Assembly: GCA_024640405.1 (NCBI GenBank)
Contig: JAHEFB010000002.1
Coordinates: forward strand, 62,001 to 126,000
Direction of reading: 5' to 3'
Length of the DNA stretch: 64,000 nucleotides
Origin: Alphaproteobacteria bacterium
Lineage (GTDB): Bacteria > Pseudomonadota > Alphaproteobacteria > Rhizobiales > Aestuariivirgaceae
A model generated the notes under the pieces. That model worked only from the letters and a program-made list of their open reading frames with translations, was not told the DNA's origin and did not search any database. Made by a program: the position numbers and the translations under genes. Below are positions 1-64,000 of this stretch, piece after piece. Position 1 is the stretch's first letter; the number at the start of each line of letters is the position of its first letter.

Positions 1-56
1 CTACAGGTGGCCATAGGTGGAATGCACTCCCCGGATAACTTACAGATGGAAACTCA

Positions 57-785
57 TTGCTTATGTCTAGCAAGTCCGAAATCAAATTACACCATGTTCT
101 GATTGTTGGTGCGGGCGCAGGATTGTCAGCCAGCATCGCCCGCAGATTCCATTCCGAGGGAATGGCAATATCGCTGGCCGCGCGCAATACCGGCAAACTT
201 GACGATCTTGTCAACGAAACCTCAGCCGAGGTGTTTCAATGCGATGCCTCGCAACCTGACCAGGTGGACGTGTTGTTTGCCAATCTGGACAGGTCAAAAA
301 CCGGAGCGCCTGATGTGGTTGTATACAACCCGTCCTTCAGAGTGCGCGGGCCGTTCACCGAACTTGACCCGGATGAGGTGTATCGCACCTTGATGGTAAC
401 AGGTTACGGCGGGTTTCTGGTGGCACGCCAGTCTGCCATCCGCATGTCAAAAGCGGGCAGGGGGGTTATCATTTTCACCGGCGCTTCGGCTTCCATGAAG
501 GGCTACGCAATGTCTGCACCATTCGCTATGGGCAAGTTTGCCCTGCGTGGACTTGCGCAGTCCATGGCGCGCGAGTTGCAGCCAAAAGGCGTTCATGTCA
601 CCCATGTAAATATTGATGGTGGAATTCGCAGCGAAGCCAGGCCCGGGCGTCACGATGCGCCGGGCAAGCCGGACAGCATGCTCGATCCCGACGCCATAGC
701 AGATACTTATTGGCACCTTGCAAATCAGCACCGTTCAGCGTGGACTCAGGAGACCGAACTGCGGCCATGGTTGGAGAATTTCTAA
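57..785 (+). CDS. SDR family NAD(P)-dependent oxidoreductase
   Basis: ORF 242 aa; N-terminal Rossmann motif GAGAGLSASIARRF; SDR-like layout. Active-site Tyr region is atypical (SAPFAMGKFAL). Confidence 0.8.
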   Translation: MLMSSKSEIKLHHVLIVGAGAGLSASIARRFHSEGMAISLAARNTGKLDDLVNETSAEVFQCDASQPDQVDVLFANLDRSKTGAPDVVVYNPSFRVRGPFTELDPDEVYRTLMVTGYGGFLVARQSAIRMSKAGRGVIIFTGASASMKGYAMSAPFAMGKFALRGLAQSMARELQPKGVHVTHVNIDGGIRSEARPGRHDAPGKPDSMLDPDAIADTYWHLANQHRSAWTQETELRPWLENF

Positions 786-815
786 CCTGCCCGGTCTGGT
801 TCGTGAGTTCATGAC

Positions 816-1178
816 CTAGTCGAAATAGTCATCCGGAAGTGATTTCTGTACGGGCAGCGGCAATATCCAGTTTGCCCGATTTTCAGGTTTGTCAGCCTGA
901 AGGATGAATTCGATTCCCAGCCGGTGGCTGTCTCGCCATGCCACACGAGCCGGACGACGGTATTTGTCACCATCAACGACCAGCATCATGTCATCGCCGA
1001 CGTCGTCTGCCCATTCCACTTCAACCAGCGCACCGGTGTTGGACTGGTTCAGCACCAGGCAAGGTTCGGTGAAATTGCCGCATGGGCTGATTAATGTCCC
1101 AAACTGCTTGCAGTCATGGCGTTCAGCCCGCCGTTTCCGGCTGCCTTTGGCGTCTTGATCTGTACCGAACATTGTCAT
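816..1178 (-). CDS. PilZ domain protein
   Basis: RKRRAER (RxxxR) and NQSNTGALVEVE (PilZ second motif). Start at 1178 preferred over the 1259 ORF start because GGAGGAAG SD lies just upstream. Confidence 0.75.
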   Translation of the reverse strand: MTMFGTDQDAKGSRKRRAERHDCKQFGTLISPCGNFTEPCLVLNQSNTGALVEVEWADDVGDDMMLVVDGDKYRRPARVAWRDSHRLGIEFILQADKPENRANWILPLPVQKSLPDDYFD

Positions 1179-1225
1179 GGCGTCTTCCTCCCCTGATTGT
1201 AACACGTCTGGTTTGGTTGTTTCTG

Positions 1226-1567
1226 TCAAAGCTTGTCCTGTGCCGGTGGAAACACCCACCCGCTGTCGGTTGTGCTGCTGGATTGTTTGGTAACGAAGCT
1301 GACGGCAACCGCATGGTCTTGACGGCGGGTTACATGTGCAGGGCGTCTGATATTCTCGCCATCAATCACGATGATCAGTTCGTCCGGGACTTGCCGGGGT
1401 TGCTCGACAATCAGCAAGGCGCCGGTATCCGACAGGTTTTCCACAACACAGGCTTCCCGCCGGGTTCCGTCGACAGTGATCGCAAAGCCGCTCTTCAACA
1501 GTTTCATGCGATCTGCACAGCGCCTGTTTTCGCCTGAGCCCAGAATGTCCACTTCAATCTCCTCCAC
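1226..1567 (-). CDS. PilZ domain protein
   Basis: ORF 113 aa; RCADR (RxxxR) and NLSDTGALLIVE; tandem with the preceding PilZ gene. Confidence 0.7.
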   Translation of the reverse strand: MEEIEVDILGSGENRRCADRMKLLKSGFAITVDGTRREACVVENLSDTGALLIVEQPRQVPDELIIVIDGENIRRPAHVTRRQDHAVAVSFVTKQSSSTTDSGWVFPPAQDKL

Positions 1568-1763
1568 CGCATTTCATCCGTTCCGCGCGTGGGCAGGAAA
1601 TTATCAGGGTTGACCTACTGTTGTTTTAAGCCACTGTGTAAAATTTAGCACAATTAAGCAGCCTGGATTCGGTGGATGACACCATCCCACCGGCGTGCCC
1701 TTCCCGGCAAGTTTTGCAATCTCAGCGGCATCTTGATCCCGTTTTTGAGATCCATGACCTGGT

Positions 1764-2453
1764 TCAAAATCTCAGCAGGCGCAGCCACCGCATGACATCG
1801 AGCAAGCTCACCATGGCAGCAGCTACATAGGTAAAAGCAGCGGCGCGCAGGACCTTTTTGGCACCCGGAAGATCTTTACTTTTCAGGTATTCGCCATGCT
1901 TCAGCATCGGCAACGCACGGGAGAAACTGGCGTCCATTTCCACCGGCAGGGTAACCAGGTGCACGACCACGCCGGTTGCGAGAATGGCCAGCCCGGCCCC
2001 CAGTTCCAGTAACAGGATGGAAGGTTTGCGGGTGATCGCCATGACGATCGGAGCCGCAATCAACAGTACTGAGCCGATGCCTTGAATTTTCTGCGCCAGA
2101 ACAGCCAGCCGGGTTCGCAGTGCCAGTGGCTTGTAGCCGTCGGCATCCTGCATCGCATGGCTGACTTCGTGAGCCGCAATGGCAACCGCAGTGATGGATT
2201 TGCCATCGTGGTTTGCAGGACTCAGACGAACCGCTTTTGTGCTCGGATCATAGTGGTCACCACTACCTGCCGGCAGTACTTCAACCTTTACATGCTCGAG
2301 ATCTGCTTCGTCGAGCAGGTGTCGTGCGAGTTCACCGCCGGTGCCGGGAAAATCGGGCCGATCGTCAGAGTGATCAGCAATGACATGGCGCACCCACAAT
2401 TGCGGGCTAAACATCAGGGCCAGAAATGTTGCCGCTATGAGCGCATAAATCAT
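1764..2453 (-). CDS. Zinc metallopeptidase, YugP-like membrane protease
   Basis: ORF 229 aa; AAHEVSHAMQDADGY (HExxH) with N- and C-terminal hydrophobic segments. Confidence 0.85.
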   Translation of the reverse strand: MIYALIAATFLALMFSPQLWVRHVIADHSDDRPDFPGTGGELARHLLDEADLEHVKVEVLPAGSGDHYDPSTKAVRLSPANHDGKSITAVAIAAHEVSHAMQDADGYKPLALRTRLAVLAQKIQGIGSVLLIAAPIVMAITRKPSILLLELGAGLAILATGVVVHLVTLPVEMDASFSRALPMLKHGEYLKSKDLPGAKKVLRAAAFTYVAAAMVSLLDVMRWLRLLRF

Positions 2454-2591
2454 GATTACCGGTTACCAATTTGGCGGATGTTATCCTGTCATACGATGTT
2501 TTATGCACGTCGAATTGAAAAAAACTTGCGGAAAAACATTGACGCTAGCGCCTTAAATGGCGAACAACTATATTGGTTCAAGGGGTAGCGG

Positions 2592-3071
2592 ATGCTTCAA
2601 AAGGTGGGATTGTTTCTGGCGCTGTGTATTGGCTGGGTCTTGTGGTCCGGCTATTTCAAGCCGTTGTTGCTGGCTCTCGGCCTGGCATCTGCGCTTGTGT
2701 GTACCTATCTGGCACTGCGGATGCGCAGGGCCGATGGCGAGGGTTCGCAGTTCAATATCCTCCAGCACATTCATCAGCTTGCGACCTACTGGCCATGGCT
2801 TTTGGTGGAGATTGCCAAGTCAAATCTGGACGTGGCAAAGATAATTCTTGCCCGGGAACTCAATGTTGATCCGGTGATGATTCGGTTGAAGGCCAGCCAG
2901 TCCACCGAGATGGGCCAGGTGATTTACGGCAATTCCATCACGCTCACGCCGGGCACAATCACCGTGGATGTCGAAGACGGTGAATTGCTGGTGCACGCTT
3001 TGGTGCAGTCAGGCGCAGACGGCTTACATGATGGTGAGATGGACCGGCGAATTACGGCTTTGGAGCGATAG
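2592..3071 (+). CDS. mrpE: Na+/H+ antiporter subunit E (MnhE/MrpE)
   Basis: ORF 159 aa; typical GNSITLTPGTITVDVEDGELLVHAL motif; first gene of an Mrp-like operon. Confidence 0.92.
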   Translation: MLQKVGLFLALCIGWVLWSGYFKPLLLALGLASALVCTYLALRMRRADGEGSQFNILQHIHQLATYWPWLLVEIAKSNLDVAKIILARELNVDPVMIRLKASQSTEMGQVIYGNSITLTPGTITVDVEDGELLVHALVQSGADGLHDGEMDRRITALER

Positions 3072-3076
3072 CCGGC

Positions 3077-3373
3077 ATGGAGTGGATTTATTTCGTAACC
3101 TGCATCGCGATCCTCATTACCATGGTTTTGGCTGTTGTACGCGGGCTTGCAGGCCCGACAATTTTCGACCGGGTTCTGGCAGTCAATATGTTCGGAACAA
3201 AGACGGTACTTTTTATTGCCGTCATATCTTTCCTTACCGGTCGACCAGATTTTCTTGATCTTGCACTTGCCTATGCGCTGATCAATTTCATTGGCGTGTT
3301 CGCGGTGTTGTTGTTCTTCCAGTCACGCGAAGTGCGCCGCGCCGCAGAAGCAGAGAGGGAGGCAGGAAAATAA
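3077..3373 (+). CDS. mrpF: Monovalent cation/H+ antiporter subunit F (MrpF)
   Basis: ORF 98 aa; RGLAGPTIFDRVLAVNMFGTKTV motif; operon position. Confidence 0.92.
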   Translation: MEWIYFVTCIAILITMVLAVVRGLAGPTIFDRVLAVNMFGTKTVLFIAVISFLTGRPDFLDLALAYALINFIGVFAVLLFFQSREVRRAAEAEREAGK

Positions 3374-3849
3374 TGCACCTGTTGCTCGATATCCTGTCTG
3401 CGATGTTGCTTCTTTCTGGCGCATTCTTTGTGTTTGTCGGCGGCTTTGGTGTCATGCGGATGCCTGAATTCTATACCCGAATGCATGCGGCTTCCCTGAC
3501 CGATACCGGTGGTGCCGCCCTTATTCTCTTTGGTCTTATGCTGCAGGGCGGGTTTACGCTGATACCTCTTAAACTGGCCGCGATCTTCCTGTTTCTGTTT
3601 CTGACCTCGCCAACCGCGTCTTATGCACTGGCCAACGCTGCATTGTTGTCCGGCGTCAAACCGGCATGTCGCAATGAAACCGGTAAGGCATTTCCGGGTG
3701 AACAGCCAGCGAAACCCAAACCAAAGCGAAAGTCGGCCTCAAAGGCTGTCAAGGCAAGGAAATCCGCACCGGTGAAGCCGCCGGCAGGCAAGCCTGCCAA
3801 AAGGCCGGCAAAAAAACCGACGAAAAAGACAGCGAGGAAGAAGTCATGA
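3373..3849 (+). CDS. mrpG: Monovalent cation/H+ antiporter subunit G (MrpG) with a long Lys/Ala/Pro-rich C-terminal tail
   Basis: ORF 158 aa; FGVMRMPEFYTRMHAASLTDTGGAALILFGLML typical of MrpG; tail KPKPKRKSASKAVKARKSAPVKPPAGKPAKRPAKKPTKKTARKKS. Confidence 0.9.
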   Translation: MHLLLDILSAMLLLSGAFFVFVGGFGVMRMPEFYTRMHAASLTDTGGAALILFGLMLQGGFTLIPLKLAAIFLFLFLTSPTASYALANAALLSGVKPACRNETGKAFPGEQPAKPKPKRKSASKAVKARKSAPVKPPAGKPAKRPAKKPTKKTARKKS

Positions 3850-4838
3850 TGACTATCGTCTTCTCGCTGTTCTTGCTGACCATGCTGGTGATCGTGGCGG
3901 TCGCCATTTTGCGCACTGAAAACCTGTTCACCGCGGTAATGCTGTCAGGCATCTTCTCCTTGATCATGGCAGCCAACTTCTTTGTTCTGGATGCTGCCGA
4001 TGTAGCCCTTACCGAAGCGGTTATTGGTGCCGGAATCTCGACAGTTCTGTTCCTCGGCGCACTTGCCCTGACCGCCGAGTATGATCGCTCGCCACCGGTT
4101 GGAACCTGGGTCCCGCTGCTGACCTCTTCAGCGCTTGGCGGCGTGATCATATTCGCAACTTTCCAGGCCCCGAGATTGGGTGATCCTAGTGCCATTGTGC
4201 ATCAGCATGTTGCACCATGGTATCTGGAAAAGACCCCCGAACTCATCGACGTGCCCAATGTGGTAACCGCCGTGCTGGCATCGTTTCGCGGCTATGACAC
4301 GCTCGGTGAAGTATTTGTGGTATTTACTGCGTGCATCGGTGTCATGGCTCTGCTTGGGCGGGTGCGGCCGCGTAGGGACTCCATCAAGGAAGGTGAATTC
4401 AAAAAGGCAACCGACAATCTGCGGCATCACCTCATACCGCGGGTCGTGGGCAAGATGCTGGTGCCGTTTATCGTCCTGTTTGGCCTGTATGTTCAGTTTC
4501 ACGGAGATTTTGGCCCGGGCGGCGGATTTCAGGCAGGCGCGCTGGTTGCAGCCGGCGTGATTTTGTATTCGCTGGTCGAAGGCGGTGTTCGCGGGCGCGA
4601 ACTGGTTCCTGAATGGTTTTCGAGTGTTCTGGTGGCGCTGGGCGCATTTACCTACACCAGCGTCGGGGTTGCCAGCATGTTGATGGGCGGGCGTTTCCTC
4701 GATTACTCGGTGCTGGCGCATGATCCGGTCCACGGCCAGCATCTGGGAATTTTGGTAATTGAAGCAGGCGTGGGCATGACCGTTGCCGGCGTCATGATTA
4801 CCATCTTCCATGCCTTCTCCAGGCGGGGGATAAGGTAA
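3846..4838 (+). CDS. DUF4040 + MnhB fusion, Na+/H+ antiporter subunit B
   Basis: ORF 330 aa; N-terminal half resembles DUF4040/MbhD (MrpA C-terminal-like), C-terminal half has MnhB motif FGLYVQFHGDFGPGGGFQAGALVAAGVILY. Confidence 0.88.
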   Translation: MMTIVFSLFLLTMLVIVAVAILRTENLFTAVMLSGIFSLIMAANFFVLDAADVALTEAVIGAGISTVLFLGALALTAEYDRSPPVGTWVPLLTSSALGGVIIFATFQAPRLGDPSAIVHQHVAPWYLEKTPELIDVPNVVTAVLASFRGYDTLGEVFVVFTACIGVMALLGRVRPRRDSIKEGEFKKATDNLRHHLIPRVVGKMLVPFIVLFGLYVQFHGDFGPGGGFQAGALVAAGVILYSLVEGGVRGRELVPEWFSSVLVALGAFTYTSVGVASMLMGGRFLDYSVLAHDPVHGQHLGILVIEAGVGMTVAGVMITIFHAFSRRGIR

Positions 4839-5197
4839 TGGCGGTATTGGGGCTGTACAACTACTTCGTGTTCGCCGTGTTGCTGATGATTGGTCTGTAC
4901 TGTTTGCTTGCACGCACCAACATCATCAAATCCATCATTGGCCTGTCCATGTTCCAGTCGGCTGTATTCCTGCTGTACATCTCGATGGACAAGGTTGACG
5001 GCGGTACGGCACCAATCATCCAGGAAGGTGTGGAGAACCAGATATTTGCCAACCCTCTGCCGCAGGTTTTGATACTGACTGCGATCGTGGTCGGAATCTC
5101 GACTACCGCGCTTGCGCTGGCGGTCGCCGTTCGCATCAGGGAAGCCTACGGCACGATTGAAGAAGACAAGATTCAGGAAATGGACCGCAAACAGTGA
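4838..5197 (+). CDS. mrpC: Na+/H+ antiporter subunit C (MnhC/MrpC, NuoK-like)
   Basis: ORF 119 aa; NIIKSIIGLSMFQSAVFLL ... ADPLPQ-like ANPLPQVLILTAIVVGIS. Confidence 0.92.
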   Translation: MAVLGLYNYFVFAVLLMIGLYCLLARTNIIKSIIGLSMFQSAVFLLYISMDKVDGGTAPIIQEGVENQIFANPLPQVLILTAIVVGISTTALALAVAVRIREAYGTIEEDKIQEMDRKQ

Positions 5198-6687
5198 CAC
5201 TTTATGACCAGCTTCCGGCGTTGGTGGTTGCGGTGCTTCTGTTCACCGCGCCGATTGCCTACATGTTGCGCATGCACGGGTTTCCCTGGGCAGCGGCAAC
5301 TGCTGCGGTTGTAACCTCTTTCATCGTAGCGTGTTCTCTTGCGGCCACCGCCATCGGTGGTGAGACCATCATTTACGAAATGGGCGGATGGCCCGCGCCG
5401 TACGGCATCGTGCTTCATATTGATGCATTATCCGCTCTCATGGCCATGCTGATCACCGGGGCGTCGTCTGCAGCCCTTATATTCGGCGCAAAAAGCCTGG
5501 CTGACGAGGTGGGCGAGGAAACAGCGCCGGCGTTTTTCGCTGCCTGGCTTTTGTGTACCGCCGGCCTTGTGGGCATGGTCATAACCGGCGACGCGTTCAA
5601 TATTTTCGTGTTCATGGAGATTTCTTCCCTCTCGACCTATGTCCTGATTTCGGCCGGTCCAGACAGGCGCGCCCTGATTTCGACCTATCGCTACATTGTG
5701 ATGGGAACTGTTGGTGCGACGTTTTATCTGATCGGTGTCGGTTTCCTGTACATGGTTACAGGCACCCTCAACACGGCGGACCTGGGCGCCCGTGTTGGAC
5801 AGGTTGAAGATATTCGCCTGGTGCTTGTAGCAGCAGGATTCGTGTCGGTTGGCCTTGCCGTCAAGGCTGCGGTTTTCCCACTGCACTCCTGGATGCCCAA
5901 TGCCTACACATTCGCACCCAATGCAGTCACGGTGTTTATAGCGGCCGCCTCCACCAAGGTGTCGCTGTATGTATTGATACGGGTGGACTATGCCATATTC
6001 CAGAATTCCATCGCCAATCATGAGGTTCAACTGACCTTATTCCTGGTGCCACTGGGCGTTATGGCGCTGTTTGCAGGGTCTCTGCTGGCGATATACGAGA
6101 AAAACCTGAAGAGGCTTCTGGCCTATTCTTCGGTTTCCCAGATCGGCTACATAGCGCTTGGTATCGCAATGACTTCGGTTGCCGGGTTAACCGGTGCAAT
6201 CGTTCACATGTTCAATCATGGATTGATCAAGGGCGGAATGTTCATGGCGGTGGCCTGTCTTGCTCTGCGCTACCGGACGGTGAACGTGGCAAACCTGGCC
6301 GGTGCCGGCAAGGCAATGCCCTGGACCATGGCAGCCTTCGTTATGGGTGGCCTGGGCCTCATCGGCGTACCGCTGACTCCGGGCTTTATCTCCAAGTGGT
6401 ATCTGGTACTGGCTGCGCTTGAGAAAGGTTGGCTCGGCGCGCTGTTGGTGGCGGTCATTCTGATATCGTCACTGTTGGCCGTAATTTATGTCTGGAAAGT
6501 AATTGAAGTGGCCTATTTCCGTGAGCCACGAGCCAATGCCGTTCCTGTGACCGAAGAAGCGCCGATGGTTATGCTTATCCCGACCTGGATAGTGGTCCTG
6601 ACCGGTATTTGGTTCGCGCTGGATACGAGTGTATCGGTCGGCCTTGCATCCATCGCCGCAAAAACCCTGCTGGGTGTCGCGTTATGA
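5194..6687 (+). CDS. mrpD: Monovalent cation/H+ antiporter subunit D (MrpD, ND2/ND4-like)
   Basis: ORF 497 aa; KAAVFPLHSWMPNAYTFAPNAVTVFIAAASTKVSLY and LKRLLAYSSVSQIGYIALG motifs. Confidence 0.93.
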   Translation: MTLYDQLPALVVAVLLFTAPIAYMLRMHGFPWAAATAAVVTSFIVACSLAATAIGGETIIYEMGGWPAPYGIVLHIDALSALMAMLITGASSAALIFGAKSLADEVGEETAPAFFAAWLLCTAGLVGMVITGDAFNIFVFMEISSLSTYVLISAGPDRRALISTYRYIVMGTVGATFYLIGVGFLYMVTGTLNTADLGARVGQVEDIRLVLVAAGFVSVGLAVKAAVFPLHSWMPNAYTFAPNAVTVFIAAASTKVSLYVLIRVDYAIFQNSIANHEVQLTLFLVPLGVMALFAGSLLAIYEKNLKRLLAYSSVSQIGYIALGIAMTSVAGLTGAIVHMFNHGLIKGGMFMAVACLALRYRTVNVANLAGAGKAMPWTMAAFVMGGLGLIGVPLTPGFISKWYLVLAALEKGWLGALLVAVILISSLLAVIYVWKVIEVAYFREPRANAVPVTEEAPMVMLIPTWIVVLTGIWFALDTSVSVGLASIAAKTLLGVAL

Positions 6688-8150
6688 TATTCAGCGAATC
6701 CGACACCATTTATTACGCGCTGACCATTCCACTCCTGGGTGCTCTAGGCATCGCGCTGGCGGGACGTTGGCCCAACATTCGCGAAACCGTAACCCTGACG
6801 ACAGCCGTGGCAGTCGCCATTGTCGTTTGGAGCCTTATACCGACGCTTCAGGCTGGTGGACGTCCCGAACTGCATTTCGGCGAAATGTTGCCGGGCCTGG
6901 AAATTGCCTTCAAGGTGGAACCGCTCGGCATGCTGTTCGGCGCTCTGGCTTCAGGCCTGTGGATTGTGAATTCAGTCTACTCGATCGGCTATATGCGCGG
7001 TAACAATGAGAAGAATCAGACCAGATTCTATATTTGTTTCGCCATTGCCATATCTGCTGCAATCGGGGTGGCTTTCTCTGCCAACCTGCTGACTTTGTTC
7101 ATTTTCTATGAAGTCCTCACCATTTCGACTTATCCACTCGTGGCCCACAAGGGTGATGAGGCAACGGTAAGGTCGGCACGAGTCTATATGGGAATACTGC
7201 TGGGTACATCCATTGGACTGTTCCTGCCCGCAATGATCTGGACATATTCGGTTGCCGGTACGCTGAGTTTCACTCCTGGCGGCATTCTCGAAGGCAAGAT
7301 AGCCGAACCGCTGGTCGGTATATTGTTACTGCTTTTTGCTTTCGGCATCGGCAAGGCGGCACTCATGCCGATCCATCGCTGGCTGCCTGCGGCGATGGTC
7401 GCACCAACACCCGTTTCCGCGCTGCTGCACGCAGTTGCAGTTGTGAAAGCCGGCGTGTTCACCATTACCAAGGTGTTCGTTTACATCTTCGGCATCGACT
7501 TCCTGTTCAATCAGCCCAGTCACCGGATAATAGTCTGGGTGGCCTGTTTCACGATTGTGGTCTCGAGTTTCATTGCGCTTCGCCAGACGAATCTCAAACG
7601 CCTGCTGGCGTATTCAACCATCGGCCAATTGTCTTATGTGGTGCTGGCCGCTTCGATACTGAAACCGCTGTCGGAGGTTGGCGCGTCCATGCACATGATG
7701 GCGCACGCTTTCGGCAAGATCACGCTGTTCTTTGCAGCTGGTGCAATTTATGTCGCGTCAAAGAAGACTGAAATCACAGATATGCTAGGCATCGGCCGGC
7801 GCATGCCGTGGACCATGGCCGCCTTTTCGATCGGTGCCCTGTCGATGATCGGTGTGCCGCCTACAGGTGGCTTCATTTCAAAATGGTACATTCTTGGCGG
7901 GGCCATTCAGGATGACAATTATCTGGCACTTGCCACGTTGGTCGCATCAACGTTGTTGAACGCAGCTTACTTCCTGCCGTTCATCTTCGCGGCCTTCCTG
8001 TACAAGGAGGACGTCAAGCCGGTCAATGAGCACGGTGAGGCACCATGGCCGATGGTGGCGGCACTGACTTTTACGGCTCTGTTGACCTTCGCATTCTTCA
8101 TTTTCCACCAGCCGATCGCCGACCTCGAAGCACAGATATTGGTGAAATAG
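6684..8150 (+). CDS. Second MrpD-like proton-translocating antiporter subunit
   Basis: Start moved to ATG 6684, overlapping the previous stop; GKAALMPIHRWLPAAMVAPTPVSALLHAVAVVKAG and LKRLLAYSTIGQLSYV motifs. Confidence 0.88.
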   Translation: MIFSESDTIYYALTIPLLGALGIALAGRWPNIRETVTLTTAVAVAIVVWSLIPTLQAGGRPELHFGEMLPGLEIAFKVEPLGMLFGALASGLWIVNSVYSIGYMRGNNEKNQTRFYICFAIAISAAIGVAFSANLLTLFIFYEVLTISTYPLVAHKGDEATVRSARVYMGILLGTSIGLFLPAMIWTYSVAGTLSFTPGGILEGKIAEPLVGILLLLFAFGIGKAALMPIHRWLPAAMVAPTPVSALLHAVAVVKAGVFTITKVFVYIFGIDFLFNQPSHRIIVWVACFTIVVSSFIALRQTNLKRLLAYSTIGQLSYVVLAASILKPLSEVGASMHMMAHAFGKITLFFAAGAIYVASKKTEITDMLGIGRRMPWTMAAFSIGALSMIGVPPTGGFISKWYILGGAIQDDNYLALATLVASTLLNAAYFLPFIFAAFLYKEDVKPVNEHGEAPWPMVAALTFTALLTFAFFIFHQPIADLEAQILVK

Positions 8151-8153
8151 GAC

Positions 8154-8432
8154 ATGGCACAAACACCAAAGAAACCTGAAACGGCTCCCGATGGCGACCA
8201 CTGGCTGGTTCGGCCAGAAAATATACGCAAGATCTGGATAGGTTCCATCATAGCGCTGGCGATAACAGTCGCGGTGGAACTGTTCACCGGCACTGCTGGT
8301 CATTTTCATGGTGTGGATGAGTGGTTCGCATTCCCGGCTGTGTTCGGTTTTCTGTCATGTGTGGTCATGGTTTTCGTGGCCAAGGTGTTGGGTAACATCC
8401 TGAAACGGAAGGATGATTACTATGATCTTTGA
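8154..8432 (+). CDS. Small two-TM membrane protein in the Mrp-like operon
   Basis: ORF 92 aa; starts 4 bp after the preceding gene and overlaps the next; two hydrophobic segments. Confidence 0.75.
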   Translation: MAQTPKKPETAPDGDHWLVRPENIRKIWIGSIIALAITVAVELFTGTAGHFHGVDEWFAFPAVFGFLSCVVMVFVAKVLGNILKRKDDYYDL

Positions 8433-19631: not shown

Positions 19632-19738
19632 AAGGGCGCAGGCTTTAACTCAAATCTGACGGGGACAGGCTTAGCAATTTCTAGTGCATCTGAGTTTGGT
19701 GGTTCGACCGCCGGACCGGCTGCCGGAAGGAGACGGTT

Positions 19739-20056
19739 ATGTCTATTAAAGCCTACGCCATGATTGCTGTTGCACTTACCGTGTTTGCCTGGGCAACATC
19801 GCCTGCGCGTGCCATTTCGTCTGGCATTCGGCATTGTGCCGAGCACGATACCATCACTGATAAATTGTCATCGAAATACAATGAACAACGCTCCGGCATG
19901 GGGCTGGTTGGATCTTCCGGAATGGTCGAGCTTTTTACCGCAAAAAGCGGCACCTGGACCATTGTGGTCACTCAGGTCGACGGCACGTCCTGCATCGTGG
20001 CTGCCGGGAATTCCTGGGCAGAATACAGCCGCAAGCCAAAACTCTCCGGGCTTTGA
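19739..20056 (+). CDS. Small secreted protein of unknown function
   Basis: ORF 105 aa; signal peptide MSIKAYAMIAVALTVFAWATSPARA; upstream GGAAGGAGACGG SD. Confidence 0.75.
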   Translation: MSIKAYAMIAVALTVFAWATSPARAISSGIRHCAEHDTITDKLSSKYNEQRSGMGLVGSSGMVELFTAKSGTWTIVVTQVDGTSCIVAAGNSWAEYSRKPKLSGL

Positions 20057-20099
20057 CGCTGTTTGGCAGGTAGCACAGCGGCGTTCTGCGGGTTGTTGT

Positions 20100-20180
20100 T
20101 CAGGCGATGGCCTGGCTGGCAATGAAGGACAGACTTGCAAGCACACTTAGAATTAATACTACTTTCAGGTCGTAAGTCAT
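20100..20180 (-). CDS. Candidate 26-aa hydrophobic microprotein MTYDLKVVLILSVLASLSFIASQAIA
   Basis: Read directly; GGAAAAGGAGACCGCGCC SD upstream of ATG; absent from the ORF track because of its size. Confidence 0.45.
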   Translation of the reverse strand: MTYDLKVVLILSVLASLSFIASQAIA

Positions 20181-20290
20181 GGCGCGGTCTCCTTTTCCGG
20201 AGTTGTTTTTATTGACGCCAGTGTTTCACAGGATCACAGAACCGTGAGTGAACGCCTTGTTCACCCGCGGTTCATGTAGCAGTGAAATTC

Positions 20291-22711
20291 CTACGCTCTC
20301 AGCCGCATATTTTCCGGATCCCAGGCAGGTTGCTCGATGATCCGGGCAGCACGCATTTCGTTGAACATCATGATATCGAAGTCTTTGGTCATATCGGACT
20401 TCTTCGGATCGACATAGGCGAAAGCGAGTGATTTTTCGACCGCATGGCCGTAGGCGCCGCTGGTCGTGATGCCTACAACTTCACCGTTCTGATAAACCGG
20501 TTCGTTGCCGGCGCAATCTGCATCCGTTGCATCCATTTCCATATAGACCAGCTGAATTCGCGGCCCATGCTGTTTCGACGCCTGGGTTGCCGCCTTGCCG
20601 ATGAAGTCCTTGTCGAACCTGCAGAACCGCTCCATGTCTCCTTCGATCATGGTGATTTCCTGGGTCAATTCGCTACCCCAGCCGCGATAGGCTTTTTCCA
20701 TGCGGAGAGAATTCATGGCGTAGGCACCGAACAATTTCATGCCCAGTGGTTCGCCGGTTTCCATCAGTGCGTCGAAGATCGCCGGCAAACCGGCCATCGG
20801 GGCATGAATTTCCCAACCCAGTTCGCCAACATAGTTGACCCGCAACATGCGGACGTCCTTTACGCCGGCCACTTCGGTGAAGCTACCCTGCAGCCAGCGC
20901 AACCCTTCGTTGGACAGATCCTGAGTCGTATGAGGTTGCAGGATGTCACGCGAATTTGGTCCGGCCAGTGCCAGTACGCCGAATTCATCGGTAACGTCTG
21001 TAATGGTAACAACTTCATCCTTGTTGCGGCGCCAGCGCAGTACATCCATGTCATGCAGTTGTGCAACCGCGGCAGACAACACATAAAAATGTTCTTCGCC
21101 AAGCCGGGTGACGGTGATTTCGCTTTCAATACGGCCGCCTTCTTTCACCAGATGTCCCAGCATGATGCCGCCGACCTTCTTTGGAACGCGGTTGGCGCAG
21201 ATACGCTCAAGGAAGCTCTCCGCGTCCTTGCCCGTTACATCAAATTTGGCAAATGTAGTCAGGTCCATGAGGCCGGCTGATTCGCGTACCGCTTTGCATT
21301 CCTGCGCTACCGCATCAAACCAGTTGGAGCGGCGGAATGAGTAGTCTTCGCCTGTTCCATCGGTTGAAAACCAGCGGGCGCGTTCCCAGCCGAACACAGC
21401 CTGGAACTGGGCGCCGCGATCCTTCAGGCGGTCATATAGTGACGAAGTGCGAAGCGGGCGCATGTCCATGTGCTGCTCACCGGGGCGATAGCAGTAATAC
21501 ATGTGCTGGTAATCAACGACCGAGAGGTTTGCCGAGTACTCCTTGGTGGCCCAATTGCCGAACCGGCGAGGGTCAAACTCGGCCATGTTGATATCGGTTG
21601 CTCCATGCACCATCCACTGCGCCAGATATTTGCCGGCGCCCGCACCCTGGCAAATGCCGATGGAAGCGCCTGTCGCCATCCAGTAATTTGCCGGTCCTGG
21701 AGCAGGGCCCAACAGAAAATTGGCATCCGGGGTGTGGGTGATGGCACCGGAAATTACCGACTTGATGCCGGCATTGGCAAATATCGGCATACGCTCGGTG
21801 GCCTTTTCCAGCCACGGCATCAACCGGTCCAGTTCAGGTGTTATCAACTCGCTTTCAAAATCCCAGGTTGGCGGATTGCCGTCCCAGCACACATGAGCAC
21901 CTTCAGTCTCATAGGGACCAACCAGCACTCCGTCTGTTTCCTCGCGCAGGTAGGAATGGCAGTAGGGGTCGCGGACAACGGGCAATTCATCCTTCAGGTC
22001 GATGAGTTCCTGCACCGGTTCGGTAATCAGGTAATGGTGCAGCATGTTGCACATCGGTACATTGTGCCCGGTCCATGCGCCCACTACGTCGGCATAGGAT
22101 CCTGCTGCGTTGACCACGTGTTCGCAAACGATGTTGCCCTTGTCCGTGACAACCCGCCATTCACCGGTTGGCAACAGCTCGATGTTTTCCACCATGGTGC
22201 GGCGATAGATTTCCGCGCCACCCTGGCGAGCGCCGGCTGCCATGGAATTGGTAACATCTGCAGGTGCCACGTGACCATCGGTGACGGTAACAAAGGCCAT
22301 CTTGACCCCAAAGGTCTCCAGATAGGGGTGATACTTCTTTATTTCATCAGGCCCGATCAGGGCGGCCTCGTAACCAATCAGTTTCGACACGCCGTAGACC
22401 TGCTTGAACCATTCAACCTCGGAATCGGTGATTGCCAGTCGAAGGCCGCCACATCCATGCCACGACACAGCTTCGCCGGTCATTTCCTCCAGCTTGGGAT
22501 ATACAAGAGTGCCTTCGTGGTGAATTTTGGCCAGATTCACGGAACCGGTAAACTGCGGACACTGTCCGGCTGCATGCCACGTGGAGCCTGACGTCAGCTC
22601 GCCTTTTTCGACCAGAACCACATCTGTCCAGCCTTCTTTGACCAGAGAATACAACAGGCCGACGCCCATTACACCGCCGCCAACAATGACAACCCGCGCA
22701 TTCGATTTCAT
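20291..22711 (-). CDS. FAD-dependent oxidoreductase with C-terminal GcvT/aminomethyltransferase domains (dimethylglycine/sarcosine dehydrogenase-like)
   Basis: ORF 806 aa; RVVIVGGGVMGVGLLYSLVKEGWTDVVLVEKGELTSGSTWHAAGQ; GcvT-like LGWEIHAPMAGLPAIFDALMETGEPLGMKLFGAYAMNSLRMEKAYRGWGSELT. Confidence 0.93.
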   Translation of the reverse strand: MKSNARVVIVGGGVMGVGLLYSLVKEGWTDVVLVEKGELTSGSTWHAAGQCPQFTGSVNLAKIHHEGTLVYPKLEEMTGEAVSWHGCGGLRLAITDSEVEWFKQVYGVSKLIGYEAALIGPDEIKKYHPYLETFGVKMAFVTVTDGHVAPADVTNSMAAGARQGGAEIYRRTMVENIELLPTGEWRVVTDKGNIVCEHVVNAAGSYADVVGAWTGHNVPMCNMLHHYLITEPVQELIDLKDELPVVRDPYCHSYLREETDGVLVGPYETEGAHVCWDGNPPTWDFESELITPELDRLMPWLEKATERMPIFANAGIKSVISGAITHTPDANFLLGPAPGPANYWMATGASIGICQGAGAGKYLAQWMVHGATDINMAEFDPRRFGNWATKEYSANLSVVDYQHMYYCYRPGEQHMDMRPLRTSSLYDRLKDRGAQFQAVFGWERARWFSTDGTGEDYSFRRSNWFDAVAQECKAVRESAGLMDLTTFAKFDVTGKDAESFLERICANRVPKKVGGIMLGHLVKEGGRIESEITVTRLGEEHFYVLSAAVAQLHDMDVLRWRRNKDEVVTITDVTDEFGVLALAGPNSRDILQPHTTQDLSNEGLRWLQGSFTEVAGVKDVRMLRVNYVGELGWEIHAPMAGLPAIFDALMETGEPLGMKLFGAYAMNSLRMEKAYRGWGSELTQEITMIEGDMERFCRFDKDFIGKAATQASKQHGPRIQLVYMEMDATDADCAGNEPVYQNGEVVGITTSGAYGHAVEKSLAFAYVDPKKSDMTKDFDIMMFNEMRAARIIEQPAWDPENMRLRA

Positions 22712-22825
22712 GTCTAGTGTCCTTCAAGGAAAGTTTGCAGGCCCCATTAGACACCCTATTTCGGTGTATCGGCAAGATTTGAGATGGCGTGGTTCTGTGA
22801 AAAATTGGGCTTTGGTCGGGTCGGG

Positions 22826-22861
22826 GTGAGGGCGCTTCACCATCGGATGAAGCGCCCTCAC
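22826..22861. terminator. Strong hairpin just downstream of the DUF4399 gene
   Basis: GTGAGGGCGCTTCA-ccatcgga-TGAAGCGCCCTCAC, 14-bp perfect stem; no clear U-tract. Confidence 0.55.
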
Positions 22862-22872
22862 GGTTGAGCTCG

Positions 22873-23301
22873 TTATTTTACGGTGACGGTGATTTTCTCT
22901 GACATGATGGGTGGGTTGTGCGGGATGTGGCTCCAGTCACCCAGCACAAGTTGCAGGGTGTGAGTGCCGGGCGGCAGTTCCAGCGTCTTCTCAGTCTGAC
23001 CGCCTCCGAAGTGGACGTGCTGTTCGTCGGCCGGAATAGGCTCATTGAGTTCTTCGCCCTCTATTGCCTCGTCAATGATCAGGTGATGGTGCCCGGTGTG
23101 TTCTTTCTCTGTTCCCGCTGGCGCAACACCCATGCCCTTCAGGCCGAACTGCACTGTCACCGGGTTGCTCAGTGTGTCGCCATTTTTGATGTTGATGAAA
23201 TAGACACTGGCGCCGGCTGGCGCGGGTGTTTCTCCGGCAAGTGCGGTCGCGCTCACCGCCATTGTGGCAGCAAGGGTTGCGATTGAAACGAGCTTGTTCA
23301 T
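22873..23301 (-). CDS. DUF4399 domain secreted protein
   Basis: Start MNKLVSIATLAATMAVSATALA; YFINIKNGDTLSNPVTVQFGLKGMGVAPAGTEKEHTGHHHLIID. Confidence 0.9.
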   Translation of the reverse strand: MNKLVSIATLAATMAVSATALAGETPAPAGASVYFINIKNGDTLSNPVTVQFGLKGMGVAPAGTEKEHTGHHHLIIDEAIEGEELNEPIPADEQHVHFGGGQTEKTLELPPGTHTLQLVLGDWSHIPHNPPIMSEKITVTVK

Positions 23302-23420
23302 AGGTTCTCTCCGATTGTTATGGGCATGCTGCAGAATACACATAGCGGAGCGCTGAAACATACAATTGATTTCAGGTAAAGGTGGTGGGCCCATTTCAAG
23401 TTGAGCCGGATAAAATCTCG

Positions 23421-24941
23421 CTAACCCGTATGACTCAAGACCAGATACAGGGTGCCGGCCAGCACAGCGGTTGCCGGCACTGTAATGATCCATGCGGCGA
23501 TGATGGTCATGAAATGCGATCTGCGGACCAGTTTCCGGTAGACAATCTCGTCTTCGCTGCGTTCATCGTTTTGAGCCTGTTGGGCCGCGGGACCTCCTGA
23601 CCTGCGGGCCAAATAAGTTCGCCGGCGTTTGGAGTGGGTCGTGTAATACTCACGAAGGAAACCAACTCCGAAGACACCGCCGACGGCAATATGTGTCGAG
23701 CTGACGGGCAGGCCCAGCCCTGATGCGATCAAAACGGTGATGGCGGCGGACAGAGCCACGCAGAACGCCCGCATCGGGTTCATTTTGGTGATTTGTTCAC
23801 CGACCATCCTGATCAGTTTCGGGCCGTACAGGAACAAACCGAGACTGATGCCAAACGCTCCAATCATCATTACCCACAACGGTATTCCGACTTTCGCATC
23901 GACCGAACCGGACTGGATAGTGTGCAGGATGGCAGCAAGCGGGCCAACCGCATTGGCGACATCGTTGGCGCCATGGGCGAACGACAACAGCATTGCGGAG
24001 AATATCAGAGGAATATGAAACAATTTTCGCAGTGACTGATTGCGGTTCTCCATTCCCTGCGACTGGGCACGTATCAACGGGCGCAAGACCATCACTGAGA
24101 TGCCGAATACCACCAAACCCAATAGTGCAACGGTGCTGAGTTCGGGTTTCCAGACTTTCTTCAGGCCTTTCATGACAAGGTAGCAGGTGAATGCCGCCAG
24201 CATGAGGGACACAAGCATCGGCACCCATTTTCGGGCGGCCGCAATCTTGTCCTCCTGGTAGATGATGTTGGATTTGATGAACCACAAAAACAACGCCGCG
24301 ATTCCACCGCCCAATAGCGGCGAAATTACCCAGCTCGCCGCAATAGCACCCATTACTCCCCAGTTCACAACATTGAAGCCAGCGGCTGCAATTCCCGCTC
24401 CCATGACGCCGCCGACGACCGAATGTGTGGTTGATACCGGTGCGCCGAGCCACGTCGCCAGGTTGACCCACATCGCACATGACATAAGCGCAGCCATCAT
24501 TGCCCAAACGAAGGTGTTCGCATCTGCAACCTGCTTTGGATCGACTATGCCTTTGGAAATGGTCGAAACCACATCTCCTCCGGCAATAATGGCACCAGCA
24601 CTTTCAAATACTGCTGCGATCAGCAACGCCGTCATCAACGACATCGCCTTGGATCCTACGGCGGGCCCAACATTGTTGGCGACATCATTGGCGCCGATAT
24701 TCAAGGCCATGTACCCGCCGATGACGGCCGCGGCAACGATCAGCGCGCCATTTGGGTTTTCCCCACTGTAGGCGGATGCAAGCAAACCGGCGCCCACGAG
24801 AAAGACAATGGCCAGGCCCGGCGCCAGCAGTTGCATGGACAATGCTCTGGTAGCAGTTTCCATGCTGGAGAGTTTCGACAGGTCCTTGTCGAGCGACGTT
24901 TTGCGCAACTGCCCGGCAGGTATCTGTGCGTCCTCACTCAT
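23421..24941 (-). CDS. Inorganic phosphate transporter (PiT family)
   Basis: ORF 506 aa; duplicated GANDVANNVGPAVGSKAM and GANDVANAVGPLAAI motifs. Confidence 0.95.
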   Translation of the reverse strand: MSEDAQIPAGQLRKTSLDKDLSKLSSMETATRALSMQLLAPGLAIVFLVGAGLLASAYSGENPNGALIVAAAVIGGYMALNIGANDVANNVGPAVGSKAMSLMTALLIAAVFESAGAIIAGGDVVSTISKGIVDPKQVADANTFVWAMMAALMSCAMWVNLATWLGAPVSTTHSVVGGVMGAGIAAAGFNVVNWGVMGAIAASWVISPLLGGGIAALFLWFIKSNIIYQEDKIAAARKWVPMLVSLMLAAFTCYLVMKGLKKVWKPELSTVALLGLVVFGISVMVLRPLIRAQSQGMENRNQSLRKLFHIPLIFSAMLLSFAHGANDVANAVGPLAAILHTIQSGSVDAKVGIPLWVMMIGAFGISLGLFLYGPKLIRMVGEQITKMNPMRAFCVALSAAITVLIASGLGLPVSSTHIAVGGVFGVGFLREYYTTHSKRRRTYLARRSGGPAAQQAQNDERSEDEIVYRKLVRRSHFMTIIAAWIITVPATAVLAGTLYLVLSHTG

Positions 24942-25044
24942 CAGTAGATCCGTTCCGCTGTGTCATGACAGTCTTGTGACTATCAAAAGCAGCGAACCGA
25001 AACCATGACTCTGCAAAAGTTATACCCGTCAATTCGTTGTTCGA

Positions 25045-25563
25045 TTACACCAATCGTCTGTCCGAGCCCAGCTTGAACAGCACTTCCTTCAAGCCGTTGT
25101 CGTCAACTCGCTCCGCGGCTTCCTCAATTGTCAACCACTTGACTTTACGCTGGCCCAATTCGGGAAATTTCTTGGCTTGACCGGGATTCTCCAGCAGATA
25201 GACGTCCATGCGAACCGGCAATTCGACTCCTGGTTCAATGGTCTTGGAAGCAGTATAAGATGCATAAAGGTTTGACTGTACTGAACCAGTCAGACCGGCC
25301 TCTTCCCACGCTTCCTGTGCAGCAATCTCGGCATGGCTGAGACCTGGTTCCGGCCAGCCTTTGGGGATAATCCACTTGCCGCCGCCGCGTGAGGTGATCA
25401 GGCACACCTCCAACGTTCCCCTGCCTGTACGGTAGGGGAGGGCGCCAATTTGGAGTGCAGTGTTGCGGGCTGAAAATATCTGCATCGCTTCGGCAATCCA
25501 GTTTCTGATCGACTTGGTCTCCATTGACGAAAAACGGCCCTTTGCATCTGCTGCACATCGCAC
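25045..25563 (-). CDS. NUDIX hydrolase
   Basis: NUDIX box region GWPEPGLSHAEIAAQEAWEEAGLTG; likely start METKSIRNW at 25524. Confidence 0.9.
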   Translation of the reverse strand: MRCAADAKGRFSSMETKSIRNWIAEAMQIFSARNTALQIGALPYRTGRGTLEVCLITSRGGGKWIIPKGWPEPGLSHAEIAAQEAWEEAGLTGSVQSNLYASYTASKTIEPGVELPVRMDVYLLENPGQAKKFPELGQRKVKWLTIEEAAERVDDNGLKEVLFKLGSDRRLV

Positions 25564-25691
25564 AACATACTTGACCGGGGCGATTCGCGCCTTGACGATG
25601 GCCGGCAGGGCTGGTCGTGTGTTGGCGATACTGCAGTGTGTCGCTTGTTGGATCGATGGTGTAACAGATACATGAAGCCAGAGTTATTTTT

Positions 25692-27782
25692 GTGAATTTG
25701 CGCCCGAATATGGAGACAAGAAATTCAGTGTGCCCGCATGACTGCCCGTCGGCGTGCGCCATTGAAGTCGATGTGCTGGACGCCAATACCATAGGCCGTG
25801 TTCGCGGTGCGAAAGGCAATCCTTACACCGCGGGAGTGATTTGCGAAAAGGTCGCCCGGTATGCCGAACGCATTCATCATTCAGACCGTTTGTTGCATCC
25901 GCTGAAGCGCAAGGGGGCGAGAGGATCCGGTGAGTGGCAGCAGGTGTCCTGGGAAGATGCACTGGACGAAGTAGCATCCGCAATGTTGAAGGCTGAAGAA
26001 AAGCACGGCGCCGAAGCCGTGTGGCCGTATTATTTTGCCGGTACGATGGGGTTGCTGATGCGAGATGGAATGCATCGGCTGCGGCATGTCAAGAAATACT
26101 CCGGCATGTATGATACAATCTGCACATCTCTGCCAATTGCCGGCTACACCGCAGGTACCGGCAGTTTGTCCGGTACCAGTTCCAGTGAAATCGCAAGTTC
26201 TGATCTTGTCGTGCTGTGGGGGACCAATCCGGTCAATACACAGATCAACGTGATGACCCATGCCGTGGCGGCGCGAAAACAACGTGGCGCCAAAATCGCG
26301 GTCGTCGATGTCTATGAGACCGGAACAATAAGGCAGGCCGATATTGGTCTGGTGATCCGACCCGGAACTGACGGTGCACTGGCCTGTGCCGTGATGCATA
26401 TTGCTTTTCGTGAAGGATATGCCGATCGCGCCTACATGCAAAAATACACAGACGACCCGGCAGGCCTTGAGGCGCACCTGAAGAGCAAAACACCCCAGTG
26501 GGCGGCTTCTGTCACCGGCCTGAGTGTCCGGGAAATTGAGACCTTCGCAGCGATTGTTGGCAAGACAAAAGCAACCTACTTCAGGCTTGGTTACGGATTT
26601 GCGCGTTCACGCAACGGCTCGGCAAACATGCATGCAGTCACGAGTATCGCTGCAGTGATGGGCCATTGGCAGCACAAGGGTGGTGGCGCGCTACATTCCA
26701 ACTCGGGAATTTACAAGTGGAACAAGATGATGATCGAGGGCCTCGATGCCTTTGATCGCGGCGTCCGCATGCTTGACCAGTGCCGCATTGGTGCAGTGCT
26801 CAACAATGATCCCCATGATCTTCAGGGTGGCCCCCCGGTTACGGTACTGTTCACACAAAACACCAATCCGATTACCGTTGCGCCGGATCAGAACGCTGTT
26901 AAACAGGGCTTTGCACGTGATGATCTTTTTATCTGCGTACACGAGCAGTTCATGACGGAAACGGCTGAATTGGCCGACATCGTCCTGCCTGCCACCATGT
27001 TTCTCGAACACGATGATGTCTACCAGGGCAGTGGCCACCAGTTCATTCAGCTTGGTCCAAAATTGATCAATGCGCCCGGAGAATGCCGTAACAACCATCA
27101 GGTAATCTGCGAACTCGCGGGCAGGGTTGGCGCCGAACACCCCGGTTTCGATATGAGTGAGCGAGAAATTATCGACTGGACACTTGAGCATTCCGGCAGA
27201 TTGCGTATCGATGATCTGCAAGCAGCCAAATGGCTTGATGTCCAGCCGGAGTTTGACACAGCGCATTTTCTGAACGGCTTTGGTCATCCCGACGGCAGGT
27301 TTCGCTTCAAACCGGACTGGGGTGCCGTGCGGCACAAGAGTCACGTCACGTCCAAGGGGCCAGTCGCCAGTATGCCTGCATTCCCCGATCATTGGGACGT
27401 GATCAGGGCAGCGGATGAGCAACATCCTTTCAGATTGGCAACCAGTCCTGCCCGGACGTTTCTAAACACCACATTCAATGAAACGCCAAGTTCCCTGAAA
27501 CGCGAAGGTCGACCGGAATTACTGATGCATCCTGCCGATATGGATGACAGCGGCATTACCGACGGGCAAAAGGTTGTAGTCGGCAATGAATTGGGCGTGG
27601 TGACACTTCATGTACGCCGCAACGACAAAGTCAGGCGCGGTGTGGTGATTTCCGAGGGCATTTGGCCCAATCGCTGTTTTGACGGTGGTTGCGGCATAAA
27701 CACGCTGGTTGGCGCCGACCAGCCCGCACCTGTCGGTGGTGGTGCTTTCCACGACAACCATGTCTGGATAAGACCGGCTTGA
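25692..27782 (+). CDS. Molybdopterin-dependent oxidoreductase
   Basis: ORF 696 aa; [4Fe-4S] CPHDCPSAC...GVICEKV; LWGTNPVNTQINVMTHAVAARKQRGAKIAVVDVY; ELADIVLPATMFLEHDD. Confidence 0.94.
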   Translation: MNLRPNMETRNSVCPHDCPSACAIEVDVLDANTIGRVRGAKGNPYTAGVICEKVARYAERIHHSDRLLHPLKRKGARGSGEWQQVSWEDALDEVASAMLKAEEKHGAEAVWPYYFAGTMGLLMRDGMHRLRHVKKYSGMYDTICTSLPIAGYTAGTGSLSGTSSSEIASSDLVVLWGTNPVNTQINVMTHAVAARKQRGAKIAVVDVYETGTIRQADIGLVIRPGTDGALACAVMHIAFREGYADRAYMQKYTDDPAGLEAHLKSKTPQWAASVTGLSVREIETFAAIVGKTKATYFRLGYGFARSRNGSANMHAVTSIAAVMGHWQHKGGGALHSNSGIYKWNKMMIEGLDAFDRGVRMLDQCRIGAVLNNDPHDLQGGPPVTVLFTQNTNPITVAPDQNAVKQGFARDDLFICVHEQFMTETAELADIVLPATMFLEHDDVYQGSGHQFIQLGPKLINAPGECRNNHQVICELAGRVGAEHPGFDMSEREIIDWTLEHSGRLRIDDLQAAKWLDVQPEFDTAHFLNGFGHPDGRFRFKPDWGAVRHKSHVTSKGPVASMPAFPDHWDVIRAADEQHPFRLATSPARTFLNTTFNETPSSLKREGRPELLMHPADMDDSGITDGQKVVVGNELGVVTLHVRRNDKVRRGVVISEGIWPNRCFDGGCGINTLVGADQPAPVGGGAFHDNHVWIRPA

Positions 27783-28061
27783 AATCGGCAGGTGCATCAT
27801 GTGACGGTCAACGCCCCGCACGGCTGCTTCCGGTTTCAGTCCGCTACTCTGGCCTGTGAGTTAACATTGCAGGTGATCTCAATCGGGCAAGTCGTTGAAA
27901 AGAATCATTTCCTGATTTTGAGAATCACGGCATGGTTTGGTCATGATCTTTGTACGTACACCATCTCCGGTACTGGAACTGGTCTGTATCGCGGGCTTGA
28001 TAGCCGCAGCAACGCTGGCCCCTCTGGCTGTTCTGGCCTCGGCATTGACCTGAAGCTGGGT

Positions 28062-28766
28062 CTAGACCAGGTCAGGGTAAAACTCCGCTATCATACGTTG
28101 ATTGTAATCCACGAGGTTCTTGTGGGACCGCGCATGGCCCAGAACCTCGCTGTCAAATATGGGGCAGAGGCAGCCGGCAACAAAACTGAACACTGTGGCA
28201 TCTGCACCACACGCCCTGGATCCCATCAGATATTTGTTGTCGCCCATGATGTCCGACAGAGACGCAAGAATTCGGGCAGCCAGCCGGCAAATTTCGGAAC
28301 GCGAGTGTCTGGCGATGCCTTGACCCCACATGTTGCGTTTAACCTGCTTGCGAACGAACAATATCAAGAGTCCGCGCATCGGAGCCGGAATGTCGTCGAA
28401 AAATTTTCGCGGCCCGCGATCGAAATTTTCATCCACTGCCCAGCGCTCATGCATGACGGCAAAATACAGGCTTTCCTCCAGCATTTTTTCAACCGACCAT
28501 GCAATCCCGCGATCACGCGGTGAAAGCTGTTTGTCGAAATCGATGCCGTGCTTGTCCTCAAGATGAAAGCGGATAAAGGTTGTATCGGGTATGACCGCAT
28601 CACCGTCATGCAAGACCGGAATTTTACCTTTTGGCGCTTTGCGCACATCTCCAACTTCTGTTGTGTACTGCAGGCCCGCCAATTTCAGCAACATCTCGCC
28701 CTTCATGGCGAAAGGGCTGGGGTCCGGCAGTCCGAAAGCCGGTCCGAAGACTTGTAGTTTCAGCAT
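28062..28766 (-). CDS. Glutathione S-transferase family protein
   Basis: ORF 234 aa; thioredoxin-like N-terminus with GKIPVLHDGDAVIPDTTFIRFHLEDKHG. Confidence 0.85.
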   Translation of the reverse strand: MLKLQVFGPAFGLPDPSPFAMKGEMLLKLAGLQYTTEVGDVRKAPKGKIPVLHDGDAVIPDTTFIRFHLEDKHGIDFDKQLSPRDRGIAWSVEKMLEESLYFAVMHERWAVDENFDRGPRKFFDDIPAPMRGLLILFVRKQVKRNMWGQGIARHSRSEICRLAARILASLSDIMGDNKYLMGSRACGADATVFSFVAGCLCPIFDSEVLGHARSHKNLVDYNQRMIAEFYPDLV

Positions 28767-28944
28767 GATAAGCTCCTGGCAGGTGATGGTAAATATAACA
28801 TGTTCTTGTTATGTTCGTATAACTGATGCGCATTGCAAAATCAACTTTGCGCGAGCGGTTTCAACATTTGGTAGGAAGGCTCGATATCCAGTCGGCTCAT
28901 GCTGACAATTGTTGGCAAAAACCGCCGCGTGGTGATGGTGCCCG

Positions 28945-29592
28945 TCAACCGGCTGCGAGCAGAGACAGGTTTGCAGCATCATCGTCGGTAAACTCCACCA
29001 GGTTATCATTCAGGCGGATGCGGCCTTCAGCCAGCGCATTCAGCACTTTTGGATAAAGCTTGTGTTCAATCGGTAGAACTCGCGCAGCAAGTGTATCTGC
29101 GTCATCACCCGGCAAAACCTTTACGACGCCCTGCGCAATTATTGCTCCAGCGTCCAGTTCTGCGGAAACAAAATGCACCGAGCATCCGTGAACCCGCACA
29201 CCTGCCCGCAGGGCATGTTCATGGGTGTCAACGCCTTTGAACAGTGGTAAAAGCGAAGGGTGGATATTGATGATTTTCCCTTCCCACCTGGCCACGAAAT
29301 CCGCAGTCATGATGCGCATGAAACCGGCACACGCGACAAACTCAACCTTGTTTGCCAGCAGTGCCTCATGCATTGCTTCATCCAGCGCCTCCCGCGTCCC
29401 CAGGGATTTGTGGTCCAGAGCAATGGTGTTGATTCCGGCATTTTTTGCCAGTTGCAGCCCCCTGGCGTCCGGTCTGTTCGAAATTACGCAAGCAACTTCA
29501 TATACACAGCTTTCTGACCTTGCCGCCTCAATCAGCGAAGCCATGTTGGACCCGCGGCCCGAAATCAGTATACCGACACGCTTGCGGTTCAT
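28945..29592 (-). CDS. purN: Phosphoribosylglycinamide formyltransferase
   Basis: Start MNRKRVGILISGRGSNMASLIEAA; GFMRIMTADFVARWEGKIINIHPSLLPLFKG; GCSVHFVSAELDAGAII. Confidence 0.97.
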   Translation of the reverse strand: MNRKRVGILISGRGSNMASLIEAARSESCVYEVACVISNRPDARGLQLAKNAGINTIALDHKSLGTREALDEAMHEALLANKVEFVACAGFMRIMTADFVARWEGKIINIHPSLLPLFKGVDTHEHALRAGVRVHGCSVHFVSAELDAGAIIAQGVVKVLPGDDADTLAARVLPIEHKLYPKVLNALAEGRIRLNDNLVEFTDDDAANLSLLAAG

Positions 29593-29593
29593 G

Positions 29594-30676
29594 TCAGTCG
29601 CCACTCTCATAGCACAGTGAGCCCGCGAATTTCACTCTCGCGTGTCGGTTGGATCGGCCTGCAATCGTGCCCAGCCGCACAACCTGCTCTCCAGCGCCGG
29701 CGAGCGTTAGCATGATGTCATCCGCCTTGGCCTCGTTCGTCACCATGATCATGCCGATGCCACAATTAAAGGTGCGCAACATTTCTTTTTGTGCAATGCC
29801 GCCTTCTTCGGCCAGCCAGCCAAATACCGCCGGCGCGCTGACGCTTGCCAGATTGATATTCGCCGCACAATCATCCGGCAGAACGCGGGGAATGTTTTCA
29901 GTAAACCCGCCGCCGGTTATATGGGCAAGCGCCTTGATCCCGCTATGGGCCCTCAGGGCCGACAATACGGATTTCACATAAATCCGTGTCGGGGTAAGCA
30001 GGGCCTCACCAAGAGACCTGGTTTCATCGAACGGTGCCTTGTCTTTGTAACCGGCTCCACTGATCTCAACGATTTTGCGGATCAGCGAGTAACCATTCGA
30101 GTGTGGTCCGGAAGAGGCAAGGCCAAGGATGATGTCGCCGGGGACAATGCCCGTTTTGGGCAACACTTTGCGTCGCTCTACTGCTCCAACCGCGAAACCG
30201 GCAAGGTCATAGTCATCGCCGTGATACATGCCGGGCATTTCTGCTGTCTCACCACCGACAAGGGCACAACCTGCCTGCCGGCAGCCTTCGGCGATACCGG
30301 CAACTACCTGGCGCGCTGTTGCAACATCCAGTTTTCCGGTGGCGTAGTAATCCAGAAAGAACAGCGGTTCGGCGCCCTGTACAACCAGATCGTTTACCGA
30401 CATGGCGACGAGATCGATGCCGACGCCTGAGTGTATGCCGCTTTCAATTGCAACCCGCAATTTTGTGCCTACACCATCGTTAGCTGCGACCAGCACCGGG
30501 TCCTTGAAGCCGCAGGCCTTCAAATCGAAGAGACCTCCAAAGCCCCCCAGCGAAGGACGGGAGCCTTTGCGCCTTGTCGATGCTGCCAGTGGCTTGATGG
30601 CATCCACCAGCGAATTGCCGGCTTCAATACTGACGCCTGCATCACTATATGTCAGTCCGTTGTGCTTATTTGTCAT
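29594..30676 (-). CDS. purM: Phosphoribosylformylglycinamidine cyclo-ligase
   Basis: Start [21 protein letters not shown] at 30676; [40 protein letters not shown]. Confidence 0.97.
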
Positions 30677-30898
30677 GTTTGGGCCTGAACACCACACTTG
30701 TAATTTCTGTCTGTCGCTGCCATTGAGGGTTGTGCCGGTTGACACTGGCGCAAAGGCTACCCTTATTGGGTGATTGAGTGGGATGGTTGCAAGGAAAATC
30801 GCCGGGTAATGAGGTCATTTATCCACGATGTGCAGACGAAGCGCGACAGGTCCAATGCCGGGATCGCAATTGAAGGCGCTGCCAGCTTGATAGAAAAC

Positions 30899-32014
30899 AT
30901 GAAACTGCTGTTTGCAACAGATTTCCGGCAATTCCGGAATGCCGTCAACTGCCTGGTTTTGATTGTATTCGCCTGTTTTTGCGCTTCGCGGGCGGCACTT
31001 GCCCTGGAGAATCCGCTGTACACGATTACCGGTGTAGAGGTTGATGTTCGTGCAGAAACTGCAGCGCTGGCGAAGAAGCAGGCCATTACCGAGGCCAATG
31101 TAAAGGCGTTTACCCTGTTTGTTCAGCGGGTAGGCGGCGATGCAATTGTACACAGGTTATCGGACATTCCGACGAAACGTATCGATGCCTTGCTGGACAG
31201 TCTTTCGATCGAGGAAGAGCGCACCGGACCAAAACGTTATATCGGCAAGCTTACTGTCCGGTTTTTGCCAGCGAAAACACGTAAGTTTCTGGGTGGACTG
31301 GGGGTGACGTACAGCGAGAAAGTAGCGACCAGAACCGTCATAGTTCCGCTGTGGCGAACAGCGGAAGGCATAATGATCTGGGAAGACAATCCATGGCGTA
31401 CAGCCTGGTTGGCGCTTCGCGCCGAGAACGCTGCGGTGCCGCTGATCGTACCACTGGGCGATTTGGCTGATACGGATACGTTGACACCAGAGCTTGCAGC
31501 CAACCGGGATGAAGCTTCACTTGAAGCAATCAGGTTGCGCTACGAAGCAGATTCGGTGCTGATAGCAGAAGCCACCGTTATCGGTGAAGATACGATACAG
31601 GCAACGCTGGTCGGCAATAGTCCGGTAGGGCAACTGGAGTTTGACAAGGAATATGCTGCAGAAAATGGTGGAGGAGTTGACGAAGCTGCCAGAACAGCCG
31701 CACTGCGTTTTCATCAGGTCATGTTGCAACGATGGAAAAAGAAAAATGAAACAGCCCCGATCACTCAGAGTCTGCCGGTGGCTACGCTGCCAGTGGCAGT
31801 TGCGTTTTTTTCAACTGAGGAATGGTCGGCCTTGCGGGCGCGTATTCTGTCTACACCCGGTGTATCCGGAGTTGATATTTCTGCCATTTCGCAAGGTGGG
31901 GCCATCGTTCAGCTGTCATATGTGACCGGCTTTGAGCAATTGCGTCAGTCGTTGTGGTCCGCCGGCCTGGCTTTGCAGAATGTAGGTGGGACATGGGTTT
32001 TGCAGGCAAGTTGA
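30899..32014 (+). CDS. DUF2066 domain-containing protein
   Basis: Start MKLLFATDFRQF; ENPLYTITGVEVDVRAETAALAKKQAITEANVKAF. Confidence 0.8.
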   Translation: MKLLFATDFRQFRNAVNCLVLIVFACFCASRAALALENPLYTITGVEVDVRAETAALAKKQAITEANVKAFTLFVQRVGGDAIVHRLSDIPTKRIDALLDSLSIEEERTGPKRYIGKLTVRFLPAKTRKFLGGLGVTYSEKVATRTVIVPLWRTAEGIMIWEDNPWRTAWLALRAENAAVPLIVPLGDLADTDTLTPELAANRDEASLEAIRLRYEADSVLIAEATVIGEDTIQATLVGNSPVGQLEFDKEYAAENGGGVDEAARTAALRFHQVMLQRWKKKNETAPITQSLPVATLPVAVAFFSTEEWSALRARILSTPGVSGVDISAISQGGAIVQLSYVTGFEQLRQSLWSAGLALQNVGGTWVLQAS

Positions 32015-32045
32015 AGCAGAGTGCCGGTCGGGTGGAATGCCTGTC

Positions 32046-32618
32046 ATGACACTCCCGAATTTCATAACCATCGGCCGGTTGTTTCTTGTGCCGGTTATCG
32101 TGTGGTTACTCTATCAGTCGCTATATCCGAGCGCTTTTTTTGTATTTGTGCTGGCAGGTGTTTCAGATGCTGTGGATGGATTTCTGGCCAAACAGTTTGA
32201 TCTGACTTCAGAGCTTGGTGCTTATCTCGACCCCATAGCGGACAAGGCGCTTCTGGTAACAATTTATGTGGTGCTGGGCATCATCGGGCACTTGCCAACC
32301 TGGATCGTGATCATAGTGGTGAGTCGCGACGTGGCAATTGTAGGGGCTGTGATCTTGTCCTGGCTGATGGACCGTCCGGTGAAAATGGAACCCAACATGG
32401 TGTCGAAAGCCAACACGGTAATGCAGATTTTGCTGGTGATTGCTCTGCTGGCTGCGTTGGCATTTTCCTCGGTGAATCCAACAATGGTTACAGCAGGTGC
32501 GACGGTTACGGCCGCGCTGACGCTGGCGTCCCTTGCAGTCTATCTGCGTGATTGGCTACAACACATGGCAAACGGCGGGTCTGTTGACCAATCTGCCGAT
32601 TCGACTGACAGGGGGTGA
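32046..32618 (+). CDS. CDP-alcohol phosphatidyltransferase family protein
   Basis: Start MTLPNFITIGRL; motif SDAVDGFLAKQFDLTSELGAYLDPIADKALL (DGx2ARx8Gx3Dx3D family). Confidence 0.93.
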   Translation: MTLPNFITIGRLFLVPVIVWLLYQSLYPSAFFVFVLAGVSDAVDGFLAKQFDLTSELGAYLDPIADKALLVTIYVVLGIIGHLPTWIVIIVVSRDVAIVGAVILSWLMDRPVKMEPNMVSKANTVMQILLVIALLAALAFSSVNPTMVTAGATVTAALTLASLAVYLRDWLQHMANGGSVDQSADSTDRG

Positions 32619-33718
32619 AAAACATGACAGTGCAGCGTCAGGTCTCGGTATGGTTGACGGTGCTCGCCGCTTTCGTGGCGTTCATGTGGCTCTTCGCCGA
32701 CATCCTGCTTCCGTTTATTGCCGGCATCGTTCTGGCGTATTTCCTCGATCCCGTCGCCGACGCACTCGAGCGTTTGAAGTTGCCCAGATTGGCCGCAACT
32801 CTGGTGATTGTGCTGACCAGTGCCGTCGCGCTGGTATTGGTATTGTTGCTGATTGCGCCATTGATCGGAGATCAGATAGGCAAGTTTGCTGAACGGCTGC
32901 CCTCCGATGTGTCAACTCTGGTTGCATTGTTCAATGATCTGGCACCGGCCTGGTTGAAGGAACTACTCGCCAAATCGAGTGCAAACCTGCCGGAAACCGG
33001 ATCCGACATCGCAACCAAGGCTGCCGGATGGGTGGCGAAACTTCTGCAGTCCATTCTGTCAGGTGGTCTGGCACTGTTCAACTTGATGTCGCTGCTGATC
33101 ATCACACCGCTGGTCACGTTCTATATGCTGAACGACTGGGACCGCATGGTTGCACGGGTCGACAGCTGGGTGCCGCGCGACCATGTTGGGACCGTGCGCA
33201 GCATAGCCGGTGATATCAATACCGCCATGGCCGGGTTCATCCGCGGACAGGGCACCGTCTGCATGCTGTTGGGAATATTGTATGCCGCTGCCCTGATTGC
33301 AGCGGGATTGAATTTTGGGTTGCTGATTGGCCTTACGGCTGGGCTGTTGTCGTTCATTCCTTTTGTGGGGGCTGCCATCGGCGGCATTCTTGCTGTCGCA
33401 ACCGCCATGGTGCAATTCTGGCCGGATTGGACACAGATACTGATTGTTGCAGCCATTTTTGCAGCCGGTCAGTTTATTGAAGGCAATTTTCTGTCGCCCA
33501 AACTAGTTGGCCAGTCCGTCGGCCTGCATCCGGTATGGTTGATGTTCGCATTGCTGGCTTTCGGTTTTCTGTTTGGATTTGTCGGTATCTTGCTGGCGGT
33601 TCCGCTTGCTGCAGCAATTGGCGTCCTGTCACGGTTTTTCCTGAAGCAGTATCTGGCATCCAATCTCTATCTGGGCGTTGCAAAGCCGACAAAAGTCGTG
33701 CCTCCAGGCGGCGAATGA
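32615..33718 (+). CDS. AI-2E family transporter (PerM-like)
   Basis: ORF 367 aa; FLSPKLVGQSVGLHPVWLMFALLAFGFLFGFVGILLAVPLAA. Confidence 0.93.
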   Translation: MKNMTVQRQVSVWLTVLAAFVAFMWLFADILLPFIAGIVLAYFLDPVADALERLKLPRLAATLVIVLTSAVALVLVLLLIAPLIGDQIGKFAERLPSDVSTLVALFNDLAPAWLKELLAKSSANLPETGSDIATKAAGWVAKLLQSILSGGLALFNLMSLLIITPLVTFYMLNDWDRMVARVDSWVPRDHVGTVRSIAGDINTAMAGFIRGQGTVCMLLGILYAAALIAAGLNFGLLIGLTAGLLSFIPFVGAAIGGILAVATAMVQFWPDWTQILIVAAIFAAGQFIEGNFLSPKLVGQSVGLHPVWLMFALLAFGFLFGFVGILLAVPLAAAIGVLSRFFLKQYLASNLYLGVAKPTKVVPPGGE

Positions 33719-33722
33719 ACAC

Positions 33723-34421
33723 GTGGCTGTAAGACCGACAGGGCAACTCGCACTGGATTTGCCGCATCGCGTGGCAACCGGGCGCGATGATTTTCTGGTG
33801 TCGGGCGCCAACCAGGCTGCCGTGGCGGCTGTGGACGCATGGCCCGGTTGGCCGTCTCCGGTACTTGTTCTTGTCGGCGAAGCCGGCTCGGGCAAGAGCC
33901 ATTTGTGCGATGTGTGGCGCACCAATACTGGTGCCACTATTGTTTCCGCCGGCGACCTCGATACAACCAATGTCGCACATCTGATGCAGGCTGGAGCTGT
34001 TGCGGTCGAAGATGCGCCGGGTGAATTGCTTGATGAGACCGCATTGTTTCACTTGATCAATCTGGCGCGGGAAAATTCCGGCAGCGTGTTGATTACGTCA
34101 GCCGAGTTTCCATCCCGCTGGAACATTGCGTTGCCCGACCTCGTTTCGCGCCTTAAGGCTGCACAGGTTGCAAGCCTGGGGGATCCCGATGATGATTTGT
34201 TGCGCGGATTGCTGGTAAAGCAGTTCACCGACCGTCAGTTGCATGTCGAGGAAGCCGCAATCAGTTATATGCTGCTGCGCATGGAACGATCGTTTGAGGC
34301 GGCAAGGTCACTGGTCGCCAAAGTAGATGCACGGGCCCTGACGGATCGCGCTGAAATAACCAGAAATCTTGTTGCGCGCGTTATGCGCGAAGATGCCCAG
34401 CCGAATCTGTTCGAAGACTAG
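33723..34421 (+). CDS. hda: DnaA-related protein, Hda-like regulator
   Basis: GTG start proposed at 33723 (VAVRPTGQLALDLPHR clamp-binding-like motif); GEAGSGKSHL Walker A; no DnaA domain IV. Confidence 0.85.
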   Translation: MAVRPTGQLALDLPHRVATGRDDFLVSGANQAAVAAVDAWPGWPSPVLVLVGEAGSGKSHLCDVWRTNTGATIVSAGDLDTTNVAHLMQAGAVAVEDAPGELLDETALFHLINLARENSGSVLITSAEFPSRWNIALPDLVSRLKAAQVASLGDPDDDLLRGLLVKQFTDRQLHVEEAAISYMLLRMERSFEAARSLVAKVDARALTDRAEITRNLVARVMREDAQPNLFED

Positions 34422-34660
34422 ATCAGTATGACTTCTGATTAAATCAATAAAAAATCATAAAATTGATCGATTCCAAAGTGTTAGAGTAAATTATTGGTTC
34501 AAGTGAACCCATGCCGCGCTAGTGAGGCTTGATTAACACTCTTTGTCTGGTTGCATTGGGGGCAATGTCATGGCTGTGTTATGTATTGCAGGCTATTGAG
34601 TATCTCAATAAAGCGCGATTGACTTGTTAATAGCTCATCCAACCTGCGGGGAAACCAGGC

Positions 34661-36871
34661 ATGAACCTCGAAAACCAAGGCAACAAGGATATGGCAGGCA
34701 CCAAGGCTGCGGCTGTTGTCAAGGTTGCCGGTGGGGATTTGATGGAGTCTCCAAAACGCTTTTTCAATCGCGAGCTGTCGTGGCTTGGGTTCAACTACCG
34801 CGTCCTTATGGAGGCAAGGAATACGGCGCATCCTCTGTTTGAGCGTTTGAGATTTCTGTCCATTTCGGGAAACAATCTGGATGAATTTTACATGGTCCGG
34901 GTTGCCGGCCTTGCGGCTCAGATACGCGAAGGTGTCACTGGCCTTTCGCAGGACGGCCTGACACCTGCCGAGCAGCTCTCCAGCGTTCGTGCCGAGGCCG
35001 GCAAATTGATGGGAGAGCAGGACCAACGCTGGCGCGCATTGAGAGATGAACTCCAGGACAACCGTGTCGAACTTGTCAGCACCGGTCAGCTCACTCCAAA
35101 TGACCGCACCTGGCTGGATGAACGGTTCCATGAACAGGTGCTGCTGGTCCTGACACCGATTGCTATCGATCCAGCCCATCCATTTCCCTTCCTGCCCAAC
35201 CGCGGACTGATGATAGCTCTTCAACTGATGCGTCAATCGGACGGCAAGCAGATGAAAGCTCTGGTTCAGGTGCCTCAGCAACTTGAGCGCTTCACCCGTT
35301 TGCCTGATGGCGAAACCGATGATGGTCTGTCGGTTGCACGCTTCATAATGATCGAAGACATGATCACCCATTTTGTGCCACGACTGTTCCCGGGTTACGA
35401 GTTACAGGGCAGGGGAATATTCCGTATCCTTCGTGACAGTGACATCGAGGTTGAGGAAGAAGCTGAGGACCTCGTGCGATATTTCGAGCGAGCCCTGAAG
35501 CGCCGTCGGCGCGGCAGCGTTGTGCGCCTTGAGGTTGATGTCGGTTGCCCCGAAAATCTGCGCACTTTCATTGCCCGCGAGCTCGACGCCGACGCCGAAG
35601 CCATTGTCATGTGCGACGGAGTGGTAGGTTACGCTGATACCTCGCAGCTCATCATTGATGATATGCCGGAACACAAGTTCCCGCCCTACAATCCACGGTT
35701 TCCCGAACGCATTCGCGATCACGGTGGTGACTGCTTTGCTGCTATCCGCCAGAAGGACATCATCGTCCATCACCCGTATGAGTCTTTTGATGCGGTAGTG
35801 CAGTTTGTCCGCCAGGCTGCCGCTGACGCCGATGTGGTTGCCATCAAGCAGACACTCTACCGCACCTCCAATCAGAGTCCGATCGTTGAAGCGCTGGTTA
35901 TGGCTGCTGAAGCGGGCAAGTCGGTCATGGCGGTGGTTGAACTAAAGGCCCGTTTCGATGAAGAAAAAAACATCCAGTGGGCGCGCAATCTTGAGCGCGC
36001 CGGGGTGCAGGTGGTTTTCGGCTTCGTCGAACTGAAAACCCATGCCAAGACGTCGATGGTAGTGCGGCGTGAAGGCGGCCAGTTGCGGACTTATGTTCAC
36101 TACGGCACCGGCAATTACCACCCGATCACGGCACGCATATACACCGACCTGTCGTTCTTTACCTGCGATCCGGCTTTGTGCCGCGACGCTGCACGGCTGT
36201 TCAATTATGTCTCCAGTTATGCCGAACCGACAGAGCTTGAACGCATCGCCTTGTCTCCTCTGACGTTGAGCAAACGGATTATTTCGCACATAGAAGAAGA
36301 AATTGCCCATGCGGCGGCCGGCAGACCGGCGGCCATCTGGGCCAAAATGAACTCTCTGGTTGATGCCGAAGTTATCGATGCCTTGTATCGTGCCAGCAAC
36401 GCAGGTGTTCAAATTGAACTTGTTATCCGCGGTATTTGCTGCCTCAGGCCGGGATTGCCGGGGTTGTCCGAAAACATTCGGGTAAAGTCCATCATTGGTC
36501 GTTTTCTGGAACATTCGCGCACCGTGTGTTTCGGCAATGGTGAGGGACTGCCAAGCAAAAAGGCACGTGTATATATTTCTTCCGCCGACTGGATGCCGCG
36601 CAATTTACACAGGCGGGTTGAAACACTGGTGCCGCTTGATACGCCAACCGTCCACCAGCAGGTTCTGGATCAGATTATGGTAGCCAACCTCAAAGACAAC
36701 CAGCAGAGCTGGCAGCTCATGTCGGACGGCAGCTCGCGGCGCATAGCGCCGGGTCCCGAAGAGGAGCCATTTAACGCTCACGACTACTTTATGAACAACC
36801 CATCGCTGTCTGGACGTGGAAGTTCTTTGAAAGATAGCCTCCCACCTGCTATTGCCGGTCGCGAAGGGTAA
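34661..36871 (+). CDS. ppk1: Polyphosphate kinase 1
   Basis: ORF 736 aa; [63 protein letters not shown]. Confidence 0.97.
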
Positions 36872-36924
36872 TGAGCAGTCGGGGTTTGATTCTGGACTGC
36901 ACGCCAACAGCGGGGCAGGCCTGA

Positions 36925-38436
36925 ATGAACCCGGTCAAGAGACTCGACAGGATTGTGGATGCGCCACCCGTCGCGGTAGTGGATATCGGTTCGAACTCCG
37001 TGCGTATGGTTGTGTATGACGGCCTGCGCCGCGCGCCGTCCCCGATGTTTAACGAAAAGGTGCTGTGCGCGCTTGGCCGCGGTGTGGCTGAAACCGGTGC
37101 GCTGGATGCCGAGGCGTCGCAGCGGGCCCTGAACGCCATCCGGCGGTTTCGCGCACTGTGCACCCAGATGGATGTCAGCGAGGTTTTTTCGGTTGCAACT
37201 GCCGCAGTGCGCGAAGCATCCAACGGTCAGGAATTCATCACGAAGGCGAAGAAACTGCTCGGCGTGGATATTGGAGTTCTGACCGGGCGCCAGGAAGCAG
37301 CCTTTGCAGCAAAAGGAGTGCTGTCGGGTATTCCCGATGCCGACGGAATTGTCGGCGATCTCGGCGGCGGCAGTCTTGAGCTTGTTGATGTGTCGATGGG
37401 CAAGCTGCGCGATGGAATAACACTTCCTTTGGGGCCGTTGCGAATTTTGGGCGAGGCGGGTTCGGATGTTGACGCAGCCACGAAATACATCGATGCACAA
37501 CTGGACCGGGCAAAACTTCTGAAGAATCTGGATAGCCGTACATTTTATGCGGTTGGAGGTGCCTGGCGAAACCTGGCCCGCCTGCACATGGCGCAAATTC
37601 ACTACCCGTTGATCATTGTTCAAAGCTACACGATGGATCGCTCGACGGCATTGTCGCTGGCTGACTTCGTGTCTCGTCTGTCTCCGGAGACACTCAATGG
37701 AATTGACGCCGTATCAAAGAGCCGGTCTGAAACCTTGCCGATGGCCGCGCTGGTGCTTGAGCGGCTGCTGGCGCGAACCCAGCCGAAGGATATGGTGACC
37801 TCGATTTATGGTGTTCGTGAAGGCCTTTTGTTTGGCAAGCTCAAGAAGCGTGTCCGGGATTCAGACCCGTTGTTGAACGCCAGCTGGGATTTTGCCAAAC
37901 GGTACGCGCGATCGCCAAACCACGAGCTGGAGTTATGTGCCTGGACCAATAGTTTGTTCGCCGGCAACAAGCAGATTGAAACAGAAGAGGAAAGACGTTT
38001 GCGCCATGCCGCGTGCATGATGGCTGACATATCGTGGCGGGCAAACCCGGACTACAGGTCGGGCCGGGCGCTGACCATCATCTCGCAGGCCTCGATTGTC
38101 GGGGTCGATCATCCGGGACGCCTGTTTTTGGCGCTGGCTGTGTTCTTCCGCTACCAGGGTATCAACGCCAAACATGCACCGCGTGAATTTGTCGACCTGA
38201 TTCCCGAAGACTGGCTGGAGCGGGCGCGGATCCTGGCCGGCGCAATGCGCCTGGCCTATGTGCTGACCGGAGCCATGACCGGCCTGCTGCCCAAGATCAA
38301 ATTGTTCATTGAGGGTAAGAAGCTGGTGCTTGCCCTGCCGAAAAAGCTGACCGACCTTTACGGAGAATCGGTTGAGAAAAAACTCAGTCAGCTGGCCGGC
38401 GCCATGGGATTGGAGCCGGAGACCCGCTGCGGCTAG
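36925..38436 (+). CDS. ppx: Ppx/GppA exopolyphosphatase
   Basis: ORF 503 aa; VVDIGSNSVRMVVYDG; GIVGDLGGGSLELVDV. Confidence 0.95.
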   Translation: MNPVKRLDRIVDAPPVAVVDIGSNSVRMVVYDGLRRAPSPMFNEKVLCALGRGVAETGALDAEASQRALNAIRRFRALCTQMDVSEVFSVATAAVREASNGQEFITKAKKLLGVDIGVLTGRQEAAFAAKGVLSGIPDADGIVGDLGGGSLELVDVSMGKLRDGITLPLGPLRILGEAGSDVDAATKYIDAQLDRAKLLKNLDSRTFYAVGGAWRNLARLHMAQIHYPLIIVQSYTMDRSTALSLADFVSRLSPETLNGIDAVSKSRSETLPMAALVLERLLARTQPKDMVTSIYGVREGLLFGKLKKRVRDSDPLLNASWDFAKRYARSPNHELELCAWTNSLFAGNKQIETEEERRLRHAACMMADISWRANPDYRSGRALTIISQASIVGVDHPGRLFLALAVFFRYQGINAKHAPREFVDLIPEDWLERARILAGAMRLAYVLTGAMTGLLPKIKLFIEGKKLVLALPKKLTDLYGESVEKKLSQLAGAMGLEPETRCG

Positions 38437-38550
38437 CCCGGCGCAGAGTTGCGGCGATTTGGCTCTGCGACAGTTTCAGCCGGTGTGATAGCCGGACGGG
38501 AAGCCTATCTTGATGTTGAAGGCATATCACCCGAACCAGGAACATAATCA

Positions 38551-39954
38551 ATGTTGGATGGCTTCACGGCCGAATTGCTGGCGCGTTTGCAATTTGCATT
38601 CACCATCGCTTTTCATATCGTGTTTCCGGCGTTTTCCATTGGTCTGTCCGCTTACCTGGCGGTGCTGAATGCGTTGTGGCTGAAGACCGGCATGCCCACG
38701 TATCTTTACCTGTTTGATTACTGGAAAAAGATATTTGCAGTGGCGTTTGGCATGGGGGTGGTTTCCGGCATCGTCATGTCGTACCAGTTTGGCACCAACT
38801 GGAGCGTTTTTTCGGACAAGACCGGACCCGTCCTTGGCCCGCTGATGGCGTACGAAGTTCTGAGTGCGTTCTTTCTGGAAGCCGGCTTCCTTGGCATCAT
38901 GTTGTTCGGACGCAAGAGGGTCGGCGATAAACTGCACATGGCAGCAACTGCGATTGTTGCTTTTGGCACTCTCATGTCGGCCACCTGGATCCTGTCGGTG
39001 AACTCCTGGATGCAAACTCCGGCTGGCTACTCGATCAACGAGGTGGGGCAGTTTGTGCCGCAGGACTGGTGGGCAATTGTCTTCAATCCATCGTTTCCAT
39101 ACCGGCTGGTGCATATGGTGCTGGCGGTGTTTCTGTCTACCGCACTTGCCGTTGGTGCAGTTGGTGCATGGCACTTGCTGAAGGACCGGAAACAGGAGCC
39201 TGCCCGTGTCATGTTCTCCATGGCCATGTGGATGGCAGCGCTTGTCACTCCTGTGCAGATATTCGCAGGTGATCTGCACGGTCTGAACACGCTTGAGCAC
39301 CAACCGGTGAAAGTGATGGCAATGGAAGGTCATTTTGACAGCCATCCGGACGGTGCGCCGCTGATTCTGTTCGGCATTCCCAATCAGTCAGAAAAACGCG
39401 TCTATTTTCCCATTCAGATTCCGAAGCTGTCGAGCCTCATTCTCAAGCATGACCTCAACGCGCCGCTGGCAGGCCTCGACACGGTTGACGACAGGGACGA
39501 ACCGCCGGTAGCCATCGTGTTCTGGAGTTTCCGGGTCATGGTCGGCCTGGGGTTTGCCATGCTGGGACTTGGTATCTGGAGCTTGTGGGCCAGATGGCAC
39601 AATGTTCTTTACCGCGACAGCTGGCTGCACAAGTTTGCACTGGTCATGGGCCCCACCGGCTTTGTTGCATTGTTGGCCGGGTGGGTGACAACCGAGGTCG
39701 GCCGCCAGCCATTCACCGTTTATGGCCTGCTGAGGACAAGCGATTCCCTTGCCCCGGTTGCAGCGCCTGCTGTTGCCACATCTCTGATCGCCTTCATTAT
39801 TGTGTATTTTCTGGTGTTTGGTGCGGGCGTTTTCTACATCCTGCGCATGATGAGCAGGCTTCCCGATGGTGACGCAGGCGAACTCAGGCAGGGTCCTCTG
39901 CGTGCTGCCGGGCCTACTCCCGTGGCACAGGTATCTGGGCAGGAGGGAAGGTGA
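38551..39954 (+). CDS. cydA: Cytochrome bd (CioA-type) ubiquinol oxidase subunit I
   Basis: ORF 467 aa; RLQFAFTIAFHIVFPAFSIGLSAYLAVL; GRQPFTVYGLLRTSDSLAPV; short Q-loop as in CIO. Confidence 0.95.
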   Translation: MLDGFTAELLARLQFAFTIAFHIVFPAFSIGLSAYLAVLNALWLKTGMPTYLYLFDYWKKIFAVAFGMGVVSGIVMSYQFGTNWSVFSDKTGPVLGPLMAYEVLSAFFLEAGFLGIMLFGRKRVGDKLHMAATAIVAFGTLMSATWILSVNSWMQTPAGYSINEVGQFVPQDWWAIVFNPSFPYRLVHMVLAVFLSTALAVGAVGAWHLLKDRKQEPARVMFSMAMWMAALVTPVQIFAGDLHGLNTLEHQPVKVMAMEGHFDSHPDGAPLILFGIPNQSEKRVYFPIQIPKLSSLILKHDLNAPLAGLDTVDDRDEPPVAIVFWSFRVMVGLGFAMLGLGIWSLWARWHNVLYRDSWLHKFALVMGPTGFVALLAGWVTTEVGRQPFTVYGLLRTSDSLAPVAAPAVATSLIAFIIVYFLVFGAGVFYILRMMSRLPDGDAGELRQGPLRAAGPTPVAQVSGQEGR

Positions 39955-39956
39955 CA

Positions 39957-40961
39957 ATGGAAATCGATCTTCCGCTGGTATGGGCCGCAATTATCGCATT
40001 TGCCGTGTTGATGTATGTCGTGCTGGACGGGTTTGACCTCGGTGTCGGTATGCTGTTTGCTGTCGAGCACAAAGCCCATGACCGCGACGTCATGATGAAT
40101 TCGGTCGCGCCGGTGTGGGATGGCAACGAAACCTGGCTGGTCATGGGTGGCGGCGGATTGTTCGCGGTGTTCCCGCTGGCATATGCCGTGGTCCTTCCGG
40201 CGCTTTATATGCCTTTGACGATCATGCTGCTGGCTCTGGTTTTTCGCGGGGTGGCTTTCGAGTATCGCTGGCGCACCGCTCGCGGACAGTTCTTGTGGAA
40301 CTGGGCGTTTCAGGGCGGTTCGTCTCTGGCAGCGCTGATGCAGGGCATCGCCCTGGGGGCGCTTGTTCAGGGCATCACCATTTCCGGCCGCGCTTATGCC
40401 GGCGGCTGGTGGGACTGGCTGACACCGTTTTCCGTGTTGACCGGTGTTGCGGTGGTTTTTGGTTACACGCTGCTTGGCGCCACCTGGCTGATTTACAAGA
40501 CCGGTGGCCAGCTGCAAGCCAGGATGCGGTCCAGGGCACGGGTGCTGGCGATCATCACACTGGGATTTATCGGCATTGTCAGCGCGGTTACACCGTTTCT
40601 CGATCCTGTCTATGCCGAGCGCTGGTTTGCCTGGCCGACGGCCATTTTTTCAGCCGTGGTACCTCTGCTGCTCGCTCTGGCGGCATGGCTGCTGTATACC
40701 GGTCTGCGGGATCAGCACGACACCAGGCCGTTTTTCGCGTCACTGGCGCTGTTCGTGTTGAGTTTTGCCGGCATCGGCATCAGCTTCTACCCTTACATCG
40801 TGCCACCGGGATTGACCATCGCGGAAGCCGCCGCGCCTCATTCAAGCCTGGTGTTTACCCTGATTGGTACTGTGGTTCTTGTGCCGCTGATTTTGGCCTA
40901 CACCGCCTATTCCTATTGGGTGTTTCGCGGCAAGGTAAACCCCGATGAGGGCTATCACTGA
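39957..40961 (+). CDS. cydB: Cytochrome bd ubiquinol oxidase subunit II
   Basis: ORF 336 aa; VLDGFDLGVGMLF, NSVAPVWDGNETWLVMGGGGLFAVFPLAYA. Confidence 0.96.
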   Translation: MEIDLPLVWAAIIAFAVLMYVVLDGFDLGVGMLFAVEHKAHDRDVMMNSVAPVWDGNETWLVMGGGGLFAVFPLAYAVVLPALYMPLTIMLLALVFRGVAFEYRWRTARGQFLWNWAFQGGSSLAALMQGIALGALVQGITISGRAYAGGWWDWLTPFSVLTGVAVVFGYTLLGATWLIYKTGGQLQARMRSRARVLAIITLGFIGIVSAVTPFLDPVYAERWFAWPTAIFSAVVPLLLALAAWLLYTGLRDQHDTRPFFASLALFVLSFAGIGISFYPYIVPPGLTIAEAAAPHSSLVFTLIGTVVLVPLILAYTAYSYWVFRGKVNPDEGYH

Positions 40962-41065
40962 TGCCTTCACTGGTCAGCAAGTGGCTTTGGTTTGTGGGCT
41001 ACTGGCTGCTGGGCGTGGCCGCCCTCAGCACGGTGGCTTTTATTATCAGGCTTGTGCTGGTTTAG
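40961..41065 (+). CDS. DUF2474-like single-TM small subunit of the bd oxidase (CydX-like role)
   Basis: MPSLVSKWLWFVGYWLLGVAALSTVAFIIRLVLV, 34 aa; ATG overlaps the cydB TGA (TGATG); below ORF-track size cutoff. Confidence 0.8.
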   Translation: MPSLVSKWLWFVGYWLLGVAALSTVAFIIRLVLV

Positions 41066-42225
41066 GCGCTGAAAATGTCCGGCTTGCCATCGCGGATGCC
41101 GATCGCCAGCTTGCCAGCTTTCAGCCCTTGCGCGACTTCGCCGAACAGTTCATGGCGCCAGCCGCGCATCATTTGCAGATGCTCGCCGCCATTGCCGGCA
41201 AAGGCTTCTATGTCGGCTGCATTGGCAATCAGCCGCGGGGCGATATTCTCACGCTCGCAAACCACCTTTAGGCCCAGTTTCAAAACATCGGCAATCGCTG
41301 ATGCGCCTTCCGGCTGCGGGCCCTTGGACGGCGCAATCGACGGAAGCTCGTCTTTCGGGGTTGCAAGGCCTGCTTCAATGGCCCGGAGAATTTCATCACC
41401 CAGTCCGCCGTCGGCCAGACCACGCGGCAATGCCCGCAATTTGGACAAACCTGCCTTGTCGCGTGGTGTCTGGGTGGCCAGTTCCGAAATCGCATCGTCC
41501 TTGATAATGCGGTTGCGCGGCATGTTTTTTAGCTGTGCACGTTCTTCGCGCCACTTGGCCAGGGCAACGGCGACGCCCATCTGCTTGATATTGCGGGGGC
41601 GGAATTTCAGCCGCTTCCAGGCGTCGTCAGGATTGGAAATGTAGGTCTCGGCAGATGCAATCACCGCCATTTCCTCTGCCAGCCAGGGTGTGCGGCCATT
41701 GTCGGCCAGCATGTCGCGGAGTTTTTCATAGACCACCCGCAGGTGGGTGACGTCCGACAACGCATAGGCAAGCTGCTTGTCGGTCAAAGGCCGTCGCGCC
41801 CAATCGGTAAACCGGGAAGATTTGTCGATTTGCTGGCCGGCCAGTTTTCGAACCAGCGCTTCATAACCGACCTGATCGCCAAACCCGCAGACCATGGCAG
41901 CAACCTGTGTATCAAACAGCGGAGTAGGGGTATTGCCTGTCGCCTCTACAAAAATTTCAACATCCTGCCGCGCCGCATGAAATACTTTCAGCACTGCCTT
42001 GTTGGCCATCAGCTGGTGAAAGGGGGCAAGGTCCATGCCGTCTGCCATTGGGTCAATCACGGCTTCTTCGTTGGCTCCTGCAACCTGGATCAGACACAGG
42101 ATTGGCCAGAAGGTGTGCTCGCGCATGAATTCGGTATCCACAGTCACATAAGGGTCTGCGGAAAGCGTTTTGCAAAGGCGGGCGAGGGCGTCGGTCGTGG
42201 TAATTATTTGCATGGGCAGGGACAA
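41062..42225 (-). CDS. rnd: Ribonuclease D
   Basis: ORF 387 aa; YVTVDTEFMREHTFWPILCLIQVA; WARRPLTDKQLAYALSDVTHLRVVYEKL. Confidence 0.96.
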   Translation of the reverse strand: MSLPMQIITTTDALARLCKTLSADPYVTVDTEFMREHTFWPILCLIQVAGANEEAVIDPMADGMDLAPFHQLMANKAVLKVFHAARQDVEIFVEATGNTPTPLFDTQVAAMVCGFGDQVGYEALVRKLAGQQIDKSSRFTDWARRPLTDKQLAYALSDVTHLRVVYEKLRDMLADNGRTPWLAEEMAVIASAETYISNPDDAWKRLKFRPRNIKQMGVAVALAKWREERAQLKNMPRNRIIKDDAISELATQTPRDKAGLSKLRALPRGLADGGLGDEILRAIEAGLATPKDELPSIAPSKGPQPEGASAIADVLKLGLKVVCERENIAPRLIANAADIEAFAGNGGEHLQMMRGWRHELFGEVAQGLKAGKLAIGIRDGKPDIFSA

Positions 42226-42283
42226 AGCCAGAATGTTGAAGGTAAATCAAGCAGATCACATCGATCCGCCTGCAAAACACCGG

Positions 42284-43528
42284 TCATTCCATCTTCCGCG
42301 TGGATTTGCTGGCAGCTTTATGCGCCAGGCGATACATCACGGGAGATGTTCTGAGCAGCGTTGCATAGCGTTTTTTGGCCTTCATGTCAGGTGTACGGCG
42401 CACTGTCATTCGCCATAGTATCACAACCACCAGGCTCAGGTGCACGATGCTGGTATAGGTAAAGAAGAAGTCCGGACCGAAGACCGACAACACCTGTGCG
42501 GCCACAAATGGTCCGATCATTGCCCCAAGCGAGAAAAAGAAACTAAGGCCCGCAGCCACAATGACATACTGTCCGCGTTTGGCGTGGTCATTGGCATGGG
42601 CTGCCGACAACGAGTAAAGCGGCAGGGCAAATGCGCCGAACATGAAGATGCCGGTAAGTGCCAGGGTGTGCGAAGTTCCCGCCATGCTGGATAACAGGAA
42701 GCCTGATGCAGCGGCTCCCAGCGTCGCAATGATCAACACCCAGCGCCGGTCCAGCCGGTCGGACAGCCAGCCGAGCGGCAATTGCAGCACCGCCCCTCCA
42801 ACGATGCCGGCGCTCATGAATGTAGCAATGCCAGTTGTGTCAAATCCAATCTCCGACGCATAGATCGGGCCCATCAGCCGGAAAGTCGAATTGGTCATTC
42901 CGATCGTGATGCAGCCGAAGCATGCCAGCGGAGATATGGCCCAGATGCTTTTTATTGAAAACCGGAATTCATCGGGCGGTTTCGGCGCTGTTCTGTCCAT
43001 CAGCGAAATCGGCACCAGCGACAGGCTGGTCATGATCGCGGCAATGGCGAAAATGGCAAATCCGTACGCGCCCACCACTGGCAGGAGAAACTGCGACCCG
43101 GTCACGGCAGCCAGATCCACCAACCGGTACACTGAAAGCGTGCTGGCGCGATGAGCATTGTCGACCGAGGCATTGAGCCAGCTCTCGATCACCATGAACA
43201 GGCCGGCAAAACAGAACCCGGAGACAAAGCGCAGTCCGATCCAGGCATATGGATCAAGCCACAGGACCATGGTCAGCGAGGCAGACGCAGCAATCGAGGC
43301 CAGTCCTGAAAAAACCCTGATATGACCAACCGCACGAATGAGCCTGGCGGTGAACAGGCACGACAACATGAAACCCGCATAATACCCGGTTCCCATCAGG
43401 CCGATCAACGCAGGGTCGAACGCTTCATGGCTTGACCGCAGGGCGATCAACGTGCCCTGCAGGCCATTACCGGCCAGCAGAATTCCCGCAGCAGCCAGGA
43501 GGGGGGAAAGGGGAAGCAGGAAATTCAT
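42284..43528 (-). CDS. MFS transporter
   Basis: ORF 414 aa, 12 hydrophobic segments; GYYAGFMLSCLFTARLIRAVGHIRVFSGLASIAA; GWLSDRLDRRWVL. Confidence 0.9.
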   Translation of the reverse strand: MNFLLPLSPLLAAAGILLAGNGLQGTLIALRSSHEAFDPALIGLMGTGYYAGFMLSCLFTARLIRAVGHIRVFSGLASIAASASLTMVLWLDPYAWIGLRFVSGFCFAGLFMVIESWLNASVDNAHRASTLSVYRLVDLAAVTGSQFLLPVVGAYGFAIFAIAAIMTSLSLVPISLMDRTAPKPPDEFRFSIKSIWAISPLACFGCITIGMTNSTFRLMGPIYASEIGFDTTGIATFMSAGIVGGAVLQLPLGWLSDRLDRRWVLIIATLGAAASGFLLSSMAGTSHTLALTGIFMFGAFALPLYSLSAAHANDHAKRGQYVIVAAGLSFFFSLGAMIGPFVAAQVLSVFGPDFFFTYTSIVHLSLVVVILWRMTVRRTPDMKAKKRYATLLRTSPVMYRLAHKAASKSTRKME

Positions 43529-43682
43529 CGGTGTGCGCCGGCGCCAAGCAGAATAGTGCGTACATCTGTCCTAGTCCTGTGTGGCCTGCTTCTCAAGCCA
43601 AAACCTTGACAAATAAGTTGCCTCGTGCGCTTTTCCCGCGCATTCCAACGCACAAGTTCATTGTTTGCCAAGAGGGTTACCC

Positions 43683-45467
43683 ATGCACGCCTATCGCAGC
43701 CATTCCTGCGCCGAGCTTTCCAGGTCCGATGTGGGCGAGACAACCCGCCTGTCAGGGTGGGTCCATCGCGTGCGCGATCATGGCGGTTTGCTGTTCATCG
43801 ACCTGCGCGATCACTACGGCATGACCCAGATTGTGGCCGACCCTGATTCACCGGCTTTCAAGACTGCCGAGGCAGTCCGCGGCGAATGGGTGATCCGTGT
43901 CGACGGCGAGGTCAAGGCCAGATCTGAAGAGACCGTAAATCCAAACCTGCCAACCGGCGAGGTGGAAGTCTTCGCACGCGAAATCGAGGTTCTTTCAACG
44001 GCGTCGGAATTGCCGTTGCCTGTATTTGGTGAACCGGACTACCCGGAAGACATCCGCCTGAAGTACCGCTTCCTGGATTTGCGCCGGGAAACGCTGCACG
44101 CCAATATCATGAAGCGTTCGGCGATCATCGCCAAAATGCGCAGTGAAATGGCGGATGCCGGCTTCAATGAGTTTTCCACCCCGATCCTGACGGCATCATC
44201 TCCGGAGGGCGCACGCGACTTCCTGGTGCCCAGCCGCATTCACCCCGGCAAGTTCTATGCGCTGCCGCAGGCACCGCAGCAGTACAAGCAACTGCTGATG
44301 GTTTCCGGCTTCGACAAGTATTTTCAGATAGCGCCGTGCTTTCGCGATGAAGACCCGCGCGCCGACAGATTGCCGGGTGAATTCTACCAGCTTGACCTTG
44401 AAATGAGTTTTGTCACCCAGGACGATGTGTTGAGCGCTGTTGAACCTGTCATGCGCAACGTGTTCGAGGCGTTTGCGGACGGCAAGCCGGTGACCGGAAG
44501 TTTCCCGCGTATTGCCTATGCGGATGCGATCCGCAAGTACGGTACTGACAAGCCCGACCTGCGCAACCCGATTGAAATGCAGGCGGTCACCGAACATTTC
44601 GCCGGGTCCGGCTTCAAGGTATTTGCTGGCATGATCGCTTCCGACCCGAAAGTGGAAATCTGGGCTATTCCCGCCAAGACCGGTGGTTCCAGGGCCTTCT
44701 GCGATCGCATGAATTCATGGGCGCAGGGCGAAGGTCAACCCGGCCTGGGGTATATTTTTTGGCGCGGCGAAGGTGAAGACCTCGAAGGGGCAGGGCCATT
44801 GGCCAAGAACATCGGGCCGGAACGCACTGACGCAATCCGTGCCCAGATGGGGCTTGCAGACGGCGATGCCTGTTTCTTCGTTGCCGGACTGCCTGAAAAG
44901 TTTGCCAGCTTTGCAGGCGCCGCGCGGGATCGGGCAGCGGCTGAGTTGAAACTCATCGATGAAGATCGTTTTGAGCTGGCCTGGATTGTCGACTTCCCGT
45001 TCTACGAGTTCAACGAGGAAGAAAGGAAAGTCGATTTCTCGCACAATCCGTTCTCCATGCCGCAAGGCGAAATGGAAGCACTGGAAAATCAGGATCCCCT
45101 GACCATCAAGGCCTACCAGTATGATCTGGTCTGCAATGGTTTCGAGATAGCTTCGGGAGGCATCCGCAATCACAAGCCCGAGACAATGGTCAAGGCTTTC
45201 GAGATAGCCGGGTTGCCGAGAGACGTCGTGGAAGAGCGTTTTGGTGGCCTGTACCGGGCATTCCAGTACGGCGCACCGCCTCATGGTGGCATGGCCGCCG
45301 GTGTAGATCGTGTGGTGATGCTGCTGTGCGGCACACGCAACCTGCGCGAAATCACCCTGTTCCCGATGAACCAGCAGGCCGCCGATCTGCTCATGGGCGC
45401 GCCGTCGGAAGCCGAGCCCCGCCAGTTGCGCGAACTGCATGTCAGGTTGTCACTGCCGAAGGAGTAG
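43683..45467 (+). CDS. aspS: Aspartate-tRNA ligase
   Basis: Start [67 protein letters not shown]. Confidence 0.98.
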
Positions 45468-45487
45468 TGCTGGCGTGGATTTGCGCT

Positions 45488-45516
45488 TGCCGGGTGGAAT
45501 GGTGATTCCCACCCGG
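45488..45516 (+). terminator. Hairpin downstream of aspS
   Basis: GCCGGGTGG-aatggtgattc-CCACCCGGC. Confidence 0.5.
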
Positions 45517-45594
45517 CAGCTCAGCTTGATGTCTTACACCAGATCTCCGTAACAGCGACTCATTTCATGGGATCATAGTGGTTTATTCGGGCAG

Positions 45595-45770
45595 GCGCGT
45601 TGCGCAGCGCGATGCGATGCATCGGGTAAGCAACGCAACGCACCCGATGGGCCGCTATGACCCACCCGAAGGGCCGGGCGTTTTTTCCCGCCAGCTACGT
45701 TGCGCGCCGCTTGTGGTACACGTACCATGGCGCGACACGCGCCTTGCAGGCGGAAAAAATCGCTCCGGTG
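45595..45770. repeat. Non-coding palindrome-rich (REP/RPE-like) intergenic element
   Basis: CATCGGGT (45620-45627)/ACCCGATG (45642-45649); TGGTACACGTACCA near-palindrome nested in CGCGCC/GGCGCG and GCGTTTTTTCCCGCC/GGCGGAAAAAATCGC arms. Confidence 0.55.
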
Positions 45771-45799
45771 AAATGGGTCCCTGCTACTGAGATCTGGTG

Positions 45800-46447
45800 T
45801 TAGTCAGCGGCAAAGCAATACAGGAAACCGGCGCCGCCGCTGCTTTTGAGTTTTTCCTGGCTGCAGCCGCGTGAAGCGTGCGCCGAGTTCCACGAGACAT
45901 TGCCGCCGCCGTGGCGATCATGATGTCCGACCTGGGCGCTGCCTTCTTCTGCACTGCTGGTCCAGTTGGAGCAGGTGTGGTCACCCTTTTCCCACGGGAA
46001 ATACGCCGTTCCGTCGTCCTTAGAACCGGTCAGAATGTCATGTTCGTTTGGATTGTCGCCGCGGCCCTTGATGAGGTTGCCGTTTTCATCCAGGGCAGTT
46101 CGCTTCAACAGATTTGGCATGATGTGAAGCTGGTCAAGGTCTTCGGCGATCAAATCGCCCTTGGCATTGTACCATGGTCCCTTGCCGATACGGTCACGCG
46201 CAGAAATGCCACGTTTGTCTTCGTGATAGGTGCTGAGATAGGCTTTCCAGGTGCGCCCGGTCGAACCAGCCGCGGTTGCAAGTTTGGTGCAGTGGGCATC
46301 ACCACCTTCAATTCCGCCCAGATTGGCACCGTCTCCGATGCCGACGCTTGTAACAAAAAATCCCATCGGCTTGGCGTCCTGGGCTGCTGCGGGAGTTGAA
46401 ACTACGGCAAGTGAAGCTGCTAGTGCTAATAGCGTGATTTTGTTCAT
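45800..46447 (-). CDS. Secreted lectin-like (DUF1554/endostatin-fold-like) protein
   Basis: Signal peptide MNKITLLALAASLAVVSTPAAAQ; GDAHCTKLATAAGSTGRTWKAYLST...TCSNWTSSAEEGSAQVGHHDRHGG...NSAHASRGCSQEKLKSSGGAGFLYCFA. Confidence 0.75.
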   Translation of the reverse strand: MNKITLLALAASLAVVSTPAAAQDAKPMGFFVTSVGIGDGANLGGIEGGDAHCTKLATAAGSTGRTWKAYLSTYHEDKRGISARDRIGKGPWYNAKGDLIAEDLDQLHIMPNLLKRTALDENGNLIKGRGDNPNEHDILTGSKDDGTAYFPWEKGDHTCSNWTSSAEEGSAQVGHHDRHGGGNVSWNSAHASRGCSQEKLKSSGGAGFLYCFAAD

Positions 46448-46664
46448 AGGGAATTTCCTCGCTGGGGGCTGCATTAACCCGGCAATCTTAAATGAGCGGC
46501 TTCCGTGATGCCAATATACATTATCGCATGTTGGAAGCGCGTCCGCGCACAGGTGGCAAACAATTGCATCCGTAAATCTATAGTGTGGAATGTCATCTTA
46601 CGCTGCTATAGGCTTGCCGACATAACCAGTTCCGCCAGGACGCGAAAAACCGGAAGACGCCCTC

Positions 46665-48977
46665 ATGCCACGAATAGTTACCGACGAGTTGCGCGAAAAT
46701 GCGCTGCACTACCACCGCAACCCGAAACCGGGAAAGCTGGAGATCAAGGCCACCAAGCCGTTGTCCAACCAGCGCGACCTGGCGCTTGCCTATTCGCCCG
46801 GCGTGGCAGCCGCGTGCATGGAGATCCACGACAAGCCTGAAGAAGCATCGACCCTGACTGCACGGGCCAACATGGTAGCCGTAATTACCGACGGCACCGC
46901 AGTCCTGGGGCTTGGGGACATCGGTCCTCTGGCTTCCAAACCGGTAATGGAAGGCAAGGCGGTTCTGTTCAAGAAGTTTGCCGACATCGATGTTTTTGAT
47001 CTTGAGCTGGATGCCAGGGATTCAAGCCTATTTATCAATACGGTTGCAGCACTGGAACCCACCTTCGGCGGCATTAACCTGGAGGATATCAAGGCGCCGG
47101 AATGCTTCATCATTGAAGATGAGTTGAAGCAGCGAATGAACATACCGGTTTTCCATGATGATCAGCACGGCACGGCGATTATCGTGGCAGCCGCCATTGT
47201 CAACGGCATGGAGATAGCCGGCAAGAAACTGGAAGACATCAAGATCGTGACCTCCGGCGCAGGAGCAGCAGCTCTTGCCTGTCTCAACCTGGTTGTGGGT
47301 ATGGGTGCAAAGGCTGAAAACATCTGGATTTCCGATATCGACGGGGTGGCTTACGAGGGCCGGGACGGCATCAATCAATGGATGGCGCCTTATGCCAAGA
47401 AAACCGAAGCGCGCACGCTGGGTGATATAATTGAAGACGCTGATGTGTTTCTCGGGCTGTCTGCAGGCGGAGTTCTCAAGCCGGACATGGTCAGTAAAAT
47501 GGCCGATACGCCGCTGATAATGGCGCTGGCTAATCCCAATCCGGAAATACAACCCGATGAGGCGCGCAAGGTAAAACCTGATGCGATGATCTGCACCGGC
47601 CGCTCGGATTTCCCCAATCAGGTAAACAACGTCCTGTGCTTTCCCTATATATTCCGCGGTGCGCTGGATGTCGGTGCAACAGCCATCAATGAGGAAATGA
47701 AGATTGCTGCCACCCACGCCATCGCGGCACTGGCCCACGAAGCTGTGTCAGAACTGGCCGCCAAGGCTTACGAGGGCGGTGTCTCCTCATTTGGGGCTAA
47801 CAGCCTTATTCCCAACCCATTTGATCAACGTTTGATTCTGCGCATCGCACCGGCGGTAGCGCAGGCAGCCATGGACAGCGGCGTGGCAACACGGCCGATC
47901 GAGGACTTTGACGCTTACGTTGAACATCTGACCAGGTTTGTCTTTCGCTCCGGCATGATCATGCGGCCGGTGTTTGCTGCCGCCAAACAAAATCCCAAGC
48001 GCATCATATACGCTGAAGGTGAAGACGAGCGTGTGATGCGGACTGCATCGATGGCCAAAGCGGACGGTTGGGCTATCCCTATTCTTGTTGGCCGGCCTGA
48101 GATAATTGAGCGGCGCGCGGCTTCCTTCGGACTGGATTTGAAGGCGGGAAAAGACGTTGAAGTGATTAATCCGGAATCCGATCCGCGATATCTGGATTAT
48201 GTGAACACGCTTGTCGAGATTGCAGGGCGCAAGGGTGTGCCGGTGAACGCCGCCAAAACACTGGTGCGGACCAACTCCACGGTTATTGCGGCTCTTGCCA
48301 TAAGACGCGGCGATGCCGATGCGATGATCTGTGGTCTGGAGGGCAGGTTTTACAATCATCTCGACCATATTCGCCGCATCATTGGCATGGGGCCTCGCGC
48401 CAAGGATTTTGCAACCATCTCCGGCTGTATTCTGGACCGCGGTGTTTACTTCTTTGCTGACACCTACGGCAATGTTGATCGCTCGCCCCCGCAAATGGCG
48501 CAACTGACACGCCGGGTTGCCGGCATCGTCAAGCGGTTCGGCGTTGAACCAAAGGTTGCCTTGTTGGCCAATTCCAGTTTCGGCTCCGCTGAATCCGTCG
48601 ACATTCAACTGATGCGTGACACCAGCAGCCTGCTGCACGAGGAGACGACGGATTTCGAATTTGACGGTGAGATGCACGGCAATACGGCGCTGAATGAAGA
48701 TCTTCGCAGGCGGCTGTTTCCCGGTTCGACATTGAAGGGTGAAGCCAACGTATTTGTGTTTCCGAATTCAGACGCTGCCAACCTGGCGTACCAGCTTGTT
48801 ATGGAACTTGGCGGCGGCACGCCGATAGGACCCATTCTGGTGGGGGCCGCTGCAACGGCTCACGTGCTGGTGCCGGCTGCAACCACCCGTTCCGTCGTCA
48901 ATGTATCCGCAGTAGCCGCGGTAGAGGTTCAGGCCCGCATTGATTACGCCAGGTCCGGCAACAGGTCTCAGGGCTGA
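46665..48977 (+). CDS. maeB: NADP-dependent malic enzyme with C-terminal phosphotransacetylase-like domain
   Basis: ORF 770 aa; [38 protein letters not shown]-like C-terminal half. Confidence 0.96.
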
Positions 48978-49813
48978 CGTCTGGCGAGTCTGGCAAACTG
49001 CAACTGCTGGCGAACGAAAGCGGCGATGAACAGGCACGTCATGACCAGGACGATGGTCGGGGCAGGGGCAGAATCAAGATGGAAACTTGCAAAGACACCG
49101 ACCAGGCTTGAACCAATGGCAATAGCGACCGCGACGGCCAGCATCGCCTCAAAGCGCCGGGTAACCAGAAAGGCGATGGCACCGGGAGCGATCAGCAGTG
49201 CGATGGCCAGTATGATGCCGGACGCTTTCAGGGCCCCGACAATGGCCAGTGATATCGCTGCCAGCAAGCCATAGTGCAGCAAGCGCACTTTCAACCCGAT
49301 GGCGCGCGCGTGTTGGGCGTCAAACGCATGCAACAGCAGATCTTTCCGCCAGATGCCTATGCCGGATGTGCAGATGAATGCAATAATCGCCGTTTCGACG
49401 ACATCGCCCCATGACAGGCCGAGTATGTTGCCAAACAGAATGTGATCGAGATGTACTTCCGTCTGGATGGCGACATACATCACCAGCCCCAGTCCGAACA
49501 TGCCGGAAAACACCACTCCCATGACCGTGTCCTGTTTGAGCCGCGAGTTGCGGTCCAGAAATCCTGTTGCCAGGGCACATGTCATACCGGCACCGAAGGC
49601 ACCTGCGGCCAGCGGCAAGCCGGCTATATATGCCAGTACCACACCCGGAAGTACCGCGTGAGAAATTGCGTCACCCATCAGGGACCAGCCCTTTAGCACC
49701 AGAAAACACGACAGTATGGCCATTGGCAGGGACAACGCCACCGTGATGACAAACGCCTTGAGCATGAACTCGAATGCGAACGGCTGAACCAGCCAGTCGA
49801 TTACTGCTGTCAT
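48968..49813 (-). CDS. sitD: Mn/Zn/Fe ABC transporter permease
   Basis: ORF 281 aa; LKGWSLMGDAISHAVLPGVVLAYIAGLPLAAGAF motif. Confidence 0.9.
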   Translation of the reverse strand: MTAVIDWLVQPFAFEFMLKAFVITVALSLPMAILSCFLVLKGWSLMGDAISHAVLPGVVLAYIAGLPLAAGAFGAGMTCALATGFLDRNSRLKQDTVMGVVFSGMFGLGLVMYVAIQTEVHLDHILFGNILGLSWGDVVETAIIAFICTSGIGIWRKDLLLHAFDAQHARAIGLKVRLLHYGLLAAISLAIVGALKASGIILAIALLIAPGAIAFLVTRRFEAMLAVAVAIAIGSSLVGVFASFHLDSAPAPTIVLVMTCLFIAAFVRQQLQFARLARRQP

Positions 49814-50667
49814 GGCCGGGCCTCCAGGGCAGCGCGTGCCTTTGCCCTGGCCGCAAGCAGGCCGTGCTTGGGGGCCAGTATGAATGTGATCAGGAATGCC
49901 CCGGTCATGAGAATGACTATTATGCCGCCGGTCGCTCCGTTGAGAAAATAACTGAGGTAGGCGCCTGAGAAACTGGTGACTGCGCCAATGCTGACGGACA
50001 GGACAATCAGCCGGGAAAACCGGTCGGTCAGCAAATAGGCCGTGGCCCCCGGCGTCACGACCATGGCAATGACCAGAAAGGCACCGACCGTCTGCAGCGC
50101 AGCGACCGTGCAGGCCGACAGCAGGGTGAAGAACACCAGCCGGAGGACCGTCGTATTGAGACCGATCGAACGGGCATGCTTTTCATCGAAGAAAGTGACC
50201 ATCAGGTCTTTCCATTTGAGCAGCAGTACACTCATGGACACGATGCAGATGATGACAAGCTGCGTCAGGTCTTCCGGTGTTATCGCCAGCACACTGCCCA
50301 GTACGATGGTCTGTATGTTCACCGACGTGGGCGACAGCGAAACCATGAACAGGCCAAGCGCAAAGAACGATGTAAAGATCAACCCGATGATGGCGTCTTC
50401 ACGCAACTTTGTGCGTTGGTTCAGAAAGAGCATTGCAAGCGCTGCCAGACCGCCGGAAAAAAACGCCCCTATTGAGAATGGCAGTCCGAGCATATAGGCA
50501 CCCGCAACACCGGGAACGATGGCGTGCGACAGCGCATCCCCGATCAACGACCAGCCTTTCAGCATGAGATAGGACGACAGGAAACCGCACACCGCACCGA
50601 CAAGTGCGCACGCCCACATTGCGTTGATCATGTAACTGTAGGTGAACGGCTCCAGCAGCAAATTCAT
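49810..50667 (-). CDS. sitC: Mn/Zn/Fe ABC transporter permease
   Basis: ORF 285 aa; [37 protein letters not shown]. Confidence 0.9.
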
Positions 50668-51536
50668 TTTTGCTCCTCGTCACCGTCGCCGTAGATCACG
50701 AACGGGCGCTCATCGTCGGTGAGAACAGTGACGGTGCGGGCATCGTCGTCCTCATGCAATTCATCACCACCCAGGGTGAATTGCCGGAGAACGCCGCCAA
50801 ATGCGTGTTCAAGATTGGCTTGGGTAAACACCTGCGCAGTCGGCCCTTCAGCCAGAACGGTCCCCTTGATCAGGATGGCCCGGTCGCAGAACTGGGGAAC
50901 CGATCCCAGGTTGTGGGTGGAGACCAGCATGATATGACCTTCATCGCGCAACCCCCGCAGCAGTTTGATGATGGCATCTTCCGTCTTGACGTCCACACCG
51001 GTAAACGGTTCGTCCAGCAGGATGATCTTGCCTTCCTGGGCCAGGGCACGTGCCAGAAACACCCGCTTCTTCTGACCGCCGGACAATTCTCCGATCTGGC
51101 GTTTGCGATACTCGCTCATGCCGACGCGGTCCAGGGCTCTGGCTACCATTTCATGGTCGCGGGGTTTGGCCATGCGCAGCCAGTTCATGTGGCCGTATCG
51201 GCCCATCATCACAACGTCTTCAACCAGCACCGGGAAGTTCCAGTCTACCTCCTCGGATTGCGGCACATAGGCCACGAGGTTTCGTTCCAGCGCCTGTTCT
51301 TCACTCATGCCGAGCATGGTGACGCTACCCTTGGCAAGCGGCACAAAACCCATGATGGCCTTGAACAGGGTCGACTTGCCGGATCCGTTGACGCCCACAA
51401 GGGCGGTGATGGTGCCGACGGGGAGTGAAAAGCTGGTATCGTGCAGCGCCGTATGGCCGTTGCGGTAGGTGACGGTCACGTCATCGACTGTAAGTCCTTC
51501 ACCGTGTAGTTGATCCGGGTTTGCAGGGCTGAGCAT
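50664..51536 (-). CDS. sitB: Mn/Zn/Fe ABC transporter ATP-binding protein
   Basis: ORF 290 aa; [48 protein letters not shown]. Confidence 0.93.
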
Positions 51537-52429
51537 TATTTCAACCCTGCCGCAATGGTTTCTACGGTCACGGTCAGAAGATCGAGGTAGGTGGGGACCG
51601 GGCCATCCGGGCCCGATAGTGAGTCCACATAAAGCACTCCGCCATACCGGGCGCCGGTTTCGCGGGCGACCTGCTTTGCCGCGGCTGGGGATATTGTGCT
51701 TTCACTGAACACTGCCTTGATATTGTCGGCGCGCACGGCATCGATCACGCGCCGCACCTGTTGCGGTGTTCCTTGCTGGTCGGCATTGATCGGCCACAGA
51801 AACAGTTCCTTGAGATTGAAGTCGCGCGCGAGATAGGAGAATGCGCCCTCGCTGGTAACCAGCCAGCGCTGGCTTTCCGGGATGGCGGCCAGCGCCTCGC
51901 GAATGGGTGCGACGCGGGCATTGATTTCAGCCTTGTACCTTTCGGCGTTGGCCCGGTAGACATCTGCGTTCTTCGGATCCTGTTCAGCCATGGCGCGGGC
52001 AATGTTGTCGACATAGGCTTGCGCATCAGTGGGACTCATCCAGGCATGCGGGTTGGGTTTGCCGGAATAGGGTCCCGCCACAATGCCCATGGGCTCAACG
52101 CCATCACTGATAACTGCCGACGGCACGCCTGACAGGTTGGCAAGGAACTTTTCAAACCATTGTTCCAGATTGAGTCCGTTCCACAGGATGAGCCCGGCGC
52201 CCTGCGCACGCACTATGTCTTTAGGGGTCGGCTCGTAGTTGTGTATCTCTGCACCGGGCTTGGTGATCGAAACCACATCCGCCGTGTCGCCCGCAACATT
52301 GGAAGCCATGTCCGCGATGATTGTGAATGTGGTTACAACCTTGAGCCGCGCGTGGGCGGCCTGTGCGAAGCTGAGCATGACTGCTGTTGCTGCGATGAGG
52401 AAAAATGTTTTCTTGAGAATGTGAAACAC
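51536..52429 (-). CDS. sitA: Metal ABC transporter substrate-binding protein (ZnuA/SitA family)
   Basis: ORF 297 aa; signal peptide; [50 protein letters not shown]. Confidence 0.93.
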
Positions 52430-52474
52430 GTTCAGTGGCCTGCTGTTGAATTTGATGATGTCACTTTATGCAAA

Positions 52475-52489
52475 TGCAAATTATTTGCA
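52475..52489. promoter_or_regulatory. Mur/Fur-type operator candidate TGCAAAT-T-ATTTGCA
   Basis: Perfect 15-bp palindrome in the sitA / Fur-family-gene divergent intergenic region. Confidence 0.6.
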
Positions 52490-52505
52490 ATAAGGAATTA
52501 GTCGC

Positions 52506-52982
52506 ATGCAATCGCCTGTTGCAAATGATTATCAACTTGCTAGTTTCACCGATATGACGACACTCCTGGACAACGATGAACTGTTGAATGCGCTGCGCCA
52601 GACCGGTGCACGCATTACCAAGCCGCGCAAGCTCATTATTCAGATTCTTGCTGACAAGGGCGATGAACATCCAGACGCCATGGAAATATTCAGACGTGCT
52701 GTCAGGCGGGACAGCCGCATCTCGCTGCCGACTGTATATCGCACGTTGAAAATGCTGGAAGAACACGGCGCCATTCAAAAGCATGCCTTTGTGGATGGCA
52801 GATCACGGTATGAGCCGGCGGACGGGCCGCACCATGACCATCTAATAGACATGGATACCGGCGCGGTCATCGAGTTCCAGTCCGAGAAGATTGAACGTCT
52901 GCAGGAAGAGATCGCCCGCGAGCTGGGATATGAAATCGTCCACCACAGGCTCGAATTGTATGGTCGTAAGACTAAAGCATGA
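52506..52982 (+). CDS. Fur-family metalloregulator (Mur/Fur-like)
   Basis: ORF 158 aa; [62 protein letters not shown] before ATG 52506; alternative start at 52554. Confidence 0.93.
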
Positions 52983-53130
52983 CAAATTTTGAGACCGTGG
53001 CATTTTTGCAACACTTTTCAAAATAATGCACCGACCCCCAATCTCGCCCTTGAATGTGCAGCGCAGCCGCATCTATGGTCAGGTCATCGAATAGCCGAGC
53101 ACATGAAGAGATTCGCGAGCGAGAGGTTCC

Positions 53131-53769
53131 ATGCAGGGTCTACTGGTATCATTTTCAGCGATTGCACTGGCAGCATTGATAGCTGTCCCGCCGGCAAATG
53201 CTGCGGCGTCGCGCAATGGAAAACAGTGCAGCAATTTTATTGAATGCCTGTTTGGAAAAAGAACCGGTGGTGACAGAAGCGGATTCAGTTTCGGGCGCAC
53301 AAATTATGGACCAAGCACCCGCAAACTGATCAGTTTTCCGCAAGGCAGCAAACATGCGACCGGCACCATCATTGTCGATACGTCAGAGCGCAACCTCTAC
53401 CTGATTCAGCCTGGCGGTAAGGCATACAAATACCGCGTCGGCGTTGGCCGCCGGGGTTTCCAGTGGTCTGGAACCGCCAAAATCTCCCGAAAAGCTGAAT
53501 GGCCAAGCTGGACTCCTCCAAAAAGCATGATCGCGCGGGAAAAGAAAAAGGGCATCATCCTGCCCGCGCGCATGGAAGGCGGACCCAATAATCCGCTCGG
53601 CGCACGCTCGCTGTATATCGGCAGTTCGCTGTATCGAATTCACGGCACCAACAACCCGTCATCTATCGGCGGTGCTGTATCGTCAGGCTGCATTCGCCTG
53701 ACCAACACTGACATCATTGACCTGCACAAACGCGCCAGGATTGGTGCGAGGGTCATCGTACGTCGCTAG
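53131..53769 (+). CDS. L,D-transpeptidase (YkuD domain)
   Basis: ORF 212 aa; IHGTNNPSSIGGAVSSGCIRLTNTDIIDLHKRARIGARVIV. Confidence 0.95.
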   Translation: MQGLLVSFSAIALAALIAVPPANAAASRNGKQCSNFIECLFGKRTGGDRSGFSFGRTNYGPSTRKLISFPQGSKHATGTIIVDTSERNLYLIQPGGKAYKYRVGVGRRGFQWSGTAKISRKAEWPSWTPPKSMIAREKKKGIILPARMEGGPNNPLGARSLYIGSSLYRIHGTNNPSSIGGAVSSGCIRLTNTDIIDLHKRARIGARVIVRR

Positions 53770-53823
53770 ACTATCGGCGGCACATATAACCGGTTTTGCA
53801 GGGGAGCCTTGGGGGGTTACCCT

Positions 53824-53872
53824 GACCCCGGGACGCGCGAGGGGGCTCAAGCGTTCCGGGGTCTCCTTTTTT
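53824..53872 (+). terminator. Rho-independent terminator downstream of YkuD gene
   Basis: GACCCCGGGACGC ... GCGTTCCGGGGTC then TCCTTTTTT. Confidence 0.8.
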
Positions 53873-54012
53873 GGGGACCTGTTTTGTATGAACTGGTCGT
53901 TGAACCAGTTTGGCGGAACTTCTTTACCAGGGCTGGACAGCAATCGCTGCGGTGCGCATATTGCACTGCAATATATTTCACATGATGCTTTTGCTGAGAG
54001 AGTTCCACGGTC

Positions 54013-54450
54013 ATGCTACCCGCCACACAGACGTTGTATTTTGAAGATTTGTCCATCGGCCTGTCGGAAACCTATGCCAAGGAAGTCAAATCCTCGGACG
54101 TTATTGGATTTGCCGAGATTTCCGGTGATCGTAATCCGATACATCTGTCGGAACATTTTGCAGCACAGACGCCGTTCAAGGGCCGAATAGCGCATGGTCT
54201 TTACACCGCCAGCCTGATTTCTGCAGTGATAGGCACCAGGTTGCCGGGGCCCGGTGCGATCTACATGAAGCAGACACTGAACTTCAGGGCACCTGTTCGC
54301 ATCGGTGACATTGTCACGGCCCGTGTGGAAGTTCTTGAGCTGAGCGAAAAGGGCAATCGGGTCAGGCTCGCCTGTACCTGTTCGGTTGACGATCTGCTGG
54401 TGCTCGAGGGTGAGGCGCTGGTGAAAGTACCCGGGGTGGACGACGATTGA
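54013..54450 (+). CDS. MaoC-like (R)-specific enoyl-CoA hydratase
   Basis: ORF 145 aa; FAEISGDRNPIHLSEHFAAQTPFKGRIAHGLYTASLISAVIG. Confidence 0.92.
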   Translation: MLPATQTLYFEDLSIGLSETYAKEVKSSDVIGFAEISGDRNPIHLSEHFAAQTPFKGRIAHGLYTASLISAVIGTRLPGPGAIYMKQTLNFRAPVRIGDIVTARVEVLELSEKGNRVRLACTCSVDDLLVLEGEALVKVPGVDDD

Positions 54451-54624
54451 GACCGGCCGCCGGCCAAATTTGATTCCAGAATCTTTATCCTTATGATGAT
54501 GATTGCTCGGCAAACTGTTGTGATTCGCAACGGTTACGCCGGGTTGTGAGAGACGTGCCTTGAGTTTTGTCACCGGAAATCCGGTGCTGCTGACGAACAA
54601 CCCTTGAAAAAGGACAGGTGTTCC

Positions 54625-54903
54625 ATGACTCGACTAGGTAATTTTTCCAGTGAAACACTCGCTGTAGATGCAATTTCTGCCGATATTGGCCTGCTTGAGA
54701 AGCTGGCAGCGCGCGGCGGCGTGTTGACTGATGACGATCTCGCCCGGCTGGCCCGGTGCAGCGCCCGATTGACACGATTGCTGCCGTTGTTCTTTGCCAA
54801 CGAGATGCCCTCCGGCGTTGGGTTTTCGGTGGCCGACCTAGAACATTTTCCTGTCGGAATGGCTGACCTGAAATCGGCCAGGCAAAGCAAGAAGCTGGTC
54901 TGA
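54625..54903 (+). CDS. Conserved hypothetical protein
   Basis: 92 aa from MTRLGNFSSETLAVDAISADIG; AAAAGGACAG SD-like upstream. Confidence 0.55.
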   Translation: MTRLGNFSSETLAVDAISADIGLLEKLAARGGVLTDDDLARLARCSARLTRLLPLFFANEMPSGVGFSVADLEHFPVGMADLKSARQSKKLV

Positions 54904-54941
54904 CTCAGGTCTGACGGCACAGGAATTTCTTGCTTCGCGGC

Positions 54942-55325
54942 TCAGACCAGCGACGCTGTCAGTAATGACAGGCCGATACCGAATGTGACCACGCCGAACC
55001 CGGTTCCCAAGCGGCCTTCAAAGTTCAGTTTCGATACAAGGCGTATAAACGGCTGGCGAAAGGCGATCAGCAGCGCGCCCTCGGCCAGGCTGATCCAGCC
55101 GACCAGTGTGATGAAGCCGGTAAGCCAGCCATCCCACAACGAATGCACCGCGAGAATGGTGCCGCCGATGGCAAATGCCATGACACCGCCGAAGTAACCC
55201 AGGATGGGTTGCTCGATGAGCGCCTGCATCATGCCGGCCATGGCCTTGCGATCGCTTAAAATGGCGACCCCGCCACAGATAAAGTACAATCCGATCAGGG
55301 CAGCAAGAATGTTGGTGACAGCCAT
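54942..55325 (-). CDS. Small polytopic membrane protein
   Basis: ORF 127 aa; four hydrophobic segments. Confidence 0.7.
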   Translation of the reverse strand: MAVTNILAALIGLYFICGGVAILSDRKAMAGMMQALIEQPILGYFGGVMAFAIGGTILAVHSLWDGWLTGFITLVGWISLAEGALLIAFRQPFIRLVSKLNFEGRLGTGFGVVTFGIGLSLLTASLV

Positions 55326-55518
55326 TCGCAGACCCTCCTGAGCCAGCGTCCCATCTCCGGGATATGGCGATTGGGATGCCGGATTGCCAGCCGCTTCTGA
55401 CCGCCTGAAGAAAATGTGATGGCAATTTGCTGCTTCGCCGTAGGAAAATCAGCCCAGATGCGGTATCATAGTATCAGACGGCTTTGATGTGTACCGGGTC
55501 GATTTTTCGGAGGATACC

Positions 55519-55779
55519 ATGAAGACATTGCTTGTTCCTGCTTTCATTGCACTTTTCGCGCTGCCCGCCGTGGCAGGTGAGGTGCCCAAAGTAACTCTCG
55601 CTCCGGCATCCAGTACTGCTGGTTCGGCAACAACTGCAGGTGATGTGGCCGCATCAGTTGCAACCGGCGATGTCGGCAGCACCAGTCAGAAAGCTCAGCA
55701 ATCCGTACCGTCTTTTTCCGGTTATGGCGGTGGCTGTGACCGCGGTCACGCCTCAACAGAAGCAATGCTGATCAATTAG
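55519..55779 (+). CDS. Small secreted hypothetical protein
   Basis: Signal peptide MKTLLVPAFIALFALPAVAG; ATTTTTCGGAGGATACC SD; low-complexity Ala/Ser/Thr body. Confidence 0.6.
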   Translation: MKTLLVPAFIALFALPAVAGEVPKVTLAPASSTAGSATTAGDVAASVATGDVGSTSQKAQQSVPSFSGYGGGCDRGHASTEAMLIN

Positions 55780-56021
55780 GTCGCTGGCAGCGGAAAGCTG
55801 TTGGTTTCTCTACTGATCCGCAACATGCGTGTCTGATGCCTTGGGTAGTCCATGGATCATGTTCTGCCGCGTCACGCCGACCGGGCGAGGAGATCGTCTG
55901 GCGGTCGTGGAAGGTTTGCGTTTCTCCCGCTCCAGAAATCTGATCTGTTCAATTTCCAACTGATTCCAGGTTCTTGCGGTTTCCGATTTCCGGATGCTTG
56001 CCCTGTTGCAAGCTTGGTGAA

Positions 56022-56052
56022 GCAAAAACGGAGCCTCACAACGGAGGCTCCG
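56022..56052 (-). terminator. Rho-independent terminator of nrdJ
   Basis: Perfect 9-bp stem CGGAGCCTC/GAGGCTCCG flanked by AAAAA (T-tract on minus strand). Confidence 0.75.
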
Positions 56053-56088
56053 CAAAATCGTTCAGGATGGTCCGCCCGGATTGGAGTG

Positions 56089-59000
56089 TTAACTGCACCC
56101 GCTCGTTGAGCCGCAGGTATCGCACTTCATGCAGGTGCCGTTGCGCAGCAGGGTGAAGTTGCCGCATTCGCCGCAGCTGTCGCCTTCATAGCCTTTCATG
56201 CGTGCCTCGACGCGGCGTTCGGCATCGGTTTTCACCTTGCCGTCGGAGTCTATGTCCAGAGGAACAACGGCTTCTTCACCGGCCGGTTGCAGGCTTGCTT
56301 CCACCGCCATTTCCACAGCCACATCAAGTGCTGCGGAACCTTCGGTCGCATAAGCTGCCTCGATACGCGACTGGCTGGCTGCAACCGGGTTTGCCGCAAG
56401 CGAGGACGTCGTATTGCCCGGCATCATGAATATGTTGTCAGCCAGTTTCTGCCGGGTGTATCCGGAAGACGCCACTGCCATGGCCGGCATGCCGCCTGGC
56501 GGGCAGGGGGCGGCCCCGACCTTGTCGGCCTTGCCTTCGTCTTCGCCTTTGCCCATGGCGTCGAAGCGAATGTCTGCAGGCTCGACATGCGCCAGATCGT
56601 TGCGGCTGAGATAGGAAACAGCCAGCTCACGGAAAACATAATCGAGAATCGACGTGGCGTTCTTGATCGCTTCATTGCCCTGCACCTGACCGGCCGGTTC
56701 AAAGCGGGTAAAGGTGAAGGCTTCAACATACTCTTCCAGCGGCACGCCATATTGCAGGCCAAGTGACACCGCGATGGCAAAATTGTTCATCATGGCGCGG
56801 AAGGCAGCGCCTTCCTTGTGCATGTCGATGAAGATCTCACCCAGTTTGCCGTCATCATACTCACCGGTGCGAAGATAGACCTTGTGTCCGCCGACAATGG
56901 CCTTCTGGGTATACCCCTTGCGCCGTTGCGGCAGTTTTTCACGTTCGCGCGCGATCACCTTTTCGATGACTTTCTCGACAACCTTTTCCACCCGCTGCGT
57001 CTGCGGCTGGGTTGCAGCTACCTGTTCGATGACGTCATCTGCGTCTTCTTCCTCGTCCTCGATCAGTGCTGCATTGAGCGGCTGGCTGAGCTTGGAACCA
57101 TCGCGGTACAATGCGTTGGCCTTCAGCGCCAGCTTCCACGACAGCATGTAGGCCGCTTGGCAGTCTTCAACGGTTGCCTCGTTTGGCATGTTGATGGTTT
57201 TCGAAATGGCACCGGAAATGAACGGCTGCGCTGCCGCCATCATGCGAATGTGGCTGTCGACCGACAGGAAGCGCTTGCCGAGACGGCCGCATGGGTTGGC
57301 ACAGTCGAAGACCGGCAAGTGCTCGTCCTTCAGTTCCGGCGCGCCTTCCAGCGTCATTGCACCGCACACGAAGATGTTGGCGGCTTCAATGTCCGCCTTG
57401 CCGAATCCGAGGTGGCTCAGCAGGCAGAAGTTGAAATCGTCCAGCTGTTCGGCAGAAACGCCAAGCGTCTTGGTGCAGAATTCTTCGCCCAGTGTCCACT
57501 TGTTGAACACGAACTTGATATCGAACGCCGATGCCAGGCCATCTTCAACGATCTGCAGTTCCCTTGAGGTAAAACCCTTGGCCTTCAGGGTGTCATGATT
57601 GACGCCCGGCGCATCCGACAGGGTGCCATTGCCCACGGCATACTTGATGATGCCCTCGATCTGTTCTTCAGAATAACCCAGCGTGTTCAGTGCTGCAGGC
57701 ACTGCGCGGTTGATGATCTTGAAGTAACCACCACCTGCCAGTTTCTTGAACTTGACCAGCGCAAAGTCAGGTTCGATGCCGGTGGTGTCGCAATCCATAA
57801 CCAGACCGATTGTGCCGGTTGGCGCGATCACCGTGGCTTGCGCGTTGCGGTAGCCGTGTTTGGTGCCAAGCTCAACGGCACGGTCCCACGCAGCAACGGC
57901 ATGTTCCAGCAGTTTCTTGTCGTCACAGTTTGCATGATCGAGCGGAACCGGGTTCACGGCAAGTTTCTGATAGCCCTGTGCCGATCCGCGAGCCGCCAGC
58001 TGGTGGTTCTTCATGACCCGCAACATGGCGGATGCGTTTTTCTTGTAGCCGGGGAAGGGGCCAAGCTCGCCTGCCATCTCGGCAGACGTTGCATAGGACA
58101 CGCCGGTCATGATGGCCGAGATTGCACCGCAGATTGCCCGGCCCTCGTCTGAGTCGTACGAGATCCCCGAGGTCATCAACATGCCGCCAATGTTCGCAAA
58201 ACCCAGACCAAGTGTGCGGAACTCATAGGAGCGCTTGGCGATTTCCTTGGACGGGAACTGGGCCATCAGCACCGAGATTTCCAGTACCATGGTCCACAAC
58301 CGCACGCTGTGTTCAAAACCTTCGATGTCAAATTTCGAAGTGGACTTGTCCAGGAAGGTGAGCAGGTTCAGCGAGGCAAGATTGCAAGCGGTATCGTCCA
58401 GGAACATGTATTCCGAACACGGGTTGGACGCACGGATGTCGCCGGATGCCGGGCAGGTGTGCCAGTCATTGATCGTGGTGTGGAACTGGATGCCGGGATC
58501 AGCGCACGCCCATGCCGCATTGCCGACCTTCTCCCACAGATCACGGGCGTCGATGGTTTTCGCAACACCGCCGGCCATCCGCCATTTCAGATCCCAGGAC
58601 GAACCGTTTTCAACGGCGCGCAGGAATTCATCGGTGACACGAACCGAGTTGTTTGAATTCTGGCCGGACACGGTGCGGTAGGCTTCACCGTCCCAGTCGG
58701 TGTCATAGGTGTCAAATTCGATGTCGTTGAAGCCTTGCGAGGCAAACTGCAGGACCCGCTTGATGTAGGCATCCGGCACATGCGACTTGCGGGCGTCCTT
58801 GATGGCGCGTTTCAGGGCAGGGTTCTTGCCCGGATTATAGCAGTCATCACCGGGGCCGTCGCAGTTGACGCAGGCCTTCATGATGGTTTTCAGGTGTTGC
58901 TGGGTGACTTTGGAGCCGGTGACCAGCGCAGCAACCTTTTCTTCTTCCTTCACCTTCCAGTCGATATAGGCTTCGATATCGGGATGATCGATGTCGACAA

Positions 59001-59844
59001 CCACCATTTTTGCAGCCCTGCGCGTCGTGCCGCCGGACTTGATGGCGCCCGCCGCCCGGTCGCCAATCTTCAGAAAGCTCATCAGGCCGGATGACTTGCC
59101 GCCGCCGGACAGGGGTTCGTTTTCACCACGGATATAGGAGAAATTGGATCCGGTGCCGGAACCGTACTTGAACAGGCGTGCTTCACGAACCCACAGGTCC
59201 ATAATGCCGCCGTCATTCACCAGGTCGTCCGAGATCGACTGGATGAAGCAGGCGTGCGGCTGGGGATGCTCATAGGAAGAGGCGGACTTGGTCAGCTTGC
59301 CGGTCTGGAAATCGACATAGTGGTGACCCTGGCCCGGGCCGTCTATGCCATAGGCCCAGTGCAGGCCGGTATTGAACCACTGCGGGCTGTTCGGCGCGCA
59401 CCGCTGTGTGGCCAGCATGTTGACCATTTCTTCGTAAAACGCCAGTGCGTCCGCTTCGGCATCAAAATAACCGCCTTTCCAGCCCCAGTAGGTCCAGGTC
59501 CCGGCCAAACGGTTGAACACTTGTTGGGCAGACATCTCCGATGAATAGCGCTCTCCTTCCGGCAGTTCTGCCAGGGCTTCGGTGTCTTCCACCGAGCGCC
59601 AGAGCCAGGACGGAACGGTATTTTCCTCCACCTTTTTCAAGCGTGCGGGTACGCCAGCCTTGCGAAAGTACTTCTGCGCAATGATATCGGAAGCCACCTG
59701 GCTCCAGGACTTCGGTACCTCGATGTCCTTGAGCTGGAACACAATTGACCCGTCAGGGTTCTTGATTTCGCTGGTTGCCTTGCGAAACTCCACCCCCGCA
59801 TATGGACCCTTGCCTTCGACCGTAAAGCGCCGTTCTACCCGCAT
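56089..59844 (-). CDS. nrdJ: Vitamin B12-dependent (class II) ribonucleoside-diphosphate reductase
   Basis: ORF 1251 aa; [76 protein letters not shown]-terminal [28 protein letters not shown]. Confidence 0.97.
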
Positions 59845-60169
59845 CGTATTCCCCTATTCAAAAGCAGCGCCTACGGCTGCTTCAGTTATCCTAATTGTTC
59901 AATCCAAGCGCTTTTCAGCAGCTGTTTCTGTTCACACGACCTTACACACAGGGTTTCGCAGCAAAGCTCGCCCTTTACGCGTACATGACTTCCCAGCCCG
60001 TACGCACAAGACACAACTTCCCCGTTTGGATAGAGCGATATCACTCCGCCTTATCCAGCGCTCGACGTTTGGAGTTCGGTAATTTACTTACCTAGACGGG
60101 AAGGCCTAACTCCGAGCCGTCCCTAGCCCCGTTCCCATGCACATGAATGTAGTGCCGAATGAGGTCCGC

Positions 60170-60216
60170 CGTCAATACCTAGTGTGTTAACGAAACCCTA
60201 ACACAACATATAGTGT
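60170..60216 (-). promoter_or_regulatory. Tandem NrdR-type boxes upstream of nrdJ
   Basis: ACACAACATATAGTGT (60201-60216) and CGTCAATACCTAGTGT (60170-60185), 31 bp apart. Confidence 0.7.
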
Positions 60217-60235
60217 CCACAGCCTTGACAGGTTC

Positions 60236-60244
60236 TGTGGATAA
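60236..60244 (-). promoter_or_regulatory. DnaA box
   Basis: TGTGGATAA, exact reverse complement of TTATCCACA. Confidence 0.6.
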
Positions 60245-60403
60245 ACGGAGATAGCCACGATTCGCCCGCGAACCTCAATGTTTCTGCGACCTTGCGGCGG
60301 ACCATATGGCCAGATATGCACAATCATCCACTGGCTCGGGTTACAAAGCCGGGCCCGGGTCAGCCTGGCAGAGGTAAAATTAAATCTCTAGTTCCGGAAG
60401 TTT

Positions 60404-60422
60404 ATGGTTAACGAAGCGTTAA
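60404..60422 (-). promoter_or_regulatory. CtrA-type full site
   Basis: Reverse strand TTAACGCTTCGTTAACCAT = TTAA-N7-TTAACCAT. Confidence 0.65.
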
Positions 60423-60660
60423 CGCTCAGTTATCGCTGGTTGTATGTGCCAGGCGCAATGCACGCATAACGTGTATTTTGAATTTCCGGCAGGGGGAATC
60501 GCTGCTGCGGAGAAGAATCGGCGCTGTACGGATGTGTCTGTAACCGATCGCACGGGTTGATACCGTCCTGATCCGGCAGTTTGACATGGATCAAGGCGCA
60601 AGATCACCCGTCACCACACACTCTGCGCTGAACCGGTACCCAATCAACGGAGACGATTCC

Positions 60661-60762
60661 ATGACAACCTACGAACAATTGTATCTCGCCATGGTCATAC
60701 TCGCATTTGTGACGTTCGGCATCATGCTGGCCACGATGTCTTACCGGCAGGGTCAGAAGTAG
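60661..60762 (+). CDS. 33-aa single-TM microprotein MTTYEQLYLAMVILAFVTFGIMLATMSYRQGQK
   Basis: Read directly; GGAGACGATTCC SD spacing to ATG; one hydrophobic helix and basic C-terminus; below ORF-track cutoff. Confidence 0.6.
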   Translation: MTTYEQLYLAMVILAFVTFGIMLATMSYRQGQK

Positions 60763-61128
60763 GACACATCGTGTCCGCATCGGGTTCGGCAACCGGTGTC
60801 CTGATCTCAAGTTGAGTGCTGACTGCCGCACTCAATGCCATGTCTGGTGTCAGTGACAACAGCAGCGGCTCTGGATGAGGCGATCGGGACCGGATTGCTC
60901 GATCACCGGGAAACCAGTACATTTCAAATAGCGGCACACATTTTTCCTCTGCGTCTTCGCAGCTTCCATGAACATTGCCGACCACAACAGCCGCTTTGGC
61001 ACTAATGGATTATTTTTGGGGATTATTTGGCAGAACATATCAAATTGCCATAGAAACAGTATGTAAATAGCAAGTTTCGGCTTTGGGCGATCAGCTAGAC
61101 TGGCCTCCGTGCAAAAACGGAGATTGTC

Positions 61129-62335
61129 GTGACAACATCATCTAAAAGCTTTTCAACGCGGGCAATTCATTACGGTTACCGGCCGGCTGACAATGAAGGT
61201 GCGCTGACGCCGCCCTTGCATCTGACTTCCACTTTTGCCTTCGAGACGGCGGAAGCCGGCGGTGAGATATTCAGCGGAGACAGGCATAGACACGTCTACT
61301 CTCGCATATCAAACCCTACGCTGGACCTGCTCGAGCGACGGATCGCGGATCTGGAAGAGGCGGAGGCCGGACTGGCGCTGGCCTCTGGCATGGGAGCAAT
61401 TTCAGCCACCCTGTGGACGCTGGTCGGTCCCGGTGACGAGATCATTGTCGACAACACCTTGTATGGATGCACCTTCTCATATATGCGGCATGGCCTGGCA
61501 AAGTTCGGCGTCAAAATCACCCATGTGGATTTAACCGATCCCGAAAATCTGGTGGGTGCCATGAGTGAGCAGACCCGGGTTGTGTATTTCGAGACCCCCG
61601 CCAATCCGAACATGCGACTGGTTGACATTGAACGTGTTGCCGAAATTGCGCATGCAAAGGGCGCGGTTGTCGTGGTCGACAACACTTACGCAACACCGTA
61701 TCTGACCCGCCCGGTCACACTTGGCGCTGATATAGTTGTCCATTCGGCTACCAAATATCTCAGTGGTCATGGCGACGTGGTGGCAGGCCTTGTCGTCGGA
61801 ACGGCCGAAATGATCGCCAACATCCGGATGTTTGGCATGAAAGACATGACCGGTGCGGTGATGGCGCCTTTTAATGCCATGCTGGTATTGCGCGGCATCA
61901 AGACGCTGAAATTGCGCATGGACCGGCACTGCGAAAGCGCGATGATCGTTGCCCGAATGCTGGATGCATGCCCCGTGGTGAAAAAAAGTCTGGTATCCGG
62001 GACTACCCGGTTTTGAGCAGCATGAGCTTGCCCGAAAACAGATGCCGAAATTCGGCGGCATGATTGCATTTGAACTCGCAGGCGGCCTTGACGCCGGGCG
62101 TGCCCTGATGAATCGCCTCAAGATGATATTGCGTGCTGTGTCTCTTGGTGACACCGAAACCCTGATCCAGCACCCTGCGACCATGACGCATTCTACCTAT
62201 ACACCGGAAGAACGAATGGTGCATGGTATCAGTGACGGTCTCGTGCGCCTGTCGGTCGGGCTTGAAGGTGTCGATGATATTCTTGCCGACCTTGAGCAGG
62301 CTCTCTCGGAGCAACCGAATTTGAAGGCGGCCTAG
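61129..62335 (+). pseudogene. mdeA: L-methionine gamma-lyase, interrupted by a 1-nt frameshift in an A7 run
   Basis: Frame 1 (61129-62016) carries YSRISNPT, NTLYGCTFSYMRHG, VVHSATKYLSGHGDVVAG; homology continues in the +1 frame as [33 protein letters not shown] ... [42 protein letters not shown]. Confidence 0.85.
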
Positions 62336-62364
62336 GGCAGGACCCATTAATCTTATGCAATTCT

Positions 62365-62464
62365 GTTTGAAGGAAACCACTCGAATGATGGTGAAAAAGC
62401 GCAAGACAAGGCTTTGTGCCTTTTCGAGCTTTTTTCGACTTCAGGCGAGTGTTTTCCTTCAAAC
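62365..62464. repeat. ~100-bp imperfect palindrome between mdeA and mdeB
   Basis: Arms GTTTGAAGGAAACCACTCG (62365-62383) and CGAGTGTTTTCCTTCAAAC (62446-62464), one mismatch; interior also self-complementary (AAAAAGC/GCTTTTT, AAGGC/GCCTT). Confidence 0.75.
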
Positions 62465-62676
62465 CCGGAGGGCGGGGTCTATTTTGCCCCTGACATCGTT
62501 GAAAGGTCTCGAAGACCATAAGGTTTCCTTCGGCCTTTCGTCTTGTCAGATGCAAAATATCCTCCCGCAGAATGGATGACGTCAATGGGTCCTGACCCCA
62601 GGACAATGCGGGTTCAATTGTTCCCCATGGGTGGTCTCAACACCTCAGGAACCAACCTGATCTGGAAAACAGGTTC

Positions 62677-64000: not shown

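Follow-up and report, generated by a model that had tools for sequence, protein, structure and literature searches.

dNTP supply must match replication, and the locus described here raises the question of which signals could bring this about for a class II ribonucleotide reductase (RNR). It lies in a 64-kb stretch of Aestuariivirgaceae DNA, hereafter the window, in which nrdJ is preceded by motifs resembling NrdR, DnaA and CtrA binding sites; a preliminary description of the sequence took these motifs to mean that nrdJ is regulated both by dNTP/ATP and by the cell cycle. Combining motif analysis with a survey of related promoters, we find it probable that nrdJ has a composite promoter, repressed by NrdR and receiving DnaA and CcrM/GcrA inputs, to which a CtrA-type site was added in this family. 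Such a promoter would probably time DNA-precursor supply with DNA replication.

nrdJ and its candidate regulators

The nrdJ product matches the NF005736 equivalog (2270.8 bits) and contains Ribonuc_red_2_N, barrel and TSCPD domains. Direct control of the enzyme by ATP/dATP through an ATP-cone is ruled out, as NrdJ has no ATP-cone and the only one in the genome belongs to NrdR, a 172-aa open reading frame (ORF) starting MRCPYCSSHDS and flanked by glyA-like and ribD-like ORFs. The genome also encodes GcrA, a RAMA-domain protein of the CcrM type and a CtrA with 85% identity to that of Caulobacter. We detected no class I RNR beta subunit in the genome and one further class II RNR of 778 aa (L037, contig C79:9350-10753), and therefore nrdJ is likely the main RNR enzyme, as it is in Sinorhizobium and Agrobacterium. 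The second class II RNR has no NrdR boxes nearby; control of it by NrdR was rejected, no box within one mismatch being present near L037.

NrdR boxes and a putative core promoter

All motifs named in the preliminary description were found in the sequence, on the nrdJ (minus) strand and with offsets of at most one base. Together with elements identified here, the region reads as follows, in window coordinates:

60404-60422, minus strand: distal CtrA-type site TTAA-N7-TTAACCAT (palindromic TTAA-N7-TTAA), exact match
60273-60278, minus strand: TTGAGG, -35-like part of a conserved CTTGAGCTT-N7-GAATCG block, putative in function
60259-60263, strand-neutral: CcrM methylation site GANTC (GAATC on the nrdJ strand), position conserved in the family
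60236-60244, minus strand: DnaA box TTATCCACA, exact, with a DnaA-type 9-mer at the same offset in the family
60213-60222, minus strand: CTGTGGACAC, weaker DnaA-like core in inverted orientation that overlaps NrdR box 1, TGTGG conserved
60201-60216, minus strand: NrdR box 1, ACACTATATGTTGTGT, exact match to ACACWANATNTWGTGT, conserved
about 60186-60202, minus strand: predicted CtrA-type site in the NrdR spacer, TTAGGGTTTCGTTAAC (TTAACGAAACCCTAAC on the plus strand), one mismatch
60170-60185, minus strand: NrdR box 2, ACACTAGGTATTGACG, 31 bp from box 1, conserved
60170-60175, minus strand: putative -35 element TTGACG inside NrdR box 2, conserved here in family and order
60147-60152, minus strand: putative -10 element CTACAT, 17 bp downstream of the -35, in a block conserved in the genus
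59845-60140, minus strand: presumed long nrdJ 5' leader (distance from predicted start site to ATG), with a hairpin at 60028-60056
56089-59844, minus strand: nrdJ, class II (B12-dependent) RNR, 1251 aa, assigned by equivalog and domains

The two NrdR-like boxes are indeed spaced 31 bp start to start, about three helical turns. Box 1 has no mismatch to ACACWANATNTWGTGT and is the sole exact match in the 4.37-Mb genome, while the best other matches in the 64-kb window have three mismatches. Box 2 is a weak palindrome (five mismatches), yet it retains C4 and G13, the positions read by NrdR, so that both ACACTATATGTTGTGT and ACACTAGGTATTGACG contain the conserved C and, 9 bp from it, the conserved G. 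In the NrdR-DNA structure from S. coelicolor, the key GC pairs are likewise 9 bp apart within a box, with 31 bp between boxes, and a dATP/ATP-loaded tetramer sits on two boxes about three turns apart and kinks the DNA (PMC9110341).

Box 2 overlaps TTGACG, with CTACAT 17 bp further downstream, and we infer that these are the -35 and -10 elements of the nrdJ promoter; the ATG at 59844 would then lie ~300 nt downstream of a start site near 60140. Since box 2 covers the putative -35, repression by occlusion would be the natural reading. The NrdR/-35 arrangement is retained in other Hyphomicrobiales (44 non-redundant promoters).

Survey of nrdJ promoters in related genomes

We searched for NrdJ in 60 genomes of the family, 154 genomes of the class and additional named genomes; in the latter search all 80 loci were nrdJ relatives, mostly from Hyphomicrobiales. 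The two NrdR boxes served as the only anchor for upstream regions, leaving the spacer and flanks free to test, which gave 42 anchored promoters in the family and 60 in the order. These were reduced to non-redundant sets of 25 family promoters and 44 promoters from other Hyphomicrobiales, and the upstream DNA itself supplied the expected counts. Class-wide anchoring beyond Hyphomicrobiales passed 49 of 88 upstream regions, most with scores too low to trust, and they were not used. Binomial P values overstate significance for sequences that are related, and the fixed spacing is clear nonetheless.

Across ~40 family promoters, motif positions are fixed and the flanks are scrambled: the information profile is near zero in most flanking columns, and an alignment within the genus shows the same. 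The preliminary description had proposed conservation of its four kinds of site as a check; all of them occur at fixed positions in related genomes, arguing that they are not there by chance.

DnaA-type and CcrM sites

The exact DnaA box on the minus strand stands as described, and no other occurs in the window (0.30 expected). Its single-genome statistics are weak, 27 of 100 shuffles containing a TTATCCACA. Among the non-redundant family promoters, a DnaA-type 9-mer occurs at -28 to -25 from NrdR box 1 in 12 of 25 (0.04 expected); at this conserved offset the match is exact in 8/25 and relaxed in 12/25, and about half of the family has lost it. TGTGG at -5, abutting box 1, is present in 10/25 (0.03 expected). 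Among the other Hyphomicrobiales, 27 of the 44 promoters have TCCAC or TTCAC just upstream, against 0.4 expected.

A fourth element, missed in the preliminary description, is the conserved GANTC at 60259-60263. It lies at -48 to -45 from NrdR box 1 in 22 of 25 family promoters (0.48 expected), and CTTGAG precedes GAATC by 10 bp in most of them. Elsewhere in the order the place differs from this upstream block: GANTC falls between -35 and -10 in 21/44 promoters (1.1 expected), and GATTC stands in the NrdR spacer in 7/44. In Bradyrhizobium and related lineages, GATTC inside the spacer is often accompanied by GAGTC near the -10, so that CcrM sites flank NrdR box 2 (the loci with GATTC in the spacer are L043, L046, L048, L056, L065, L070, L074, L075, L079, L085 and L105). 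GANTC thus appears to be the most widely conserved cell-cycle element of nrdJ promoters. Because the NrdR/-35 arrangement, GANTC and TCCAC/TTCAC all recur outside the family, the combination of NrdR, DnaA-like and CcrM sites seems to be a widespread design of nrdJ promoters in Hyphomicrobiales.

GANTC is depleted across the window (100 occurrences vs 242 in shuffles), as is expected where CcrM acts. Despite this, the 817-bp intergenic region upstream of nrdJ contains four such sites (60259, 60496, 60515 and 60655). A small ORF divergent from nrdJ (60661-60762, plus strand) encodes a membrane-like protein of 33 aa (MTTYEQLYLAMVILAFVTFGIMLATMSYRQGQK), with an FNR/FixK-like box, TTGACATGGATCAA, at 60581-60594, ~70 bp upstream of it; both ORF and box are kept in L004 and L005.

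CtrA-type sites

The distal CtrA-type site, an exact TTAA-N7-TTAACCAT on the minus strand, is present as first reported. The pattern occurs five times in 4.37 Mb, compared with none for the reversed control pattern, and two of the further sites stand before ftsK and gcrA (L032 and L034), which are likely CtrA targets; the pattern thus appears to behave as a CtrA site in this genome. The distal site is kept in all three congeners whose sequence reaches that far (L004, L005 and L006) amid diverged surroundings, and L018 has a similarly placed site. It lies ~190 bp upstream of the NrdR promoter, and the transcript it serves may be a different one.

A degenerate CtrA site had also been described at 60187-60202, between the NrdR boxes. 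It is present, with one mismatch to TTAA-N7-TTAAC; at this stringency the window holds eight matches against 3.5 expected, so the spacer site alone would be weak. Conservation within the family adds to this: TTAAC is found at +26, between the boxes, in 19 of the 25 non-redundant family promoters (0.05 expected), and a full TTAA-N7-TTAA occupies the spacer in nine (0.01 expected). None of the 44 promoters from other Hyphomicrobiales has the spacer site, so the CtrA-type site inside the NrdR operator would be an addition in this family.

Relative to the predicted start site, the 5' end of the spacer site is near -62 and its centre near -54. Most Caulobacter activator sites of the full CtrA type have their 5' end near -35 (PMC4287350); the spacer site does not share this placement and lies ~20 bp further upstream than is typical there. 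The sign of the CtrA input is the weakest step of the model proposed below.

The nrdJ leader

The presumed 5' leader (60140-59845, minus strand; likewise upstream of nrdJ in L012-L031 and L222-L241) is a candidate new structured RNA. A cobalamin riboswitch was considered and rejected, with no Rfam match in the leader at the gathering score or at E<=5. The arms of the hairpin at 60028-60056 change together in L006. In sister genera, two hairpins (17 pairs) stand just before nrdJ and show strong covariation, with 45 cells changed on both sides compared with 12.6 in shuffles. This candidate two-hairpin RNA corresponds to no Rfam family and gave no match outside the family; its model has no match in the genus of the window either, which carries its own hairpin.

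A proposed composite promoter and its alternatives

Reading promoter elements, occupancy and the signs of the NrdR, GcrA/methylation and DnaA inputs from the observed sites, their positions and conservation, and the regulator genes, we propose the following model. A sigma-70 promoter, TTGACG-N17-CTACAT, would drive nrdJ from a start near 60140. When loaded with dATP and ATP, an NrdR tetramer would occupy the two boxes, the second of them over the -35, and repress. Upstream, the CcrM/GcrA site and the DnaA box, whose inverted half adjoins NrdR box 1, would couple transcription to replication initiation and fork passage, with GcrA and methylation activating in S phase and DnaA probably tuning expression around initiation. 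The CtrA-type site of the family sits half-way between the NrdR boxes, ~1.5 turns from each, where binding of CtrA and NrdR could be mutually exclusive or could take place on opposite faces of the DNA.

The idea that nrdJ is both dNTP/ATP- and cell-cycle-regulated is supported by the conserved site positions and by the presence of nrdR, ctrA, gcrA and CcrM-type genes, and it remains a sequence-based prediction. Its cell-cycle part needs refinement, in that about half of the family lacks the DnaA box, the spacer CtrA site is family-specific, and GANTC has to be included. For the order as a whole, the best reading is that NrdR represses nrdJ and that DnaA and methylation/GcrA set its timing.

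A more sparing account would let only NrdR and methylation/GcrA, perhaps with DnaA, act on nrdJ; the spacer TTAAC would then be an upstream promoter element or a family-specific part of the NrdR operator, while another transcript would be driven by the distal TTAA-N7-TTAACCAT. The spacer site does abut both NrdR boxes (GTGT/TAA...GTTAAC/ACAC), is often imperfect (complete in 9/25), is confined to the family (0/44 outside) and sits further upstream than CtrA activator sites usually do. However, other Hyphomicrobiales keep the NrdR boxes around an otherwise free spacer, which suggests that NrdR does not need TTAAC, and both half-sites are conserved with the 7-bp gap of CtrA geometry; the other TTAA-N7-TTAACCAT sites before gcrA and ftsK also speak for CtrA. 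We regard this account as a serious competitor that is nevertheless somewhat unlikely. Taken to its extreme, NrdR would be the sole real regulator, and the DnaA, CtrA and GANTC motifs would reflect chance or inherited background in an intergenic region of higher AT content. The weak single-genome statistics of the DnaA box (27/100 shuffles) and of the degenerate CtrA site fit this, yet motifs at fixed offsets in the non-redundant sets are 20- to several-hundred-fold more frequent than the same upstream regions would lead one to expect, conservation drops between the motifs, and GANTC is kept upstream of nrdJ against its depletion in the window (100 vs 242 expected). Such a minimal reading is highly improbable.

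A further possibility concerns the upstream block: CTTGAGCTT-N7-GAATCG and the DnaA box could form a separate GcrA-type promoter of nrdJ, P2, with DnaA and NrdR acting as roadblocks just downstream of its start. The 10-bp spacing of CTTGAG and GAATC, conserved in most family promoters, agrees with this, as does the association in Caulobacter of a GANTC located between -10 and -35 with start sites activated 40-60 min into the cycle, in S phase (PMC4287350). Outside the genus of the window, however, no clear conserved -10 follows GAATC, and we consider P2 somewhat unlikely, although it is compatible with the composite promoter.

Comparison with known systems

As in S. coelicolor nrdRJ and E. coli nrdAB, the proposed composite nrdJ promoter has two NrdR boxes about three turns apart over the RNA polymerase site, with conserved GC pairs and an nrdR gene in the genome, and NrdR has been described as covering all RNR classes. 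Unlike in those systems, box 2 is here merged with the putative -35 and is only weakly palindromic, and predicted sites of other regulators adjoin the boxes and lie among them. E. coli nrdAB also combines DnaA and NrdR boxes upstream of a replication-linked RNR, and the two proteins act together there, DnaA being called a repressor (PMC2500167) or an activator (PMC4009431); it differs in encoding a class I enzyme, in its unrelated lineage, in having no CcrM, GcrA or CtrA, and in the order of sites.

Caulobacter nrdA resembles nrdJ in its promoter GANTC, conserved in 5/5 relatives, and in its DnaA input, which for nrdJ is predicted from sites: it belongs to the DnaA regulon and falls in delta-ccrM (PMC3973325). 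It is, however, a class I gene and is not in the CtrA regulon in the published table, and nrdJ has a CtrA-type site nested between the NrdR boxes. Caulobacter ctrA, mipZ and podJ combine CtrA, DnaA and GANTC sites at one gene (PMC4287350), but they are cell-cycle and polarity genes without a nucleotide-sensing repressor.

Each single input is already known from some RNR promoter, CtrA excepted. Our literature search returned no report of the combined inputs on nrdJ, of their order-wide conservation or of a CtrA-type site nested in an NrdR operator; no paper joined nrdJ, NrdR and CtrA, and nrdJ and CcrM appeared together only in a Caulobacter translation study. In the boldest form of our proposal, all four alphaproteobacterial cell-cycle inputs (DnaA, CcrM, GcrA and CtrA) would meet at the nrdJ promoter of this family; with CtrA placed inside the NrdR operator, a single stretch of DNA would integrate nucleotide sensing with cell-cycle phase, and replication-linked RNRs of any class would keep DnaA and methylation inputs throughout the order. 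We hold this form tentatively, at somewhat less than an even chance.

If the composite promoter operates as proposed, the replication and methylation clock that acts on the class I RNR of Caulobacter would also govern the class II enzyme of Hyphomicrobiales, a large group that includes many symbionts and pathogens, even though the two RNRs belong to different classes. The wiring would then follow function and not the gene.
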